Shown: positions 1-64,000 of the stretch, one piece after another
Layout: every line of letters starts with the position of its first letter
Position numbering within the stretch: position 1 is the first letter of the stretch
Assembly (NCBI RefSeq): GCF_024808875.1
Contig: NZ_JANUCT010000010.1
Span: forward strand, 1 to 64,000
Source: Methylohalomonas lacus
Lineage (GTDB): Bacteria; Pseudomonadota; Gammaproteobacteria; Methylohalomonadales; Methylohalomonadaceae
Direction: 5' to 3'
Length of the DNA stretch: 64,000 nucleotides
Program-made: the position numbers and the translations under genes
The notes under the pieces: generated by a model
What the model was told of the DNA's origin: nothing
Databases searched by the model: none
The model's input: the letters and a program-made list of their open reading frames with translations, nothing else

Positions 1-75
1 CGCTATGACAAACTGCAGCGAAACTATGCCAGTATGATTGCGTTGGCCTGCGCGATAATCTGGCTGCCCATGTGA
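1..75 (+). pseudogene. 3' end of an IS5-family transposase
   Basis: The first 24 codons read RYDKLQRNYASMIALACAII and then WLPM before a TGA. This ending (RY-K--RN---------A-IIWL) is the usual C-terminus of IS5-type DDE transposases. Only the tail lies inside the window, so it may be the end of an intact element or a remnant. No clear terminal inverted repeat could be identified in the 120 bases that follow. Family recognition is from memory of the conserved tail. Confidence 0.65.
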
Positions 76-195
76 AAGATCAACAGGCCCTAGTTCCGAA
101 TACAAAAACACCCGCCGCCATCGAGAACATGGCAGTTCCGGTTTTTTCCTAGAAAAGCCGCGGCCCGTATGGTCACGATTTGGGATACTTGAGCG

Positions 196-876
196 ATGCG
201 TTTACTGTTGATCGAAGACGATCAAGATCTCCAGACTGAACTCAGGAATTCGTTGCGTAGTGCCGGTTTCGCCGTAGATATCGCCAATAACGGCGCGGAT
301 GGTGAATTTCTCGGCAGTACCGAACCCTACGATGTGGTGATACTAGACCTGGGCCTGCCGCGCCTGTCCGGCATGGAGGTCCTACGGACCTGGCGCGAAC
401 AGCAAAACGATGTTCCGGTCGTAATACTCACAGCCCGTGATGCCTGGCACGAGAAAGTCGATGGTTTCAAGGCCGGCGCCGATGATTATCTCGGCAAACC
501 ATTTCATACCGAAGAATTACTCGCGCGTATCCAGGCCGTATTGCGGCGCCGTCATGGCCAAGCCCAGCCCAGCCTGAGCGTCGCTGGTCTGACCCTAGAA
601 CCGGAGAGCCAATCCATCTCGAATAATACGGGGCAAACCTTCAGCCTGACCGGCATGGAATACCGCCTGCTGTACTACTTGATGTCACATCCGGGCCGGG
701 TATTATCGAAATCTCGCCTGGCGGAACATATCTATGACGGTGAGCATGAAAGCGACAGTAACACCATAGAAGTCTATATCCGACGCTTACGCAATAAACT
801 GGGTGATGGTGTCATTCAAACTCGCCGCGGCCAGGGTTACGTTTTTGTACAGGACTCAAACAACAACGACCGATAA
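196..876 (+). CDS. OmpR-family two-component response regulator
   Basis: A 226-residue DNA-binding response regulator. The receiver domain covers about residues 1-115, with the acidic pair in IEDD, the phosphate-accepting Asp51 (VILDLGLPR), Thr79 (VILTARD) and Lys101 (LGKPF). A winged-helix DNA-binding domain fills about residues 125-220, with the typical end RRLRNKLG..IQTRRGQGYVF. It lies 3 bases upstream of the histidine kinase gene, so the two form one operon and a cognate pair. The layout and sequence resemble the PhoP/QseB group, in which the regulator precedes its kinase. The signal cannot be told from the sequence. Confidence 0.93.
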   Translation: MRLLLIEDDQDLQTELRNSLRSAGFAVDIANNGADGEFLGSTEPYDVVILDLGLPRLSGMEVLRTWREQQNDVPVVILTARDAWHEKVDGFKAGADDYLGKPFHTEELLARIQAVLRRRHGQAQPSLSVAGLTLEPESQSISNNTGQTFSLTGMEYRLLYYLMSHPGRVLSKSRLAEHIYDGEHESDSNTIEVYIRRLRNKLGDGVIQTRRGQGYVFVQDSNNNDR

Positions 877-879
877 CGC

Positions 880-2232
880 GTGCGCTCACTGAAAAAAACG
901 CTCGGTTTGGGCCTGCTTGTCAGCCTGATCGCTATTGTCCTGCTGCAGTGGTGGCTGGTCAGCTTCACGTTTCGCGAGATTACGGAAAACTATGTCACTT
1001 CACGACTTCAGGGTGACGTTGACATGCTGCTCAGTGCGATCACATTCGATCAAGACGGTCAGGCCTTGATTGAACTTAAACAGCAGACCTACTTCGATGA
1101 CAAGCCGTTTTCAGGCCATTACTACCATATAGAGATCGGCGATCAGATACTGCGTTCGGCAACGCTCTGGGATCAGGATCTGAACGTTGAGGCCATTACC
1201 ATGGGCCAGCGTCGCCAGCAGCGTCTGGCCGGACCGCTGAATCAGGAGCTGCTGGTGCTGAGCGAGGGCTTCCGCAAACAGGACCACGCCATCTCCATCA
1301 GCGTTGCTGAGGATATATCCGCGTTGCAGGCCGAGATCGCCGACTTCCAGACCCGCTACCTGATATTCTCCGGCATCCTCCTGTTAATGCTGCTGGCATT
1401 CCAGTATTTGCTTATGCGGCAGACACTTGCGCCCCTGCACGGTATCCAGCACGACATGAAGAAGCTGGCGCGTGGCGAAATCCGGGCGGTGCGTGAGAGT
1501 GCGCCAAGCGAAATCCTGCCGCTCGTGCGCGAGGTAAACCGCTTGCTCATGCTGTTGAACCAGCGCGTCGAGCGCTCCCGTCGCATGGTCGGTAATCTTG
1601 CGCATGCATTGAAAACGCCACTGAGTGTCCTGCGACAGGTCGGTCATTCCGATCGGCTGGACGACCAGCCGGCACTGCGCAAACAAATCCTTGAACAGAC
1701 CGATGCCATGCATCAGCGTCTTGAGCGCGAGCTCAATCGTGCCCGCCTGGCCGGCAACAACAGCAGTGGCGCCCGCTTCAACCCGGATACGGATCTCCCG
1801 CCCCTGACCGCCATGCTTGAGCAGATCTATGCAGAACGCGGTGTAAAAATAGTTCTGCATCAGAACTACGAGGGCAGCTGGGCGGCAGAACGCGAAGACA
1901 TGCTGGAGTTGATCGGCAATCTCGTCGATAACGCCTGCAAATGGGCACGCAGCAGAATCGAGGTCACCGTTACCGCTAACCCGTCGATGCAGCTGACAGT
2001 GGCGGATGACGGTCCTGGTTGCCCGCCGGATTCACGCGCCATGCTGGATCAGCGTGGTCAACGCATTGATGAACAAACCGATGGCCATGGGCTGGGCCTG
2101 GCGATCGCCCGGGATATTGTCGATCACTATAATGGCCAGCTGGAATTCAGCGAATCCGAACTGGGCGGCCTGTATGTCAGCGTCTCGTTACCGGTAAACA
2201 GCACCGCCTCTGACAACATTGCTGACGACTAA
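880..2232 (+). CDS. Sensor histidine kinase, membrane bound
   Basis: A 450-residue kinase partner of the upstream regulator, starting with GTG at 880. Hydrophobic segments at about residues 7-30 and 160-179 flank a periplasmic sensor region of about 130 residues. A HAMP-like linker follows, then the phosphorylated histidine His242 in NLAHALKTPLSVL. The catalytic ATPase domain shows the N box (LIGNLVDNACKWA), the G1 box (VADDGPGCP) and the G2 box (GHGLGLAIARDIV). The overall plan is that of PhoQ/QseC-type sensors. All catalytic motifs are intact, so it should be active. The ligand is unknown. Confidence 0.92.
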   Translation: MRSLKKTLGLGLLVSLIAIVLLQWWLVSFTFREITENYVTSRLQGDVDMLLSAITFDQDGQALIELKQQTYFDDKPFSGHYYHIEIGDQILRSATLWDQDLNVEAITMGQRRQQRLAGPLNQELLVLSEGFRKQDHAISISVAEDISALQAEIADFQTRYLIFSGILLLMLLAFQYLLMRQTLAPLHGIQHDMKKLARGEIRAVRESAPSEILPLVREVNRLLMLLNQRVERSRRMVGNLAHALKTPLSVLRQVGHSDRLDDQPALRKQILEQTDAMHQRLERELNRARLAGNNSSGARFNPDTDLPPLTAMLEQIYAERGVKIVLHQNYEGSWAAEREDMLELIGNLVDNACKWARSRIEVTVTANPSMQLTVADDGPGCPPDSRAMLDQRGQRIDEQTDGHGLGLAIARDIVDHYNGQLEFSESELGGLYVSVSLPVNSTASDNIADD

Positions 2233-2245
2233 AGCTGATTTGCTA

Positions 2246-2269
2246 GCCGGCAGAACAATTGCTGCCGGC
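2246..2269. terminator. Hairpin between convergent genes
   Basis: A perfect 8-bp inverted repeat (GCCGGCAG / CTGCCGGC) with an 8-base loop lies between the convergent ends of the histidine kinase and the nucleotidyltransferase genes. It has no T-run, so it may slow or end transcription from both sides only weakly. Confidence 0.4.
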
Positions 2270-2295
2270 GAATATGCGTATTCCTTGCGTTCCCG

Positions 2296-3378
2296 TCAAA
2301 ACAGCATGTAGCGCAGGAACCGCCGACTCCAGTCGTTGCCGCGCGCCAGGATAAAGCGTGTGAGTATATCCATGATCTCGGCGGAACCGTCATGGATCGG
2401 CTGGTACTCGGGAATTTTTTCCGGCGGCAGATCGGCCCGATCGCGTGGCGCGCGCTCGATCAGCGCCGTGCGCACGGATTCATCGTTCATCGCCGCCAGG
2501 AACACCTCGTAGCTTTCGAACAGATGCTCAAGCTCATCTTCATATCCCGGGTATTGCTGCATGACCCAGGCGATCCGCTCCAGTGGTGTCAGGGAGAGTT
2601 TGTCCAGTAGCCAGTCAACCTTACCGGATGGCGTCTGGCGACTGCATTCGCCGATCAGCAACAACAGCCCGGCATACATGGTTAACCGGCTGGTACGCAG
2701 CTTGGCGTTGCGAATATACCAGCTGTCGTCATGTTCGATTTTGAGTTCAAACTGCTGCCAGGCGGCATAGGAACGGTAATAGCGAACCAGATCGTTGAGC
2801 AGATAGGTCCAGGTCTTGTCCGCATGCTCGTGCAGAAAGGCTGTGGCGTACCAGTCGAGCAGGCGGTGCTGTAGCTGCCGGAACTGCTGTGGTCTGAACA
2901 GGGGCTGACTGTCCAGCAGGCATTGCAGACGCTTGCCGAACAGCGCGCGTGAATCATTCAGATTGCCGAGGGCGTCCGGACGCGTCAGCGCTGCCATACT
3001 TGTCGGTTCGACAAAAATGCCCCAGGACTTCGGCAGCTTCAAATCCAGGGACTCGAGACGTGCCCATACTGCTTCCATTATCCGGCGCGCAGCATCAGCC
3101 TGCCCTTCCAGATTGTCATCGATGATCACGATCAGATCGCAATCGGAATGCGGCAGTGCTTCCATGCGCCCGAGCGACCCGGCCGCCGCCAACGTCACCA
3201 CTTCGCCGGCCGGGTCGAAATCGTTCAGTGCTGCATCGACACGTTCATAGGTTAGCCGCGAATGCCGCCAGGCATGGCGCAGGGTCGGACAGTGATCAAG
3301 ACCGCACAGCGGTAACCAGTCACGCGCCGCGGCATAGGCCAAGCCCGTGGTCGGGGTTGTTGGGCGGGCTTCATTCAA
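2296..3378 (-). CDS. GlnD-like nucleotidyltransferase domain protein
   Basis: A 360-residue soluble protein. Residues about 60-90 carry the polymerase-beta-type nucleotidyltransferase motif GSLGRMEALPHSDCDLIVII, in which the GS and the spaced acidic residues bind metal and nucleotide. This is the motif of the GlnD uridylyltransferase and DUF294-type families. The remaining helical part has no HD or ACT domains, so it is not a full GlnD (about 850-900 residues). The start is an ATG at 3378. The substrate is unknown. It is transcribed towards the two-component system and appears to be a single gene. Confidence 0.75.
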   Translation of the reverse strand: MNEARPTTPTTGLAYAAARDWLPLCGLDHCPTLRHAWRHSRLTYERVDAALNDFDPAGEVVTLAAAGSLGRMEALPHSDCDLIVIIDDNLEGQADAARRIMEAVWARLESLDLKLPKSWGIFVEPTSMAALTRPDALGNLNDSRALFGKRLQCLLDSQPLFRPQQFRQLQHRLLDWYATAFLHEHADKTWTYLLNDLVRYYRSYAAWQQFELKIEHDDSWYIRNAKLRTSRLTMYAGLLLLIGECSRQTPSGKVDWLLDKLSLTPLERIAWVMQQYPGYEDELEHLFESYEVFLAAMNDESVRTALIERAPRDRADLPPEKIPEYQPIHDGSAEIMDILTRFILARGNDWSRRFLRYMLF

Positions 3379-3582
3379 AGTGCGAAGATTTCCGTACTAT
3401 GGCTGAGGCGGGCAATGTACACAGATCAACCACGTCGATCATCCCGTGTGACATTATCGCTCGAAAGCACGACTCGAACTTTAGCCGGCTGGACAACGGA
3501 ACCGGCCAGAGCGCATCGCTATGGTTGGTGGTGAGCAGGCGCTCCCGCTGGCGGAATACGCCGGGGCGGAAATACAGCGCTG

Positions 3583-3795
3583 TCAGGCGAAGTAGTAGCG
3601 GGCCAGCAATGCGCGCCCCTTGCGCGTCAGGTAGCCTTCCGCATCGATGAAACCGAACTGTTGGGCCAGTGACAGCAGTTGTCCGGGCCATTCCTTCGGC
3701 AGGTAAACCAGGCCATCACCGTAACGGTGTTCCAGAACCTGGGCGATACGTGCTTCAAGACTCTGCAAACTGCCGGTTGTTTTTGTTGTATGCAT
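3583..3795 (-). CDS. Hypothetical small protein, 70 residues
   Basis: A 70-residue soluble protein with no recognised family. It begins MHTTKTTGSL and has a winged-helix-like tail (GFIDAEGYLTRKGRALLARY), which resembles the end of small helix-turn-helix domains, but this is weak. The ATG at 3795 lies just below the terminator-like hairpin behind zapE, in an AT-rich stretch that probably holds its promoter. Codon use is like that of neighbours. Existence is likely, function unknown. Confidence 0.55.
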   Translation of the reverse strand: MHTTKTTGSLQSLEARIAQVLEHRYGDGLVYLPKEWPGQLLSLAQQFGFIDAEGYLTRKGRALLARYYFA

Positions 3796-3812
3796 CTGTT
3801 TGATTTAACTTG

Positions 3813-3847
3813 AAAAAAACCATCACGCCCCCTGTTCGGGCGCTGGT
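3813..3847 (-). terminator. Intrinsic terminator behind zapE
   Basis: On the minus strand AACCA-g-CGCCC, a short loop, GGGCG-tga-TGGTT form a two-part stem followed by seven Ts. It lies about 140 bases downstream of the zapE stop and just before the 70-residue gene, so it would separate the two transcripts. Confidence 0.55.
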
Positions 3848-3988
3848 TATTATGACCTCTTTTTTATCAATAAGTTACAGATATATTGCGGCTTTAATAA
3901 CATATAGTCAATTTAAATAATAGTGTCAAATAAATACGCTAACTTATTGTCAGCCAATAAAATGCTGCGAAGCACATAGCGCATGGAT

Positions 3989-5086
3989 TCAGGGCCTGTG
4001 CGAGCCGGCCAGGTAAGCATGGCTGCGCATTTCCTGCAGCCGACTGATCGTGCGCTGAAAATCGGCCGCGTGGCGGTTGCCACAGTAAAGACCGTCCGGC
4101 GCGCATTCGGCGGAGATGATCAATTTGACCCGCCGGTCATAAAGTTCATCGACGAGATTGATCAAACGCTTTGCCCGGTCTTCCTTATCGGCATCCAGCC
4201 GCGGCACATTAGCCAGCAAAACGGCCTGATAGGTACGCGCGATCTCGATATAGTCGGCGGCACTGCGCGGACCATCGCACAACGCGTCAAACTCGAACCA
4301 GACCACGCCATCGGCCTCACGCACGGTTTCGATCGCGCGGCCCTCGATTTCAATCGTCCCGCCCTCACTACCCGGTTCCGGTGCCAGGTTGATGAAATTG
4401 TTGTATAGGCAGCGCTGTGCCTCGTCATCCAGTGGGCAGTGATAGATTTCGGCATTATCGAGAAACTGCAAACGATGATCGGTCTTGCCGCCGATAGGCA
4501 CGACGCGGGTATGCTGTTCGATCAATTCGATCGCCGGCAGGAAACGCTCGCGCTGCAGTCCATCCCAGTAGAGATACTGCGGTTCGGTATTGGACGTGGC
4601 CACCAGCACGACGCCGCGCTCGAACAGGGCACGAAACAGGCCCGCCAGCAGCATGGCATCGGTGATATCGCCGACATGAAACTCGTCGAAACAGATCACG
4701 CGGGCCTGCCGGCTCAGCTGCTCGGCAATGATGGGTAGCGGATCACTGGTATCGGGCAACTCACGCAGCCGCTGGTGAATCATCTGCATGAAGCGATGAA
4801 AGTGCATGCGCAGCTTGTCGTCGAACGGCAGGTTATGAAAAAACATATCGACCATCAGGGTCTTGCCACGACCGACGCTACCCCAGATATAAAGTCCCCG
4901 CGGTGCGGCCGGTGATTCCGCACCAAGCGCCTGTTTCAGTCGTGCCCACAACCCTGTCCGGCGCTGTTCGAATGCAAGCAGCTCATCGTACAGCGCCTGC
5001 AACTGCTGCATGACCTGTTCCTGCTCCGGGTCCGGCTGCAGACGACCGGCCTGACGTTCGCACTGATACTGTTCGAGTGGTGTCAT
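3989..5086 (-). CDS. zapE: Cell division protein ZapE (AFG1-like ATPase)
   Basis: A 365-residue P-loop ATPase of the AFG1/ZapE family, which in E. coli associates with the Z-ring and destabilises FtsZ filaments in an ATP-dependent way. The Walker A motif GSVGRGKT is at residues 69-76, the Walker B region is ICFDEFHVGDI, and the family signatures LVATSNTEP and ..AEVYDRRVKLI-type region (LVDELYDRRVKLIIS) are present. Length fits the family. The start ATG at 5086 is preceded by the intergenic gap to the radical SAM gene. It is a single cistron with a terminator downstream. Confidence 0.95.
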   Translation of the reverse strand: MTPLEQYQCERQAGRLQPDPEQEQVMQQLQALYDELLAFEQRRTGLWARLKQALGAESPAAPRGLYIWGSVGRGKTLMVDMFFHNLPFDDKLRMHFHRFMQMIHQRLRELPDTSDPLPIIAEQLSRQARVICFDEFHVGDITDAMLLAGLFRALFERGVVLVATSNTEPQYLYWDGLQRERFLPAIELIEQHTRVVPIGGKTDHRLQFLDNAEIYHCPLDDEAQRCLYNNFINLAPEPGSEGGTIEIEGRAIETVREADGVVWFEFDALCDGPRSAADYIEIARTYQAVLLANVPRLDADKEDRAKRLINLVDELYDRRVKLIISAECAPDGLYCGNRHAADFQRTISRLQEMRSHAYLAGSHRP

Positions 5087-5142
5087 CGATGGTTGGTGTT
5101 TTTGTTCAGTTTTATTCGGAAGCGCGACAGAATAAAGCGCTT

Positions 5143-6228
5143 TCAGAACAGCGTCATCTGGTCACGGTCGGCCGGCGGTGGTATGAACAGGCTGGTATCG
5201 AGTTCGCGCGTCGGCTGGTTCAGCCCCAGCCGTTTGCAGGTCTTGCGGAAGCGCTGACGGACAAGCTCGGCGAAGACACCCTGGCCACGCATGCGGCTGC
5301 CGAAGTTCGCATCGTTATCACGGCCGTCGCGGATATCATTGATCAGGCTCATGACATGACGGGCGCGATCCGGATAGTGATTATCCAGCCACTCGCGAAA
5401 CAGGTCTTTCACCTCATGCGGCAGACGCAGCATGACGTAGCCGGCGTGGCTGGCGCCGGCCGCTGTAGCGGCTTCCAGTACCGCCTCGAGTTCGGCGTCG
5501 TTGATGGCCGGAATCACCGGCGCGAACATGACACCGGTGGTCACGCCGGCTTCGTGTAACCGGCGCAGACATTCGATGCGTCGCTGCGGCGCCGTGGCGC
5601 GCGGTTCCAGGGAGCGCGCCAGACCGTGGTCCAGTGTGGTCACCGACACAAACACTTCGATCTGGCGGCGCTCGCTCATGGCGGCGAGCAGATCGATGTC
5701 GCGTTCAACCAGGCATGACTTGGTGACCAGCGTCATGGGATGGCGGCAGTCATTGAGCAGTTCGAGAATGCCGCGGGTCACGCGCCACTCGCGTTCGATC
5801 GGCTGGTAGGGATCGGTATTGGTGCCGAGCGCGATTGGTTTGCAAACGTAGCCCGGTTTCGCCAGCGCCTGGCGCAGCAACTCCGGCGCGTCCGGCTTGA
5901 CGAACAGCCGGCTTTCAAAATCCAGCCCCGGCGACAGGTCCATGTAAGCGTGCGTCGGGCGCGCGTAACAGTAAATGCAGCCATGCTCGCAGCCGCGGTA
6001 GGCATTGACCGACTGTTCGAACGGGATGTCGGGCGAGTTGTTACGGCTGAGCACGGTCTTGCTGTGCTCGACCGTCACCGTGGTGCGCAGCGGGGCGATT
6101 TCCGTGTCCTGGTACCAGCCGTCATCAAATGCCTCGCGCGTATCGCCCAGATAGCGCGCGTCCGGCTTGCTGGCTGCACCGCGGCCCTTGCGGGGAAGCG
6201 ACCGTTGCTTGTCCGCTGATTCGGTCAT
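5143..6228 (-). CDS. PA0069-type radical SAM protein
   Basis: A 361-residue radical S-adenosylmethionine protein. The 4Fe-4S ligand motif is CEHGCIYCYARP (CX3CX2C), close to that of SPL photolyase-like enzymes and the PA0069/Rv2578c family, whose substrate is not established. The open frame extends further upstream to 6342, but that part overlaps the sirB1 gene. I chose the ATG at 6228 (MTESADKQ), 10 bases after the end of the upstream gene, which gives a family-sized protein and an operon-like spacing. The function is inferred from the motif only. Confidence 0.85.
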   Translation of the reverse strand: MTESADKQRSLPRKGRGAASKPDARYLGDTREAFDDGWYQDTEIAPLRTTVTVEHSKTVLSRNNSPDIPFEQSVNAYRGCEHGCIYCYARPTHAYMDLSPGLDFESRLFVKPDAPELLRQALAKPGYVCKPIALGTNTDPYQPIEREWRVTRGILELLNDCRHPMTLVTKSCLVERDIDLLAAMSERRQIEVFVSVTTLDHGLARSLEPRATAPQRRIECLRRLHEAGVTTGVMFAPVIPAINDAELEAVLEAATAAGASHAGYVMLRLPHEVKDLFREWLDNHYPDRARHVMSLINDIRDGRDNDANFGSRMRGQGVFAELVRQRFRKTCKRLGLNQPTRELDTSLFIPPPADRDQMTLF

Positions 6229-6238
6229 GATTTCGGTT

Positions 6239-7102
6239 TCAATGCAGCAGTTCGGTGCGCCGGCGCAGCGCCGCGCAGCGGCTGGCCATCTGCTCGCTTT
6301 CCTGCGGTTGCCGGGCCAGCAGGCAGACGCGTTCGAAATCATCCAGGGCCGCGCGATGGCACTGCAATTGCTCGTAAAGTTCGCCGCGTTCGCGCAGTTC
6401 GCGCACGTCGTCAGGCGTTACCGCCAACAGGTAATTGAGCACTCGCAGCAGACGCAGGCGATCGCCGGCATTACTGTAGATCGACTTCAGGTTACGCAGC
6501 AGGCGCGCCAGGATAGCCCTGTTGCCGGCCGGCTGGAGCAGTTCCGGCAGACTGTCGGACAAGCCGTTACTGCTGGACGAATTGACGTGCTGCAGCCGTC
6601 GGCGCAGGTCGGATTCATCCAGCGACACCCCGCCGGCGAAGGGATCCAGTACGATGTCGCCGTCAGCGCCCGCCAGCTTGATCAGAAAATGGCCGGGGAA
6701 AGAAATGCCCTCAATCATCAGGCCCAGGCGTCGACCCACTTCCATGTACAGCAATGACAGTGTGATCGGTATGCCTAGCCGGCGCTCGATGACGTCGTTG
6801 AGAAAACTGTTCCGTGGATCGAGAAAATGGTGCAGGTTGCCGCTATAACCCTGCTGGCTGAACAGATAATGGTTGATCTGGCCCAGGATCTGCGGCGTGC
6901 TGCCGGCATCGGGCAGTTGCTGGGCGACGGCCGCCGCCATGTCATCCAGTACATGGAGATAGTAGTCGACGTCGAGGTGCGGGTATTCGCCGCGCGCCAC
7001 CAGCAGTGCCGCCTCGGCCAGGTTGATGCCGGCATCGTCGCCCGCGACCATGCGCCGAAAGTCGGCGTCGACATCGGGCTGAATCTGCTCTGCTTCCATC
7101 AT
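6239..7102 (-). CDS. SirB1-family protein (transglutaminase-like core with TPR tail)
   Basis: A 287-residue protein of the SirB1 family, recognisable by the region FLDPRNSFLNDVIERRLGIP and GISFPGHFLIKL, a transglutaminase-like fold, followed by a tetratricopeptide-like tail with repeated helices. The biochemical role of the family is not established. The frame is open to 7261 but the start is taken at the double ATG at 7102/7099, because a G-rich ribosome site (GGGTGG) lies just upstream and the added N-terminus has no family character. It is followed after 10 bases by the radical SAM gene, probably in one operon. Confidence 0.85.
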   Translation of the reverse strand: MMEAEQIQPDVDADFRRMVAGDDAGINLAEAALLVARGEYPHLDVDYYLHVLDDMAAAVAQQLPDAGSTPQILGQINHYLFSQQGYSGNLHHFLDPRNSFLNDVIERRLGIPITLSLLYMEVGRRLGLMIEGISFPGHFLIKLAGADGDIVLDPFAGGVSLDESDLRRRLQHVNSSSSNGLSDSLPELLQPAGNRAILARLLRNLKSIYSNAGDRLRLLRVLNYLLAVTPDDVRELRERGELYEQLQCHRAALDDFERVCLLARQPQESEQMASRCAALRRRTELLH

Positions 7103-7367
7103 GGCGCAACCACCCGCCTGAATCCTGCGTATTCTGAATAGCAACCGACCACAACGACCGGCATCGGGCCCATGATACTGGTTTCCGGCCCGTGGATCGC
7201 GGCCGGCAGGTCTGTTGTAAGGAACCAACACTGGGGCGTACAGTCGCAAATTAAGTGACATTAATGTGTCATAGGCATTGGACTGGCTGCAGAAATTGTC
7301 CTAATATTGCAATGCATCAAAATAATTTTTTTCGGAACATCAATGAATAACAGTTTTTCCTGTCAAT

Positions 7368-8213
7368 TTGCCACCTTGCAGCGGTCCCTTGAGTAACGCG
7401 ACCACAACGCTTCAGGCCATCATTTTCGATGTCGATGGCACCCTCGCCGATACCGAGGAATTTCACCGTCAGGCTTTCAACGAGGCCTTCGCCGAGCATG
7501 GCATCAACTGGCACTGGAGTCCCGAGGAATACACCGAACTGTTGACCACCTCCGGTGGCCGCGAGCGCATACGCGCCTATGCCGAGGCGCACCTGTTACC
7601 GCGCCCCGACAACGTTACGCTGCGTGAACTGGCGCTCAAGCTGCATACACACAAGTCAGCCATCTACCGCGACAAACTCGTCAACGGCCACATCGGTCTG
7701 CGCCCGGGTGTGTTGCGCCTGCTACAGGAGGCGCGGCAAGCCGGCCTGCATATCGCCCTGGCGACAAGCTCATCGACATTCAACGTCGAGACCCTGCTAT
7801 TACATGCACTCGATCGGCCACTCAGGGATTACTTCGAAACCGTAGTCACCAGCGATACGGTTGTCGACAAGAAACCCTCGCCGGCGGTTTACCAGTTCAC
7901 GCTGGCGGAGCTCGGGCTGGCGCCGGACGAGTGCATTGTCATCGAGGACACGGCCAGCGGCAACCGGGCCGCCCGGGCCGCCGGCCTGAAAACCGTAATT
8001 ACCACGCACCGCTTCACCCGCCACCACGATTTCAGCGGCGCCTCGCTGGTGCTCGATCAGCTCGGCGCACCCGATGACGCCTTCGAGGTCCAGGCTGGCA
8101 ACAGCCATGGTGCCAGCTACGTGGATCTGCGCCTGCTGGACGCTTTGCTGACCGGCACCATGGACCCCCTTGCGGACAGCTGGCCGGACGAGCCAATCGT
8201 AATGGCGAAATAG
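7368..8213 (+). CDS. CbbY-type HAD phosphatase
   Basis: A haloacid dehalogenase superfamily hydrolase of the CbbY/phosphoglycolate-phosphatase group, up to 281 residues. Motif I is IIFDVDGTLADTEE, with the nucleophile and acid/base aspartates. Motif II is LATSSS, motif III is KKPSPAVYQ, and motif IV is VIEDTASGNRAA. In autotrophs CbbY dephosphorylates xylulose-1,5-bisphosphate, an inhibitor of RuBisCO, but no RuBisCO gene is in the window. The start is uncertain: the TTG at 7368 gives the longest form and a TTG at 7389 gives one starting just before the HAD core. No neighbour indicates the substrate. Confidence 0.85.
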   Translation: MPPCSGPLSNATTTLQAIIFDVDGTLADTEEFHRQAFNEAFAEHGINWHWSPEEYTELLTTSGGRERIRAYAEAHLLPRPDNVTLRELALKLHTHKSAIYRDKLVNGHIGLRPGVLRLLQEARQAGLHIALATSSSTFNVETLLLHALDRPLRDYFETVVTSDTVVDKKPSPAVYQFTLAELGLAPDECIVIEDTASGNRAARAAGLKTVITTHRFTRHHDFSGASLVLDQLGAPDDAFEVQAGNSHGASYVDLRLLDALLTGTMDPLADSWPDEPIVMAK

Positions 8214-8264
8214 GCTGTCCGCCGGCATTTACCGGTGACTCGCCAATAATCGCGCGCGCCGGCG

Positions 8265-8810
8265 CTACCAGTAGTAGGGATAATAGCGCCGGTAACCGAA
8301 ACCGTAGCCGTGATAGAACGGGTGGCCGTAGTGGTAGCGCAGGTGGTAATCGTCACGCTCACGCCGGGCGTATTCGGGCCACAGGTAATGACTGGTCGCC
8401 CGAATCAGCGGATAGGTGTAGGGATGCTCGCCGATGCTGCGGACAATGCGGCTTTCCACCTCACCGACCACCGTCAGCTCGCGCCCCTCGGCATAGATTT
8501 GCGGATCGACAAAGCCCTCGATCCGGGCCAGGAAACGGCCACCGGAATCATCCTCGTCACGCGGCTCGCCGTAGCTGCCGAGTGGTTTGCTCACCACCTC
8601 GATCCAGGTTTCATTTTCACGGTTTTCCACCGCCGCGATTTCGCCGCCCCAGCGCACGCTGCGGCCGGTATAGTGATCGATGTTGTCGCGCACTTCACGG
8701 ACGCCGGGATCCTCTATGGGTGCAGTCTGAATCTCGCGTGGAATGTTTCCGGCGCAGCCGGTGAGCGCGAGAATGCAGCCGCCGAGGAAAATGTTCGCTA
8801 GTTGGCGCAT
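8265..8810 (-). CDS. Slp-family outer membrane lipoprotein
   Basis: A 181-residue lipoprotein. The signal peptide ends in the lipobox LTGC, with the lipidated cysteine near residue 19. The body carries the Slp/YeaY features (PIEDPGVREVRDNIDHYTGRSVRWGG..I). The C-terminus is very rich in tyrosine, histidine and glycine (HYGHPFYHGYGFGYRRYYPYY), an unusual tail that could bind metal or be surface exposed. In E. coli Slp is induced at starvation and stationary phase. It is divergent from oxyR and ends convergently with the phosphatase gene. Confidence 0.88.
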   Translation of the reverse strand: MRQLANIFLGGCILALTGCAGNIPREIQTAPIEDPGVREVRDNIDHYTGRSVRWGGEIAAVENRENETWIEVVSKPLGSYGEPRDEDDSGGRFLARIEGFVDPQIYAEGRELTVVGEVESRIVRSIGEHPYTYPLIRATSHYLWPEYARRERDDYHLRYHYGHPFYHGYGFGYRRYYPYYW

Positions 8811-8955
8811 GATTTTATACCCTCTATCAATACACTATAGACTGCTGGCGGGCAGCCATCGTTCCCGGGAAAACCTCCCGTTGCCCGCGAATCAACTGCT
8901 GGCCGCCAGCGTATTTCCGGATATACGCCCGCGCCCGGCCAATGGATGATGTTTG

Positions 8956-9933
8956 ATGACACTGACTGAACTGCGTTACATCGTTGCCGTAGCCCGCGAA
9001 CTGCACTTCGGCCGTGCCGCCGAGGCCTGCCATGTCAGTCAGCCAACCCTCAGCGTCGCCATCAAGAAACTGGAAGAAGAGCTGGGCATCAAGCTGTTCG
9101 AACGACGCCAGCATGACGTCAGCATCACGCCCGTGGGCCAGCGGGTGGTTGAACAGGCCCGCGTGGTGCTGGAGGAATCGGAAACCATCCGCCATCTCGC
9201 CCAGGAGGGCCGCGACGATCTCAAGGGCCAGCTGCGTCTCGGCGTGATCTACACGATCGGTCCGTACCTGTTGCCGAAACTGATCCCGCTGCTGCATGAA
9301 CAGGCGCCGGAACTGAAGCTGCTGATCGAGGAACACTTCACCGAACAGCTGACCGAAAAGCTGCGCGCCGGCGAGCTTGACGTCATCATCATCTCGCTGC
9401 CGTTCAATGTCTCGGGCCTGGTCACCCGGCCCATGTACCGCGAACCGTTCGTCGTCGCTCTGCCCAGCAAGCACAACCTGGCGCGGAAAAAACGCATCCA
9501 GGCACAGGACCTGTCGGAGGAAACCCTGCTCCTGCTGGCCGCCGGCAACTGTTTTCGCGAACAGGTCGTCAACGTCTGCCCTGGCTGTGTCGGCAACTAC
9601 AACAGCGACAGCAGCATCCAGAAAACCCTGGAAAGCAGTTCCATCGAAACCATCCGTCACATGGTCGGTTCCGGCGCCGGCGTGACGGTACTGCCCTGCA
9701 CCTCGGCCACCAAGGGCAGCGACCTGCAAGGCCTGCTGGAATTCCGGCCGTTTGCCGAACCCTGCCCCTATCGCGACGTGGCAATCGCCTATCGCAAGAC
9801 CTACCCGCGCACGCGCGTGATCGACGTGGTCAGCGACGCTATCCGCGCAACCGGCCTGAGTGGTGTCACGCCGCTGGACGATGCCGGCGTCGTCGCCGGT
9901 ACCGAGACGGCACCGGCATCATCGGCGTCATGA
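8956..9933 (+). CDS. oxyR: Hydrogen peroxide regulator OxyR
   Basis: A 325-residue LysR-type regulator. The N-terminal helix-turn-helix (about residues 1-60) includes FGRAAEACHVSQPTLS. The ligand domain carries GNCFREQVVNVCPGC. With the ATG at 8956 as start the cysteines fall at 199 and 208, the same numbering as the peroxide-sensing pair of E. coli OxyR. A third cysteine at 211 gives a CPGC motif. A TTG three bases upstream is an alternative start. It is expected to activate peroxide defence genes; none are adjacent. It is convergent with the Deg protease gene with only one base between stops. Confidence 0.93.
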   Translation: MTLTELRYIVAVARELHFGRAAEACHVSQPTLSVAIKKLEEELGIKLFERRQHDVSITPVGQRVVEQARVVLEESETIRHLAQEGRDDLKGQLRLGVIYTIGPYLLPKLIPLLHEQAPELKLLIEEHFTEQLTEKLRAGELDVIIISLPFNVSGLVTRPMYREPFVVALPSKHNLARKKRIQAQDLSEETLLLLAAGNCFREQVVNVCPGCVGNYNSDSSIQKTLESSSIETIRHMVGSGAGVTVLPCTSATKGSDLQGLLEFRPFAEPCPYRDVAIAYRKTYPRTRVIDVVSDAIRATGLSGVTPLDDAGVVAGTETAPASSAS

Positions 9934-9934
9934 T

Positions 9935-11326
9935 TTACTTGATGACAATGAAGGCGGCACTGTTACCACGAACCACCCGCAACAGCAGCGCGCCCTCGAG
10001 ATTATCCACGAGCTGCAGGAATTCCTGCATGCTGCGTACGGCACGCCGGTTGACGGAAGTGATCACATCGCCCGCGCGCAACCCCGCCTGCCAGGCACGT
10101 ACGCCGCGTTCGATATCGGCCACGACCACACCCTGCAGCTTGCCGTGCATGGGATGGTCGGGACCGATCTCGTCCAGGGTCACGCCCTGCAGTTTTTCGT
10201 TACGCGCCGCCGGCTGACCGGCGACTGCCTGTTCGTCCGAAATCTCGACCTTGTAGGTCTTTTCCTCGCCATCGCGCAGTACGGTCAGGCTGACCGTTTC
10301 GCCGGCACGCAGCAAGCCGATGCGATTGCGCAGATCGGAGGTGCTGGTGACCGGTGCATTGTTCAGGCGCTGGACGATGTCGCCCGCCTGCAGACCGGCC
10401 TCGGCGGCCGGCGATCCATCGAACACCTGCACAATCACGGCACCGCCTTCATGCTTTTTGCTCAGGCCGAAGGCTTCCGCCAGCTCGGGATTGAGATCCT
10501 GGATCTGCACCCCGATGCTGCCGCGCTTGACCTCGCCATGCTCCAACAGCTGTTCGCTGATAGTCATCGCCAGGTTGATGGGAATGGCAAAACCGATGCC
10601 GATGTTACCGCCGCTTTGCGAAAAGATGGCAGTGTTAATCCCGACCAGCTCACCACGCAGATTAACCAGCGCACCGCCGGAATTGCCCGGATTGATCGAG
10701 GCGTCGGTCTGAATGAAATCCTCATAGCCGAGAATGCTCAGCCCGCTGCGCGCCAGTGCGCTGACGATGCCAGAGGTCACCGTCTGACCGAGACCGAACG
10801 GGTTGCCGATCGCCACGACGTAGTCGCCGACACGCAGATCCTCGGAATCGGCCGGCTCAAGGGCGGTAAGATCCTCCGCCGGTATCTTAATCAGGGCCAC
10901 ATCGGTCGCCGGGTCCGTGCCGATCAGTTCGGCGCTGAATTCGCGGCCATCGCGCAGGGTGACGTTGATCGTGTCGGCATTGGCTATGACATGGTTGTTG
11001 GTCAGCACCAGGCCGCGCTCGGCATCGACAATGACGCCCGAGCCGAGGCTCTGCGTCTTGCGCTCGCGCGGCATCTCCGGAAAGTCGAAGAAACGGCGGA
11101 AGAACGGATCGTTGAACAGCGGATTCTGGCGCATCTGCACCGTGCCCTCGGTGGAAATGTTCACCACCGCCGGCGTGACTTCCTCGAGCATGGGCGCCAG
11201 CGACGGCACGCCATTGGCCTCGCCTTTCTGTGGCAGAGCCGCCTGCACCGCCACGGTCAGAAGCGCACCTATGACCAGACCAAACAGCAGGAAATAGCGG
11301 GAATATTCACGGGCTATCGACATCAT
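9935..11326 (-). CDS. Periplasmic serine protease, Do/DegQ/MucD family
   Basis: A 463-residue envelope protease and chaperone. The N-terminus has a hydrophobic export signal (about residues 11-30). The trypsin-like catalytic triad is His112 (TNNHVI), Asp142 (TDVALI) and Ser216 (NPGNSGGAL). Two PDZ domains follow, the first with RGSIGVQIQDL and the second ending in LLRVVRG. Two PDZ domains and the length fit DegP/DegQ/MucD rather than DegS. It degrades or refolds damaged periplasmic proteins. The start is the first of two ATGs (11326 or 11323), with GGAGAA upstream. It lies near hsp20, but the two have separate signals. Confidence 0.95.
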   Translation of the reverse strand: MMSIAREYSRYFLLFGLVIGALLTVAVQAALPQKGEANGVPSLAPMLEEVTPAVVNISTEGTVQMRQNPLFNDPFFRRFFDFPEMPRERKTQSLGSGVIVDAERGLVLTNNHVIANADTINVTLRDGREFSAELIGTDPATDVALIKIPAEDLTALEPADSEDLRVGDYVVAIGNPFGLGQTVTSGIVSALARSGLSILGYEDFIQTDASINPGNSGGALVNLRGELVGINTAIFSQSGGNIGIGFAIPINLAMTISEQLLEHGEVKRGSIGVQIQDLNPELAEAFGLSKKHEGGAVIVQVFDGSPAAEAGLQAGDIVQRLNNAPVTSTSDLRNRIGLLRAGETVSLTVLRDGEEKTYKVEISDEQAVAGQPAARNEKLQGVTLDEIGPDHPMHGKLQGVVVADIERGVRAWQAGLRAGDVITSVNRRAVRSMQEFLQLVDNLEGALLLRVVRGNSAAFIVIK

Positions 11327-11466
11327 GGATCGTTCTCCACCTCATCATGGGAATGGTGTCAGTAGGGTTGTTCCAGGCCTCCGGGGGACAACCATAATCC
11401 GTTGTTGACCGGCTGCCACGGCTTTAGTGAGGGCATCGGCCGCTAAAGTTCAGTCGCAGGTATTTG

Positions 11467-11506
11467 CAAAATGAACAGCAGACCGGCATGACCAGTCTGC
11501 TGTTCA
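11467..11506 (-). terminator. Intrinsic terminator behind hsp20
   Basis: A perfect 12-bp stem (TGAACAGCAGAC / GTCTGCTGTTCA) with an 11-base loop is followed on the minus strand by TTTTGC, just below the hsp20 stop codon. Confidence 0.75.
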
Positions 11507-11517
11507 GCAACAGCCTG

Positions 11518-11970
11518 TCAGGATTTCACGTCGATGCGACGCGGCTGCACCTTTTCCTGTTTCGGCAAGACAATTTCGAGTACGCCGTTGCGGCCCTGTG
11601 CCTCGATCCTGTCGGGATCGGCGCTGTCCGGCAACGAGAAGCGGCGATAAAACGTACCGTAGGCACGTTCGACCCGCTTGTAGTTGTCACCGCTGACATC
11701 CTTTTCAAACTTGCGCTCACCGCGCAGGGCCAGTACGCCGTTTTCCATGGTCACCTCGATATCCTTGGGATCGACACCGGGCAGATCCGCGACGATGACG
11801 AAACGATCCTTCTCCTCGCGGATATCGACCGCCGGCCGCCAGTGACTGGTCACGACGTTGGAATTGTCGGCGTTTTCGACGCCCGAACTGTCGAATTGAT
11901 TGAGGTTATTGTTCAGTTCACTCTGGATTTGCCGCAGCAGACTCCACGGCTCGTAATGCATGATCGCCAT
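11518..11970 (-). CDS. Small heat shock protein, Hsp20/alpha-crystallin family
   Basis: A 150-residue ATP-independent holdase chaperone. The alpha-crystallin domain covers about residues 45-140, with VIVADLPGVDPKDIEVTME, GERKFEKD and the A-x-x-x-N-G-V-L motif (AQGRNGVLEIVLPK). The C-terminal tail has the RRIDVKS ending, a variant of the I-x-I region. A strong ribosome site AGGAGG lies 6 bases before the ATG at 11970. A sigma-32-type promoter is directly upstream and a terminator directly downstream, so it is an independent heat-shock gene. Confidence 0.95.
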   Translation of the reverse strand: MAIMHYEPWSLLRQIQSELNNNLNQFDSSGVENADNSNVVTSHWRPAVDIREEKDRFVIVADLPGVDPKDIEVTMENGVLALRGERKFEKDVSGDNYKRVERAYGTFYRRFSLPDSADPDRIEAQGRNGVLEIVLPKQEKVQPRRIDVKS

Positions 11971-12007
11971 TTTGCACCTCCTAACGCGCTCGGTTGGCTT
12001 ACCGGCT

Positions 12008-12035
12008 ATATAGGGGTACGGCGACGGTTTTCAAG
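12008..12035 (-). promoter_or_regulatory. Sigma-32 (heat shock) promoter of hsp20
   Basis: On the minus strand a -35 box CTTGAAA is followed after 13 bases by CCCTATAT. This fits the RpoH consensus CTTGAAA-N11-16-CCCCATNT with one mismatch. It lies about 38 bases before the hsp20 start codon, leaving room for the ribosome site at 11977-11982. Confidence 0.8.
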
Positions 12036-12066
12036 TAGCGCCGTGTTCATCGCGGCGTTTTGGCGT

Positions 12067-12714
12067 TTACAGCCAGTAAGAGGTGGTGGTCATGACCCGG
12101 GCACTGGCGCGCATGGCCAGCCGCACCGGCCCGGGCAGGACCCGCCCGCCGGCGTTCAGGGCGTCGCGACCATGGCGCACCTCATCGGCCTGCATCTGCT
12201 CGACGATTGCGCGCGAACGGCGGTCACCGGCCGGTAATCGCTGCCGGTGACCCTCGAGGTGCTGTTCGACCTGGCGCTCGGTTTCAGCGACAAAGCCGAG
12301 GCTCCAGCGATCGCCGCTCAGTCCCGCCAGCGAACCAATAGCCAGAGAACCGGCATACCAGAGCGGGTTGAGGTAACTGGTACGATCGTCGAGTTCCTGC
12401 AGCCGCTGCGCGCACCACGCCAGGTGGTCGGCCTCCTCGGCGGCGGCGGCCAACAGGTGCCGGCGTAGCGGCACCTGCCGGGCGGTCAATGCCTGACCGC
12501 AATACAGCGCCTGGGCACAGACCTCACCACTGTGATTGACCCGCATCAGTGCCGCCGAGTGGCGACGTTCAGCGGGCGCCAGCGCACTGTCCACAGTGTC
12601 GGCGGCAGGATTGGGCCGGGTGACGGCAGCGGCCGGCTGCAGCCGCCGCAGCCAGCCGTCGAAGCGGCGGATCAAGTTGTCAGTAGGACTGAATTGGCGT
12701 CTGAGCTGGGTCAT
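12067..12714 (-). CDS. coq7: Ubiquinone biosynthesis hydroxylase Coq7
   Basis: A 215-residue di-iron carboxylate monooxygenase that performs the last ring hydroxylation in ubiquinone synthesis (2-polyprenyl-3-methyl-6-methoxy-benzoquinol). Iron-ligand motifs are visible as [36 protein letters not shown] and ADEVRHG. Length matches the bacterial Coq7 group found in gammaproteobacteria that use it in place of UbiF. The start ATG at 12714 is chosen over an in-frame TTG two codons upstream because GGAA lies at suitable spacing. It is divergent from rplM. Confidence 0.94.
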
Positions 12715-12792
12715 GGGCAATTCCGGGCAAAAATGCAGGCTGCAGTTGTTATCATACCGCTCTGCCGGGCTATTTGAAGGGTGGTTTTTGTA

Positions 12793-12822
12793 TTGACAGG
12801 GACCATCCGGAAGCCTTAATAT
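12793..12822 (+). promoter_or_regulatory. Sigma-70 promoter of rplM-rpsI
   Basis: A perfect -35 box TTGACA (12793-12798) and a -10 box TAATAT (12817-12822) are separated by 18 bases. They lie 39 bases before the rplM start. Confidence 0.7.
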
Positions 12823-12860
12823 TTCCGCCCTTTAGCGCTCCGATAACCTTTTGAATAGCA

Positions 12861-13289
12861 ATGAAAACCTTTAATGCCCAACCCGCCGAGGTCCGTCGCG
12901 ACTGGTATGTCGTTGACGCCGCCGGTAAAAATCTCGGTCGTCTCGCCAGCGAAATCGCCAAGCGACTGCGCGGCAAGCACAAGCCGGAATACACGCCGAA
13001 TGTCGACACGGGCGATTATATCGTCGTGATCAACGCCGGCGCGGTCAACGTGACCGGCCGCAAGTCGACCGACAAGATGTACTATCGTCATACCGGCTGG
13101 CCGGGTGGTATTCGTTCGATCAGTTTCGACAAACTGGTCAACCACAAGCCGGAACGCATCATCGAGCAGGCCGTCAAGGGCATGCTGCCGCGGGGTCCAC
13201 TGGGCCGCGACATGTTCCGCAAACTGAAGGTTTACGCGAACGCCGAGCACAAGCATACCGCCCAGCAGCCCAAACAACTGGAAATCTGA
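12861..13289 (+). CDS. rplM: 50S ribosomal protein L13
   Basis: A 142-residue protein, the usual length. It begins [20 protein letters not shown] and carries the family signature around [21 protein letters not shown]13 is an early assembly protein of the large subunit. It is followed by rpsI after a two-base gap, the conserved bacterial rplM-rpsI operon, driven by the strong promoter upstream. Confidence 0.99.
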
Positions 13290-13291
13290 AC

Positions 13292-13681
13292 ATGAGCGAA
13301 CAGTTTTACAGCACCGGTCGCCGCAAGAACTCGGCCGCACGCGTCATCCTGCGTCCGGGCAGCGGCCAGATCACGATCAACAAGCGTCCGCTGGAAGAAT
13401 ACTTCGGTCGTGAAACCGGCCGCATGCTGGTGCGCCAGCCGCTGGAAGCCACGGACCTGAACGACAGGTTCGATATCCAGATCAACGTACGCGGTGGCGG
13501 CATTTCCGGCCAAGCCGGCGCCATTCGTCATGGTATCAGCCGGGCATTGATTGAATACGACGAGAACCTGCGCCCGCCGTTGCGTGCCGCCGGTTATGTC
13601 ACCCGCGACGATCGCGAAGTCGAACGCAAGAAGATCGGTCTCCACAAGGCCCGCAAGCGTCCGCAGTACAGCAAGCGCTAA
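13292..13681 (+). CDS. rpsI: 30S ribosomal protein S9
   Basis: A 129-residue protein with the S9 start ([13 protein letters not shown]), the signature [19 protein letters not shown], and the conserved C-terminal end [12 protein letters not shown]-type ([10 protein letters not shown]), whose last lysine and arginine reach the P-site tRNA anticodon. It is the second gene of the rplM-rpsI operon. Confidence 0.99.
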
Positions 13682-13717
13682 TCGTTCGCACCGGCGGCAA
13701 TGCTGCCGGATCGCCAT

Positions 13718-13791
13718 TGGGGGATCGTCTAATGGTAGGACAACGGACTCTGACTCCGTCAGTGGAGGTTCGAATCCTCCTCCCCCAGCCA
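13718..13791 (+). tRNA. tRNA-Gln (anticodon CTG)
   Basis: The acceptor stem TGGGGGA (13718-13724) pairs with TCCCCCA (13781-13787), followed by G and an encoded CCA. The anticodon arm is ACGGA-CTCTGAC-TCCGT with anticodon CTG, reading CAG. The T arm is GGAGG-TTCGAAT-CCTCC. The D arm contains AATGGTAGG. It lies 36 bases behind rpsI and may share its transcript. Confidence 0.97.
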
Positions 13792-13829
13792 AATTAAAGA
13801 ACCCGCCCTTGTGGCGGGTTTTTTAATTT
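13791..13829. terminator. Terminator behind tRNA-Gln
   Basis: AACCCGCC-CTTGT-GGCGGGTT forms an 8-bp GC-rich stem followed by TTTTAATTT on the plus strand. The A-rich sequence AAATTAAAGA on the other side would serve the minus strand, so it can act in both directions. Confidence 0.85.
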
Positions 13830-13832
13830 GTA

Positions 13833-14168
13833 CGAGCAGGATTCGAACCTCCACTTCAATAACCCGGTTCGCGCCAGCGATTCGAAACAGCGGCGCGCAG
13901 TGACGCTGGCCCGCAGGGCGAGGACCTGAAAGGTCCGAGTCATCCTCCTTTCCAGCCAATATGACGCAATTCTGAACAAAGCCAGCCGCAGGTGGCTTTT
14001 GTCCACTCGTCCGCCAGGATCCGCCAATTCAATAGCAAAACGAAACCGCGGTTACATCGCAAATGCGCCTCGACGACTGCCAGGTAGAAAAATCACCTAT
14101 TCAGGGTATGGCCACAGGTCTTTCACTAACCTATTCTTAACTGGTCTGGCTCGGGGGAGGAGGAGACA
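13833..14168. other. Gene-free stretch with tRNA-like fragments
   Basis: No convincing gene lies here. Bases 13838-13855 are an exact inverted copy of 13761-13778, the T arm of tRNA-Gln. Bases 13932-13959 (GGTCCGAGTCATCCTCC..CCAGCCAA) resemble the tRNA-Gln 3' end in direct orientation with several changes, and GGACCT-GAA-AGGTCC at 13922-13936 is a small hairpin. Short open frames here are readings of tRNA sequence and are not proteins. A G-rich ribosome site for the next gene is at about 14154-14164. Confidence 0.6.
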
Positions 14169-14372
14169 ATGACCACGGCAACCGCCACGATTATCTGGAT
14201 TTTATTAAGCCTGATTGCCGGCCTGTCCGGGCTGCTTCTCTATGCGGTCCATGCTGTCAGCCGAGGCATCAGGCAGCAACTGGCCGAACAGAAACTCACC
14301 AACCGACTGCTGCGCGAGCTGGGCGAAGATCTGACGGGCAGCAACCACCGGCCTCATGACATGCCACGCTAG
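14169..14372 (+). CDS. Small single-span membrane protein, 67 residues
   Basis: A 67-residue protein with one hydrophobic helix (about residues 7-28, IIWILLSLIAGLSGLLLYAV) followed by a charged amphipathic helix (RQQLAEQKLTNRLLRELGEDL). The ATG at 14169 follows a G-rich ribosome site (GGGAGGAGGAG). No family recognised. Its downstream flank has a perfect hairpin at 14407-14427. Confidence 0.65.
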   Translation: MTTATATIIWILLSLIAGLSGLLLYAVHAVSRGIRQQLAEQKLTNRLLRELGEDLTGSNHRPHDMPR

Positions 14373-14406
14373 CTCAAGCGTGTCCAGGTCCTATCGGATG
14401 TGAATG

Positions 14407-14427
14407 CCCCGGTCGCAAGGACCGGGG
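14407..14427. terminator. Hairpin, possible terminator
   Basis: CCCCGGTC-GCAAG-GACCGGGG is a perfect 8-bp stem with a 5-base loop, 34 bases behind the small membrane protein gene. Only ACTTAATAG follows, so a T-run is lacking. The remaining bases to 14626 hold a GTGTCAG..CTGACAC inverted repeat and no gene. Confidence 0.4.
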
Positions 14428-14626
14428 ACTTAATAGAGGAGAAGGCCTGATATTCAGACCAAGCGCACAATAAGCCCTGTGCCGATTTGTGTCAGCGGCC
14501 CGGGCATCGAGATTTTCGCCGCTTATGACAGGCTTTTTCTGACACAATCTGCAGATCTCCCGAAATCTCCTTCAGGAACAATAACCTCTGCCAGCCATCC
14601 CAGCCATCTCCATACGGCAAGACGAC

Positions 14627-15577
14627 TTAATCCAGCGGCGCAATAGACGTGCGCGCAAATTCCAGCCGTTCACCTACCGTTTTCAGCTCGGCGGCGTGCG
14701 TCCTGATCAGTTCCAGCCGATGCGACAGTCCCATGCGGTTCGCTATCTGTATATTCAGTCCCGGGCGGGCATTCATTTCCAGTACCATTGGGCCAAGATT
14801 CTTGTCGAGCACCATGTCGACGCCGAAATACCCCAGACCGGTCAGCTCGTAGCAGCGCGCGGCAATATCCATAAGCTCCTGCCAATGCGGCACCTGCACG
14901 TCGGTTATCGGCGCATTGGTATCGGGATGGCGATCGATGACATCATTCTTGAACACCGCTGTCATGGTTATACCCGTAGCCAGGTCAACCCCGGCACCAA
15001 TGGCGCCCTGGTGCAGGTTGGCCTTGCCATCTGAAGCACTCGTGGGTAATCGCATCATCGCCATGACCGGCACGCCCATGAAGATAATGATGCGCACGTC
15101 CGGTACACCCTGAAAACTGATCGGATCGAACACCGGATCAAATTTGACCCGGTATTCGATAATGGCCTTGTCATTGTGGCCACCGAGACTGTAGAGCCCG
15201 CTGAGAATATTCGAGACCTGATGACCCATTTCCTGACTGGTCATGAGTTTGCCGCTGGCCTTGCGATAGCGATCGCCGACCCGGCCGGTAATGACGATAA
15301 TACCGTCACCACCGGTACCCTGTGCAGGTTTGATGACAAAATCGCGGTAATGCGACAGGTAACTGTTCAATTCGGAAATCTGGTGCTCGATTTCAACCAC
15401 ACCATAAAGTTCGGGCACGCGCAGACCGGCTTCAAGCATGATCTTCTTGGTCTGCAGCTTGTCGTCAACAAGCGGATATAGACTGCGCGAATTGTGCATC
15501 AGGGTGTAGTTGCAGTTACGCTCATTGATACCGAGAACACCGGCTTCACGCAGCTGTCTGGGCGTGGCAAATATCAT
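14627..15577 (-). CDS. Alpha-L-glutamate ligase-like ATP-grasp protein
   Basis: A 316-residue ATP-grasp enzyme related to RimK. Visible features are the start of the ATP-binding fold (LVDDKLQTKKIMLEAGLRVP), the glycine-rich loop FVIKPAQGTGGDGIIVI, and the metal/ATP site VLEMNARPGLNIQIANRMG. Such enzymes join an amino acid, often glutamate, to a carboxyl group of a protein or peptide. It overlaps the stop of the upstream 7-helix gene by 4 bases (ATGA), so the two are translationally coupled. The substrate is unknown; its partners suggest an envelope-related target. Confidence 0.85.
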   Translation of the reverse strand: MIFATPRQLREAGVLGINERNCNYTLMHNSRSLYPLVDDKLQTKKIMLEAGLRVPELYGVVEIEHQISELNSYLSHYRDFVIKPAQGTGGDGIIVITGRVGDRYRKASGKLMTSQEMGHQVSNILSGLYSLGGHNDKAIIEYRVKFDPVFDPISFQGVPDVRIIIFMGVPVMAMMRLPTSASDGKANLHQGAIGAGVDLATGITMTAVFKNDVIDRHPDTNAPITDVQVPHWQELMDIAARCYELTGLGYFGVDMVLDKNLGPMVLEMNARPGLNIQIANRMGLSHRLELIRTHAAELKTVGERLEFARTSIAPLD

Positions 15578-17124
15578 ACGGAGTCTGGCGTACTTGGTCG
15601 GGTTGGCTCAGCCAGGACCTTGAAACGCCGCAGCTCCAGCAAACGGTAGCCGGTATAACGTCCCATCAACAGCAACAGTGCGAGTAATACCAGCAACAGT
15701 TCCGGGAAAACCGTGAACAGGTGCTCCAGGTAACTGTTACTCATGAGCATAAACGCGAGTGCCGCACTCACTAAACTGCCCAGCGCCTGATTGATGGCCT
15801 CACCGGCGCCGCGCTCATCCCAGACAATCGACATGCGCTCGATCGTCATGGTGATGATAACCATGGGAAACAGGGCAATGGACAGACCACTCTCAATGCC
15901 AAAATGATTGGTCAGAATACTGATGGCCATCATCAAAAGGATAACAATGGTCAATACTGCGGCCAGTCTTGGCACCATCAAGAGCTTCAGACGTTCCAGT
16001 GCAAAGCGCATCATCAGGCCGCTCCCGACAACTACAGTAAACAGTATAATGCCCCAAATAAGCTGGGTTTCGCGAAAGGACAAGGCGATAAGCACCGGCA
16101 TGAACGTGCCGAAAGTCTTGAGGCCGATGAAATTGCGCATGATCACCAGCAGGAATGCACCCAGCGGCACCATTAACAGGATCTCATAGACCTGCTGGGT
16201 CGATAGCGGCAGGCTTTGCAACGACATACCCTGCAATACCGGACTCATAAAACCCGTTCGCGCGGTCGCCGCCTCTACAGCCTCACGCTCCAGTTTCAGC
16301 GTCGTAATATCGGCTTTGGCGTTATCTCCGCCATTAACCTCGATCAGCGGCTGACGGCCCTGCCAGAAGACAAGAAAATTGTCGGGCAAACCAGCCTGGC
16401 CGGTCTGCGGATCGAAAGCCCGCCAACGGTCCTTTTCAAAAACCTGCAGCCAGGGTGAGATATCCGTCTGGCGACGCTGATCGGTCAGTTCAATACCATG
16501 TATTACGCGGGCTGGCACATAACTGAGTGCCAATAGGCGGGTAATGATATTAATCCGGGCTTCCAGAGACTCGTTGCCATCCAGCAGTAGGCTCATGTTT
16601 TCGTCATCAGGATTGTTGGCGAGCCGCACCAGCTGGGCAACGAGCGTATCCAGATCGGCGGACTTCTGTTGCGCCGACTGCAGGATATCCTTGGCCACCT
16701 CGAACTCGGCGCCTTCAAAACCGTGGTCACGCGTCTCCGGCGGCTCACGCAGGACATTTTCGGCTTCGCTTGCGGTAAACCGCTCGACCGTGGCGCGGTA
16801 ATACAGCGTCTGTGAACCACTGGCGGTACGAATCGACCAGACAGCGCGACGGTTGCCGTTCTCGCGCTGGGTTGTCAGGCCATAGCCGCGCGAAACGAAA
16901 TTCTCGTCAAGAATGGCAAAATTGCTCGAATTGTTCGGTACAAACAATGATGCCTTGATACCGCGGTCCCGGGCATCGAAATTCACCTTGACTTCGATCT
17001 GCCATAAATCAGCTGTGGTTCCCGGAATCACGGGATAGCCCATGTAGATCCATTTATAACAGAAGAATGCCGCGCCAATGAACGCGAGTATCCCTGCCAG
17101 CCAGAGCAGTGGTGCCTTACTCAT
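15574..17124 (-). CDS. Inactive transglutaminase domain with 7 membrane helices (UUP1-type)
   Basis: A 516-residue membrane protein. One N-terminal helix (about residues 6-26) is followed by a periplasmic region of about 280 residues with a transglutaminase-like fold (ARINIITRLLALSYVPARVIHGIEL) that lacks an evident catalytic Cys-His-Asp set. A block of about seven hydrophobic helices fills residues 310-500. This architecture is known as a companion of RimK-like ligases and retropepsin-like proteases, in line with the genes on both sides. It probably senses or presents a substrate across the inner membrane. The role is inferred. Confidence 0.82.
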   Translation of the reverse strand: MSKAPLLWLAGILAFIGAAFFCYKWIYMGYPVIPGTTADLWQIEVKVNFDARDRGIKASLFVPNNSSNFAILDENFVSRGYGLTTQRENGNRRAVWSIRTASGSQTLYYRATVERFTASEAENVLREPPETRDHGFEGAEFEVAKDILQSAQQKSADLDTLVAQLVRLANNPDDENMSLLLDGNESLEARINIITRLLALSYVPARVIHGIELTDQRRQTDISPWLQVFEKDRWRAFDPQTGQAGLPDNFLVFWQGRQPLIEVNGGDNAKADITTLKLEREAVEAATARTGFMSPVLQGMSLQSLPLSTQQVYEILLMVPLGAFLLVIMRNFIGLKTFGTFMPVLIALSFRETQLIWGIILFTVVVGSGLMMRFALERLKLLMVPRLAAVLTIVILLMMAISILTNHFGIESGLSIALFPMVIITMTIERMSIVWDERGAGEAINQALGSLVSAALAFMLMSNSYLEHLFTVFPELLLVLLALLLLMGRYTGYRLLELRRFKVLAEPTRPSTPDSV

Positions 17125-17129
17125 TACAC

Positions 17130-17660
17130 TCAGTCGTCAATGGATTTACGATCGCAATCCGGTATATGACCATAAGTCGTGGAAGGATCGATAAGAACAT
17201 CATCTTCCATGAACGTACGTCCGACCAGCATGCCCGTAATAAAATTGGAGCGATCGACAAGATTAACCTCGACTTCCTTGTACAAGCGGCCCAGACATAT
17301 ACCCATTTTCACGACAGGCCGGCGTTGAACGCCACCTCCATGCTCTTTGATTTTGACGTTACGTTCCAGCCGCCGCTCTATCGTTTCCCTCTCTTCATTA
17401 TGGTTTTCTGTAACAAAGCGAACCCACTCCTCACCATCACGCTCGAATTCCTCGATCTCGATCGCATGCAGTGATGACGTCTTGGCGCCGCTGTCCAGCT
17501 TCGCCTTGAACTGTAATCCGGACGGATAAACCCTGACATTTTCCTTCCAGCTGTAGATCTGCTGGATGTTGGTATCAGCCTGGAGGTTCGCAACCGACAG
17601 CGACAGCCCCAGAACCAGGGCAGCCATGAGGCCGAAACGAAGAGTCCTGTTATAAAACAT
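17130..17660 (-). CDS. Exported retropepsin-like (ATP-dependent zinc protease family) protein
   Basis: A 176-residue protein of the DUF785/RimB family. The core has the aspartic-protease motif in AKLDSGAKTSSLHA and the second conserved region GRTFMEDDVLIDPSTTYG. With the ATG at 17660 (MFYNRTLRFG) it has a clear signal peptide of about 27 residues, so it is periplasmic. The frame is open up to 17753, but that would place the signal peptide inside the protein. It is the first gene of the three-gene unit, 5 bases before the 7-helix gene. It differs from the cytoplasmic homologue at 33807-34289, which has DTGA and no signal. Confidence 0.82.
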   Translation of the reverse strand: MFYNRTLRFGLMAALVLGLSLSVANLQADTNIQQIYSWKENVRVYPSGLQFKAKLDSGAKTSSLHAIEIEEFERDGEEWVRFVTENHNEERETIERRLERNVKIKEHGGGVQRRPVVKMGICLGRLYKEVEVNLVDRSNFITGMLVGRTFMEDDVLIDPSTTYGHIPDCDRKSIDD

Positions 17661-18431
17661 GCCTGAACCTGCTTGTAATGTATTGTGGATTGAAAACGGG
17701 CTGAAGATGCTCAAGCGATACCGACGCCACGGCATGATCCGAAATCCCGGCAATTATATCTTACAACACGACAGTCAGCAGTGTGGCGATGCAGCGGGAG
17801 CCGGGCAATCCTGCGATATCGGTCACAGTGGTCAGAATTACCGACGCTTCTGGCACTGATCAGCCGGTCAGCCCGGCGCGAGGCCGGGCCTCGCAGCACG
17901 CGACACGCCGTCTCCAGCGGGCCGTGCCCCCGCCCACACAGGCGGCCAAGGCTGTGATGCTAACGCCCGATAATTCCACGTTTGCTTCCGGCAAGGCAAG
18001 CACGCGTGCACCCGACACAGCCAACCTGTCAGCCGACTGTTGCGCTCGTGTACCCACCACGCCCGGCGAAAACCGGACACGGGCCCATAGCCGACAGGCT
18101 GCGCCGTCAGACAATTGGGCGTAAATTTAGTTGCCCGCATACGGACAAATCATGGTCAAAACCGCCCGTAACCGGTCCGCCAGGCTCAGCTTAATGCCCT
18201 TACCTTCAGGACAGCCGCCGGGCGCGCAGAATTACAGCCATTATTGGGGACTAGCGGCTGCAGCGCCGCCCAGGATCAACGCGATTAGCGCAATAAACTC
18301 ATGCAAACGGTATAAAAATTTGCCGGGCTGGTTATCCGGCACGGCTATACGGGTTACCATACGTGGGTATTTAATACCGGACCGCAGATCGTCCGCGACA
18401 GTCAGGCTATCGCCCGTACAAAACCCAGTTG
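17661..18431. other. Long intergenic region before tamA
   Basis: About 770 bases between two divergent units without a convincing gene. Open frames here have irregular composition, no ribosome sites and no recognisable family. The stretch includes GC-rich inverted motifs near 17880 (CCCGGCGCGAGGCCGGGC) and presumably the promoters of both flanking operons. An RNA gene cannot be excluded. Confidence 0.4.
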
Positions 18432-20183
18432 ATGCTAAACCGAATTCTGCTCACCACCTGCCTGTTGCTGACCGTTCTGACAGCGGCCGCCGCGGAAGAC
18501 GACGATACGTCTGCACCCACCGCCGTCGAAGTCCGCTTCAGCGGTGTCAGTAATGCCATCCTCGAAAATGTCAAAGCCAGCGTTAGCCTGCACCGCGAAA
18601 GGGAACGCGACCTGACCGCGACACGCATCCGGTTTCTGCATAGTCGAGCCAGCGACGAGATCCGTAAGGCGCTCAAGGTTTTCGGCTACTATTCGCCCGA
18701 CATCGAGACGAATCTGACACAGACGGAAGACGGCTGGCTGGCCGAATATACAATCGAGCCGGGTAAGCCGGTGACCATCGGCCAGGTCGACATCCGCTTT
18801 AGCGGTGAAGGCGCGGACACCGAAACCTTCGACGAGCTGCGCGCGGACCACCCGTTTCGCCAGGGTGCCCGACTCGAACATCAGACCTACGATAATTACC
18901 GCAACCGTATAGAGCGACGGGCGCGTGAACGCGGCTATTTCGACGCGACTTTCAAGCGCCGCGAAATGCGGGTCGACCCCAAGGCCCGGCGCGCCGATAT
19001 TGTTCTCGAATTCGATACCGGTCCGCGTTACCGTTACGGCCCGGTCAGCTTCAGCGAGACACCGCTGGCACCGGATTTCCTGCGCAATTACCTGCCGTTT
19101 GCCGAGGGCGATCCCTACGACAGCCGCGATCCGCTCAAACTGCGTGAACGACTGATCGACAGCGACATGTTCAGCTCGGTCAATGTGCGTCCGGATGAAA
19201 CCGCCGGTGACGATCTAGAAGTTCCGGTCGACGTCGAGCTCGAACCCCGCAAACCGAACCGGTACACCGCTGGCGTCGGATTTGCCACCGACACCGGCCC
19301 ACGGCTGCGACTCGGCTGGGAGGCACGCTACCTGAACGAGCGCGGTCACCGTTTCGATTCGGAACTGCGGCTGTCGCCGGTGACAAGCACGCTCAGCGGC
19401 ACGTATTTAATGCCCTATTTCCGTGATCGCGACGCCGACGTCGGCGTGCGCGGCTCACTTACCAATGAAGACACGGATACCTCGAAAAGCCGCAGTGGCC
19501 AGGCCACCCTGTTCCAGAACACCAGCCGCTGGGGCTGGAACGAAACGCTGTCGGCCTCCTACCTGGTGGAGGACTTCGAGGTCGCCAATGACAGCGATAC
19601 CACCAAGCTGTTCATCCCCGGCGCCAGCTGGTGGCGAAGCTGGAGCGATGATCCCATATATGCCCGGCGCGGCGGCCGCCTGAGCCTGGACCTGAAAGGT
19701 GCCGCCGAGCCGTTGCTGTCCGACACCTCGTTTATCCAGGCGACGGTTTCCGGCAAATACGTACGCGCGCTGGGCTGGCGCAATCGCCTGCTGGTACGCG
19801 TCAAGCTGGGCGCCACCGAGGTCACCGACTTCAGCAAGCTGCCCGCGTCGCTGCGCTATTTCGCCGGTGGTGACAACAGCATTCGCGGCTTCGGCTATCA
19901 GACCCTGGGCCCGGAAAATGATGACGGCGAAGTCGTCGGCGGCCGCTATCTGTTCGTTGGCAGCATCGAATACGAACAGTTCGTCTACAAGGACTACGGT
20001 GTCGCCACCTTTGTCGACTTCGGTAACGCGATGAGCAGTTTCTCCGATCCACTTGAGGTCGGCGCCGGCGTCGGCCTGCGCTGGCTGTCGCCGGTGGGCC
20101 TCATCAAGGTGGACGTCGCTGCAGGCGTGACCGCGGAAGACACGCCACTGCGACTGCATATTTCCCTGGGGGCGGATCTGTGA
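18432..20183 (+). CDS. tamA: Outer membrane assembly protein TamA
   Basis: A 583-residue Omp85-family barrel protein. A signal peptide (LLTTCLLLTVLTAAAA) leads three POTRA-like domains (about residues 30-270), then a 16-strand-type barrel. The loop-6 signature of the BamA/TamA family is seen as YFAGGDNSIRGFGYQ. TamA works with TamB in inserting some outer-membrane proteins and in lipid transport. The start is the ATG at 18432, with an in-frame TTG just before it as alternative. The stop overlaps the tamB start by 4 bases (GTGA). Confidence 0.95.
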   Translation: MLNRILLTTCLLLTVLTAAAAEDDDTSAPTAVEVRFSGVSNAILENVKASVSLHRERERDLTATRIRFLHSRASDEIRKALKVFGYYSPDIETNLTQTEDGWLAEYTIEPGKPVTIGQVDIRFSGEGADTETFDELRADHPFRQGARLEHQTYDNYRNRIERRARERGYFDATFKRREMRVDPKARRADIVLEFDTGPRYRYGPVSFSETPLAPDFLRNYLPFAEGDPYDSRDPLKLRERLIDSDMFSSVNVRPDETAGDDLEVPVDVELEPRKPNRYTAGVGFATDTGPRLRLGWEARYLNERGHRFDSELRLSPVTSTLSGTYLMPYFRDRDADVGVRGSLTNEDTDTSKSRSGQATLFQNTSRWGWNETLSASYLVEDFEVANDSDTTKLFIPGASWWRSWSDDPIYARRGGRLSLDLKGAAEPLLSDTSFIQATVSGKYVRALGWRNRLLVRVKLGATEVTDFSKLPASLRYFAGGDNSIRGFGYQTLGPENDDGEVVGGRYLFVGSIEYEQFVYKDYGVATFVDFGNAMSSFSDPLEVGAGVGLRWLSPVGLIKVDVAAGVTAEDTPLRLHISLGADL

Positions 20184-23100
20184 AAGTCCTGAAAGCATTT
20201 CTGCTCGGCCTCGCCACACTGCTTCTGCTGCTGGTCATCGCCGCGGGCCTGCTCACCGCGACGACCGGCGGTCTGCGCACGGCGGTCGGCCTCGCCCAGC
20301 AGTTCGCCCCCGGTGAACTGGACGTGCAGGCGATCGACGGCCGCTTGCTCGACCGCTTCCGGTTCGGCGAACTGCGCTACCGTGCCGGTGAACTGGACGT
20401 GCATCTTGTGAACTTCGAGTTCGCCTGGCGACCGGCAGCGTTGATTGAGGCGAATCTGGACATCGACCGACTTGCCGCCGACAGCATCGCGATCACCCTG
20501 CCACCGACGGAAACGGACGCTGACACCGGCGGTGCCATCGAACTGCCGCTGACCGTACGATTACGACAACTGGATGTGGCGCGCCTGCAAATCGACAGCC
20601 AGATCCTGCATGACATCCAGCTGCGCGCCCATAGTGTCAACGATACGCTGTTCATCGAGCACTTCAGCCTGCAGGGCGAAATTGACGACATCGCAGTTAA
20701 ACTCAACGCCAGCGGCCAGGCCGCGATCAACCCGCCATGGTCCCACACCCTGCAGGCCGAATTTGAGCTGCAGCTGCCCGACCAGCCGGTCATCGCCGGG
20801 CGCATCGACAGCCAGGGCGATGCCGCTGAAGTCATCGCCGGGCTGACCCTGACCGAACCGGAACAAGTTGAAGCCAGCCTGACGGCGCGTAACCTGCTGG
20901 ATGCGCCCAGCTGGCAGGCAACGCTGGCGACCCGCGACGCCGATCTGTCGCCGTGGCTGGACTCGGCGACAAGCCTGACGGCCCGCCTTGAGGCTGACGG
21001 CAGCGCCGAACGCATCAACGCCCGACTCGACGGCGAACTGCAGGGCGCGATCAACGAAACCCTGAACCTGGACACGGCACTACGGCTTGATCCGGACGAG
21101 CCGTCGATCACCCTGGACAAACTGCAGGTCGACAACCCGACGCGCGACCTAGCCCTGACGCTTGCCGGCGACGTCCATTACGGCGACCAACCCGCGGTCG
21201 ATGTCAGCGGCGACTGGTCGCTGGCACAACCGCAGCCGGCCAGCGGCCGCCTCAGTGTCAGCGGCGGGCTCGATGACTATCGCCTGCAGCTGAGCGCGGA
21301 CAGCCCGCAACCGATCGCCTCCAGCTGGCAACTGGATGCCCATGGCGACGGCCAGTCGCTGACGATCGACAAGCTGCACGGCCAGCTGGCACAGGGACGC
21401 CTGCAGGCGACAGGCGACGTGAACTGGCAGGAGGTGCCGACATTTCGGCTCGACGGCGACTGGCAGGACATTGTCATTCCCGGCAGTGACGAGAAGGCGG
21501 CACTGCGCTCGCCGCAGGGCACTTTCAACCTGCAGGGCGACCTGGAAAACTATCGCCTGACCAGCAGCGGCCGGCTGGCGGGCGCGCAAGTACCGGCCAC
21601 CGACTGGCAACTGCGCGCCAGCGGCGACCAGTCTCACATTGATATTGAAGCGCTGACGCTGGGCCTGCTCGACGGCCGGGTCAACGTTCAGGGCCGTGCC
21701 GGCTGGGCGGACGGCACACTGGATGCAAGCGCCGACGTCCGACTCGACGCCATCGACCCGGGCAGACACTGGCCGGACTGGTCCGGTCGACTGAACGGCG
21801 GCAGCCGCGTCCACTTTCAACAGCCGGCGGGCGGTGACTGGCAGGCCGAACTGGAAGACCTGCAAATCGACGGCCAGCTGCGCGGCTATCCACTAACCGC
21901 CAGTGGCGCTGCCGTGATCGAAGCGGACCGCTACCACATCAAGGCGTTGCAGCTCCAGGTCGCCGACTCGACATTGCGTGCCGACGGCCGTCTGGGCCGC
22001 GACAGCGAAGTCGACTTCGAGTTGAATTCACCGGACCTGGCCCAGCTGCTGCCCGACGCCGGCGGTGAATTGCGGGCGCAGGGCGAGGTTTCCGGAGACT
22101 ACCTCGCCCCGGCCGTCACGGCGACGATCCGTGCGCGGCAGGTGCAGACACCCTGGCTGAGCGTTGTCGAACTCGACGCCGAGGCGGATGTAAACACCGG
22201 CAGTAATCGCTTCGCACTGTCGCTGAACGCGCGCGAACTGCAACGCGATGACCAGCTCATCGAACAGCTTACCCTGACCAGCGACGGCCAGTTGCGCGAA
22301 CACACGCTGGCACTGGATGTACAAATGCCCGAGCGCCAGCTGACCATCGCCGGCAGCGGCGGCTGGAACGAACAACGCTGGGCGCTGGCCCTCGACGAGG
22401 GCACATACAACGACACCATCGCCGGTCGCTGGCAACTCGATCCCCCCTTACGATTGAACGTCAGCCGCGAGCATGTCGATCTGCCGGAACACTGCTGGCG
22501 CCAGCAGCCTGCCGCACTGTGCCTGGCCGGCAACTGGCAGGCGGGCGCTGACTGGTCAGGACAGCTCGACCTGAACAACTACCGTATCGATACGGCAAGT
22601 GACAATGTCGAGCTGGAAAAAGTGCCGCCGGTCAAGGCTGACCTGGCCGTGTCGCTGCAGGTCAGCGGCAACGCCGACCAGCTCCATGATGCCCGCGGCC
22701 ACATCCACCTGGATGATATCCGCGTGACAACCGACGCGGAAACCGAGATGCACATCAGCCAGCTGCACACCGAACTTGAAGGCAACGGCGATGACGGACT
22801 GACACTAACGCTGGACGGCCGTTTCGACAAACCGGCGCCCGGCAAACTGTCCGGCCGGCTGCAGACCGGCGCGCTGCGATTCGACCGCATCGATGAAACC
22901 ACATTGTCCGGCGATCTCAATGCGAATGTCGACAACCTCAAGCCGCTGCTGGCGCTGTACCCGCGCTTTGTCGCCAAACAGGCCGGCCTCCAGGCCGACT
23001 TCACGGTCAGCGGTAACATCGGCAGTCCGGCACTGGACGGTAACCTGAGCCTGAGAGCGAGCGATTTCGGTGTGCCGGAGCTGGGCATCACGTTAAGCAC

Positions 23101-24187
23101 GCTGGAACTCGATGTTCGCGGCCAGCCGGAACAGGGACTCAGCCTGGAAGGCCGCGCACAAAGCGGTCCCGGCCAGCTCGACATCAACGGCCAGGTAGCG
23201 ATGCAGGCGGGCGCCATCGTGGTACCGGGCCTCACGATCCAGGGTGAGGAGTTCAGACTTTTGAACCTGCCCGATATAACCGCGCTGGCCTCACCGGATT
23301 TGCAGATCGAGTTTCGCGACAATCTCCTGAAAGTGCGCGGCCAGGTGCTGATACCGGAAGCGCTGATACAGCCATTCGGCGCACCGGGGAGCATTCCCGT
23401 CTCCAGCGACGAGGTCATCGTCAGCGACGCGGACGGTGTGCCGGACGCCGGCATCGATATAGATGCGCGCGTGCGCGTCGAACTCGGCGAACGGATACGC
23501 ATCGAGGGCAAGGGCTTCGAAAGCCGGCTGACCGGCGCCCTGGATGTAAACCAGACGCCGGGCAAACCGGCGACAGCCAGCGGCGAACTGCGCCTGGTTG
23601 ATGGTGCCTACGCGGCGTACGGCCAGGATCTGACCATCCAGACCGGCGAGATCATCTTCACCAACCAGCCCATCGACAACCCGGCCCTGAACATACGCGC
23701 GGTACGCAAGGTCGACAATGTCACCGCCGGTATCGCGGTGTCCGGTACGGCCCAGCAACCGCAGACGCAACTGTTCTCGACGCCGTCCATGCCGGAGGCG
23801 GACATACTCTCGTATATCGTGACCGGCCGGCCGTTAAGTGGTGCCGGATCCGGTGACGGTAACGCGTTATTGAACGCCGCGGCCAACCTCGGACTGAAAC
23901 GCACCGAATCACTGCAACAGACCATTGCCGATACTTTCGGCATCGATACGCTGAGCGTCGACACCGGCACCACCAGCAGCGGCGAGGTCGACGCCAAACT
24001 CACCGTCGGCAAGTACCTGGCGCCGAATCTCTACATCAGCTATGGCGCCGGTCTGGTCGATGCGGCCGCCAATACGGTGAAGTTGCGCTATGAAATAAAC
24101 CGCCATCTTTCGCTGGAGGCCGAACAGGGTACCGGCACCGGCGTCGATCTCCTTTACCAGATCGAAAGCGGCAGTCCGTGGGACTGA
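20180..24187 (+). CDS. tamB: Translocation and assembly module protein TamB
   Basis: A 1335-residue AsmA/VPS13-like bridge protein between inner and outer membrane. It starts with GTG at 20180 inside the tamA stop. An N-terminal membrane helix (VLKAFLLGLATLLLLLVIAA) is followed by about 900 residues of repetitive beta structure and the conserved DUF490 C-terminal domain (GEIIFTNQPIDNPALNIRA, ILSYIVTGRPLSG, LTVGKYLAPNLYISYGAGL). Size matches the family (about 1250-1350). It forms the Tam complex with TamA. Confidence 0.95.
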   Translation: MKVLKAFLLGLATLLLLLVIAAGLLTATTGGLRTAVGLAQQFAPGELDVQAIDGRLLDRFRFGELRYRAGELDVHLVNFEFAWRPAALIEANLDIDRLAADSIAITLPPTETDADTGGAIELPLTVRLRQLDVARLQIDSQILHDIQLRAHSVNDTLFIEHFSLQGEIDDIAVKLNASGQAAINPPWSHTLQAEFELQLPDQPVIAGRIDSQGDAAEVIAGLTLTEPEQVEASLTARNLLDAPSWQATLATRDADLSPWLDSATSLTARLEADGSAERINARLDGELQGAINETLNLDTALRLDPDEPSITLDKLQVDNPTRDLALTLAGDVHYGDQPAVDVSGDWSLAQPQPASGRLSVSGGLDDYRLQLSADSPQPIASSWQLDAHGDGQSLTIDKLHGQLAQGRLQATGDVNWQEVPTFRLDGDWQDIVIPGSDEKAALRSPQGTFNLQGDLENYRLTSSGRLAGAQVPATDWQLRASGDQSHIDIEALTLGLLDGRVNVQGRAGWADGTLDASADVRLDAIDPGRHWPDWSGRLNGGSRVHFQQPAGGDWQAELEDLQIDGQLRGYPLTASGAAVIEADRYHIKALQLQVADSTLRADGRLGRDSEVDFELNSPDLAQLLPDAGGELRAQGEVSGDYLAPAVTATIRARQVQTPWLSVVELDAEADVNTGSNRFALSLNARELQRDDQLIEQLTLTSDGQLREHTLALDVQMPERQLTIAGSGGWNEQRWALALDEGTYNDTIAGRWQLDPPLRLNVSREHVDLPEHCWRQQPAALCLAGNWQAGADWSGQLDLNNYRIDTASDNVELEKVPPVKADLAVSLQVSGNADQLHDARGHIHLDDIRVTTDAETEMHISQLHTELEGNGDDGLTLTLDGRFDKPAPGKLSGRLQTGALRFDRIDETTLSGDLNANVDNLKPLLALYPRFVAKQAGLQADFTVSGNIGSPALDGNLSLRASDFGVPELGITLSTLELDVRGQPEQGLSLEGRAQSGPGQLDINGQVAMQAGAIVVPGLTIQGEEFRLLNLPDITALASPDLQIEFRDNLLKVRGQVLIPEALIQPFGAPGSIPVSSDEVIVSDADGVPDAGIDIDARVRVELGERIRIEGKGFESRLTGALDVNQTPGKPATASGELRLVDGAYAAYGQDLTIQTGEIIFTNQPIDNPALNIRAVRKVDNVTAGIAVSGTAQQPQTQLFSTPSMPEADILSYIVTGRPLSGAGSGDGNALLNAAANLGLKRTESLQQTIADTFGIDTLSVDTGTTSSGEVDAKLTVGKYLAPNLYISYGAGLVDAAANTVKLRYEINRHLSLEAEQGTGTGVDLLYQIESGSPWD

Positions 24188-24229
24188 AAGCCTGGCTGTT
24201 ACGCGATCGAAAACCCAGCCAACTTAAAC

Positions 24230-24874
24230 TTACGGCCCGTTTTCGGTAGCCGGCACTGTCACCCGGGCGTAAACCGCCGCTGTGGTGGAACTATCGGCCT
24301 GTGCCTCGAGTGCCTTAAGCAGATCTGAGCGTAACTCCACGAATATTTTCTGGTAAGCGTCAAGTGATGACTGTCGAATGGCCGATTTCATGCCAAAGGC
24401 ACCGGCCCAGAACATCTTGGCGCCCTGGGTGTCACCCTCCGCAGAATAGGTTTCATCCAGGATCGGCGCTTCGCCCGATCTGTAAGCGATGGCACGTACA
24501 CTGACCGCGGCACGAAACTCATCGAATTCATAGTTTGGTACAGCCAATTCCAGAACGATCCAGTCAGCCGGCTTCGTTTGCTCGTCATAATCAGTCACGA
24601 ACTCATAGTCTGAAAACATCTGCGGCAACTCAATATCGGCCACCTGTCGCAGCATGTCTCCCGGTTGGGCTTCCCACTTGTGTGCAATACCAGTCATGAA
24701 AGCCCGAATTGGTACACTGTTCTCCAGTGTCTGCCGGTCAATAACAGCAGTTGTACCAGTATCCTGGCGTGGTGTTGCAATACTGTAATGACTGGGATCG
24801 TCAAAAGTGACCTGGTGAGTACAGGCCGTATTCAGAAACAGAAGGGACAACAGTCCCAGATAAGCGATTTTCAT
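24230..24874 (-). CDS. Hypothetical lipoprotein, 214 residues
   Basis: A 214-residue protein with a signal peptide and lipobox (LFLNTAC), lipidated at about Cys18. The rest is soluble with no recognised family; PADWIVLELAVPNYEFDEFR and the helical C-terminal part recall small outer-membrane-associated lipoproteins. It is convergent with tamB. Its translation start is odd: 11 Gs end one base before the ATG, and these Gs can pair with CCCCC upstream in a 9-bp hairpin (24876-24905). No other plausible start exists nearby. Confidence 0.75.
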   Translation of the reverse strand: MKIAYLGLLSLLFLNTACTHQVTFDDPSHYSIATPRQDTGTTAVIDRQTLENSVPIRAFMTGIAHKWEAQPGDMLRQVADIELPQMFSDYEFVTDYDEQTKPADWIVLELAVPNYEFDEFRAAVSVRAIAYRSGEAPILDETYSAEGDTQGAKMFWAGAFGMKSAIRQSSLDAYQKIFVELRSDLLKALEAQADSSTTAAVYARVTVPATENGP

Positions 24875-24875
24875 G

Positions 24876-24905
24876 CCCCCCCCCCCTGATGGTGTAATCA
24901 GGGGG
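24876..24905 (-). promoter_or_regulatory. Poly-G hairpin covering the ribosome site of the lipoprotein gene
   Basis: On the minus strand CCCCCTGAT-TACACC-ATCAGGGGG forms a 9-bp stem, and the G-run continues to 11 Gs that end one base before the ATG at 24874. The only purine-rich ribosome-site candidate is this G-run, so it is partly buried in the stem. Homopolymers of this kind can change length during replication. Confidence 0.5.
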
Positions 24906-25023
24906 ACAGCAAACCATACATCGGTATTACTGTAAAACAGTGCATCCCTGCAATGATAAAATTCTGGCAGGTGTCATGAATCCATGGCAGGCAGTTTCTG
25001 CCTGCCATGATATCGGCAACAAA

Positions 25024-25632
25024 CTAATCCTTATCGTTCAACCCGCCGTCCACGCTAGTTTCTGTTTTCCTGAAATCCTCGATCTTGCCAATGGGACGCT
25101 TGCGGTCGCGGGGGTTGATGATCGTGGCGCGGGCGGTAAGCAGGTTGTTGGGGTAGACGACGGTTTCACGGTCCTCGGTTATCAGGATCGTATTGAACAT
25201 GTTGATCTCGCTGATATAGCCCTCGATGTAATTATCCACATCTATGACCCGTATGTAGTTGCCGCGCCGGTAGGACTGGTGCGACAGCAGGATAAAGAAG
25301 GCGGTCACATTACTTAATATGGACCAGGTCGCGAACAGCGCGACACCGGTCAGCGCCATGATGCCGGTGGAAACGGCCAGCAGTTCCCGGATGTTGATGC
25401 CCCAGATCAACAGCAGGATACCCAGTGCAACCACGGCCGAAAGCAGACTGAAAGTGAACAGCGCACTCCTGAAGGTCTGCTGGTTCAGGTTGTCGCGTTC
25501 GACATAAGCCTCGAGCTTGGGCAGCACGATACGCCGGATGATGAAGTAGACGACAACAACTACCGCACTGAATAACAGGTTCAGCTGATAGTTCTGCAAC
25601 CATTCCAGAGGTGATGCAATCCAGTCGGTCAT
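25024..25632 (-). CDS. Small MscS-family mechanosensitive channel
   Basis: A 202-residue membrane protein. Helices lie at about residues 16-33, 55-78 and 84-115, and the pore helix region LTGVALFATWSILSNVTAFF is followed by the start of the beta domain (YRRGNYIRVIDVDNYIEGYI..I) and the YPNNLL motif typical of MscS-like channels. It is shorter than E. coli MscS (286) and lacks most of the C-terminal cage domain. It would release solutes on osmotic downshock. It ends about 700 bases from the alkylation-repair cluster and appears to stand alone. Confidence 0.88.
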   Translation of the reverse strand: MTDWIASPLEWLQNYQLNLLFSAVVVVVYFIIRRIVLPKLEAYVERDNLNQQTFRSALFTFSLLSAVVALGILLLIWGINIRELLAVSTGIMALTGVALFATWSILSNVTAFFILLSHQSYRRGNYIRVIDVDNYIEGYISEINMFNTILITEDRETVVYPNNLLTARATIINPRDRKRPIGKIEDFRKTETSVDGGLNDKD

Positions 25633-25719
25633 AGTGATCGGAACAGGCCATTAGCGGAGAAATCAGGTTGAACGCGGATTATAAACCGCAGCTGTTCGCG
25701 GCAACAGCGCCAGTCTGTT

Positions 25720-26328
25720 TCAGGCGGCTTTCGGTACCTGCCACAGGTACCAGGTTGCCACGCTTCGGTAAGGGCTCCAGGCACTGCCGACCTGGCGCAG
25801 GCGCGCCGGGGTCAGCGGCGTTTCCAGCCGCTTGAGTCGACGGTAACCGTCACGCACGCCTAAATCGTCAACCGGCAAAATATCGCGGCGCTCGAGCGTG
25901 AATATCAGCAGCATCTCCACCGTCCAGCGGCCGATGCCCTTCAGCGATATCAGCCGCTGGATCAGTGCCTCGTCATCGAGGCGTTTGGCCTGGCGGCGTG
26001 TCGGTACCTGGCCACTCTGCACGGCACCGGCAACGCCCCGCAGTGTTTCAATCTTGCGGGCCGAGAAACCGCAGGCGCGCAGGCTGTCGAAATCCAGCGC
26101 CAGCAATTCATCGGGTTCGGGGATATGGCCATTGCCGAGTTCCAGCAGGCGATTGAGAATGGCCTCCGCGGCGCGGCCGTGCAATTGCTGAAAGGTCACT
26201 GCCCGAACCAGGGCCGCATAAGGTTCGCGCTCTGGATGCGGCTTGAGCCGGCACGGGCCGACGGCCTCAATAAGCCCGGCCCAGTCGTCGTCCAGCGTCG
26301 CCAGGTACTGCGTGGCTTCTTTAAACAT
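25720..26328 (-). CDS. DNA-3-methyladenine glycosylase, AlkA/HhH-GPD family
   Basis: A 202-residue base-excision glycosylase. The helix-hairpin-helix is LISLKGIGRWTVEMLLIFTL and the catalytic aspartate is in LPVDDLGVRDGYRRL. It is shorter than E. coli AlkA (282) and lacks the N-terminal TATA-like domain, as in the bacterial MAG/AlkA class. It removes alkylated purines such as 3-methyladenine. It is divergent from ada with 124 bases between the starts, so a shared Ada-controlled region is likely. Confidence 0.92.
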   Translation of the reverse strand: MFKEATQYLATLDDDWAGLIEAVGPCRLKPHPEREPYAALVRAVTFQQLHGRAAEAILNRLLELGNGHIPEPDELLALDFDSLRACGFSARKIETLRGVAGAVQSGQVPTRRQAKRLDDEALIQRLISLKGIGRWTVEMLLIFTLERRDILPVDDLGVRDGYRRLKRLETPLTPARLRQVGSAWSPYRSVATWYLWQVPKAA

Positions 26329-26452
26329 GTAAAAATTCTATCGGATTATCATGTAGTTGGATACGCAGGCATTTGACAGCAAGCAGCGGAGTGTCAGCCG
26401 GCTTGACGCCGGGTAGATTGACAGCGTTCAATCAACGCGAGGTAATCAGGTC

Positions 26453-27532
26453 ATGCCAGCCACGCCACAGAATACCACCACCGAAAACGATCCACGCTGG
26501 GCAGCCGTGGTCGATCGCGACCGGGCCGCCGACGGTCAATTTTACTACGCGGTCAGAACCACCGGCATCTACTGTCGCCCGTCTTGCCCGGCACGCACCG
26601 CGCGACCGGAAAACGTCGAGTTTCATGCCACACGCGCCGATGCCGAACGCGCCGGTTACCGGCCGTGCAAGCGCTGCCGGCCGGAACAGCCGGCACTGCA
26701 CGAGCAGCACGCACAAACCGTCGCCGCCCTCTGTCATTACATCGAGTCAATGACAACGCCGCCGACTCTGGCCGAACTCGGCCGGCGGGCCGGCCTCAGT
26801 CCCTGGCATCTGCAGCGCGTGTTCAGGGCTGTCACCGGCCTGTCGCCCAAAGCCTACGCCGAGGCTTGCCGGAACCGGCGCCTGCGCGCGGCACTGGAAC
26901 GCGACGGCAGCGTTACCGAGGCGATATTCGCCGCCGGCTACAATGCGAACAGCCGTTTCTACGAACACAGCGACCACATACTCGGCATGACACCCTCCGA
27001 CTACCGCGCCGGTGGCGCGAACAACCGTATCCGTTTTGCCATTGGCGAATGTTCACTGGGCAGCATTCTGGTCGCCGCAAGCGAACGCGGCCTGTGCGCC
27101 ATTTTTCTCGGCGATGATCCGCAGGCACTGACGCGGGATCTGCAGGATCGCTTCAGCAAAGCGGAACTGATCGGCGCTGACCGGGATTTCGAACAGCTCG
27201 TCGCCCGGGTAGTCGGACTTGTCGAGACGCCGAACCTGGGTCTGGATTTGCCACTGGACATACGTGGCACCGCCTTTCAGCAGCGTGTCTGGCAGGCGCT
27301 GCGCGAAATCCCGGGCGGCGCGACGGCCAGCTACGCGGATATTGCCCGGCGCATCGGTCAGCCGAACGCCAGCCGTGCGGTGGCACAGGCCTGTGGCGCC
27401 AACAAGCTGGCAGTCGTCATTCCCTGCCACCGCGTCGTCCGCACCGACGGCAGCCTGTCCGGCTACCGCTGGGGCGTCGAAAGAAAGCGCGCGCTGCTGC
27501 AGCGCGAGGCCGGTGATGAGCGCAAACGCTGA
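26453..27532 (+). CDS. ada: Bifunctional Ada: regulator and O6-methylguanine-DNA methyltransferase
   Basis: A 359-residue protein. The N-terminal zinc domain has Cys41, Cys45, Cys72 and Cys75 (IYCRPSCPAR, RPCKRCRP), of which the first accepts methyl groups from phosphotriesters. An AraC-type DNA-binding part follows (about residues 85-180). The C-terminal methyltransferase has the active-site VIPCHRVVR. Methylated Ada turns on the adaptive response to alkylation. The last 17 bases overlap the next gene. Confidence 0.96.
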   Translation: MPATPQNTTTENDPRWAAVVDRDRAADGQFYYAVRTTGIYCRPSCPARTARPENVEFHATRADAERAGYRPCKRCRPEQPALHEQHAQTVAALCHYIESMTTPPTLAELGRRAGLSPWHLQRVFRAVTGLSPKAYAEACRNRRLRAALERDGSVTEAIFAAGYNANSRFYEHSDHILGMTPSDYRAGGANNRIRFAIGECSLGSILVAASERGLCAIFLGDDPQALTRDLQDRFSKAELIGADRDFEQLVARVVGLVETPNLGLDLPLDIRGTAFQQRVWQALREIPGGATASYADIARRIGQPNASRAVAQACGANKLAVVIPCHRVVRTDGSLSGYRWGVERKRALLQREAGDERKR

Positions 27533-28256
27533 AATCAGCCGAACCGACACCGACGTCGCCGGGCGCATCGCGGCGTACAACTGGCAGGTACTGACGGATG
27601 AACTGAACGACCACGGCAACGCCGTATTGCCAGGCTTGCTGTCGCAACGCGAATGCCGCGAACTGGCGGCGCTGTACGAAGACAGCCAGCGGTTTCGCAG
27701 CCGCATCGTCATGGAGCGGCTCAATTTCGGCCGCGGTGAATACCAGTACTTCGCCTATCCACTGCCGTCCCTTGTTGCCGAACTGCGCACCTTGCTGTAT
27801 CCACCTTTGGCGGCCATTGCCAATCGCTGGCAGGCGGCGCTGCGCCATGAACCACACTACCCCGAAACGCATGCGGCCTACCTGCAGCGCTGCCATGACG
27901 CCGGCCAGACCCGGCCAACCCCATTGATCCTGCAGTACGCCGCCGCCGATTATAATTGTCTGCATCAGGATCTCTACGGCGAGCACGTGTTCCCATTGCA
28001 AGTGGCCATCCTGCTGTCGCAACCGGGGCAGGATTTCAGCGGCGGTGAGTTCGTGCTGGCCGAACAGCGTCCGCGCATGCAATCACGGCCCGAAGTCGTA
28101 CCGCTGACGCAGGGCGATGCCGTCATCTTTCCGGTCAACGAACGCCCCGTCCAGGGCAGTCGCGGCCCCTACCGCGTCAAGATGCGTCACGGCGTCAGTC
28201 GCGTTCGTGACGGCCGGCGTCACACGCTCGGCATCATCTTTCACGATGCCCAATAG
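27516..28256 (+). CDS. 2OG-Fe(II) oxygenase family protein of the ada cluster
   Basis: A 246-residue oxygenase of the prolyl-4-hydroxylase-like superfamily. The iron ligands are seen as HQDLYGEHVFPLQ (H-x-D) and the distal His in MRHGVSRVRDGRRHTLGI, with an arginine after it for 2-oxoglutarate. It is not AlkB, which is the next gene. Its ATG at 27516 lies within ada (17-base overlap in another frame), so it is translated with Ada. I think it acts in alkylation damage repair or tolerance, but no substrate is established. The frame is open to 27219, but that part lies over ada. Confidence 0.82.
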   Translation: MSANAEISRTDTDVAGRIAAYNWQVLTDELNDHGNAVLPGLLSQRECRELAALYEDSQRFRSRIVMERLNFGRGEYQYFAYPLPSLVAELRTLLYPPLAAIANRWQAALRHEPHYPETHAAYLQRCHDAGQTRPTPLILQYAAADYNCLHQDLYGEHVFPLQVAILLSQPGQDFSGGEFVLAEQRPRMQSRPEVVPLTQGDAVIFPVNERPVQGSRGPYRVKMRHGVSRVRDGRRHTLGIIFHDAQ

Positions 28257-28266
28257 CTGAGCGTGC

Positions 28267-28920
28267 ATGACTGCTGAACTCTTCAACGATATCACTGATA
28301 CCTCAACCTGGCAGGAGCGACTCGGCCCGGGCAGCGTTATCCTGCGCCGTTATGCCGCGGCCAGCGACACGGCGTTGCTGGCGGCGATCGAAGATGCGGT
28401 TGCCACGGCACCGTTCCGGCACATGCAGACGCCGGGTGGCTTCACCATGTCGGCGGCGATGAGCAACTGCGGCGATTACGGCTGGACGGCCGACACCGAC
28501 GGCTATCGCTATAGCGCCACCGATCCGCTGAATGACCGCGCCTGGCCGGCCATGCCCGAAACATTGTCGGAATTGGCCAGCCGGGCCGCGGCAGCAGCCG
28601 GTTTCGCCGCATTTCAGCCCGACGTCTGTCTCATCAACCGCTATGAACCGGGCGCGCGCATGTCACTGCATCAGGACAGGGACGAGGCGGATTTGACCCA
28701 GCCCATCGTCTCGGTGTCACTGGGCCTGCCGATGACGTTCCTGTTCGGCGGCCTCAGGCGCAAGGAACGGCCGGCGCGCATCGAACTGCAGCATGGTGAC
28801 GTCGTCGTCTGGGGTGGCGAGGATCGCCTGCGCTATCACGGCGTGGCACCGCTGAAGGACGGCGAACATCCGTTGCTCGGCCGTTACCGCATCAACCTGA
28901 CCTTGCGCCGCGCGCACTGA
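28267..28920 (+). CDS. alkB: Alpha-ketoglutarate-dependent DNA repair dioxygenase AlkB
   Basis: A 217-residue dioxygenase that oxidatively removes methyl groups from 1-methyladenine and 3-methylcytosine. Substrate loop features include MQTPGGFTMSAAMSNCG and DYGW. Iron ligands are H-x-D in LHQDRDE and the distal His in RLRYHGVAPL, and the 2OG-binding arginine is in YRINLTLRR. Length matches E. coli AlkB (216). It follows the unnamed oxygenase by 10 bases, in the order ada, oxygenase, alkB. Confidence 0.96.
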   Translation: MTAELFNDITDTSTWQERLGPGSVILRRYAAASDTALLAAIEDAVATAPFRHMQTPGGFTMSAAMSNCGDYGWTADTDGYRYSATDPLNDRAWPAMPETLSELASRAAAAAGFAAFQPDVCLINRYEPGARMSLHQDRDEADLTQPIVSVSLGLPMTFLFGGLRRKERPARIELQHGDVVVWGGEDRLRYHGVAPLKDGEHPLLGRYRINLTLRRAH

Positions 28921-28936
28921 ACGTCCGGCAGCCGCA

Positions 28937-29821
28937 TTACGGTGTTTCCGCGACCGTCCAGGTATTCCTGTTGCCCATCGCGATCAATACCGCACCGCTG
29001 ACGAACATGATCAGGCTGTAGATGGCCGCTGGTATCGCCATGCTGCTGTTGTTCAGCAACGTCGGCGCGGTCGCGACGGCGATCGCCATGGTGCCGTTCT
29101 GGATACCGACCTCGATGACTACCGTCCGAACCTGGGCAACCGGCAGGCGCGCCAAGCGGCCACCGACGTAGCCGAGCAGCATACTGCCCAGGTTCAGCAG
29201 CAGGGTTGCGACGCCGACCAGCATGAAAAAGCGCAGCAGGTTGTCCCGTTCACCGACCAATATACCGGCGATGACCAGCGCCAGAAACAGCGCCGACAGC
29301 ACCTTCACGCTGCGCTCGGCGCGGTCCGCCCGCTCCGGTGACTTCGAACGCAACCACATACCGATACTTACCGGGATGACCGTGACGACGACGATCTGCA
29401 GGATGGTCTTCGGCACTGACAGGCTGACATTCTGTCCCGCTTCCATGAAAAACAGCGACGCCGCGTTGACCACGAATGGTAGCGAGAAGATGATGACGAG
29501 GCTGCTCAGGGCCGTCAGCGTAATCGACAATGCGGCATCCGCGCGCGCCAGATGCGAAATGAGATTTGACGTTGCACCACCGGGACAGGCGGCGATCAGC
29601 ACCAGGCCGACCGCCAGTGCCGGTGGCATCTGCAAGGCCCAGGCGAGCAGCCAGGCCAGTGATGGCAGCGCCACCAACTGCAGCGCCAGCCCCACCAGAA
29701 TCGGGCGCGGCGCAACGAATATGGCACGAAAATGCGCCGGCGTCAGCGACAGCCCCATGCCCAGCATGATGATGACCAGCGCCAGCGGCAGAAATACGGC
29801 GGTCAGTATATTGGCTTCCAA
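28937..29821 (-). CDS. Bile acid:sodium symporter-family transporter
   Basis: A membrane protein of about 294 residues with around nine to ten hydrophobic helices and the family motif VLIAACPGGATSNLISHLARAD, the unwound helix that binds sodium and substrate. The substrate is unknown; family members carry bile acids, pantoate and other organic anions. A strong ribosome site GGGGAG sits 6 bases before the TTG at 29821; a TTG two codons upstream is closer to it than is usual. It is convergent with alkB. Confidence 0.85.
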   Translation of the reverse strand: MEANILTAVFLPLALVIIMLGMGLSLTPAHFRAIFVAPRPILVGLALQLVALPSLAWLLAWALQMPPALAVGLVLIAACPGGATSNLISHLARADAALSITLTALSSLVIIFSLPFVVNAASLFFMEAGQNVSLSVPKTILQIVVVTVIPVSIGMWLRSKSPERADRAERSVKVLSALFLALVIAGILVGERDNLLRFFMLVGVATLLLNLGSMLLGYVGGRLARLPVAQVRTVVIEVGIQNGTMAIAVATAPTLLNNSSMAIPAAIYSLIMFVSGAVLIAMGNRNTWTVAETP

Positions 29822-29913
29822 GTTCAACTCCCCTGCACCTGCGAAACGTGCGCAGGCGTGATGATTTTGCGGATACTATAAAGTCTGAACGTAGAAATGC
29901 CAGTGCCGTGCGT

Positions 29914-31707
29914 TCAAAACTGAAGCAACATGCTCAGTTGCTCAATGGCGAGCGGCCGGCTGTACAGATAGCCCTGATAGCAGGAGCAACCGTTGGCGAC
30001 GAGAAAGTCGCGCTGCGCCTCGGTTTCCACCCCCTCGGCAATAACATCCAGGCCAAGACTATTGCCCAGTGCAATAATGGTTCGAATAATCGCGGCATCG
30101 TTGGCATCGGTCAACACATCGTGGACAAACGACCGGTCAATCTTGAGCTGCTCCAGCGGCAGACGCTTCAGATAGGCCAGCGACGAATAGCCGGTGCCGA
30201 AATCATCAAGTGAAAAGTCGACACCATGGGCCTTGAGCTGGTTCATTTTCGCAACCGCTTCCTCGACGTTTTCCAGTAACAGGCTTTCGGTCAGCTCCAG
30301 CTTTAGACGATCCGGTTTGACTGCATGGCGGTTTACCAGCGCACTCACGCGGTCGACAAAAGCGGGATTCCGGAACTGGTGGGCGCTGACATTGACTGAA
30401 ATGCTCAGATCGCCATAGCAGGGTAGTTCCGACCACTCTCTGAGCTGTTGACAGGCAGTTTCCAGAACCGCGTCACCAATAGGCAGGATAAGTCCGGTTT
30501 CTTCGGCGATGGGAATAAAATCGGCCGGCGATACCAGTCCCCGTTGCGGATGCTGCCAGCGTACCAGCGCCTCGATGCCATACACGCCCTTGTGCGTATC
30601 AACCTGGGGCTGATAGTGGACGGTGAACTCTTTCCTGTCGACAGCCGTGCGCAATTCGCTTTCCATGGCCACCCGCATTGTCACCATTGATTCCATCTGC
30701 GGGTTGAAAAAACGAATCGTATTGCGGCCGGCCGCCTTGGCCTGGTACATGGCAATATCGGCACGCTTGAGCAAATCATCAACGGATTCATGCCGCCCGT
30801 CAAACAGCGTTATGCCGATGCTTGGCGTGCTGTAGTATTCATAGCCCTTGAGTTCAAAGGCAGGTGTGAACGCATTAATGATCTTGTTGGCTATAGAGGT
30901 AACGTTTTTTTCAATCAGGCCCGGACTGTCGGTAATATCTTCCAGCAGAATGACAAACTCATCACCGCCAATGCGGGCGACGATGTCATCCTGACGCAGG
31001 CAGTCGACAATGCGCCGGGCAACATGCTGTAACAGCAGATCGCCGAGGTCATGGCCGAGCGTATCGTTCAGCGTCTTGAAATTGTCCAGATCAATAAACA
31101 GCAATGCGCCCTGTCGGCCGCTGATCTCGTTGTTGCGCAGGGCGCTCTTCAAGCGTTCGTGCAGAAAGTGCCTATTGGGCAATTGCGTCAGCGAGTCGTA
31201 GTAGGCCAGGTGCTCGATCGCCCGTTCCGCCGCCTTGCGATCGGAGATGTCATGCATGACCGCCACCGCACCCAGCTGTTCGCCGTTCTTTGTGATGATC
31301 GGCTGACCATTGCAAAGCATCAGACGATGCGGTTTATCCACCGGCGCGATGAGTATTTCGGCATCCCTGACCACTTCACCGCGCAGGGCCCGGTACAGGG
31401 GCACTTCGCTGGTTTCCAGGGGCGTCTTGCCGTCGGGGTGATAGAGCCTGTAGTGGCGGGCCCACTCATCAGGTGGCAGGGGTGATTCCGCCAAGCCGTG
31501 GAACTCGCGCGTGGCGCGATTGAAGATCGTCAGGATGCCTTTTTCGTCGCAGGCAACGATGCCATCGGAAAGGTTTTCCAGCATTGCGTTAAGAAACTCA
31601 CGCTCCTGCTCCAGCGACCGCTTGATCGTTTCCAGTTCCTGCCGCGCCAGCCGTTCGCGGCTGAGCAGTTCACTCCATTGCGCCTCGGTGCGCTGCTGTT
31701 TCGGCAC
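29914..31707 (-). CDS. PAS-GGDEF-EAL cyclic-di-GMP enzyme
   Basis: A 597-residue soluble protein that begins with a coiled-coil-like helix (about residues 5-45), a PAS domain (about 45-160), a GGDEF domain and an EAL domain. The cyclase motif GGDEF is canonical, with an inhibitory-site RQDD five residues ahead of it. The phosphodiesterase motifs EALVRW, SLDDFGTGYSSL and KIDRSF are intact, so both activities are possible. It has no membrane helices, so the PAS domain would sense an internal signal. The start is GTG at 31707, behind AGGGAGG. Confidence 0.92.
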   Translation of the reverse strand: MPKQQRTEAQWSELLSRERLARQELETIKRSLEQEREFLNAMLENLSDGIVACDEKGILTIFNRATREFHGLAESPLPPDEWARHYRLYHPDGKTPLETSEVPLYRALRGEVVRDAEILIAPVDKPHRLMLCNGQPIITKNGEQLGAVAVMHDISDRKAAERAIEHLAYYDSLTQLPNRHFLHERLKSALRNNEISGRQGALLFIDLDNFKTLNDTLGHDLGDLLLQHVARRIVDCLRQDDIVARIGGDEFVILLEDITDSPGLIEKNVTSIANKIINAFTPAFELKGYEYYSTPSIGITLFDGRHESVDDLLKRADIAMYQAKAAGRNTIRFFNPQMESMVTMRVAMESELRTAVDRKEFTVHYQPQVDTHKGVYGIEALVRWQHPQRGLVSPADFIPIAEETGLILPIGDAVLETACQQLREWSELPCYGDLSISVNVSAHQFRNPAFVDRVSALVNRHAVKPDRLKLELTESLLLENVEEAVAKMNQLKAHGVDFSLDDFGTGYSSLAYLKRLPLEQLKIDRSFVHDVLTDANDAAIIRTIIALGNSLGLDVIAEGVETEAQRDFLVANGCSCYQGYLYSRPLAIEQLSMLLQF

Positions 31708-31844
31708 TATTCACCTCCCTGGGCGGCTGCAGGCAATAACCGCTTTGCCGCTCCCCCGACAGACTGATCATTGAGGTGACAATCAGGTTGTCCTGAACAG
31801 CCCTGTATTCAAGCTTAGCAGTCGAGCGGGCAATGTTCGCGCCG

Positions 31845-32891
31845 CTAGACGATCGGCGCCTCGGGCGGTAGGTGATCATCGGTGGCCGGATCCATTTCCT
31901 CCTGGAAAGAGTCGAGGCGATCCTGCAGGCCGTCAGCACGGCGGAAGTGGGCGATGTGGAACAATGCCTCGCCCTCGTTGGCAAGTGGAATATTGACACG
32001 GCCGATGACGATACCGGATACCGTGGCCTCGACGTTTTCCTCGCGCTCGCCGAAGGGATCCGAGATCACGCCCAGCAGCTGGCCCTTGTCGACCTGCGCA
32101 CCCAGCGGCACGACCATGCGCAGAATACCGCTCTGCGGGGCCCGTACCCAGGTACTGTTACGCGCCACCAGCGGCTCGTAAGTTTTGCCCTTGCGTTTCT
32201 GCCGCGGCAGCATGCCGAGATCACGCATGACCGAGACAATACCCTGGACACCGGCGCGGATTGCCACCTCACTGAACCGCAGCGCCTCACCGGCCTCATA
32301 GACAATAATCGGGAAATCGCGCTCATACAGCGCCTGGCGCATCGAGCCGTCGACGAGATTGGAATGCAGTACCACCGGGGCACCAAATGCCTGCGCCATC
32401 CTGCGGGTTTCCTCGGAATCGAGATAAGCGCGAATTTGCGGCAGGTTCTCGCGGTGAATGGCGCCGGTATGCAGGTCAATACCGTGCGTGCAGTGGGCAA
32501 CGATGTCGTTCAGGAACGTGTGTGCCAGCCGCGCGGCCAGCGACCCGGATTCCGAGCCGGGAAATGAGCGATTGAGATCGCGCCGGTCCGGCAGGTAGCG
32601 TGACTGGTTGATGAAGCCGTAGACATTGACCACCGGCACGGCGACCAGCGACCCACGCAGGCGATCCAGTACTTTCAGGTTGAGCAGGCGACGAATGATC
32701 TCGACGCCGTTGATCTCGTCGCCGTGCACAGCCGCGCTGACCATCAGGCGCGGACCGTCCTGGCGACCGTTGATCACCTGCACCGGAATGTTCAGCGACG
32801 TATGCGTGTACAGATCCGGGATGGCGAGTTCGATCAGCCGGCGCTGCCCCGGCCGGACAACGGTACCGTTGATTTTCAGGGCAGCCGCCAC
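31845..32891 (-). CDS. AstE/aspartoacylase-like zinc hydrolase in the rim operon
   Basis: A 348-residue zinc-carboxypeptidase-fold protein of the succinylglutamate desuccinylase/aspartoacylase family. Zinc ligands are visible as SAAVHGDEINGVE and the later GIDLHTGA, with the arginine region DRRDLNRSFPG. The C-terminal 90 residues (SGILRMVVPLGAQVDKGQLLGVISDPFGE) form a barrel-like swivel domain. It starts with GTG, 5 bases behind rimK. I infer it removes or trims an amino-acid or acyl tag made by RimK. The substrate is not proven. Confidence 0.85.
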   Translation of the reverse strand: MAAALKINGTVVRPGQRRLIELAIPDLYTHTSLNIPVQVINGRQDGPRLMVSAAVHGDEINGVEIIRRLLNLKVLDRLRGSLVAVPVVNVYGFINQSRYLPDRRDLNRSFPGSESGSLAARLAHTFLNDIVAHCTHGIDLHTGAIHRENLPQIRAYLDSEETRRMAQAFGAPVVLHSNLVDGSMRQALYERDFPIIVYEAGEALRFSEVAIRAGVQGIVSVMRDLGMLPRQKRKGKTYEPLVARNSTWVRAPQSGILRMVVPLGAQVDKGQLLGVISDPFGEREENVEATVSGIVIGRVNIPLANEGEALFHIAHFRRADGLQDRLDSFQEEMDPATDDHLPPEAPIV

Positions 32892-32896
32892 GATGC

Positions 32897-33802
32897 CTAG
32901 CCCTGCCCCCGGGTCTTGGTCTTGCCGCGCACGCCGTTCTTTTCAATGAACTGGATAACCTGGGTGCCAATGTCCTTGTTGGTGATATTCTCGATGCCCT
33001 GCAGCCCGGGCGATGAGTTGACTTCCATCACCACCGGCCCGTGATTGGCGCGCAGAATATCGACACCACAGACATTGAGCCCCATGATCTTGGCCGCGCG
33101 CACTGCAGTGGAACGTTCCTCAGGGGTGATCTTCACCAGGTTGGCACTGCCGCCGCGATGAATATTGGAGCGGAACTCGCCGTCCTTGCCCTGGCGCTTC
33201 ATCGCTGCAACGACCTTGTCGCCGATGACGAAACAGCGCAAATCGGCACCGCCGGCTTCCTTGATGTATTCCTGCACCAGGACCTCGGCCTTGAGGCCGA
33301 GGAAGGATTCGATCACGGTCTCGGCCGCCTTGCTGGTTTCCGCCAGCACGACACCGATACCCTGGGTACCGGACAGCAGCTTGATGACCACCGGCGGCCC
33401 GCCGACCATGCGTAACAAGTCCTCGATATCGTCGGGCTTGTTGGCAAAGCCGGTCACCGGCAGGCCGATGCCACGCCGCGCCAGCAACTGGGTGGCGCGT
33501 AGCTTGTCGCGCGAACGGGTGATGGCCACCGACTCGTTCAGCGGGTAGACGCCCATCATCTCAAACTGGCGCAGCACTGCGGCACCGTAAAACGTTACCG
33601 AGGCCCCGATGCGCGGAATCACCGCGTCTATATCGGTCAGATCCTTGCCCTTGTAGTGGATGCTGGGCCGGTGCGAGGCGATGCTCATGTAACAGCGCAG
33701 CACGTCGAGGACGACCACCTCGTGGTTGCGCGCTTCAGCAGCCTCGATCAGTCGCCGGGTGGAGTAGAGTTTCGGGTTACGGGACAGGATCGCGATCTTC
33801 AT
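32897..33802 (-). CDS. rimK: Ribosomal protein S6 glutamate ligase-type RimK
   Basis: A 301-residue ATP-grasp ligase. Key motifs are [17 protein letters not shown], the ATP loop [16 protein letters not shown], and the metal-binding [17 protein letters not shown]. coli RimK adds glutamates to the C-terminus of ribosomal protein S6. Length matches (300). It is 4 bases behind rimB, as in the rimABK operon of Pseudomonas, where RimK action on S6 adjusts the proteome. It is related to, but clearly different from, the ligase-like protein at 14627-15577. Confidence 0.93.
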
Positions 33803-33806
33803 AACA

Positions 33807-34289
33807 TCATTCTTCGTCGGGTGTGGTGGATTCGGTCACGGCATAGCTTTTGGCCAGGGCCCTGCCATGCACATAGGACGCTGCCGGATCGACCAGCAGC
33901 TGGCCATGACGGATGCCCTCACGGCCCAGCAGCATACGAAACAGCATGTCGTCGCGGCTGGTCAGCGTAATCTCGACCGACCACTGCCGCTCGGCCAGCT
34001 GCAGCTCCGTCGCTATCACGATGCGCTCTTCGGCATGACCACCGGAGTCGCGTACGGTGCGCCGGTCGATCACCGGGGCAATGCATTCCAGCTCGATATC
34101 GGTACGTTTCTGCAAAGGATGGATGCGGAACCTGACCAGTTCATGACCACCCTCGTTGTAGGTTTCCAGACCGAACGTGTGCAGCGCCGACGTACGCGCG
34201 CCGGTGTCCACCTTGGCCTTGATGGCGGGAATACCCAATCCCGGCAGCGCCAGCCATTCGCGCCAGCCTATCACCGGCCTGGATGTCAT
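33807..34289 (-). CDS. rimB: Cytoplasmic retropepsin-like protease RimB
   Basis: A 160-residue protein of the ATP-dependent zinc protease/DUF785 family. The motif [14 protein letters not shown] has the aspartic-protease DTGA, and [21 protein letters not shown] is the second conserved block. There is no signal peptide, so it is cytoplasmic. The ATG at 34289 is preferred because AGGAG lies 6 bases before it; an in-frame TTG at 34304 overlaps that ribosome site. First gene of rimB-rimK-AstE-like, divergent from a LysR regulator. Confidence 0.88.
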
Positions 34290-34458
34290 GGGCGTCTCCT
34301 GCAAATCGCCACCTGTCGCCGCCTGGCGCAGGATATGCTAACAATAGCTGGGCGGTCTCGTGGGCCGCGTCAGCGCCGCAATAATAACAGCCGGCAAGGA
34401 TACCGCCCGGACCGGCGTTTGAATACCGCTGATCGGCTTTGTGACAGGTTAAATATTG

Positions 34459-35334
34459 ATGGATGTAGAACTGCTCAGAACTTTCATCGAGGTCCAGCAG
34501 ACGCGTCACTTCGGTCGCGCCGCCGAAAACCTGTTCATCACCCAGTCGGCGGTCAGCGCCCGCATCCGCCAGCTGGAGGACGAACTTGGCGTGCGGCTGT
34601 TCATGCGCGATCGGAACAACATCCAGCTGACCACCGCCGGGCAGAAGCTGCTGCGCCATGCCGAGGCCATCATTGCCAACTGGAACCGGGCACGGCTGGA
34701 TGTCGCGGTCGGCGACGACAGCGGCCAGCATATCACCATGGCGGCGCTACCCAATCTCTGGGCGATTCTCATTCCGGACTGGCTGCAGTGGGTACAACGA
34801 CAGCACGGCGATGTGGCCATCAGCGCCGATGCCCTTGGCCCGGAATCGATATTGCGACGGGTGCTCGATCGCAGCCTCGATTTCGGTCTGCTGTTCGAAC
34901 CGCCGCGGCTGCCGGAGCTGACCGTTACGGAGAGCTGCCGCTTTCGCCTGTTGCTGGTCAGTTCTCAGCCGCAGGCACCACTCGAACAGGCGCTGGGTCT
35001 ACACTACATTTACGTCGACTGGGGCGGCGATTTCGCCCACCAGCACGCGCAGCTGTTCCCGGACGCACCGGCACCCGGGTTGCGGCTGGGTCTGGGTGCC
35101 GCCGCACTTGAGCTGCTGGCAAGCGGCGCCGGCGCCGCCTATCTCGCCGAGCCGCAGGTTCAGCCATGGGTCGAGGCCGGACGCCTGTTCCCGGTGCCGC
35201 AAGCACCGGTTATCGAACGCCAGGTATACGCCGTCTACCGACAGGACACTGACCGGCGTGAAATCATAGAAACACTCAGCGACCTGAGCGGCCGGATTGA
35301 CAAGCTGCAAAAGCCACCACTGCCGTTGCCCTAG
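34459..35334 (+). CDS. LysR-family regulator, HdfR-like
   Basis: A 291-residue transcription regulator. The helix-turn-helix has TRHFGRAAENLFITQSAVSA, very close to the HdfR-type start of gammaproteobacteria. The ligand domain follows. The ATG at 34459 is preferred over a TTG three bases upstream. The gene is divergent from rimB across 169 bases, so it may control the rimB-rimK operon; that is inference from position only, and no binding site was identified. Confidence 0.87.
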   Translation: MDVELLRTFIEVQQTRHFGRAAENLFITQSAVSARIRQLEDELGVRLFMRDRNNIQLTTAGQKLLRHAEAIIANWNRARLDVAVGDDSGQHITMAALPNLWAILIPDWLQWVQRQHGDVAISADALGPESILRRVLDRSLDFGLLFEPPRLPELTVTESCRFRLLLVSSQPQAPLEQALGLHYIYVDWGGDFAHQHAQLFPDAPAPGLRLGLGAAALELLASGAGAAYLAEPQVQPWVEAGRLFPVPQAPVIERQVYAVYRQDTDRREIIETLSDLSGRIDKLQKPPLPLP

Positions 35335-35382
35335 CTCACCCGCACCGGAGACCGGACATGTACGGCTCAGGGCCGCAGCGCG

Positions 35383-35601
35383 CTAGTCCCAGACACTGTT
35401 GATATCGAGATCGTTGTAAAAATCATCCTTGAGGATGCTTTCCAGCTCGCGACGCTCGCGGTATTTCTCAATCTCGCGCCAGGCGACGCCATTGACGTCC
35501 TGCTCGAGGCTGGCATCCAGCGTGGCGATATCGTCGTTGCTGTCATCGCTGATAAAACCATCATCTTCCAGGTAATCGGTCTGATCCCGGCTGATGTCCA
35601 T
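35383..35601 (-). CDS. Small acidic hypothetical protein, 72 residues
   Basis: A 72-residue protein rich in aspartate and glutamate (YLEDDGFISDDSNDDI) with a helical part (WREIEKYRERRELESILKDD). The end faintly recalls PA3496-like small proteins, which is a weak link. Start is ATG at 35601. It stands alone between two plus-strand genes. Confidence 0.55.
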   Translation of the reverse strand: MDISRDQTDYLEDDGFISDDSNDDIATLDASLEQDVNGVAWREIEKYRERRELESILKDDFYNDLDINSVWD

Positions 35602-35838
35602 GCGGTTTAGCCCTCAATTAAGTAGCCGTTACATTACCGGACGCCGGCATTGGTCGATCATGCCGGTCCCGGAATACCTCCACCTGCGCTTGGCTGGTGA
35701 ATTCCGCGCTTTATAGCATCGACACCGGCGGCGTACAGTGATTTTTTTGAATGGAAACGAGAAAATATTTTCATCAAACTCGCCGCTGCCGGACTGCCGC
35801 CCCGGCAGTGAGAATTTGCGTTAATACGCGCGCGATGT

Positions 35839-37206
35839 ATGGCACAATTCGGCCCCGATCACACCGCGTCAACAGGCTTGGACAGTTCCATGGTCACGAT
35901 CAATCTGCTTAACCCCGGTCTGCAGCTCACTAGGACGTTGCCCTCGATCCTGATCTCGGTGTTTCTGTTCATGATGGCGGTTGGCCTGCTGAACATCTTC
36001 CTTAGCGTGCGCATGTCGCTGGGTGCCGTAAACGCGCAGGTGATCGGTATCGTCATGGCCAGTTACTTCGGCGGCATGATGGCCGGCTCGCTGTATGCCC
36101 GCACAATAGTCGCCCGCGTCGGCCATATTCGCTCGTTTACGGCGTTCGCCGCCGTGGCCACGATCTCGGTCATCCTGCACGGGCTATTCGATTCGCTGGC
36201 AACCTGGTCTGTATTGCGTGCCCTGACCGGTTTCTCGCTCGCCGGCATGTACCTGGTTATCGAAAGCTGGCTGCAGGAAATCGCTACGCAGGGCGATCGT
36301 GGCCGGCTGTTTTCCTTTTACATGATCAGCAACTACCTCGGCATGGCCGCCGGCCAGCTCATGCTCAACGTTGGCGACCCGGTCGGCATCGAACTGGTCC
36401 TGGTTACCGCGCTGCTGTTCGCCCTGTGCCTGATCCCGATCGCACTGACCCGGGCGACGCATCCGGCCCAGATCGAGGTACACAAAATCCGGTTTCTGGA
36501 TTTCATGCGCCGTGCACCCCAGGGCTCGCTCGGTTCGTTCAGCTCGGGCATGATCATCGGTGCCTACCTGACACTGGCGCCGGCCTGGGGCATCCAGCAC
36601 GGTCTCAGCAGCGCCAAGATATCGCTGTTTATGGCACTGTCGATCATCGGTGGTCTCATCCTGCAGTGGCCGATCGGCAAGCTTTCGGATCGTTACGACC
36701 GCGGGTTGCTGATGCTGGTTCTGGGGCTCGCCATGGTCGTCATGCCGCTGAGCTTTATCTTCAATCTGGGCGGCCCGGGCTTGACGCTGCTCAGCGCGCT
36801 GATCTTTGGCGGCATCGCCTACAGTGTCTACCCGCTCAGCGTCTGCCATGCCAATGATCAGACCCCCCACGGCCAGTTCGTCATGACCACCACCGTCATG
36901 CTGCTGCTCTACGGCATCGGTGCGGCAATCGGACCGCTGCTGGCGGCGCTGTTCATGTGGCTGCTGGGCTCCAGTGGCTTGTTCGTTTTCATCATGATCA
37001 CGGCGGCGCTCGTCGCTGCATTCATGTGGCGCTGGCATGACACCGCACCGGACAGGCATCAAACGGCCTTCATGGCGGTACCGCGAACGACCCCGCTGGC
37101 GCCGGAACTCGACCCGCGTTCCGAGGAAGATCATCTGTACGAAGCTGACGATACGGATGAACCTGATGAACAGGAAACAGAAACCATACAGGACCTGAAA
37201 ATATGA
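35839..37206 (+). CDS. MFS transporter, YcaD-like
   Basis: A major facilitator superfamily protein of up to 455 residues with about 12 hydrophobic helices and the MFS signature in GLILQWPIGKLSDRYDRGLLM. It resembles the YcaD group (LLNIFLSVRMSLGAVNAQVIG, GSLYARTIVARVGHIRSF). The N-terminus is unsure: an ATG at 35839 or one at 35890 (MVTINLLNPG). A charged acidic tail follows the last helix. The final 4 bases overlap the next gene (ATGA). The substrate is unknown. Confidence 0.85.
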   Translation: MAQFGPDHTASTGLDSSMVTINLLNPGLQLTRTLPSILISVFLFMMAVGLLNIFLSVRMSLGAVNAQVIGIVMASYFGGMMAGSLYARTIVARVGHIRSFTAFAAVATISVILHGLFDSLATWSVLRALTGFSLAGMYLVIESWLQEIATQGDRGRLFSFYMISNYLGMAAGQLMLNVGDPVGIELVLVTALLFALCLIPIALTRATHPAQIEVHKIRFLDFMRRAPQGSLGSFSSGMIIGAYLTLAPAWGIQHGLSSAKISLFMALSIIGGLILQWPIGKLSDRYDRGLLMLVLGLAMVVMPLSFIFNLGGPGLTLLSALIFGGIAYSVYPLSVCHANDQTPHGQFVMTTTVMLLLYGIGAAIGPLLAALFMWLLGSSGLFVFIMITAALVAAFMWRWHDTAPDRHQTAFMAVPRTTPLAPELDPRSEEDHLYEADDTDEPDEQETETIQDLKI

Positions 37207-37556
37207 AAACGCCAACCCTGGCTAGTGAACACCAGTCGCTACTGGAAGCAGCCATCCAGCAGCTGAGCCAGGATAGCCTGTGCCTGGAAATCCGCCATTA
37301 TCCCGCGGTCGTTGCCACGGCAAACGGCGATACGCTGCATCTGCTCGTGATCATGCAACGCGAACTGACCCAGGCCGAGCGTCGCAACACCATGGCGACG
37401 CTGCAACAACTTGCCGAGCAGCACAACACGAAAATCGACGTCCTATTTTCGTCACCGAAAGTCTGGCGCGATCTGAAAAATCTGGTCAGCCCGTTCACCC
37501 ACATCGACCGCACCGCCGTCATCGACTGGCAGCTCGATAACCAGGGAATGCGCTAA
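37203..37556 (+). CDS. Hypothetical protein coupled to the MFS gene
   Basis: A 117-residue soluble protein of mixed alpha/beta character, not recognised. It begins MKTPTLASEHQSLL and contains LHLLVIMQRELTQAERRNTM. The ATG overlaps the MFS stop by 4 bases, so the two are translated together; it may serve the transporter, but nothing in the sequence proves it. Confidence 0.65.
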   Translation: MKTPTLASEHQSLLEAAIQQLSQDSLCLEIRHYPAVVATANGDTLHLLVIMQRELTQAERRNTMATLQQLAEQHNTKIDVLFSSPKVWRDLKNLVSPFTHIDRTAVIDWQLDNQGMR

Positions 37557-37620
37557 CAGTATCCAGCAAGAGTTTATTGGCAGAGCCGGGTACCACACAG
37601 AAGATTTACCACCTGACTGC

Positions 37621-38355
37621 TCATTCCCAGGACATCGTCTCCAGGTGTTCACGCAGGTGTGACGAACTGCGGAAACGCTTGAGGATCAAGGAACGCTTCA
37701 GACCACAGCAGATGCGCTTGACCGCGTCCGGCTGGCGCGAGTAATGCTTCTGCCCACCGAGCGCATCATAGAACAGCCGGACCATATCGAGAATATCCCC
37801 CTGAATGTTTTCACGCTTCGGATAGGACCAGTGAAACATGTCGAGCAACTTGAGTTCGAAACCGAGACCGAAGCGGCTGACGATAATATTGTCGGCATGC
37901 AGGTCGCCGTGGTACTCACCCAGATGATGAATGGCCTCCATGCCCACCGCCAGCGCGTGCAGCAGGTGGATCGCCTGGAACGGACTCAGTCGACCGCCGC
38001 GCTGCTTCTTCAGGAACTGCGATAACAGCTCGCCCTCGACGAACTCGGACACCAGCACCGTGATCGGGATGCCGCGGTAGGTGATGGTCTCCTCGGTGTG
38101 ATACTGGATGATGATCGGGCAGTGGCGCAGACGGTGGAGCTTGCAGGCGTAGGTGCGCGCGGTCTTGTTGCCCGGATTGCGCTGGGGATAGAACAGTTTG
38201 GCGGCACGCTCGATGCCGGTATTGCGCTCACGGATCTGGTAGACCTCGCCCTCCCAGCCGGCACCAAGCTTTTCCACCACCTCGTATTTCTGGCTGATGG
38301 CGCGACCCGGCTGCAGGTTGAAAGCGTCGATCCTGGATGATTTTCTGGCTGCCAT
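37621..38355 (-). CDS. Divergent serine/threonine protein kinase-like protein
   Basis: A 244-residue protein with a kinase fold. It has a glycine loop (VEKLGAGWEGEVYQI), an ATP-site lysine in AAKLFYP, a catalytic loop HGDLHADNIIV that keeps the catalytic Asp and Asn but is more like aminoglycoside/APH and lipopolysaccharide kinases than HRDLKPEN, and a metal aspartate in LKLLDMFHW in place of DFG. No membrane segment. It is divergent from the bactofilin gene. AGGGGAG precedes the ATG at 38355. Activity is plausible but target unknown. Confidence 0.8.
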   Translation of the reverse strand: MAARKSSRIDAFNLQPGRAISQKYEVVEKLGAGWEGEVYQIRERNTGIERAAKLFYPQRNPGNKTARTYACKLHRLRHCPIIIQYHTEETITYRGIPITVLVSEFVEGELLSQFLKKQRGGRLSPFQAIHLLHALAVGMEAIHHLGEYHGDLHADNIIVSRFGLGFELKLLDMFHWSYPKRENIQGDILDMVRLFYDALGGQKHYSRQPDAVKRICCGLKRSLILKRFRSSSHLREHLETMSWE

Positions 38356-38495
38356 GGCGCTCCCCTGAAAAGCCCGCTCATTGTATTACAGCGCCGTCCA
38401 CGGACAAGCTGGATAATGCGGCCCCGGTCGCGGCAGAGATTGAATGATTTGCTATGCCAGTCACAGTAATCAACCGGTAATTCGTGCTGGACGGG

Positions 38496-38523
38496 TAGAC
38501 AGCGGCCGGTTCAGGCATATACT
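38496..38523 (+). promoter_or_regulatory. Sigma-70 promoter of the bactofilin gene
   Basis: A -35 box TAGACA (38496-38501) and a -10 box TATACT (38518-38523) are spaced by 16 bases, about 65 bases before the bactofilin start. It also lies between this gene and the divergent kinase gene. Confidence 0.5.
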
Positions 38524-38587
38524 TTAAAAGGTGTCTCCTGGGGAGGAGGACAACCAGCGGTATAACCTCAACCCCAAGAGGACGACT

Positions 38588-39205
38588 ATGTTTGATTTCA
38601 ACAAGCGCGACGCAGCCGCGAAAGACGACGACTTCTATCCCAACGACGAGGCAGCCATGGAAACCGGCAGCCCGCAACCGGCCCCGGCCCGTCAGGCCGC
38701 GACCAGCGGCCGCCGTGAAGCCGCGGTAATCGGCCCTTCCATTCACATCAATGGCGATCTCAGGGGCGAGGAAGACCTGATCATCGAGGGCGAGGTCAAG
38801 GGCACGGTCAACCTCAAGCACAATGCCCTGACGATCGGCAGCCAGGGCAAGGTCACCGCCGACGTCTACGCCAACAGCATCAATGTTGACGGTTTCATGG
38901 AAGGTGACCTGTACGGCGCCGAACGCATCAGCATCCGCAAGACCGCGGAAGTGCGCGGCAATATCATCTCGCCGCGCGTCAGCCTGGAAGACGGCGCCCG
39001 CTTCAAGGGCTCGATCGAGATGGACCCGGAATCCGAGGCATTGCAGAAGGCCTTCGCCGACAACCGCGGCAACGGCAAGACCACCGCGTTCCCCGGCAAA
39101 CAGGCAGGCAGCGGTGACAGCAAACCGGCCGCCAGCCCGGAATCGACCGCTTCAAGCAGCCCGGATACGACGGCGCAGGCCGCCAAGGGAGGCACCGCTG
39201 GTTGA
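38588..39205 (+). CDS. Bactofilin (polymer-forming cytoskeletal protein)
   Basis: A 205-residue protein. The central beta-helix domain (about residues 48-150, ending near the GSIEM repeat) has regularly spaced glycines and hydrophobics: GPSIHINGDLRGEEDLIIEG, KVTADVYANSINVDGFMEG. The N- and C-terminal tails are low-complexity (A, S, P rich). Bactofilins polymerise without nucleotides and mark cell poles or wall-synthesis sites. The ATG at 38588 follows AAGAGGA; an in-frame start at 38531 lacks the ribosome site. Confidence 0.93.
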   Translation: MFDFNKRDAAAKDDDFYPNDEAAMETGSPQPAPARQAATSGRREAAVIGPSIHINGDLRGEEDLIIEGEVKGTVNLKHNALTIGSQGKVTADVYANSINVDGFMEGDLYGAERISIRKTAEVRGNIISPRVSLEDGARFKGSIEMDPESEALQKAFADNRGNGKTTAFPGKQAGSGDSKPAASPESTASSSPDTTAQAAKGGTAG

Positions 39206-39226
39206 CGTAATCGCCCCTGAGCAGTC

Positions 39227-39862
39227 GTGAGTGCCGTCAGTACCGCCGTCGGGCGGAACGAACCTTTGGCGCCCGAGGCGCTGAAGGCGCCGCTGTTTGT
39301 TTCGCTCGCCGAGAAAATGCTCGCCGGTGGCCGCTGGGTCGTGCTCGATCTCGGGCCGGCGCAGGCGGCGACGATCGGCTTTCTCAACCAGTTCCGCTGC
39401 CGGCTGGAGATCGCCGACCTGCCGGTCTCCATCGAGTCGCTGAATGCCGAGGCGGACAAGGCACAGTGCCGACAGCTGGCCGAATCCGTCCTGCCGGCCT
39501 GCAGTTCGGAACCCGTTGACATGGTGCTGTGCTGGGATCTGCTCAACTACCTGCAGCGGCCAGCACTGACGGCGGTCATGGCCGAGATTGCCGGACGTGC
39601 ACAGCCGGGTACACTGGTTCATGCGCTGATCGTCTATTCCGGCAAGCAGATGCCGGAACGACCCGGTCCGTACTACCCGGTGTGGGAAGCCGACGATGAC
39701 GCCCTGACCTCGACCCGGCTGGCGAACATCCGCATGACCAGCCGCGAATGCGAGGCACCGCGCTATACGCCGGACGACCTGGCCCACTGCATGTCGGACT
39801 ACCGCATCGAGCGGGCCAAGCTGCTCAGCAATGGCATGCAGGAATTCCTGTTCCACTTGTAA
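39227..39862 (+). CDS. Class I methyltransferase-like protein
   Basis: A 211-residue protein starting with GTG at 39227. It recalls an S-adenosylmethionine-dependent methyltransferase in the arrangement VVLDLGPAQAATIGFL (motif I), VDMVLCWDLLNYL and GTLVHALIVYSG (motif IV/V region), but the glycine-rich motif is degenerate, so binding of SAM is not certain. It follows the bactofilin by 21 bases and may be in the same unit. The substrate is unknown. Confidence 0.7.
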   Translation: MSAVSTAVGRNEPLAPEALKAPLFVSLAEKMLAGGRWVVLDLGPAQAATIGFLNQFRCRLEIADLPVSIESLNAEADKAQCRQLAESVLPACSSEPVDMVLCWDLLNYLQRPALTAVMAEIAGRAQPGTLVHALIVYSGKQMPERPGPYYPVWEADDDALTSTRLANIRMTSRECEAPRYTPDDLAHCMSDYRIERAKLLSNGMQEFLFHL

Positions 39863-39909
39863 TCGTGTATCAGAACAACACGCCACCTGTCTGAATCCTG
39901 AAGTCACCA

Positions 39910-40500
39910 ATGACGTACCGACTCGTTGTGATCCTGCTACTGGGCACCGCCCTGCTCGGCTGTACCAGCACCAAACAGACGCTGCCGGCCCGCAGCGCCA
40001 CCGAACAGCTGCTCATTTCCGGGGCCGCCGATGCAGCGGCAAGGAAACTGACACTCGAGCTGCCGGCAGATACGCGCGTCTGGCTGCAGACCTCGAGATT
40101 CAAGGACGGCGACGGTCAATACGCCGTCGGCGCAATTCGCCAGCATTTGCTGGAACAGGACCTGCGCATGGCCAGGTCAGCGGACAGCGCCGACGTCATC
40201 GTCGAGGTGCGTGCCGGCGCCCTGTCCATCGACGAACGCCGAACCCTGTTCGGTACGCCCAGCATCGAAGTGCCGGTGCCGTTTGCGACAGCGCCCGAGC
40301 TGCCGGAACTCCCCCTCTTCAAGAAAGAGCAGCAGGAAGGCGTCGCCAAGATCGCGGCCTTTGCCTACGACGCGGATGACGGCGCGCTGATCGCCAGTAC
40401 CGACCCGACCTTCGGCTTCTCCAACCTCACCCGCTGGCGCGTACTGCTGTTTGTCAGCTGGACCACCAGCGATCTCATACCCGCGGGCGCGCGTGACTAG
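39910..40500 (+). CDS. Lipoprotein, DUF6655-type
   Basis: A 196-residue lipoprotein with the signal VVILLLGTALLGC, lipidated at about Cys18. The region RRTLFGTPSIEVPVPFATAP is the most conserved-looking part and resembles the DUF6655 family, by memory only. The body is probably periplasmic, with no catalytic motif seen. It follows the methyltransferase-like gene by 47 bases and ends convergently with the flavoprotein gene. Confidence 0.72.
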   Translation: MTYRLVVILLLGTALLGCTSTKQTLPARSATEQLLISGAADAAARKLTLELPADTRVWLQTSRFKDGDGQYAVGAIRQHLLEQDLRMARSADSADVIVEVRAGALSIDERRTLFGTPSIEVPVPFATAPELPELPLFKKEQQEGVAKIAAFAYDADDGALIASTDPTFGFSNLTRWRVLLFVSWTTSDLIPAGARD

Positions 40501-40524
40501 CCGCTTACCGGTACAGCTAAGCCG

Positions 40525-41721
40525 CTAGACATACTGACCCGCCGCATAACCCGACGCCCAGGCCCACTGGAAGTTGTGCCCGCCCAGGTGGCCCGTGACG
40601 TCGACCACTTCGCCGATGAAATACAGACCCGGATGATCGCGGCAGGCCAGGGTCTTTGACGACAACGCTGTCGTATCAATACCGCCGAGCGTCACCTCGG
40701 CAGTGCGGTAACCCTCGGTACCGGACGGCCATACCGTCCACGGCTGGCAATGCGCCGCAACCTGCTCGATATCAGCGTCGCTCAGTTGGCCCAGCGGCTT
40801 ATTCTCCAGCCACAGTTCGCACCAGCGCTGCGCCACGCGCCGGGTCAGTCGCTCGCCGAGCAGATTCTTCAATACCAGCTTTGGCCGCTGCTCGCGCTGC
40901 GCGCGTAGATGTTCGACCAGGTCCATGTCGGGGAACAGATCGATCTGCAGGGGCTGGCCGGGCTGCCAGTAACTCGATGCCTGCAGGATGGCCGGTCCAC
41001 TCAGACCCTTGTGGGTGAACAGGAGATTCTCGCGAAATTCGACGCCGTCTGCCGCCGTGACGCTATCCAGCGACACGCCGGCCAGGTCCTGCAACTGTTT
41101 CAGCTTGCGACCGTCGAAAGTCACCGGCACCAGCGCTGCCCGTGTCGGCTGCACCGGGATACCCAGCGAGTGCGCCAGTTCGTAGCCGAAACCGGTCGCA
41201 CCCATTTTCGGGATCGACAGCCCGCCGGTCGCGATCACCAGTGATTCGCAGGACAGCTCCCCTTGCGGCGTGACCAGCCGGTACGGCTCACCGGTTTGCG
41301 CTATGCGCACCGGCGAATGCGTGCGCACTGTAACTCCGGCAGCCGCGCACTCGGCCAGCAGCAGGCGGACGATGTCCTTTGACGACTCGTTGCAGAACAG
41401 CTGGCCGAGCTTCTTCTCGTGATAACCGATGCCATGCTTTTCCACCAGTGCGATGAAGTCCCATGGCGTATAGCGGCCCAGCGCTGATTTCATGAAATGC
41501 GGGTTCGCCGAGATGAAATTCTCCGGCGTCGAATACAGGTTGGTGAAATTGCAGCGCCCGCCGCCGGACATGAGAATCTTCTTGCCGACCCGGTTGGCAT
41601 GATCCAGCACCAGCACCCGCCGGCCGCGCTGACCGGCCGTGATCGCGCACATCAATCCGGCCGCGCCGGCGCCGACGATGATCACATCATAATGGGGAAT
41701 ATTGGCGCTTGCGTCTGACAT
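40525..41721 (-). CDS. FAD-dependent oxidoreductase, HI0933/YhiN family
   Basis: A 398-residue flavoprotein. The dinucleotide-binding N-terminus is VIIVGAGAAGLMCAITAGQRG, and the family signature GGGRCNFTN (in RVGKKILMSGGGRCNFTN) is intact. A second signature (FIGEVVDVTGHLGGHNFQWA) lies near the C-terminus and closes the FAD site. Length is that of YhiN/BaiN-like proteins (about 400). The physiological substrate is not established. It is divergent from mgtE. Confidence 0.9.
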   Translation of the reverse strand: MSDASANIPHYDVIIVGAGAAGLMCAITAGQRGRRVLVLDHANRVGKKILMSGGGRCNFTNLYSTPENFISANPHFMKSALGRYTPWDFIALVEKHGIGYHEKKLGQLFCNESSKDIVRLLLAECAAAGVTVRTHSPVRIAQTGEPYRLVTPQGELSCESLVIATGGLSIPKMGATGFGYELAHSLGIPVQPTRAALVPVTFDGRKLKQLQDLAGVSLDSVTAADGVEFRENLLFTHKGLSGPAILQASSYWQPGQPLQIDLFPDMDLVEHLRAQREQRPKLVLKNLLGERLTRRVAQRWCELWLENKPLGQLSDADIEQVAAHCQPWTVWPSGTEGYRTAEVTLGGIDTTALSSKTLACRDHPGLYFIGEVVDVTGHLGGHNFQWAWASGYAAGQYV

Positions 41722-41915
41722 CGACGCTATTTTACGCGAGCGGCAGGCCGGCGCGTCACTATATATTCCCTGTATTCCCTCGATTCAGCCATGGCGCCGA
41801 AGCAGACCACCGCACCGGTTCGAATGACCTTGCCTCCGGGAAAGCCATGGTTTGCGGCCGTTGCCGGGCTTGCCTGTATACTGGATGCATACAGCCCATC
41901 TCCAAGGAGCAGATC

Positions 41916-43094
41916 ATGCCGCGCAGCCCGGGAATGATTGAACTGGTCGACGACATCAAGCTGAAAACACCGGAAGATGCCGCCGAGCAACTGGCGAAAA
42001 TGCCGCCTGACGAAATCCAGTTCGTGCTCTCACGTCTGAATAGCGAGCAGGCTAACAAGATCGCCTCACATCTCGCTGAAAGCGCCACGCCCGAGGATCA
42101 GGCAACCCGGGCGGTCATCTCCGGCCTTGAAGAAACCGTCGGCGAGCTGATGACCACCACGCCCGCCATCCTGCCGTCCAGCTATACGGTGGCCGAAGCG
42201 CTCACGTTTCTCGTCAAGAGCACGGACATCAGCGAGATCAGCTATATATTCACCACCGAGGAAGAGCGCCTGGTCGGCGTGGTCGGCATGCGCGATCTGT
42301 TGCTGGCCAAACCGTCGCAAACACTGGCCGACATCATGCTCAAAAAGCCCTTCACGTTTGACCCGAACACATCGGTCCAGGAAGCAGTGAGCGAGGCCAT
42401 GTACCGGCACTATCCCTTGTACCCGGTCGTCGATAACGACGGGCGTATCGTCGGCGTGGTGCATGGCTGGAAACTGTACGAACGTATCGCCTCGGAGATC
42501 AGCGGCCAGGCTGGCAGTCAGTATGGTGTCGACAAGGAGGAACAGATCAGTACTTCGGTATTACAGGCATTCCGCATGCGTCACCCGTGGCTATTGATCA
42601 ACCTGGTCACGGCATTCGCAGCCGCTTTCGTCGTCGGCATGTTCGAGGATACCATCACGCAGGTCGTTGCACTGGCCGTATTCCTGCCTGTACTGGCAGG
42701 CCAGAGCGGTAACACCGGCTGTCAGGCGTTGGCGATTACGCTACGCGGCATCACACTCGGCCAGTTGCGTGACTACCCGGTTCGCAAACTGTTGCGCAAG
42801 GAAATTCTTTTAGGCGCACTCAACGGTGCCATAGTCGGCTTGATAGCGGGTATCGCCATGTTCGGTTACGCCATGGCAACCGAGTCCATGCAGCCACTGA
42901 CACTGGGGATCGTAATAGTACTTGCCATGACCGGCGCCTGCATCGGCAGCGGCATTTTCGGCGTCATGGTGCCGCTGGTTCTCAAACGCTTCGGCGCCGA
43001 CCCGGCCACCGCCAGCAGCATCTTCCTGACCACGTTTACCGATATCATCGGCATGGGTCTAATGCTGTTTCTGGCAACGATAATGATCTTGTAA
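41916..43094 (+). CDS. mgtE: Magnesium transporter MgtE
   Basis: A 392-residue channel. The N-terminal helical MgtE_N domain is short here (about residues 1-70). Two CBS domains follow (about 75-210, ending at VGVVHGWKLYERI), then five membrane helices with the family signature AVFLPVLAGQSGNTGCQALAI. In other MgtE proteins, magnesium binding to the cytoplasmic domains closes the pore. The start ATG at 41916 has AAGGAG 6 bases before it; the longer frame from 41709 covers no family residues. Confidence 0.92.
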   Translation: MPRSPGMIELVDDIKLKTPEDAAEQLAKMPPDEIQFVLSRLNSEQANKIASHLAESATPEDQATRAVISGLEETVGELMTTTPAILPSSYTVAEALTFLVKSTDISEISYIFTTEEERLVGVVGMRDLLLAKPSQTLADIMLKKPFTFDPNTSVQEAVSEAMYRHYPLYPVVDNDGRIVGVVHGWKLYERIASEISGQAGSQYGVDKEEQISTSVLQAFRMRHPWLLINLVTAFAAAFVVGMFEDTITQVVALAVFLPVLAGQSGNTGCQALAITLRGITLGQLRDYPVRKLLRKEILLGALNGAIVGLIAGIAMFGYAMATESMQPLTLGIVIVLAMTGACIGSGIFGVMVPLVLKRFGADPATASSIFLTTFTDIIGMGLMLFLATIMIL

Positions 43095-43197
43095 CAGCCT
43101 CAAGGGGCACGGACACCACTTTCAAGGGCATTTCATGGAATTACTGAGGCTTGTTTGAACCAGAATGCCTGCAGGAGGGTGCCCCTGCCATGCACGG

Positions 43198-43683
43198 TCA
43201 TGGGGCTGTAGTACGACTACGCACGGGAATGTCAAAATGCAGTACGTTCTCCTTGCTTCCCAGCCTGGAGTACAAAGCAATCGCTGCCTCGTCTTCGGGC
43301 CCGGTATCGGCCTGCACAAAGATGGTATAAGCCCCGCGATCAACCGCTATGTTCTTCAGTTCCTGGATCAACGCAGTTGCAATGCCTTGTCGTCTGTGCG
43401 CCTCCAAAACCGCGAGATCGTATATATAGATCTCACTGCGCTCCTGTTCAAATTTCCTGAGTTCATAAGCAGCAAGACCTCCTATAACCTGCTCGTCCTT
43501 CAGGGCAACTAGTGCAATGAAATAGCCGCTTCCAAGTAGCTGTTGTATGTAGTCAGTACAGGGCCGGTTTCTGATATAAGCCTCCAGATCACTGAAGACT
43601 TCTCCGAAGATCTTCAACAAGGCATCCATCAAACCCGGATTTTCCTGGGTGATCTGGCGTATTCTCCAGTGAAACTCCATCAT
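43198..43683 (-). CDS. GNAT acetyltransferase like aminoglycoside AAC(3)-I
   Basis: A 161-residue Gcn5-type acetyltransferase. The acetyl-CoA site is RRQGIATALIQEL (R-x-x-G-x-A). The segments FEQERSEIYIYDLAV, GAYTIFVQAD and HFDIPV line up with the AAC(3)-I aminoglycoside 3-N-acetyltransferases as I remember them. The fit is good across the length, so acetylation of gentamicin-type drugs is possible, but a housekeeping substrate is also possible. It lies in the lower-GC stretch beside a second GNAT gene. The start may be at 43683 or one codon later. Confidence 0.8.
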   Translation of the reverse strand: MMEFHWRIRQITQENPGLMDALLKIFGEVFSDLEAYIRNRPCTDYIQQLLGSGYFIALVALKDEQVIGGLAAYELRKFEQERSEIYIYDLAVLEAHRRQGIATALIQELKNIAVDRGAYTIFVQADTGPEDEAAIALYSRLGSKENVLHFDIPVRSRTTAP

Positions 43684-43710
43684 AAACGGCCACCCTTGGA
43701 TCCTATGGTA

Positions 43711-44172
43711 TCAATGTTCACCGGCATTGCTTGTCGGTGCCCGGCACAGCCTTGTCAGGTTTTTTTCCATCTTGATGGTGGGACCATTTTTTTCGACCAC
43801 TTGAAAATCCAACCTTTCATAGAGTTTTGCAGCTGGATTATCCACAAACGTAGTGAGCTTGATTACAGTGTCTCTGTGCCTGTCCAGAAAGTCGGAGAGA
43901 ATTTTTCCCCCTATGCCTCGCCCCTGATAACGGGACGCTATTTGTAGGTTATCAATATAAATTGAATCTTCGCTAACCTTGCAGCAAAAATATCCGATCC
44001 GTTGCCCGTGAACCAGCAGGATTTGAATATTCTCTATAACAAACCCTTTACGAAACTCCGAGTCGACCCATCCTCCCCAATGACGACAGAATAAATCGTA
44101 CATATTCTGCTTTGTAAGATCGTAGCAAAATTCATAGTCGTCTTCGGTCGCTTGTCGTAATCCATATTCCAT
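43711..44172 (-). CDS. GNAT-family N-acetyltransferase
   Basis: A 153-residue Gcn5-type acetyltransferase. The acetyl-CoA-binding motif is seen in YQGRGIGGKILSDFL (Q-G-x-G-I-G) and the end has a motif near KLYERLDFQVVEKN. It is upstream of the AAC(3)-like gene on the same strand (27 bases between). The substrate is unknown. Base composition is lower in GC than its neighbours, which fits an accessory region. Confidence 0.85.
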   Translation of the reverse strand: MEYGLRQATEDDYEFCYDLTKQNMYDLFCRHWGGWVDSEFRKGFVIENIQILLVHGQRIGYFCCKVSEDSIYIDNLQIASRYQGRGIGGKILSDFLDRHRDTVIKLTTFVDNPAAKLYERLDFQVVEKNGPTIKMEKNLTRLCRAPTSNAGEH

Positions 44173-44317
44173 ATATTTGAACTTTCTGGCTCAGAGCCTA
44201 ACTGTAAGTCAAACGGTAGCGACAAACCCAAAATTAGCTTGAGTGACTTTAATATTAGGGCGAAAAACTCTGCAAGGGTGTACTGGATTTAAATAACTCT
44301 TCGGTATTCATGGATTG

Positions 44318-44767
44318 CTAGTAATTCAAGCTGATCGTTAGATCCAGATTTTGGCCGTCGTACGGAAAGCTGGCAGCCTCAAACGAAGGGGCGCTCATCG
44401 AGGCTTTTGCGTCATTTGAAAAGCCGTAGCCTTCCCTGGGGAGACCCAACCAATTAGTGTCCAGCTTGCCGTCCATATTTTCATCATGAATGACGGCCAA
44501 CGCATATGTTCCCGACGGTATATCCAGAAAGTCACAGCGCGCCTGCGTATCCCGAACTTTTATCATCATGATATTAGTCGCGTAGCGCAAAAACTCAGCA
44601 GGGAAGCCCTCAGGTGCTTCGAAAAGCGCGCAAGCTACTGCTCCGGTGCTATTTCTGATATCCAGGATTTTAACATGAATCCCAGGACACGGCGCTTGGG
44701 CAAAGGCGATAGCAGGCAGCTTCATAAACATCAGTAGCACACACAAAGTCAATCTACGAACTATCAT
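44318..44767 (-). CDS. Exported DUF2141 protein
   Basis: A 149-residue protein with a signal peptide (about residues 1-23, LCVLLMFMKLPAIAFAQA). The mature part has the DUF2141 features VKILDIRNSTGAVACALF and GTYALAVIHDENMDGKLDTN, and ends with a plain beta-rich tail. The family has no established function. It is transcribed from an isolated position in the accessory stretch. Confidence 0.85.
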   Translation of the reverse strand: MIVRRLTLCVLLMFMKLPAIAFAQAPCPGIHVKILDIRNSTGAVACALFEAPEGFPAEFLRYATNIMMIKVRDTQARCDFLDIPSGTYALAVIHDENMDGKLDTNWLGLPREGYGFSNDAKASMSAPSFEAASFPYDGQNLDLTISLNY

Positions 44768-44983
44768 AGGATCTGTGTCAGCAGATAACTGACTGTGCAG
44801 GCCAACCGGGAATTTCGATTACTTGACTTACCCATGATATTCCTAATATGGGTTCTACATTGTTTCCGCAAACGTTTAAGTTAAGCGTAGTCATTGTGTT
44901 GATACATTTCCAGTTATCGCCATTCAACAGAGTCATAGACGCGCTCAATGTAATCCAGGACATCCTTACTGGTTAAGGCCAGC

Positions 44984-45192
44984 TCAGGCGTCGACCCCGG
45001 TTTGCCTGATAAGCAAAAAGAGGTCGGGATGGTTGTTACCATATTCGATAATTTCACCACCAGTATATAGACTAAATCCGGACGCTTATCATGGCGATGA
45101 ATGGCAATCATACCGCCCGGCTCGATCGTGGTCCGGCGCGTGAAACTGTTGCCTGAACGCGGCCGGCAATACATTGGCCAGTTCCAGGGCAT
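44984..45192 (-). pseudogene. Frameshifted cupin-domain gene
   Basis: The core IEPGGMIAIHRHDKRPDLVY is typical of small cupins (P-G-G-x-x-x-x-H-x-H-x-x-R-P). After YIL the reading frame has to shift by one base to give GGEIIEYGNNHPDLFLLI and RQTGVDA before a stop at 44984. In the original frame the continuation lacks cupin character. No full-length frame exists, and the N-terminal part cannot be traced clearly into 45193-45384. This is a decayed gene or a sequencing error. Confidence 0.6.
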
Positions 45193-45557
45193 TCAGCTAT
45201 TTGCTCGCCATGATTCTTCGAATCCTGGCCGGTTCCTCAAGGCTAAGCTTGGCGGCGGTCCGTATTCACCCTGGGACACAACCTGATCGCTGACATCATG
45301 CGCCCTGGCGGTAAGACGCAATAAGAACCATCCTGGCAATGGACTAAGACCCTGATTCAACACTCGTTTGCACATGTATAGCACGCGATCCTCCCCAGCT
45401 TGCTTGGTTACCGGCTATCGCCAATACCTAGATATTGACAAAGGCTGCTTGCGGATTTGAGCCCGATTATGGTCGCATGTTCTAATCACCATGTTGCGCT
45501 TGTGCAGTATGAAACGGCCTTGTTCACGAAATCAACGACAACGAAGAAGGAGATATC
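45193..45557. other. Gene-free stretch in the accessory region
   Basis: Between the decayed cupin and the membrane protein gene no open frame has a recognised family or ribosome site. Part of it may be the lost N-terminus of the cupin gene. GAAGGAG at 45546-45552 serves the next gene. The stretch 44768-44983 on the other side of the cupin also shows nothing. Confidence 0.4.
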
Positions 45558-46142
45558 ATGCTGTTTCGACTCCTCGATAAAATCCTACCCAGCGAAGAAG
45601 CCGAGATCCCGCTCACCTGTCAGCGAACTCTGGCAGTCAATCGTCTCAAGCAACACCTGCTACCGGGTTTCAGTCTAAAGCTGCTATTCAGTCAAAATCA
45701 TCCCGGCGGTATTGCGGGCACCGCAACCCATCGAGGTGTCAGCATGCACCGGCTTTATCCCGTCTCAAGCGGCAGAACCTTTGGCAATGCCTTCCAACCC
45801 TGTCTCAAGGCCTCGTTCGATCACGTAAACGGGCAATTACATCTGCGTGGCAAATTCCAGATTCACCCTCCTGCGCAAATTTTCGCTGCAATCTGGCTGG
45901 GTGGCATCCTGTTCATCACACTGTTTTCCTTCTGGGTTTTCCTGACGGGCCCGTTTGAAGGCCATCAAAAACCCGTACCACTGACATTCCCGATCGGTGC
46001 ATTAATGTTCTTTTTCCTCGGGCTGGGATTAATCCATGGTGCCTGGCGCTGGTGCGAGGACGATATGGATCACATCAAGCGGTTCATTCATGAACATATC
46101 GGTCGGGATGCGACGTATGACGATATGTCCAAACAGCGTTAA
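45558..46142 (+). CDS. Hypothetical membrane protein, 194 residues
   Basis: A 194-residue protein with two hydrophobic helices near the C-terminal half (about residues 113-133 and 144-163), which place a soluble N-terminal part of about 110 residues and a short charged tail on the same side. No family recognised. A good ribosome site GAAGGAG precedes the ATG. It is a single gene in the lower-GC region. Confidence 0.72.
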   Translation: MLFRLLDKILPSEEAEIPLTCQRTLAVNRLKQHLLPGFSLKLLFSQNHPGGIAGTATHRGVSMHRLYPVSSGRTFGNAFQPCLKASFDHVNGQLHLRGKFQIHPPAQIFAAIWLGGILFITLFSFWVFLTGPFEGHQKPVPLTFPIGALMFFFLGLGLIHGAWRWCEDDMDHIKRFIHEHIGRDATYDDMSKQR

Positions 46143-46632
46143 CCGGCAGTTCATGGCTTAGGGGATAATCGTTGGTCTGGAGAAGGCTGGCCTAGTAACG
46201 CCCAAATGCTGCATCAGGCAGGAGACCCGGTTTTGTCCTCCGGGCTCAGGAGGCGATGCTCAAGGCTTCTCCAGTACATGGCTATGCAGCTCAATACGGT
46301 AATTGCACAGGCCACGACCAGGGCAGTCGAGGTAAAGCCGGTAATCATCCACGGCGAGGATACAGGCATCCCGATTGTTCCCGCGCAAAACGATGTGTGC
46401 GGGGTCGCTGGTCAGTTGCATCCGTATACTGTGCGGCATGGCAGCTCTGTTGCCGTGTCGTATATAACTCTGAAGAAATTGCTAACTGATAACTGGGCAA
46501 ATTTAAATCACATCGACACCATTTCACTGCAGTCCGACTGGGATCCCGCTATTATGAGCAAGGCTCCATGTTGGTGTTGGTCTGAACACAAGCGCTGCGG
46601 GCAGAAACAGATAGAGGGGCGAGCATTTCAAT
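46143..46632. other. Intergenic stretch with two overlapping small frames
   Basis: No gene is certain. On the minus strand bases 46260-46439 encode a 59-residue frame (see separate entry), and another minus-strand frame, closer to 46210-46370, reads a hydrophobic stretch (ALVVACAITVLSCIAMYW). The plus-strand frames look random. Confidence 0.4.
46260..46439 (-). CDS. Possible small protein, 59 residues
   Basis: A short frame beginning MPHSIRMQLTSDPAHIVL and ending CNYRIELHSHVLEKP. It has a reasonable codon third-position GC, but only a weak AGAG before the ATG. No family is recognised. The overlapping hydrophobic frame is an alternative. Low confidence. Confidence 0.3.
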   Translation of the reverse strand: MPHSIRMQLTSDPAHIVLRGNNRDACILAVDDYRLYLDCPGRGLCNYRIELHSHVLEKP

Positions 46633-48126
46633 TTAACCTTTTTGCGCAGCCCTATTCAATGAAGGTCCGTCATCTGCACGAACAACGCGATCCCGCCCCG
46701 TATTCTTAGCCAAATATAATGCCCGATCCGCACGGTTGATCAGCTCATCGGCTGTTTCTCCAGGAGCAAATACCGCCAAACCCGCCGAACAGGTCTGGCC
46801 GCGCGGGATCAGTTTACGTAAACGTTCTACTGCCTTCTGGCACTGTTCGATATCGGTGTCCGGAAAAATAATCACAAACTCCTCGCCACCAATACGGGCT
46901 AGCATGTCGGTCGGACGCAAGTCCGACTGCCAGGCGTCCACCAAATTCTGCAACAGTGCATCACCTGCCGGGTGTCCGTATGTATCATTAAAGTCCTTGA
47001 AGTAATCCAGGTCGAGAAATGCGAGACACAGGGTTGTACCCAGACGTTCGGCACGCGCTACCTCCCGTTTCAGCTGGTACTCAAGATCGCGACGATTGGA
47101 TGCCCCCGTCAATGGATCCATCCGCGATAGGCGTTCAAGTCTTTCAGCCTGGTGTTGCGTTTCCCGTATGAGCCCGGCCATACGATGCATAATCAGAAGA
47201 AACAGCAGGATCGAGGCAAATGCAGCGACACGGACCACCCCAATTTCAGTTCCAACAGTCAGTAGTATCAGTGCCGGCACAAATACAGACGCAGTCCCCA
47301 GGATAAATAATCGCTGGCTGGATAGCCGCGCCGTCGAGGCATGTGATGTCGGTACTTCACTGGAAGATGGGTGCCATACGGCAGCGACAAACAGGCTATA
47401 GGCAACCAGCCATAACCCGTCGGTGAAGCCACCGGGCCCGTACCAGCCGGCCGAATTGCCGTGCGCATAAAGCATATCGGCAGCCAGGTAGGCGAGCATG
47501 CCGGCCAGCAGCAGTGTATGCGCAGTAATACGCGTTCGCTGAAGAAAAACCAGATGCAGGATCATGGGCAGCAGGATCAAGTCGGCGACCGGGTAGGCCG
47601 TTGAAACAAGCAACTGCAACAGCGTGATATCAGGCGCATTCACATATGGCTCAATCAACAGAGCCCAGCCCAACACACCTGCCGAAATACCGATGATGAG
47701 TGCATCACTTAAAGTGCTGTCGTCGGTATTTTTCCGCTTACCCAGCAACCATAACGCCATCATAAACAGTGGATATATCGCCAGGTAGAATATATCGGCT
47801 GCCGATGGAAAAGGTTCCAGGCCCACAAGATCCAGCCAGTACCAGATACCGTGCCCTATGGCTGCAAGTACCAGTGCCATCGCTATCAGTTTCCAGGCCA
47901 GGGAACAAAACAGCTGTTTTTCCCGGTACACGGCAACCGTCACGGTAACGGCTGCCGCCAGGGTAGCAAGCACATAGAGGGCACTTGCTGTCAGCCCATA
48001 AGGGAGCAGGACATACAGCAGCGCCAATCCCAGGCCACCGGCAAGCAATAGCCGCCACGGGCTGCGTTCGTATAGCCGGTTACGTTTGAGCATACCGGAT
48101 GATTTTATCTGCTCGATCATAACCAT
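46633..48126 (-). CDS. Membrane-bound diguanylate cyclase (GGDEF)
   Basis: A 497-residue protein with about nine hydrophobic helices (residues 25-305) as sensor and a C-terminal GGDEF domain. The active site is GGEEF with an inhibitory RPTD five residues before it, so it should make cyclic di-GMP and be feedback-limited. It ends next to the accessory stretch. The N-terminal membrane part resembles sensor regions of unnamed membrane cyclases; the signal is unknown. Confidence 0.9.
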   Translation of the reverse strand: MVMIEQIKSSGMLKRNRLYERSPWRLLLAGGLGLALLYVLLPYGLTASALYVLATLAAAVTVTVAVYREKQLFCSLAWKLIAMALVLAAIGHGIWYWLDLVGLEPFPSAADIFYLAIYPLFMMALWLLGKRKNTDDSTLSDALIIGISAGVLGWALLIEPYVNAPDITLLQLLVSTAYPVADLILLPMILHLVFLQRTRITAHTLLLAGMLAYLAADMLYAHGNSAGWYGPGGFTDGLWLVAYSLFVAAVWHPSSSEVPTSHASTARLSSQRLFILGTASVFVPALILLTVGTEIGVVRVAAFASILLFLLIMHRMAGLIRETQHQAERLERLSRMDPLTGASNRRDLEYQLKREVARAERLGTTLCLAFLDLDYFKDFNDTYGHPAGDALLQNLVDAWQSDLRPTDMLARIGGEEFVIIFPDTDIEQCQKAVERLRKLIPRGQTCSAGLAVFAPGETADELINRADRALYLAKNTGRDRVVRADDGPSLNRAAQKG

Positions 48127-48337
48127 ACTCCCGGCGTTGCAATCGGCGGGCCGTTGGTAATAATAACTAGCAGATAGTAATGCGATGTATTTGCATGATC
48201 CTCTGACATTGAGGACGATTTTACACGGAAAATGCCCAAGTAACTCGTGTCGGGAGCCGAGTTAACGCTATACACACACTCAACACATAGACGCGCCGGC
48301 CGCCGGCGCGGCCTGACTCCGGCTATGCTTGAACGGT

Positions 48338-50137
48338 TTAGTCGTGCCGAGAGGTGGCTGAGGATTTGAGGTAGGCGTCAGCACCAACCCGGCCCATGTA
48401 CTGCTGCAGCAGTTGCGGGGCGGTCTGTTTCATGTCGACAACAATCAGGCCGTCGACAGCGTTGTTGAAGTCGCGATCGACGTTAAATTCCAGGAACTTG
48501 CCGCCCATCTTCAGGTATTGCCTGATCAAAACGGGCACGCCCTTGTGGTCGGCCTCGATCTGGGCGATGAGGTCGGAGACCAGATCGATGTCGCTAACGC
48601 AGTGCAGATCCTCGTCGGCCAGGAAAGCGGGCCGCTGATTCGGCAGCGGCGTACGCGGTTTCACCCGCAGGCCGGGCTGGCCATTGTTCAACCGCAGGCT
48701 GTCGACCAGCAGGCACAGCGAGTGCCGGTCGTAGTCGCCGCTGATCGTCACCGGGCCGAACAGGTAACGGTAGCGTGGATTGTTCGCCAGGTAGCTGCAG
48801 ATGCCGCGCCAGAGCATGAGCAACGAGGTATGGTGACGCTGGTACTCGGGCCGGACGAACGAACGGCCAAGTTCGATGGCCGGATCCATGTAATCGAGCA
48901 GCCGGTTGCCATAACGAAACAGCGAATGCGTGTACAGCCCCTGCCGACCATGACGGCTGACGATATCGTCAACCCGGGCCAGCCGATAGGCACCGACGAT
49001 TTCCCGCCTGCTCCTGTGCCAGATGAACAGGTGCTGGTAATAGGTATCGTAGTGATCCAGGTCGATCGCCCGGCCGGTGCCCTCGCCCACCGCGCGGAAG
49101 GTCAGCTCGCGCAGACGGCCAATCTCCTGCAATAGCCATGGCATCTGCGCGGCCCGGGCGATGAACACCTGCATGTCGCCGTGCGTCAGCAGACACTGAT
49201 CCGGCGCGAGATGCGCGATCTCGGCCTGCAGCAGATCGGCCGGCGTCGCCGCAATCACCGCTGCACCATCGACATGGTTGCGCGCCGCCGGTTGCCGATC
49301 AACGGCTGATTGCCGAGCCAGCAAGCCATTGTGCATCTTCAGGTAGCGCGTCACTTTTTCATCGCTATCCAGACGCTGCAGACGGCTGTACTTGACTGGC
49401 CGGCCGACTCGCAGATCAACCTGCCTGCCCGTCTTGTTCAGCAATTCTCGCGGCAGCATGAACGTGCGCACGCGCGGGTGCAGCAGGCCGAGCGTCTGGA
49501 ACAGCCAGCTGTTGCGACCGTGGATATGCACGGGCACGACCGGCGCGGCGGTCATGCGGACCAGCCGACCGATCATCGGATTCCAGGCAACTTCGCGGAC
49601 ACCGCGCTGCGGCACCGAGTAACGCGCCACGTCTCCGGCGGGAAATACCAGCAGGCAACCGCCTTCGCGTATCCAGCGCAATGCCTCGCGCAGCGGTCTG
49701 CTGTTGCTGCGACGCGCCTGCTCGCCGGCGTACGGATCGACCGGAATGAACAGTTCGCGCAATTCGTCGATGCGACACAGGTGGAAATTAACCATGATGC
49801 GCAAATCGCTGCGTATGCCGGTAAGCAGATGCGCCGCGATGATGCCGTCGAGACCGCCAAACGGGTGGTTGGCGACGACGATCGCCGGTCCGGTGCGCGG
49901 GACATGATCGAGCTCTGCCGGGTTAACCCGGTAGTCGATCTGCAGCAGTCGCAACGCCTGCTCGCAAAAGGCGCGCGGCTGTCGCGGCCAGTCGTTGCCA
50001 CGATAGATTGCATCGAGCTCGGCCAGCCCGCTGGCCGCTTCGACACCGCGGTAGAGTGCATTTCTCAGCACGGCGCACCAACCATCCTGTACGGGCTGGC
50101 TGGAAAGGCGGAACGGACTGGTTTGCAGTACCGACAT
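48338..50137 (-). CDS. olsF: Bifunctional acyltransferase, OlsF-type (ornithine lipid synthesis)
   Basis: A 599-residue two-domain enzyme. The N-terminal half (about residues 75-290) is a PlsC-like O-acyltransferase with NHPFGGLD (His91) and GGCLLVFPAGDVAR. The C-terminal half is an OlsB/hemolysin-type N-acyltransferase with the GNAT-like region LRELTFRAVGEGTGRAIDLD and IELGRSFVRPEYQ. This PlsC-plus-OlsB order is that of OlsF, which makes ornithine lipid from ornithine without phosphorus. The start at 50137 is chosen because the open frame to 50401 overlaps the glycosyltransferase gene. It is the last gene of the lipid operon. Lysine or glutamine as head group is also possible. Confidence 0.8.
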   Translation of the reverse strand: MSVLQTSPFRLSSQPVQDGWCAVLRNALYRGVEAASGLAELDAIYRGNDWPRQPRAFCEQALRLLQIDYRVNPAELDHVPRTGPAIVVANHPFGGLDGIIAAHLLTGIRSDLRIMVNFHLCRIDELRELFIPVDPYAGEQARRSNSRPLREALRWIREGGCLLVFPAGDVARYSVPQRGVREVAWNPMIGRLVRMTAAPVVPVHIHGRNSWLFQTLGLLHPRVRTFMLPRELLNKTGRQVDLRVGRPVKYSRLQRLDSDEKVTRYLKMHNGLLARQSAVDRQPAARNHVDGAAVIAATPADLLQAEIAHLAPDQCLLTHGDMQVFIARAAQMPWLLQEIGRLRELTFRAVGEGTGRAIDLDHYDTYYQHLFIWHRSRREIVGAYRLARVDDIVSRHGRQGLYTHSLFRYGNRLLDYMDPAIELGRSFVRPEYQRHHTSLLMLWRGICSYLANNPRYRYLFGPVTISGDYDRHSLCLLVDSLRLNNGQPGLRVKPRTPLPNQRPAFLADEDLHCVSDIDLVSDLIAQIEADHKGVPVLIRQYLKMGGKFLEFNVDRDFNNAVDGLIVVDMKQTAPQLLQQYMGRVGADAYLKSSATSRHD

Positions 50138-50148
50138 TAGCTGTCTGT

Positions 50149-51195
50149 TCAGAGCGTGATCTGCGTGACCGGATTGTCCTGATCCTGCGGCGGCGCATTG
50201 AACGGATCGAGGTTGTCGGCAAAGCCCTTGGCGCAGTAACGCCATGAGCGCGAATGTGCGAAGTCGATGCAGTCCTGCGGGTCGAGCTGTAGCGCCTGCA
50301 GAGCGGCTGCGCGCAGGTCCTCGTTCATTACGCCAGTCACACCGTTGCTGATGACGTCGATGGGCCCGGTGACCGGATAGGCGGCAACCGGCAGGCCGCA
50401 AGCCATCGCCTCGAGCATGACCAGGCCGTAGGTGTCGGTGCGACTGGGAAAGACAAACACGTCCGCCGCCGCCAGATAGCGCGCGAGTTCTTCGCCGAAT
50501 CGGTAGCCGCTAAACACCACGTCCGGGTACTGTTCACCCAGCTTCTGTCGATCCGGGCCATCGCCGACGACGACCTTCGTGCCCGGCAGTTCCAGATCCA
50601 GAAACGCGTTGATGTTCTTTTCCACTGCCACACGACCCATGTACATGAAGATCGGTCGCGGTTGCGGCAGGAATGATTTGTCGGCGGAAGGTCTGAAGAT
50701 GTTCGTATCGACACCGCGCGACCAGGTCACGACGTTGCTGAAACCGCGTTCAAGCAGACGCTGGCGCTGCGACTCGGTCGGCACCAGCGTGCGCGTGGCC
50801 GGGCCGTGAAACCGGCGCATGTAGGCGTAGGACCAGGCCAGCGGAATCGGCGCGCGCATGCGGATATATTCGGGAAACTGCGTATGAAACGACGACGTGA
50901 ACGGCAGTTCGTTTTTCAGGCAATAACGGCGCGCGGCGTGGCCCAGCGGCCCCTCGGTCGCGACATGAATGGCGTCGGGCTGGAAGGCTTCGAGCGTGCG
51001 CCGCAAACGCGGCCCCGGGTTGATCGCCAGGCGTATCGACGGATAGGTCGGGCATGGCACGGTGTGGAAAGTCGCCGGCGTCAGCAGACAGATGTCATGA
51101 CCAAGTTCGCGCAGTTCCCGCGTGGTGTTTTCATACGTGCGCACGACGCCATTGACCTGGGGCAGCCAGGCATCGGTGGCAATGGCAATTCTCAT
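50149..51195 (-). CDS. agt: Glycosyltransferase family 4, Agt-type
   Basis: A 348-residue GT4-type glycosyltransferase with the start IATDAWLPQVNGVVRTYENT, the sugar-nucleotide region YMGRVAVEKNINAFLDL, and the E-x7-E-like VFVFPSRTDTYGLVMLEAMACGLP. In phosphate-starved marine and soil bacteria Agt adds glucose or glucuronate to diacylglycerol. It lies between plcP (20 bases upstream) and the olsF-type gene (11 bases downstream), the expected place. The acceptor is inferred from the neighbours. Confidence 0.85.
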   Translation of the reverse strand: MRIAIATDAWLPQVNGVVRTYENTTRELRELGHDICLLTPATFHTVPCPTYPSIRLAINPGPRLRRTLEAFQPDAIHVATEGPLGHAARRYCLKNELPFTSSFHTQFPEYIRMRAPIPLAWSYAYMRRFHGPATRTLVPTESQRQRLLERGFSNVVTWSRGVDTNIFRPSADKSFLPQPRPIFMYMGRVAVEKNINAFLDLELPGTKVVVGDGPDRQKLGEQYPDVVFSGYRFGEELARYLAAADVFVFPSRTDTYGLVMLEAMACGLPVAAYPVTGPIDVISNGVTGVMNEDLRAAALQALQLDPQDCIDFAHSRSWRYCAKGFADNLDPFNAPPQDQDNPVTQITL

Positions 51196-51215
51196 GGCGT
51201 TGACGGAACGATCAA

Positions 51216-52007
51216 TCAGGCGGCAACACTCAGGCGTTTCAGTGACTCGACCTCATCGGTCCAGTGAATCAGCTCCAGCGAGCCGTCGTGAGCCTCGGTC
51301 AGCGCGGTACAGCTTTCCACCCAGTCACCGCAGTTGAGATACAGCATATCGTCGATGTGCGTGATCTCGGCACGGTGAATATGGCCGCAGACCAGGCCAT
51401 CGACCTTCTGACGCTTGGCCTCGTAGGCGAGCGCTTCCTCGAAGTTACTGATGTAGCTGACCGCCTGCTTGACCCTGTGCTTGAGCACCGCTGCCAGCGA
51501 CCAGTAGGAAAAGCCCAGCTTCCGGCGTACGTAGTTCACCCAGGTATTGGCCTTGAGCAGCAGCTCATACAGGGCGCTACCGATCAGCGCGGTAGTCCGC
51601 GACGAGGTCACGACCGCGTCGAACTTGTCGCCATGCAGTATCAGCAGACGCTTGCCGTCCTTGGTGGTATGAATGTGCTCGTTGCGGATTTCCAGGTTGC
51701 CGAGCACAGTACCGTCCATATCGCGCAGCACTTCGTCGTGGTTGCCAGGCACGAAGATGACGCGCGTGCCGTGCTTGGCCTTGCCGAGGATCGTGCGCAC
51801 AACGTCGTTGTGTGCCTGGGGCCAGTACAGGCGTTTTTTCATCTGCCAGATATCGATGATATCGCCGACCAGATACAGCGTGTCGCAACGGGTCGAACGC
51901 AGGAAGTCGAGCAGATACTGCGCGCTGCAGCCGGAAAATCCGAGATGCACGTCGGATATGAAGATGGTTCTATAATATGTCGGCTTCATTCTGTGTACGC
52001 TTGTCAT
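51216..52007 (-). CDS. plcP: Phospholipase C-type metallophosphoesterase PlcP
   Basis: A 263-residue metallophosphoesterase. Metal-site motifs are IFISDVHLG, YLVGDIIDIW, VPGNHDE, LHGDKFD and CGHIHRAEI. The middle NTWVNYVRRKLGFSYWSL, followed by NCGDWVESC, fits PlcP (first known as UDP-2,3-diacylglucosamine diphosphatase-like). PlcP turns phospholipids into diacylglycerol under phosphate limitation. The start at 52007 has GAAGG 9 bases upstream. A Pho-box-like site lies about 70 bases before the start, and the agt gene follows. LpxH function is the alternative, but the context favours PlcP. Confidence 0.86.
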   Translation of the reverse strand: MTSVHRMKPTYYRTIFISDVHLGFSGCSAQYLLDFLRSTRCDTLYLVGDIIDIWQMKKRLYWPQAHNDVVRTILGKAKHGTRVIFVPGNHDEVLRDMDGTVLGNLEIRNEHIHTTKDGKRLLILHGDKFDAVVTSSRTTALIGSALYELLLKANTWVNYVRRKLGFSYWSLAAVLKHRVKQAVSYISNFEEALAYEAKRQKVDGLVCGHIHRAEITHIDDMLYLNCGDWVESCTALTEAHDGSLELIHWTDEVESLKRLSVAA

Positions 52008-52076
52008 GCCGTGGCCTTCGGGTCTAAACCTGGCGGCGAGTATTACGAACACAGATGACGAATTCATGCCCGGCGT

Positions 52077-52094
52077 GTGACAGGAATATGAAGA
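52077..52094 (-). promoter_or_regulatory. Pho-box-like site upstream of plcP
   Basis: On the minus strand TCTTCATATTCCTGTCAC matches the 18-base PhoB consensus CTGTCATAWAWCTGTCAY at 13 positions by my count, with the second half CTGTCAC perfect and the repeat spaced 11 bases. It ends 69 bases before the plcP start codon. The -10 region is not obvious. Confidence 0.55.
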
Positions 52095-52236
52095 TTGCTG
52101 GGCCAGAACCCTGACACAACCACAATATCTGGAAAGCCGGCTTCATCCGCGCTTAACGCGGTGGTCATCCCAGAGTCATGCAGGCCTGGCACTGTGGGCG
52201 GCATCCTGAAGATGCAGACCACCGGGAGGCAGACGC

Positions 52237-52368
52237 ATGAATGAACGGGAAGAACAATGGCTGGAATTGCGCGTCAACCTGTTGAAACAGCAACAGGCGT
52301 TATCCGGCCGCAACTGTTGCTGGCAACGCCGGGCACTTGCCGACTACCTGCGCTGGCGTTTTGACTGA
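52237..52368 (+). CDS. Small protein of 43 residues
   Basis: A short frame from ATG at 52237 to TGA at 52368, below the usual length cut-off. It begins MNEREEQWLELRVNLLKQQQ, a charged amphipathic helix, then SGRNCCWQRRALADYLRWRF with a Cys-Cys pair. A strong ribosome site (GGGAGG) lies about 7 bases before the ATG. No family is recognised. It lies between the plcP operon (divergent) and the nitroreductase gene (convergent). Confidence 0.55.
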   Translation: MNEREEQWLELRVNLLKQQQALSGRNCCWQRRALADYLRWRFD

Positions 52369-52371
52369 CTG

Positions 52372-52950
52372 TCAGGGCAGCCGGGTCAGACTCTCGCTAG
52401 CCGGCCGTTTACTCATCTCGGGCACCTCGTCGGGATAGCCGTACCAGAACAGACCGACCACCTGCTCGCTGGCCAGGTCGCTGCCGAGCAGTTCCATGAA
52501 ACGCGGATCACGCACGACCTCTCCGGTGGACCATTTCAGCCCCACGCCGGCTTCCCACAGGTATAACGCCAGGTTCTGGATCAGGCAGCAGCAGGCGGCG
52601 TAATTTTCCTGGTCACGCACCGGATCGACGGCACGCTCGGCGGTCACCACCAGCCAGCCCGGCATGCTGCGCCAGCGTTCCAACTTCTTCGCCGCCGCGG
52701 CATCGCCCTTGGTTTCGGCTAATTGTCTGGCATTCAGTTGACAGATGGCCTCGCGCGTCTGCGGCCCCGGCAGATAGAAGTGCCAAGGCTCGTTCATGCG
52801 GTGGTTTGGCGCCCAGCAGGCCACCTGCAGACCGGCGATCAGCAGCTCATCCGGCACCGGCTCGGGGCGGAAGTTATGAATGGTCCGGCGACCGGTAATG
52901 GTCGCCTCCAGGCTGTCGGTCACTTGTTGAACCTCTGTTGAACAGGACAT
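52372..52950 (-). CDS. Nitroreductase-family protein
   Basis: A 192-residue flavin protein. The start TGRRTIHNFRPEPVPDELL is the FMN-binding region of the family, with CWAPNHRMNEPWHF after it, and a dimerisation segment EVVGLFWYGYPDE near the end. It would use NAD(P)H to reduce quinones or nitro compounds. The C-terminus is plain. It is a single gene ending against the 43-residue frame. Confidence 0.86.
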   Translation of the reverse strand: MSCSTEVQQVTDSLEATITGRRTIHNFRPEPVPDELLIAGLQVACWAPNHRMNEPWHFYLPGPQTREAICQLNARQLAETKGDAAAAKKLERWRSMPGWLVVTAERAVDPVRDQENYAACCCLIQNLALYLWEAGVGLKWSTGEVVRDPRFMELLGSDLASEQVVGLFWYGYPDEVPEMSKRPASESLTRLP

Positions 52951-53069
52951 GGATTACTTCGTGGCTGGGAATTTATCCTTTGAAAAACCAGTATTTTTTC
53001 CTGTATTACTGCGCTGCAGCATCAGTTATGATGGTCTACAATTTAGTGAGACCCCCAAGGAGGTTCCGC

Positions 53070-53609
53070 ATGATTAACCGTATCACCATCATTGTACCGA
53101 TTCTGCTGCTCGGCGTGCTCGGCTTCAGCGGCAACGCGCTCGCCGGCCACGGCAAGGGCGGATTGGAAAAATGCCTGAAGACCGTCAGCAAGATCAAACC
53201 CGGCGATTTCGTCAAGGTCGAGTACTTGTCATTCACCGACGAGGGCGTACCGGCCTATGAAGTGGAAGTCCGTGACGCCGACGGCAACGAATGGGAATTC
53301 GAGTGCAGCGCCAAGGACGCCCGCATCCTGGAAATGGAACGCGAGGTGGACAGTGCCGAGGATCCGCTGTTCAACAAGAGCATGAAGGTATCCGAGGCTG
53401 ACGCCAAGAAGACCGCCACCGATCTGTATCCGGGCACGGTTAAAGAAGTCGAGTACGAGATCGAGGCCAACGGCGACCCGTCCTATGAATTCGACATCGT
53501 CGATAGCGACGGCACCGAATGGAAGATCGAGGTTTCCGCCGTCACCGGCAAAATCGTCGAGGTCCAGGTGGAAGAGTGGGAAATCGGTGAAGAAGATCAG
53601 CTGAACTGA
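53070..53609 (+). CDS. Exported PepSY-domain protein
   Basis: A 179-residue exported protein. A signal peptide of about 25 residues (PILLLGVLGFSGNALA) precedes two PepSY-like repeats: one around YEVEVRDADGNEWEFECSA and one around YEFDIVDSDGTEWKIEVSA, both with the D-G-x-E-W pattern. PepSY domains often bind or inhibit proteases or hold small ligands. A strong AAGGAGG lies 6 bases before the ATG at 53070; a frame from 52938 lacks such a site. An intrinsic terminator follows. Confidence 0.85.
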   Translation: MINRITIIVPILLLGVLGFSGNALAGHGKGGLEKCLKTVSKIKPGDFVKVEYLSFTDEGVPAYEVEVRDADGNEWEFECSAKDARILEMEREVDSAEDPLFNKSMKVSEADAKKTATDLYPGTVKEVEYEIEANGDPSYEFDIVDSDGTEWKIEVSAVTGKIVEVQVEEWEIGEEDQLN

Positions 53610-53636
53610 TCGCCGCCGCTGGCCTGCCAGCATTCG

Positions 53637-53670
53637 GCCCGCCCCGTCCACGGACGCGGCGGGCTTTTTT
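53637..53670 (+). terminator. Intrinsic terminator behind the PepSY gene
   Basis: The stem GCCCGCC / GGCGGGC with a further inner stem CGTCC / GGACG is followed by TTTTTT, 27 bases behind the PepSY stop. Confidence 0.85.
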
Positions 53671-53680
53671 GTGTCCCGAC

Positions 53681-54676
53681 TCAGGGCACCAGCACGGCCG
53701 CGCCCTGCAAGCGGCCATGGCGCAGATCGTCCAGCGCGCGGTTGGCCTCATTCAGCGCATAGCGGCGGGTTTCGGTATGCACGGCGACTTCCTTGAGCAG
53801 GTCGAGGAAAGCCGCACCGTCATCACGCGTCAGATTGGCCACCGACTGCACACGCCGTTCCTGCCACAGCAGCTCGTAGGCGAACGCCGGGATCTCGCTC
53901 ATGTGAATGCCGGCACAGACAACGATCCCGCCGCGATCCACCGCCCGGAGGGTCGCCGGCACCAGCGCACCGACCGGCGCGTAGAGTATCGCCGCATCCA
54001 GCGGCTGCGGCGGCAACTGGTCCGAATCACCGGCCCAGTGCGCGCCGAGGCGGCGGGCAAAATCCTGACTTGCCGTATCCCCCGGCCGGGTGAAGGCATA
54101 CACCTCGCGACCCTGGTGCAATGCGATCTGCGCGACGATGTGGGCGGCAGCACCGAAACCGTACAGGCCCAACCGCTGCGCATCGCCGGTCATGCGCAAT
54201 GAGCGATAACCGATCAGCCCGGCGCACAGCAGCGGCGCCGTGGCGACCGGGTCAACGACCTGATCGAAACGCAGCACGTAGCCGGCCTCGGCGAGCGCGT
54301 ATTCGGCGTAGCCGCCGTCGATCTGGTAACCGGTGAAACGCGCGCGCTCGCACAGGTTTTCCTGGCCGCGTCGGCAGTAGCGACATTCGCCGCAGGTCCA
54401 GCCCAGCCACGGCACGCCGACGCAGTCATCGACAGCCAGCACCGTCACGCCCTGTCCCAGCCTGGCGACGCGACCGATGATCTCGTGCCCGGGCACAATC
54501 GGTGTGCGTATCCCGGGTAATTCACCGTCGACGACATGCAGGTCGGTGCGACAGACGGCGCAGGCGTCGACCCGGATCAGCACCTGGCCGGCGGCGGGTT
54601 CCGGCACGGGCCGGGTCTGCGCCACCAGCGGCTCACCGATGGTCTCCAGTACCATTGTTTGCATAGGGGTTTGCAT
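53681..54676 (-). CDS. Zinc-dependent alcohol dehydrogenase family protein
   Basis: A 331-residue medium-chain dehydrogenase. Catalytic zinc ligands are in CAVCRTDLHVVDG and the VPGHEIIGRV block. The structural-zinc cysteines are in CGECRYCRRGQENLC, and the NAD(P) site is in LGLYGFGAAAHIVAQ. The start ATG at 54676 is 19 bases behind hemW; the longer frame overlaps hemW. The substrate is unknown. It lies at the end of the hemW unit and may be co-transcribed. Confidence 0.88.
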   Translation of the reverse strand: MQTPMQTMVLETIGEPLVAQTRPVPEPAAGQVLIRVDACAVCRTDLHVVDGELPGIRTPIVPGHEIIGRVARLGQGVTVLAVDDCVGVPWLGWTCGECRYCRRGQENLCERARFTGYQIDGGYAEYALAEAGYVLRFDQVVDPVATAPLLCAGLIGYRSLRMTGDAQRLGLYGFGAAAHIVAQIALHQGREVYAFTRPGDTASQDFARRLGAHWAGDSDQLPPQPLDAAILYAPVGALVPATLRAVDRGGIVVCAGIHMSEIPAFAYELLWQERRVQSVANLTRDDGAAFLDLLKEVAVHTETRRYALNEANRALDDLRHGRLQGAAVLVP

Positions 54677-54695
54677 GACGGATTTTACTGCTGCG

Positions 54696-55880
54696 TCAGC
54701 CATGGACTGCAACAGCATCATTGTCCGGCAGGAACAGGGCGACCAGGTCATTGAGATAACGCCGGCCGCGCGCGGTTGGCTGCAGCCGCCGGCGATCGCG
54801 GCGCAGCAGGCCCAGGCGGCGGGCGTTGTCCAGCGCCACCGCGATATCGGCTTCGGTCACGCCGGCATGCCGGCGCAGGAGTGACACGGGCACGCCGCGT
54901 TCGAGCCGCAACGCATTCAGCATGAATTCGAACACGGCGTCGTCCGTATCGAGCCGCCGATCATCGGCGATGACACCGGCCGTACCGGCTTTCTGCAGGT
55001 AGGCGGCCGGCAGGCGGTGGCGCGCCTGGCGCCGGATCGTGCCCGCGTCGACATCGGTCAGCTTGGCATGTGCCCCGGCACCGATACCGAGATAGTCGCC
55101 GAAACGCCAGTAGTTCAGGTTGTGCCGGCACTGGCTGCCGGCGCGGGCGTAGGCCGAAACCTCGTACTGGTCGTAACCGTGCTGGCGCAGCAGGCGCTGG
55201 CCGGCACACTGCATCGCCCACAGATTTTCATCGTCCGGCAATACCGGCGGCTGCTTGTAGAACACCGTGTTCGGCTCGATGGTCAGCTGGTACCAGGAAA
55301 TGTGCCGCGGCTGGCAGGCGAACGCCTGTTCCAGGTCCGCCAGCGCCGCATCCACACTTTGTTCCGGCAGACCGAACATGAGATCGATATTGAAGTTGTC
55401 GAAGCCGGCGTCGGCGGCCGTGGCTATAGCCCGCCGGGCCTCGGCGGCGTCGTGAATGCGGCCGAGTTTTCGCAGTTGTTCATCGGCAAAACTCTGCACG
55501 CCGAGCGACAGGCGATTGATGCCGGCGGCACGGAAATCGCGGAAACGCGCCGCCTCGACCGTGCCGGGATTCGCTTCCAGGGTAATCTCGCAGTCATCGG
55601 CCAGCGGCAGGCGCGCGGCAATGCCGTCGAGCAACTGCGCCATGTTGTCGGCCGGCAGCAGGCTCGGCGTGCCGCCGCCGATGAAAATGCTCTGCAGCGG
55701 CGGCTGTGATCTGCGGTCAAGCGTGTAATCGAGATCACGCAGCAGCGCGTCGACATAGTCGCCGCCCGGCAGTTCGCCGCGCAGCTCGTGTGAGTTGAAG
55801 TCGCAGTACGGACATTTGCGCACGCACCAGGGAATGTGAACGTACAGCGACAGCGGCAGCGGTTGCCCGAATTCAGCCAT
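54696..55880 (-). CDS. hemW: Heme chaperone HemW (radical SAM family)
   Basis: A 394-residue radical SAM-fold protein. The CX3CX2C cluster ligands are Cys19, Cys23 and Cys26 in [14 protein letters not shown]. Family features [10 protein letters not shown] and [14 protein letters not shown] are present, with the HemN C-terminal domain. HemW binds heme and hands it to respiratory enzymes, and does not perform the HemN reaction itself. It overlaps the end of rdgB by 8 bases, which fits the conserved rdgB-hemW order. Confidence 0.95.
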
Positions 55881-56478
55881 GAGCGTCGCGCAACTGGGCC
55901 AGCAACGCGCGCAGCGCCTGGCCGCGATGGCTCAGCTGGTTCTTGCGTGCCGGCTCGAGTTCCGCCGCCGTGCAATCCTCGCCCGTCACGTAGAAGATCG
56001 GATCGTAGCCGAAGCCGTTGCCACCACGCGGGTCAGTGATCAGGTGACCGTGCCAGCGGCCGGTCGCCACCAGTGGCGTCGGGTCCGCAGCGTGCTGTAG
56101 ATAAACGATGACGCAGTAGTAGTGGGCCGTGCGTTGGTCCGCGGGCACGTCACGGAGGGCCGCGATCAGCTTGTCGAGGTTGGCCTGATCACCTGCGCCA
56201 GCGCCGGCGTAACGCGCCGAGTAGATGCCCGGCGCGCCGTCGAGGGCATCAACACTGATGCCCGAGTCATCGGCCAGTGCCGGCAGTCCGCTTTCACGTG
56301 CGGCGTGCCGCGCCTTGAGCAGGGCGTTTTCAATAAATGTCAGGCCGGTTTCGGCCGCCGTATCGATGCCGAGCTGCGACTGCGGCACCACCTGCAGACC
56401 GACATCCGCCAGTAACTCGCCGAACTCGCGCAGCTTGCCGGGATTGCCGCTCGCCAGTACCACGCGTGTCATGTTCAA
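55873..56478 (-). CDS. rdgB: XTP/dITP diphosphatase RdgB
   Basis: A 201-residue housecleaning pyrophosphatase that removes xanthosine, inosine and 6-N-hydroxylaminopurine triphosphates. Motifs: [17 protein letters not shown] at the N-terminus, [21 protein letters not shown] and [20 protein letters not shown] at the end. The ATG at 56478 overlaps the rph stop by 4 bases (ATGA). The order rph, rdgB, hemW is the usual gammaproteobacterial one. Confidence 0.97.
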
Positions 56479-57194
56479 CCCGGCCCGATCACTTCGCGCT
56501 GCTTGCTGAACAGTTCGCCGATGCCGTGACGCGCCAGCTCCAGCATGCGGGCCAGCTCGCTGTCGCTGAACGGATGGCCCTCGGCGGTGCCCTGGATCTC
56601 GATGAAATGGCCGGCGTCGTTCATGATCACGTTCATGTCGGTTTCGGCGGTGGAATCCTCGTCGTAGTCGAGATCCAGCACCGGTTCGCCGTTACAGATG
56701 CCGACCGAGATAGAAGCGATGGCGCTGGTTGCCGGTACGGTCTTGATGATCTTGCGCGCGCGGGCATTGTTGATTGCCTGCATCAGCGCGACATAGCCGC
56801 CGGTGATCGCGGCGGTACGCGTGCCGCCGTCAGCCTGGATAACGTCGCAGTCGATGACGATCGTCACTTCGCCGAGCTGTTTCAGGTCCACCGCGGCGCG
56901 CAGGGAACGGCCGATCAGGCGTTGAATCTCGACCGTGCGACCACCCTGCTTGTTCTGTGTCGCCTCGCGGCGCATGCGCTTGTTGGTCGAGCGCGGCAGC
57001 ATGCCGTATTCGGCCGTGATCCAGCCCTGGCCGCTGCCTTTGAGAAACGGCGGCACGCCGCTGTCGAGCGAGGCGTTACAGATCACCTTGGTGTTGCCGA
57101 ACTCGATCAATACCGACCCCTCGGCATGACAGGTAAATTCGGGGGTCAGTTTGACGGCCCGCAGCTCGTTGGGCGCTCTTCCGCTTGGACGCAT
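56475..57194 (-). CDS. rph: RNase PH
   Basis: A 239-residue phosphorolytic exoribonuclease that trims tRNA 3' ends. Family features: [19 protein letters not shown] at the start, [36 protein letters not shown], the phosphate-site region [20 protein letters not shown], and [18 protein letters not shown]. Length fits. First gene of rph-rdgB-hemW, divergent from yicC across 180 bases that hold both promoters. Confidence 0.98.
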
Positions 57195-57374
57195 GAAATT
57201 CTCCAGGTTAGATAAACGCGCATTATAACGACTATGGCCGTTGCCGGCGTCGGCTCAATGGACATTTCGCCCGTCAGACCACAGAATGCCCGACTTGAAA
57301 GGCGCTGACCGGGCCGATCCGGCCGCGGTACGGTCACGCGGCCTCAATAATAATTTCAACAGGGAACAAGGATT

Positions 57375-58241
57375 ATGGTTGCCAGCATGACCGCTTTCGG
57401 GCGTGCCGAGGACCAGGGCGACTGGGGACGCGCCGTCTGGGAAATCCGCTCCGTCAATCATCGCTATCTGGAAGTCAGCATGCGCCTGCCCGAGGATCTG
57501 CGCGTGCTGGAGACGGCGGTGCGCGAAAGGATCAACGCCCGCCTCGGCCGCGGCAAGATCGACTGCTATCTGCGTTTCGAAACCGAGGAAACCGCCGACA
57601 GTGAACTCTGCATTAACGCAGCCCTGGCCGACAAGCTCATCCAGGCCTGTGCCACGATCAACGGCAAGCTGCCGGCCAGTGAACCGGTCACCGCGATCGA
57701 CGTGCTGCGCTGGCCGGGCGTCATCCAGCGCCAGCCACCGGACCCGGAAGCACTCGGCAAACCCTTGCTGGCCCTGCTGGAAACCACCCTTGACCAGGTG
57801 GTCGACACCCGCGAGCGCGAGGGCGCCAAACTCGCCGCACTGATAGAGGAGCGCTGTGCCACCGCCACCGGCATGGTGGCGGAACTGCGCGGCCGGCTGC
57901 CGGAGATCATTGCCGGCCTGCGCGAACGCCTGGTCAAGAAAGCCGAGGAACTGCGTGTCGAGATCGAGCGCGACCGCCTCGACCAGGAGCTGCTGCTGCT
58001 GGCCCAGCGCTTCGACGTCAGCGAGGAACTCGACCGGCTCGACACGCATATCGCGGAAATCCGCAATATATTGAGCAAGGGCGGCCAGGTCGGCCGGCGG
58101 CTCGATTTTCTCATGCAGGAGCTCAACCGCGAGGCCAACACCCTCGGCGCGAAGACCGCGCACATGGATTACAGCAACACCTCGGTTGAACTGAAGGTGC
58201 TGATCGAACAGATGCGCGAGCAGATCCAGAACATCGAATAG
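57375..58241 (+). CDS. yicC: YicC-family endoribonuclease
   Basis: A 288-residue protein of the YicC/YloC family, which in E. coli cleaves certain small RNAs. The start MVASMTAFGRAE, the block IRSVNHRYLEVSMRLPEDLR and the end FLMQELNREANTLGAKT are diagnostic. The ATG at 57375 has AAGGA about 6 bases upstream. It is followed by gmk after 3 bases, so both lie in one operon, divergent from rph. Confidence 0.96.
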   Translation: MVASMTAFGRAEDQGDWGRAVWEIRSVNHRYLEVSMRLPEDLRVLETAVRERINARLGRGKIDCYLRFETEETADSELCINAALADKLIQACATINGKLPASEPVTAIDVLRWPGVIQRQPPDPEALGKPLLALLETTLDQVVDTREREGAKLAALIEERCATATGMVAELRGRLPEIIAGLRERLVKKAEELRVEIERDRLDQELLLLAQRFDVSEELDRLDTHIAEIRNILSKGGQVGRRLDFLMQELNREANTLGAKTAHMDYSNTSVELKVLIEQMREQIQNIE

Positions 58242-58244
58242 CCG

Positions 58245-58904
58245 ATGACCACCGCCGTACTCAACTCCCAGCAGCGCCGCGGCCTGCTGTTCATCGTCTC
58301 GGCGCCATCCGGCGCCGGCAAGACCACGCTGGTGCGCCGGCTGACCGCCAGCCTGGACAATATTAATGTCTCGGTGTCGCACACGACCCGGCCGCAACGG
58401 GCGCGCGAAACCGATGGGGTCGACTACTTCTTCGTCGACGCGGAAAAATTCCGGAGCATGGTTGCGGCCGATCGCTTCCTCGAACACGCGCAGGTATTCG
58501 ACCACCACTACGGTACCGCCGAAGCCACGGTCGAAAGCGCGCTGAACAACGGTCATGACGTCATTCTCGAGATCGACTGGCAGGGCGCGCAGCAGGTACG
58601 CCGCCGCATCAGCGACACCATCAGCATTTTCATAGCCCCGCCCAGCTACGACAGCCTGGTCCAGCGCCTGCACGACCGCGGCCGCGAGGACGAACAGACC
58701 ATTGCCCGGCGCCTGGCCGAGGCGGTCGACGAACTGTCGCACTACCACGAATACGACTACCTGATCATCAATGACGACCTCGAGCAGGCAGTGGCCGATC
58801 TGTGCACCATCGTCACGGCAGCGCGCCTGCGCAGCGAGTGCCGGCGCCCGGCCCTGGACGAGTTTATCCAGGGACTGATAGCACAGGCGCGCCAGATTCA
58901 GTAA
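58245..58904 (+). CDS. gmk: Guanylate kinase
   Basis: A 219-residue enzyme converting GMP to GDP. The P-loop is SAPSGAGKTTLVRRL, the substrate region VSHTTRPQRARETDGVDYFF is complete, and the ATP lid is around RRLAEAVDEL. Slightly longer than E. coli Gmk (207), with an N-terminal extension of about ten residues. It follows yicC and precedes rpoZ by 159 bases, the conserved gmk-rpoZ-spoT order. Confidence 0.98.
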   Translation: MTTAVLNSQQRRGLLFIVSAPSGAGKTTLVRRLTASLDNINVSVSHTTRPQRARETDGVDYFFVDAEKFRSMVAADRFLEHAQVFDHHYGTAEATVESALNNGHDVILEIDWQGAQQVRRRISDTISIFIAPPSYDSLVQRLHDRGREDEQTIARRLAEAVDELSHYHEYDYLIINDDLEQAVADLCTIVTAARLRSECRRPALDEFIQGLIAQARQIQ

Positions 58905-59063
58905 AATCCCCAGTATTGACCAACAACCGCCAAGTCTGGCCGTCCGGCCAGCGCCCGCGCAGGCGCCTTTCCGACAGGACCGACCCGGCGCCGGCTTGAC
59001 GTCAAATCTGGATTTATTTCGCCATACAGGGGCCCAACGCCCCATCAGAGAGGATGCTTAATC

Positions 59064-59330
59064 ATGGCAAGACTGACCGTAGAAGACTGCCTGGACAAAC
59101 TCGACAACCGCTACGAGCTGGTGCTACTGGCCGCCCGGCGTACCCGCCAGCTGTCCATGGGCCTGCCGCCGATGGTGGAAGAGGACGGTGACAAGTCGAC
59201 CGTCATTGCCCTGCGCGAGATTGCCGAGGGCTTGATCACCGAGGAGAACATCGATGAAATCGGTTCTCATGCCAATATCGACGACGACAACAGCGACGAG
59301 CAAGAGGAATACGCGCTGCCGCCGGCCTGA
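59064..59330 (+). CDS. rpoZ: RNA polymerase omega subunit
   Basis: An 88-residue subunit that supports beta' folding and forms part of a ppGpp site. The signature [20 protein letters not shown] is complete, and the tail is acidic and poorly conserved, as usual. GAGAGGA lies about 8 bases before the ATG. It is followed by spoT. Confidence 0.97.
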
Positions 59331-59453
59331 ATCTGTCGACAGCGTCGTACCCGTGACGCACCGCGGCGCTGTCGTTCTCCACTGTTCCCGTAATCACCGC
59401 GGCTGCCGTGGTTACGACCCGACCCCGGCGGCTGTGCCGGTTATCGATTAGCC

Positions 59454-61568
59454 ATGTATCAGATCACCGATCTATCGAATCTGATCAGCACCTACCTCAA
59501 GCCCGAACAGGTCGAGAAGATCCAGCGCGCCTACCAGTTCGGCGCCAAGGCCCATGAGGGCCAGCAGCGCAAGAGTGGCGAACCGTATATCCACCATCCG
59601 CTCGCCGTTGCCCACATCCTCGGCGAGATGCACATGGATCACCAGACTATCGTCGCGGCGATCCTGCATGACGTCATCGAAGACACCCCCACCGCCAAGG
59701 ACGAGATCAGCCGCAAGTTCGGCAAGGAAATCGCCGAACTGGTCGACGGCGTCAGCAAGCTGACGCAGATCCATTTCGACAGCCACGCCGAGGCGCAGGC
59801 ACACAATTTCCGCAAGATGATGATGGCGATGACCAATGACATCCGCGTCATTCTGGTCAAGCTTGCCGATCGCCTGCACAACATGCGCACGCTGGGCTCG
59901 CTGCGCCCCGACAAGCGCCGGCGCATTGCCCGTGAAACGCTCGAAATCTACGCCCCGATTGCGCAGCGACTGGGCCTGAACAAGGTGCGCCTGGAACTGG
60001 AGGAGCTCGGCTTCCAGGCACTGTACCCGATGCGCTACCGCGTACTGTCGGAGCAAGTGCGCAAGGCGCGTGGCAACCGCAAGGAGATCGTCGACAAGAT
60101 CCGCACCGCCCTGCGCCGGCGCCTGCGCCAGGAAAAGATCCCGGCGCAGATATTCGGCCGCGAGAAACATCTCTATGGCATCTACCAGAAGATGCGCAGC
60201 AAGCATTTGTCGTTCAATGAAGTCTACGACGTTTACGCGTTTCGCATCATCGTCGAGGCAGTCGATACCTGCTATCGCGTACTCGGTACCGTGCACAACC
60301 TGTACAAACCGGTACCGGGCAAATTCAAGGACTACATCGCGATCCCGAAGTCGAACGGCTATCAGTCATTGCATACCGTGCTGTTCGGTCCCTACGGCGT
60401 ACATATCGAGGTGCAGATCCGGACCAAGGACATGGACGACGTCGCCGAGGCCGGCATCGCCGCACACTGGCTGTACAAGTCCGGCGGCGGCCGCGATGCC
60501 AGCAATGCCCACAAGCGGGCGCGCGAATGGCTGCGCGGCATTCTCGAAATGCACCGCACTGCCGGCGACCCGGAAGAGTTCCTGGAAAACGTCAAGGTCG
60601 ACCTGTTCCCCGACGCGGTTTACCTGTTCACGCCCAAGGGCGAGATCATGGAACTGCCAAAAGGCGCGACCGCCGTCGACATGGCCTACAACATCCACAC
60701 CGACGTCGGCAATCACTGCGTCGGTGTGCGCATCGACAAGCGCCTGGCACCGCTGAGCACGCAGCTGCAGACCGGCCAGACCATCGAGATCATTACTGCC
60801 CCCGGCGCGCGCCCGAACCCGGCATGGCTGAACTTCGTCGTTACCGCCAAGGCACGCTCGAACATCCGCCATTACCTGAAGAACATGCAGCGCACCGAGG
60901 CCAGCACGCTGGGCCGGCGACTGCTGAACCGCGAGATCGAGTCACTCGGCAAGACCGTCGACGACATCAGCCCGGAACAGTTCGATGCAGTCCTCAAACA
61001 GCACAAGCTCGACAGCGAGACCATGCTGCTGGAAGAAATCGGGCTCGGTAATCTGATGCCGCTGCTGATCGCGCGTGAACTGGTCGCCGTGGAAGAGCAG
61101 GAATCCGATGCCCTCAATGGCAAACATACCGGGCCATTATCAATCAAGGGCACCGAGGGTATGGTCGTGAGTTTCCCGCGCTGCTGCTACCCGATCCCCG
61201 GCGATCCGATTCAGGGCTTTGTCAGCGCCGGCCGCGGTATCGTCGTGCATAATCGCTCGTGCAGGAATATTGCCGAATACCGTAACCAGCCGGATAAGTG
61301 GATCAATGTCGAATGGGAAAAGGACATCAAGCGCGACTTTCTCGCCAGCGTACGGCTTGATGTAACCAACCAGCGCGGTGTCCTGGCCACGCTGGCCAGT
61401 ACGATCTCGGATCAGGAAGCGAACATCATCAATGTCGAGGTGGCCGATCGCGGCGACCGCTATACTACCCTGAAATTCGAGATTGAAGTCAAAAACCGCC
61501 AGCACCTGGCCCAGGTCATGCGCCGCCTGCGCGGCATCAAGCACGTCACACGCATCAGTCGGCACTGA
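59454..61568 (+). CDS. spoT: Bifunctional (p)ppGpp synthase/hydrolase SpoT
   Basis: A 704-residue stringent-response enzyme. The HD hydrolase domain (about residues 30-190) keeps HHPLAVAHIL and ILHDVIEDT, so hydrolysis is expected. The synthetase domain has RIIVEAVDTCYRVLG and DYIAIPKSNGYQSLHTVL. The TGS domain (about 385-445) has VYLFTPKGEIMELPKGATAVDMAY, and the C-terminal ACT domain begins near RLDVTNQRGVLATLA. Length matches SpoT (702). It sits between rpoZ and ridA, as usual. Confidence 0.97.
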   Translation: MYQITDLSNLISTYLKPEQVEKIQRAYQFGAKAHEGQQRKSGEPYIHHPLAVAHILGEMHMDHQTIVAAILHDVIEDTPTAKDEISRKFGKEIAELVDGVSKLTQIHFDSHAEAQAHNFRKMMMAMTNDIRVILVKLADRLHNMRTLGSLRPDKRRRIARETLEIYAPIAQRLGLNKVRLELEELGFQALYPMRYRVLSEQVRKARGNRKEIVDKIRTALRRRLRQEKIPAQIFGREKHLYGIYQKMRSKHLSFNEVYDVYAFRIIVEAVDTCYRVLGTVHNLYKPVPGKFKDYIAIPKSNGYQSLHTVLFGPYGVHIEVQIRTKDMDDVAEAGIAAHWLYKSGGGRDASNAHKRAREWLRGILEMHRTAGDPEEFLENVKVDLFPDAVYLFTPKGEIMELPKGATAVDMAYNIHTDVGNHCVGVRIDKRLAPLSTQLQTGQTIEIITAPGARPNPAWLNFVVTAKARSNIRHYLKNMQRTEASTLGRRLLNREIESLGKTVDDISPEQFDAVLKQHKLDSETMLLEEIGLGNLMPLLIARELVAVEEQESDALNGKHTGPLSIKGTEGMVVSFPRCCYPIPGDPIQGFVSAGRGIVVHNRSCRNIAEYRNQPDKWINVEWEKDIKRDFLASVRLDVTNQRGVLATLASTISDQEANIINVEVADRGDRYTTLKFEIEVKNRQHLAQVMRRLRGIKHVTRISRH

Positions 61569-61908
61569 TTTCGTGCAAGGCATTGCATGTCCACAGAACA
61601 GAATCGGACAGATTCCGGATAACCCTCAGGCTCAAGGCCGGAGCCAAAGGCGAATCGCGGTTTCCGGAATGACAAGTTTTTTATGCTGTGCGGTTTCCGG
61701 CATGACGAGGCTTCGATGCTTCGCGGTACCAGAATTTCGTCATTCCAGCCGACCGCAGGGAGCGCCGGAATCCATTGCTGCAGGAACTCGCTTGAGCGGG
61801 TGAAACTGCGGACCGGTTCATGCAAATAGATTCGCGTTTATTGGCGTGCATTCGCGGACAGTTTTTTAATATGATGCTTCGATTTCCATTGCTTCAGGGC
61901 CATCAGCT
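61569..61908 (+). repeat. Dispersed-type repeat between spoT and ridA
   Basis: The 340-base gap has no gene. Bases 61658-61689 and 61690-61721 are two tandem copies of a 32-base unit, each starting GCGGTTTCCGG-ATGAC. Bases 61738-61773 (CGTCATTCC..CCGGAATCCA) have the form of the common palindromic repeats that are scattered through many proteobacterial genomes. The ridA promoter probably lies downstream, in the AT-rich bases 61830-61880. Confidence 0.6.
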
Positions 61909-62295
61909 ATGACCAGAAAAATCATCTCCACCGATGCCGCACCCACCGCCATCGGTCCGTATTCGCAGGCCGTGCAGATCGGCGATACCGTCTACCTGTC
62001 CGGCCAGATTCCGCTCGACCCCAAAACCATGACCCTGATCGAGGGCGACATGGACGCCCAGATACGCCGCGTGCTGGACAACCTCACTGCGGTTGCCGCT
62101 GCGGTCGGCGGCAGTCTCGACCAGGTGGCCAAGTTCACCGTTTATCTGACCGATCTGAGCCATTTTCCGCTGGTCAATGAAATCATGGCCGAATACCTGA
62201 AAGACCCTTACCCGGCGCGGGCCGCCATCGGTGTTGCCGAACTGCCGAAGGGTGCGCAAGTGGAAATGGATGCGGTTCTCGTTCTCGACGCCTGA
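61909..62295 (+). CDS. ridA: Reactive intermediate deaminase RidA
   Basis: A 128-residue YjgF/RidA protein that hydrolyses reactive enamine/imine intermediates made by pyridoxal-phosphate enzymes. Motifs: [20 protein letters not shown] near the start, the active-site Arg in [16 protein letters not shown], and VEMDAV at the end. Length matches E. coli RidA (128). Its last 26 bases overlap recG. Confidence 0.98.
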
Positions 62296-64000
62296 TCCGG
62301 CCACCGGCACGGTGTCGCTGAAGACGCCGGTGTCCAAATTGCGGGGTGTCGGGCCGCGAGTGGAGGACAAGCTCAAGCGGCTCGGCATCGAGCGGCTTGG
62401 CGACATGCTGTTTCACCTGCCGCATCGTTATTCGGATCGTACCCGGCTGACGCCAATCGGTCGTATCGAGGCCGGTACCGAGGTATTGATCGAGGGCACC
62501 ATCGAACTGGCCCAGGTGAAGTTCGGCCGCCGGCGCAGCCTGCTGGTCAGGCTGTCGGACAACACCGGCGCCATCCTGCTGCGCTTTTTCCATTTCTCGA
62601 AGTCGCAGCAGGCCGGTCTGGAAGCCGGCAACCGCCTGCGCTGTTTTGGCAGTGTGCGTGCCGGGCCGCAGATGCTCGAGATCATTCACCCCGAGTACCA
62701 GCGCCTCGAAGGCGACGACAGTCCGCCGCTGGCCGACACCCTGACGCCGATCTACCCGGCCACCGAGGGCGTCAACCAGCCGCTGCTGCGGCGCATTGCC
62801 AGTGCCGCGCTGGACTGCGTCACGCGCAAGCCCGAACTGCTGCCGGATTACCTGCCGGCGGAACTGCTGCAACGGCTCGACTATCCCGACCTGCTGCAGG
62901 CGCTGCAGACCGTGCACCAGCCGCCGGCGGACGCCGACACGGCAGCGCTGGAAGCGGGCACGCACCCGGCCCAGCAACGGCTGGCCTTCGAGGAACTGCT
63001 GGCCTTCCACCTGAGCCAGCGCCGGCAACGCCACCAGCAACAGCAGCGTCCGGCGCCGCCACTGACCCGGCACAGCGATCTGCTAACGCGTTTCTTCGCG
63101 CAGCTGCCGTTCACGCCGACCGGCGCACAGCAGCGCGTGATCGGCGAGATCGAGACCGACCTGGCCAATGCCTATCCCATGCTACGGCTGCTGCAGGGCG
63201 ACGTCGGCTCCGGCAAGACCGTGGTTGCCGCCGCCGCCGCCCTGCTGGCGATCGACAGCGGCTGGCAGGTGGCTATCATGGCGCCGACCGAACTGCTCGC
63301 CGAGCAGCACTTTCGCAATCTCTGCGGCTGGCTCGAGGCCCTCGACTGCACCCCGGTACTGCTGACCGGCCGACTGAAACGCGCCGACCGCGACCAGGCG
63401 TTACAGGCCATCGAGACTGGCGCGGCGAGCGTCGTCATCGGCACCCACGCGCTGTTCCAGGAAACCGTGGCGTTTCATCGCCTGGGACTGGTGATCATCG
63501 ACGAGCAACACCGCTTCGGCGTGCATCAGCGCCTGGCCCTGCTGGAAAAGGGCGTCGCCGAAGACATGAGTCCGCACCAGCTGATCATGACGGCCACGCC
63601 GATCCCGCGCACGCTGGCAATGTCGCTGCACGCGGATCTGGACGTGTCGATCATCGACGAACTGCCGCCCGGCCGGCAGCCGGTGAATACCGTCGTGCTT
63701 GCCGAAAGCCGGCGTGACGATCTGATCGAGCGCATTAGCGCCGCCTGCCGCGAGGGCCGGCAGGTCTACTGGGTGTGTCCCCTGATCGAGGAGTCGGATA
63801 CGTTCGACTACCAGGCGGCGACCGAAACCAGCGAACTGCTGACCGAACAATTGCCGGGCGTGCGTGTCGGCCTGATCCACGGCCGCCTGAAAGCCGGCGA
63901 CAAGGCAGCCGTCATGGATGCCTTCAAGGCCGGCGATATCGATCTGCTGGTTGCGACCACCGTGATCGAGGTCGGCGTCGACGTACCGAATGCCAGCCTG
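62270..64000 (+). CDS. recG: ATP-dependent DNA helicase RecG (5' part)
   Basis: The first 577 codons of a RecG helicase; the window ends inside the gene, which is about 690 codons in relatives. The start ATG at 62270 overlaps ridA and gives [13 protein letters not shown] before the conserved [17 protein letters not shown]. The wedge domain follows, then the helicase motifs: the Walker A region [15 protein letters not shown] at about residue 310 and DEQHRFG (motif II) further on. RecG unwinds stalled forks and recombination intermediates. The frame is open to the window end, with no damage. Confidence 0.97.

Follow-up and report, generated by a model that had tools for sequence, protein, structure and literature searches.

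Closest Described Systems

Amidoligase neighbourhoods of the kind considered here are said to have been described first by Iyer et al. in 2009. The closest characterised counterpart is the rlo operon of Pseudomonas aeruginosa (rloA = PA14_41690), reported by Lormand et al. in 2025, whose peptidase RloA cleaves runs of at least eight glutamates in vitro (PMC12239564). A triple deletion of rloA1-3 fails to grow in low salt, a defect that is rescued by deletion of rloB or rloC, while the natural substrate of the system is left open by the authors in the available sections of their paper (PMC12239564). An earlier sequence-only reading of the locus presented below had stated that the function of this conserved trio is not well established, which overlooked the 2025 characterisation, although it is right as far as the natural substrate is concerned (PMC12239564). 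Apart from this study and screens in which the genes were hit (PMC12096838, PMC7314104), our literature search returned nothing on rlo, and in the literature covered no product, acceptor, or transport is reported for RloB or RloC.

The second point of reference is the pair RimB-RimK, in which RimB cuts and RimK makes poly-alpha-L-glutamate, both enzymes being cytoplasmic (PMC11957791). RimB-RimK shares with rlo the combination of a retropepsin-like peptidase and an ATP-grasp ligase as well as the polyglutamate chemistry, but it operates in the cytoplasm with no membrane protein, and the N-terminal domain of RimK is absent from RloC according to the alignment. The presence of both the rim and the rlo branch in one genome is usual (PMC12239564).

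The rlo Operon of Methylohalomonas lacus

The window, that is, the whole stretch of 64,000 nucleotides of M. lacus DNA analysed here, contains three genes on the minus strand in the order rloA-rloB-rloC. The first, rloA (17130-17660), encodes an exported retropepsin-like aspartic peptidase of 176 aa with a DSG active-site motif, rloB (15574-17124) an inner-membrane protein of 516 aa with a degenerate transglutaminase domain, and rloC (14627-15577) a RimK-related ATP-grasp ligase of 316 aa. As had been noticed from the letters alone, the genes are tightly linked, with a gap of 5 bases between rloA and rloB and an overlap of 4 bases between rloB and rloC; promoter and terminator scans gave about the same yield as shuffled sequence. 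The Pfam assignments (PF05618 for RloA, 126.6 bits; PF14400 and PF14402 for RloB, 160.5 and 323.8 bits; PF14397 for RloC, 320.7 bits) are far over the cut-off and thus not due to chance, and RloC reaches 476 bits with TIGR02291 (cut-off 314.2). The scores with the NCBIfam models of the individual rlo proteins are all below the respective cut-offs: RloA obtains 125.9 bits with RloA3, 110 with RloA1, and 104.3 with RloA2 (cut-offs 210, 280, and 250), and RloB 485.7 bits with NF052267, a model of type "exception" with a cut-off of 900. Since the RloB of another locus (L083, placed with Azotobacter by the RloC tree) scores 1041.5 bits with the same model, the M. lacus protein is a homologue outside the narrow family that NF052267 names. 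The locus is an rlo operon of the kind already described in P. aeruginosa in 2025, an assignment that is based on domain content, gene order, and TIGR02291, with RloA and RloB standing outside the narrow curated NCBIfam families.

Both operons share the three families and their order, the signal peptide and active site of RloA, an RloB that combines an inactive transglutaminase domain with membrane helices, and the ATP-grasp domain of RloC, whereas the active-site motif of RloA reads DSG in M. lacus and DTG in P. aeruginosa. Moreover, each genome carries an unlinked exported peptidase of the RloA3 type and has its rimB-rimK pair at a separate site; the exported RloA-like genes outside the operon number two in P. 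aeruginosa, whereas a single one was seen in M. lacus. The unlinked M. lacus paralogue (L197) scores 222.6 bits with the RloA3 model and thereby exceeds its cut-off of 210. The rim pair is located in the same window, 16 kb from the rlo operon, with rimK at 32897-33802 (461 bits, cut-off 331) and rimB at 33807-34304 (134 bits, below the cut-off of 200). From the rim pair, the rlo operon, and the unlinked paralogue it follows that the cytoplasmic and the envelope branch are both present in this genome.

The Peptidase RloA and the Ligase RloC

Judged by eye and on hydropathy only, the N-terminus of RloA (MFYNRTLRFGLMAALVLGLSLSVANLQA followed by D) resembles a Sec signal peptide, in agreement with the initial proposal that the retropepsin-like protein is equipped with an export signal of its own. 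Two cysteines furthermore occupy the disulfide positions of periplasmic-type (exported-type) enzymes, and a strand cysteine together with one near the C-terminus is found in 87 of 109 operonic RloA rows. Solved relatives of the protein are 9g58, 9g59, and 2pma, and its score with the RimB model is 71.1 bits (cut-off 200). In an alignment of 110 rows, one of which (L058) is a RimB, the catalytic aspartate is kept throughout, and the two substrate-binding arginines, which were equated in this analysis with R114 and R137 of the Pseudomonas enzyme, are kept in 110 and 109 rows, respectively. On the basis of this alignment, the active site of RloA looks intact.

The same can be said of RloC, whose active site, again as judged from aligned sequences, looks intact: the ATP-grasp lysine is kept in all 128 rows, and Asp, Glu, Asn, and His are each kept in 127, the remaining row being a gap; these five residues we take to be the catalytic ones. 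Similarity to RimK-type structures is weak and best over the C-terminal part. The lack of the RimK N-terminal domain, together with the Pfam label of its best family ("sugar-transfer associated ATP-grasp"), implies that glutamate may not be the substrate of RloC, and the low score with NF007764, the RimK equivalog (19.6 bits, cut-off 331), points in the same direction. In that case the substrate joined by RloC would not be glutamate (a sugar or lipid carrier could, for instance, be the partner), and the preference of RloA for glutamate would be incidental, a reflection of its RimB ancestry. We consider this unlikely, as the polyglutamate-binding arginines of RloA are conserved to the extent given above and as their mutation blocks rescue in P. 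aeruginosa (PMC12239564).

RloB, a Membrane Protein with a Degenerate Transglutaminase Domain

RloB starts with a membrane helix (residues 4-27), which is followed by a beta-sandwich, the transglutaminase domain (approximately 139-281), and a C-terminal multi-helix membrane domain (approximately 305-505). The original picture of a transglutaminase part that precedes a set of helices is therefore accurate for the C-terminal domain and has to be amended by the additional helix at the N-terminus. The further claim that this part lacks an evident Cys-His-Asp set was borne out, as the protein reads L-S-D at the triad columns in an alignment of 128 RloB sequences and PF01841 does not match it even at E 10. 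In the predicted model of full-length RloB (mean pLDDT 84.9), residues 38-282 superimpose on 3isr, a putative cysteine protease (Z 16.1, rmsd 4.0, 224 aligned), and the soluble part is accordingly a genuine fold of the transglutaminase type whose active site is dead.

Five residues of the membrane portion are invariant, namely R330, R373, R386, E429, and R430. A comparison of the RloB sequence with solved structures gave no meaningful match, and the membrane domain modelled alone (mean pLDDT 80.0) retrieved no Foldseek match at E ≤ 0.001. Structural matches of this domain to RnfA, with 8ahx_A first (Z 7.9, rmsd 4.0, 126 aligned) and again with 7zc6_A (Z 7.0, rmsd 3.6, 126 aligned), fall within the stated noise of the tool. 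A likeness of the whole RloB model to AcrB (Z up to 7.0) was discarded, as it also lies within the stated noise.

An Inseparable RloB-RloC Core

The distribution of the genes was followed in 299 sampled Pseudomonadota genomes and in a second set of 80 named loci, chosen as the best 80 among 571 confirmed matches. RloB (PF14402) is found in 48 of the 299 genomes, and RloC (TIGR02291, E ≤ 1e-30) in the identical 48, as compared by eye; PF05618, the family that includes RimB, occurs in 98. RloC lies immediately downstream of RloB at all 48 sample loci and at all of the best 80 named loci (128/128), whereas RloA lies immediately upstream at 40 of 48 and 69 of 80, respectively (109/128), one of the 11 named loci that miss it (L099) being cut by a contig end. 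The ten others have a degenerate transglutaminase domain, and six of their ten genomes are devoid of any PF05618 match, so that RloA cannot be required everywhere. RloB and RloC are an inseparable core, and RloA is optional. The multi-helix protein is thus tied to the ligase in other genomes just as the sequence-only reading had it, while its conserved trio shrinks to a pair that never parts in the sample, accompanied by a peptidase that is not obligate. Among the six genomes without a PF05618 match is that of Steroidobacter gossypii, which is listed as a strain and not as a MAG; the other genomes are mostly drafts.

Intact-Triad Relatives and the Order of Events

An intact Cys-His-Asp triad is present in 5 of the 128 aligned RloB sequences, all of them from one genome family (f33, loci L053-L057) in which 5 of 74 searched genomes have an RloB gene. 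No other row has a cysteine at the Cys column and a single other row has a histidine at the His column; PF01841 matches the five proteins with 55.8-65.2 bits (cut-off 23). These relatives share with the M. lacus locus the fusion of the membrane domain to the transglutaminase domain and an RloC directly downstream of RloB, but they differ in the intact triad with its PF01841 match and in the lack of RloA at every one of the five loci. PF05618 matches nothing in four of the five genomes; in the fifth (G096), it has a match on a different contig. One of the loci (L053) continues with a TPR gene and a beta-barrel-like gene. At two further loci (L058 and L059), RloB has no transglutaminase domain and RloA is also absent, and a rimB-rimK pair is found about 2 kb upstream at L058.

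RloA hence adjoins RloB at none of the five loci with an intact triad and at neither of the two without the domain. A simple rule by which each locus has either an intact triad or RloA was rejected, since 12 of 121 degenerate-triad loci are RloA-less, too (1/41 in the genome sample and 11/80 among the best named loci, including the one cut by a contig end). Fisher tests on triad state versus RloA ignore descent, and as the five intact loci represent one clade, the pattern perhaps goes back to one event.

In an RloC tree of 47 rows, rooted by one very long rimK branch, the intact-triad clade (99/99) lies outside the degenerate-triad clade (96/97), and the pair L058/L059 is placed further out, with the tool warning that the long rimK branch may attract this pair. 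The tally that the tree gave for the RloA-less group was left aside, as 30 rows were assigned to no group. The topology suggests that the membrane protein and the ligase form the older core and that RloA joined later, in the lineage with the degenerate triad. Within this lineage, RloA was probably lost again, as seven RloA-less loci with a degenerate triad form one clade (99/93). The succession suggested by the tree, with RloB-RloC first, departs from the scenario put forward in the 2025 paper, in which RloB was added to a rim locus to give the rlo locus (PMC12239564).

The intact-triad relatives also bear on the initial proposal of a sensor-and-process system across the inner membrane. Inactive enzyme domains can serve as binding sensors, and RloB might sense envelope stress by means of its inactive transglutaminase domain and gate RloA or RloC. 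Although the orthologues in Vibrio cholerae are reported to be VxrB-induced (discussion of PMC12239564), we regard a sensor as very unlikely: a Pfam search found no signalling domain in RloA, RloB, or RloC, the available sections of PMC12239564 describe no sensing, and a pure sensor would hardly be expected to have five relatives with an intact catalytic triad. Processing, the other half of the proposal, is supported by the constancy of RloB-RloC and the suppression of the rloA1-3 deletion by deletions of rloB or rloC (PMC12239564).

A Weak Lead to PgsC/CapC

There is a weak lead, based on profile comparisons, that the membrane part of RloB may be akin to PgsC/CapC. The membrane subunit of PgsBCA/CapBCA (PF14102) displays a similar motif pattern and a weak profile similarity to the RloB domain, while the ligase of these systems is of the Mur type (by eye in L192 and L193) as opposed to the ATP-grasp enzyme RloC. 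In hhalign, the RloB membrane domain obtains a score of 23.5 against CapC, above 449 of 450 column shuffles, with only 29-40 columns aligned locally; in a comparison of profiles, the CapC family reaches 25.6 as compared to at most 17.7 for six unrelated membrane families. When single proteins are scored against the RloB profile, unrelated membrane proteins reach up to 21.3 (58 tested) and CapC proteins 13.3-28.2, and, conversely, the CapC profile gives 24.3 for two unrelated proteins. The plain RloB-CapC comparison yields Prob 2.3 and E 0.021, the comparison with thin alignments is not significant, and no cross-match was found between the Pfam models of RloB and PF14102. A PF14102 match in one genome (G214) was dismissed as false, the open frame in question presumably being a heme A synthase from the way it reads. 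Two scans of viral contigs for PgsC gave no match, and no literature on a link between RloB and PgsC was found. The kinship, to which we give low odds, would, if true, account for the need for a membrane protein.

A more far-reaching reading, which strikes us as rather unlikely, would make RloB-RloC a second, ATP-grasp-powered polyglutamate synthase-exporter with a distant cousin of PgsC/CapC as membrane subunit. The ancestral transglutaminase-type domain of RloB would have trimmed the polymer, a state still seen in family f33; a RimB-type peptidase would have acquired a signal peptide and joined as RloA, and the RloB triad would then have been lost, leaving a binding module, as at the M. lacus locus. 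If true, this would reverse the published proposal that rlo originated from rim by the addition of RloB.

A Model for RloC, RloB, and RloA

The probable role of the three proteins is to assemble glutamate chains in the envelope, to handle them, and to cleave them. With moderate confidence, we propose that a glutamyl chain or adduct is the product of RloC, that RloB passes it on or presents it on the periplasmic side, and that RloA trims it, an order of events that we infer. In the cytoplasm, RloC would join glutamates in an ATP-driven manner or add glutamate to an acceptor, and RloB would carry or present the product, putatively a glutamyl chain, through the inner membrane, with its dead transglutaminase domain possibly acting as a periplasmic binding or guiding module. 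RloA, exported via its own signal peptide, would cut glutamate-rich chains in the periplasm, by which the product would be kept short or recycled. With RloA absent and RloB and RloC at work, the uncut product would harm the envelope, and the deletion genetics of P. aeruginosa fit a product of RloB/RloC that is harmful when uncut (PMC12239564). Precedent for a glutamyl chain comes from RimK and RimB, which make and cut poly-alpha-L-glutamate (PMC11957791).

With the rimB-rimK pair 16 kb away, the chemistry required for protein modification is also present in the organism. In such a scenario, which we deem possible yet doubtful, glutamates would be attached through RloB to peptidoglycan or envelope proteins by RloC or its product, and RloA would take these tags off again, in parallel to the action of RimK and RimB on ribosomal protein S6 in the cytoplasm. 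In vitro, RloA cleaves polyglutamate whether it lies within a protein or at its end, which would be in line with tag removal, as would the cell-wall-type phenotypes that are discussed for P. aeruginosa (PMC12239564). However, RloC is predicted to be cytoplasmic, so that acceptors would need export after tagging, the authors found no genome-encoded polyglutamate target in P. aeruginosa according to the available sections of their paper (PMC12239564), and none of the open frames of at least 60 aa in the window contains an E/D run of at least 7.

The rlo genes of P. aeruginosa affect low-salt survival, biofilms, and antibiotic tolerance as well as cell shape. The RloB-RloC core, the optional RloA, and the relatives with an intact triad raise the question whether a live transglutaminase may act there on the very substance that RloA cuts.

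Genomic Surroundings of the rlo Operon

Divergent from rloA lie two genes on the plus strand (window 18429-24187) that, judged by eye, we take to resemble the outer-membrane assembly pair TamA-TamB, and a tRNA-Gln (ctg) at 13718-13791 (plus strand) is the only tRNA detected by ARAGORN in the window. The rimK-rimB pair (32897-34304, minus strand), encoding cytoplasmic relatives of RloC and RloA, is separated from the rlo operon by 16 kb. RimK reached 461 bits with the RimK equivalog model and RimB 134 bits with the RimB model, which is below the cut-off of 200; by eye, no signal peptide was seen in the sequence of the window's RimB. The same genome encodes a second exported retropepsin of the RloA3 type (locus L197 on contig C19, 234-791, minus strand; 222.6 bits with the NCBIfam RloA3 model), beside which are found genes that, from likeness by eye, presumably encode an ACR3-type arsenite transporter and a low-molecular-weight phosphatase.

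Other Loci

All four loci of family f54 (L047-L050) carry an additional, different ATP-grasp-like gene upstream of rloA, which is matched weakly by the RloC profile. Proteins of about 1080 residues with two CapC domains in tandem were observed in eight loci (L089-L093 and L194-L196), the L090 copy ending at the contig edge and hence being incomplete; the gene before theirs usually encodes a large membrane protein, and some of these loci also have a response-regulator-like gene ahead of it.

In family f33 (L053-L057), the RloB relatives have an intact Cys-His-Asp transglutaminase core and are adjoined by RloC, RloA being absent from these five loci; in L053, a TPR gene and a beta-barrel-like gene follow RloB/RloC. 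Locus L058 (2340-6594) combines RloC with an RloB that lacks the transglutaminase domain, and the rim and rlo systems stand side by side here, since rimB-rimK is located about 2 kb upstream of RloB-RloC.

Follow-up and report, generated by a model that had tools for sequence, protein, structure and literature searches.

A predicted PhoB-controlled plcP-agt-olsF operon for phosphorus-free membrane lipids in Methylohalomonas lacus

Phosphorus-free lipids that replace phospholipids have mostly been studied as two separate pathways, one leading to glycolipids, the other to aminolipids. Can a bacterium command both by a single switch? The question is raised by three genes, plcP, agt and olsF, in the DNA of Methylohalomonas lacus analysed here (NZ_JANUCT010000010.1:1-64000). 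This whole stretch of 64,000 nucleotides, from a draft assembly of 38 contigs, is called the window below. We consider it highly probable that the three genes are a real and well-supported phosphate-starvation lipid operon, activated by PhoB and saving membrane phosphorus. Every part of it is known already; what is new is the arrangement of known enzymes in one unit.

Table 1. Features of the plcP-agt-olsF locus; positions are counted from the first base of the window.
Feature	Position	Strand	Remarks
plcP, PlcP-type phospholipase C (metallophosphoesterase), 263 aa	51216-52007	-	PF00149; start taken at MTSVH...
agt, GT4 glycosyltransferase, 348 aa, predicted diacylglycerol glycosyltransferase	50149-51195	-	PF13439/PF13692; homologues adjoin plcP
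olsF, fusion of PF19576 O-acyltransferase (N-terminal) and PF13444 N-acyltransferase (C-terminal), 599 aa	48338-50137	-	
Terminator-like hairpin, 28 bases past the olsF stop codon	48292-48310	-	8 G-C pairs, loop of 3, T-rich tail
Pho box array, four half-sites, 11-base pitch	52055-52094	-	motif scans and promoter shuffles
Putative -10 element AATACT	52039-52044	-	4/6 consensus bases; inferred from the sequence, not a scan match

The genes follow each other closely on the minus strand, with 20 bases between plcP and agt and 11 between agt and olsF; the first-pass annotation of this DNA had genes, strand, gaps and coordinates right. Same-strand spacing is no proof of co-transcription, which we infer. 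A hairpin scan, whose hits are at shuffle level, found no terminator-like site on the minus strand inside the cluster. The hairpin behind olsF is likewise weak evidence by itself, the count of such sites in the region being at the shuffle mean. For olsF the start at 50137 is preferred; a longer ORF of 687 aa, listed to 50401, overruns agt. Downstream of the cluster, at a distance of 211 bases, lies the gene of a GGDEF protein and upstream, at 364 bases, that of a nitroreductase. A small ORF of 43 aa (MNEREEQWLELRV..., 52237-52368, plus strand) is divergent from plcP and has a good ribosome-binding site, GGGAGG; among the loci examined it has no homologue.

A Pho-box-like site upstream of plcP had been noticed before, and the 18-mer concerned (52094-52077) indeed agrees with 13 of the 18 bases of CTGTCATAWAWCTGTCAY. 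Alone, it is weak. When up to three core mismatches are allowed, the genome contains 402 sites, and the reversed control pattern still finds 327; shuffles of the plcP promoter yield p = 0.03. Being near chance genome-wide, the single 18-mer was given up as sufficient evidence of a PhoB site and replaced by a larger structure that had been missed, a tandem array of four half-sites of 7 bases each, TCTTCAT, CTGTCAC, CGGGCAT and TCGTCAT, with an exact pitch of 11 bases. They match at 4, 7, 5 and 5 of 7 positions, so that mismatches are present, and add up to a score of 21/28. A four-half-site score of at least 21/28 is reached at 1 of 127,922 window positions, which is the array itself, by a measure chosen after the array had been seen. 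AATACT begins exactly 10 bases past the last half-site. This is the layout of a Pho promoter: tandem CTGTCAT half-sites, an 11-base pitch and about 10 bases before the -10 element. Because the array covers an alternative upstream ATG at 52067, the later plcP start is the more likely one.

Comparison with other genomes points in the same direction. When 34 plcP promoters from other genomes, the window not being among them, served to train a three-half-site model, the array came 7th among 242,414 positions of its own genome; by a two-half-site model the same site ranks 54th only. Promoter shuffles give p = 0.002 for the array score. Sites of at least 13/18 are found upstream of plcP in 53% of 38 genes of relatives (4% in shuffles) and upstream of unlinked gammaproteobacterial olsF in 28% of 50 loci (3% in shuffles). 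The Pho control that had been predicted for the cluster is thus backed by the tandem array and by the comparative promoters.

The regulatory system itself is present: PhoB (over the cut-off) and PstS of the Pst system are encoded on another contig. Above the array, the three-half-site model places the pstS promoter, a porin promoter (two overlapping matches), the promoter of a cyclopropane fatty acid synthase and two unexplained sites. Models from the plcP promoters of other genomes also pick the own-genome promoters of pstS, phoB, the phosphate-selective porin and the cyclopropane fatty acid synthase. The gene of the phosphate-selective porin O/P (L074:8349-9674, minus strand) is divergent from phoB and has a Pho-box array of its own (9854, minus strand). 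The strongest such array in the own-genome DNA examined lies beyond the window, 229 bases upstream of the cyclopropane fatty acid synthase (PF02353; L076:1515-2919, which is C10:84515-85919 of the genome). In Pseudomonas putida BIRD-1, cfa2 is raised at low phosphate and undetected in a phoBR mutant (PMC5082522). The synthase may possibly be a further lipid gene of the same Pho regulon.

Which enzymes would be switched on? Agt is a glycosyltransferase of family GT4 with a genetic link to plcP; in the profile search no specific family scored over its cut-off. Of 369 gammaproteobacterial genomes surveyed, 102 have a plcP homologue and 106 an agt homologue; the two stand side by side on one strand in 41 genomes besides the source genome (counted from the survey tables). 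Its predicted class, diacylglycerol glycosyltransferase, is that of named members among its relatives. Characterised relatives use UDP-glucose or UDP-glucuronate as donor (PMC8528852), and the sequence does not tell one from the other.

The third protein combines PF19576 and PF13444 in a single chain and in the order described for OlsF (PMC11631085). On the NCBIfam OlsF equivalog NF052615 it scores 426 bits, below the cut-off of 620 and thus formally outside the equivalog. GlsA and GlsB of glycine lipid synthesis were considered and rejected, their models scoring far below the OlsF model. The earlier reading as a PlsC/OlsB fusion of the OlsF type is borne out by the domain order and by this difference in score. 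No match to OlsF was found by sequence in the PDB. A tree of 66 OlsF homologues splits, with full support, into two deep clades. Two members tested of one clade reach 746-817 bits on the OlsF model; those of the other clade, from the window, Vibrionaceae, Desulfovibrio and Pedobacter, reach 406-437 bits. The cut-off of 620 excludes every tested member of this second clade, the Vibrionaceae homologues included (homologues compared: window 48338-50137, L110, L122, L102, L168, L010, L008 and L096). By sequence, the window protein is classed as OlsF-like, of a divergent clade.

Other explanations have to be weighed. The Pho box could be there by chance in a cluster that is not phosphate-controlled, or olsF could have its own expression; such a view would be in keeping with the single 18-mer, which is no rarity in the source genome. 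It is, however, quite improbable in the light of a four-half-site array that is unique within the window, of promoter conservation in relatives, of an olsF-agt gap too short for a promoter outside agt and of genes with no minus-strand terminator between them. The identity of the first gene, too, could be disputed. Its product is a calcineurin-type phosphoesterase, and automatic annotation names such proteins LpxH, the UDP-2,3-diacylglucosamine hydrolase of lipid A synthesis. Homologues carry this label in public records, and weak matches of the window protein to LpxH models exist. Yet its score on the LpxH model is 45 bits against a cut-off of 190, and a separate, true LpxH is encoded on another contig of the same genome (C5:144342-145031), with 290 bits against that cut-off. 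The alignment gives 48% identity to a PlcP homologue of Sinorhizobium meliloti and 22% to the own-genome LpxH, and the motif GNHDE is seen where LpxH has GNRD. The conservation of plcP beside agt in the 41 genomes and the enrichment of Pho boxes at plcP promoters also disagree with a function in lipid A synthesis. The own LpxH and the alignment led us to discard the LpxH identity, which has hardly any chance of being correct, and sequence comparison supports PlcP. The first-pass annotation, which had proposed a PlcP-like phospholipase, is confirmed in this point, and its fear of a mix-up with LpxH is dispelled. The Sinorhizobium meliloti record used has one PlcP-like protein, of 281 aa, which we take to be the characterised SMc00171. 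A record of this species, CP090106.1, is labelled plasmid pSymB; with 3.72 Mb it has the size of the chromosome, and the label is probably wrong.

The head group and the sugar are beyond what a sequence can tell. OlsF might make an aminolipid with lysine, glycine, glutamine or several head groups, and the operon would then serve a glycolipid plus a non-ornithine aminolipid. The score under the equivalog cut-off is compatible with this idea, as are the Pedobacter homologues that share the broad clade of the window OlsF and the occurrence of lysine lipids together with a suspected OlsF homologue in the related genus Pseudopedobacter (PMC4484230, PMC11631085). Vibrionaceae homologues, however, fall into the same broad clade and score range, and the OlsF proteins of Vibrio cholerae, which are 30-33% identical to that of Serratia, make ornithine lipid in E. 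coli, as does the latter (PMC12186959). Because of this low identity, the lower-scoring clade probably holds tested ornithine lipid synthases, the tree containing Vibrionaceae homologues rather than the V. cholerae OlsF sequences themselves. Since it probably does, ornithine is the likely head group also for the window OlsF. With the low scores of the GlsA and GlsB models added, we deem a different head group unlikely.

The operon, read as one for glycolipid and ornithine lipid, could work as follows. At low phosphate, phosphorylated PhoB would bind to the tandem half-sites and induce a single transcript. PlcP would cleave phospholipids into diacylglycerol and the phospho-head group. Agt would transfer a sugar (glucose and/or glucuronic acid) to the diacylglycerol to yield a glycolipid. 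OlsF would use a 3-hydroxy fatty acid to N-acylate an amino acid (ornithine being the most likely one) and would O-acylate the product; the resulting phosphorus-free aminolipid would not require a glycerol backbone. Glycolipid and aminolipid would then take the place of phospholipids in the membrane.

How does this compare with known systems? In the type 2 context of Sebastian et al. 2016, in Pseudomonas aeruginosa (PA3219-PA3218) and in Methylosinus trichosporium, Agt follows PlcP directly, and in P. aeruginosa and marine isolates a Pho box lies upstream, all as here; unlike the window, olsF as a third gene is not described in these papers as far as searched (PMC4796936, PMC8528852, PMC9239053). 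The OlsF proteins of V. cholerae (VC0489, which is PhoB-controlled) and Serratia proteamaculans are bifunctional acyltransferase fusions like that of the window, but a link to plcP or agt is not described for them in PMC12186959. The Serratia-like OlsF appears to belong to the other deep clade, judging from an identity of about 33%, the Serratia sequence being outside the tree. Desulfovibrio alaskensis G20 has the same gene pair: under phosphate limitation agt (Dde_3613) accounts for glycolipids and olsF (Dde_3661) for ornithine lipid, and both are needed at low phosphate (PMC5193443). By their locus numbers, however, the two genes are not adjacent, as they are in the window. Full-text literature searches, with subscription papers and supplements outside their scope, yielded no paper in which plcP, agt and olsF are described as a single cluster.

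Also the exact order plcP-agt-olsF was not found outside the source genome, neither in the 369 gammaproteobacterial genomes nor in three further order surveys and 80 named loci; in the order-level search, the taxonomic order of the source organism was represented by the source genome alone. The neighbourhood of olsF and plcP, in turn, recurs. Of 28 further gammaproteobacterial genomes having both genes, 9 show it, where chance would predict about 0.06 genomes (the 28 are those of the 369 that carry plcP together with an olsF fusion, be it complete or cut by a contig end; source genome excluded). The two genes are divergent in G079, G084, G207, G125, five relatives of the latter and L095. Other arrangements are olsF-plcP-agt with a second, divergent agt (G212), olsF-plcP-x-agt (G060), agt-plcP divergent from olsF (G086), olsF-plcP (G273) and plcP-olsF (G347). 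The clusters of G212, G060, G086 and the order of G125 unite the same gene families as the window, yet in a different gene order or with divergent transcription. All three genes point in one direction in two of the nine linked genomes. The claim of a novel combined arrangement has to be toned down, since plcP-agt with a Pho box is well known and olsF-plcP recurs; the genome search proposed with it retrieved no second case of the exact order, but the two same-direction clusters just mentioned.

Both deep OlsF clades contain olsF genes linked to plcP, and the well-supported branches of the tree require that the linkage was gained or lost at least five times; in the order to which G212 belongs, G212 alone shows the linkage in the flanks of 1.5 kb examined. 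We lean towards the view that in Gammaproteobacteria olsF has repeatedly become a partner of plcP and that the glycolipid and the aminolipid branch have been brought together by selection on several independent occasions, in various orders and with two distant OlsF types, so that both lipids are obtained from one switch. This recurrent linkage is the more interesting general point than the single operon. A unit for both lipids may serve as a marker for bacteria doing full replacement and as a clean test for the balanced production of two lipids. It also gives cause to correct the label LpxH that automatic annotation puts on PlcP and to broaden the OlsF model, by which the second clade is apparently missed.

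Two related loci may be added. In a Steroidobacteraceae MAG (L161:1521-4371) agt shares 23 bases with olsF and is preceded by a Pho-box-like array of high score; directly upstream of agt, within the 1.5 kb examined, there is no plcP. In G212 (L078:5072-9839), where the second agt homologue is divergent from olsF-plcP-agt, two different Agt-like enzymes flank the cluster.
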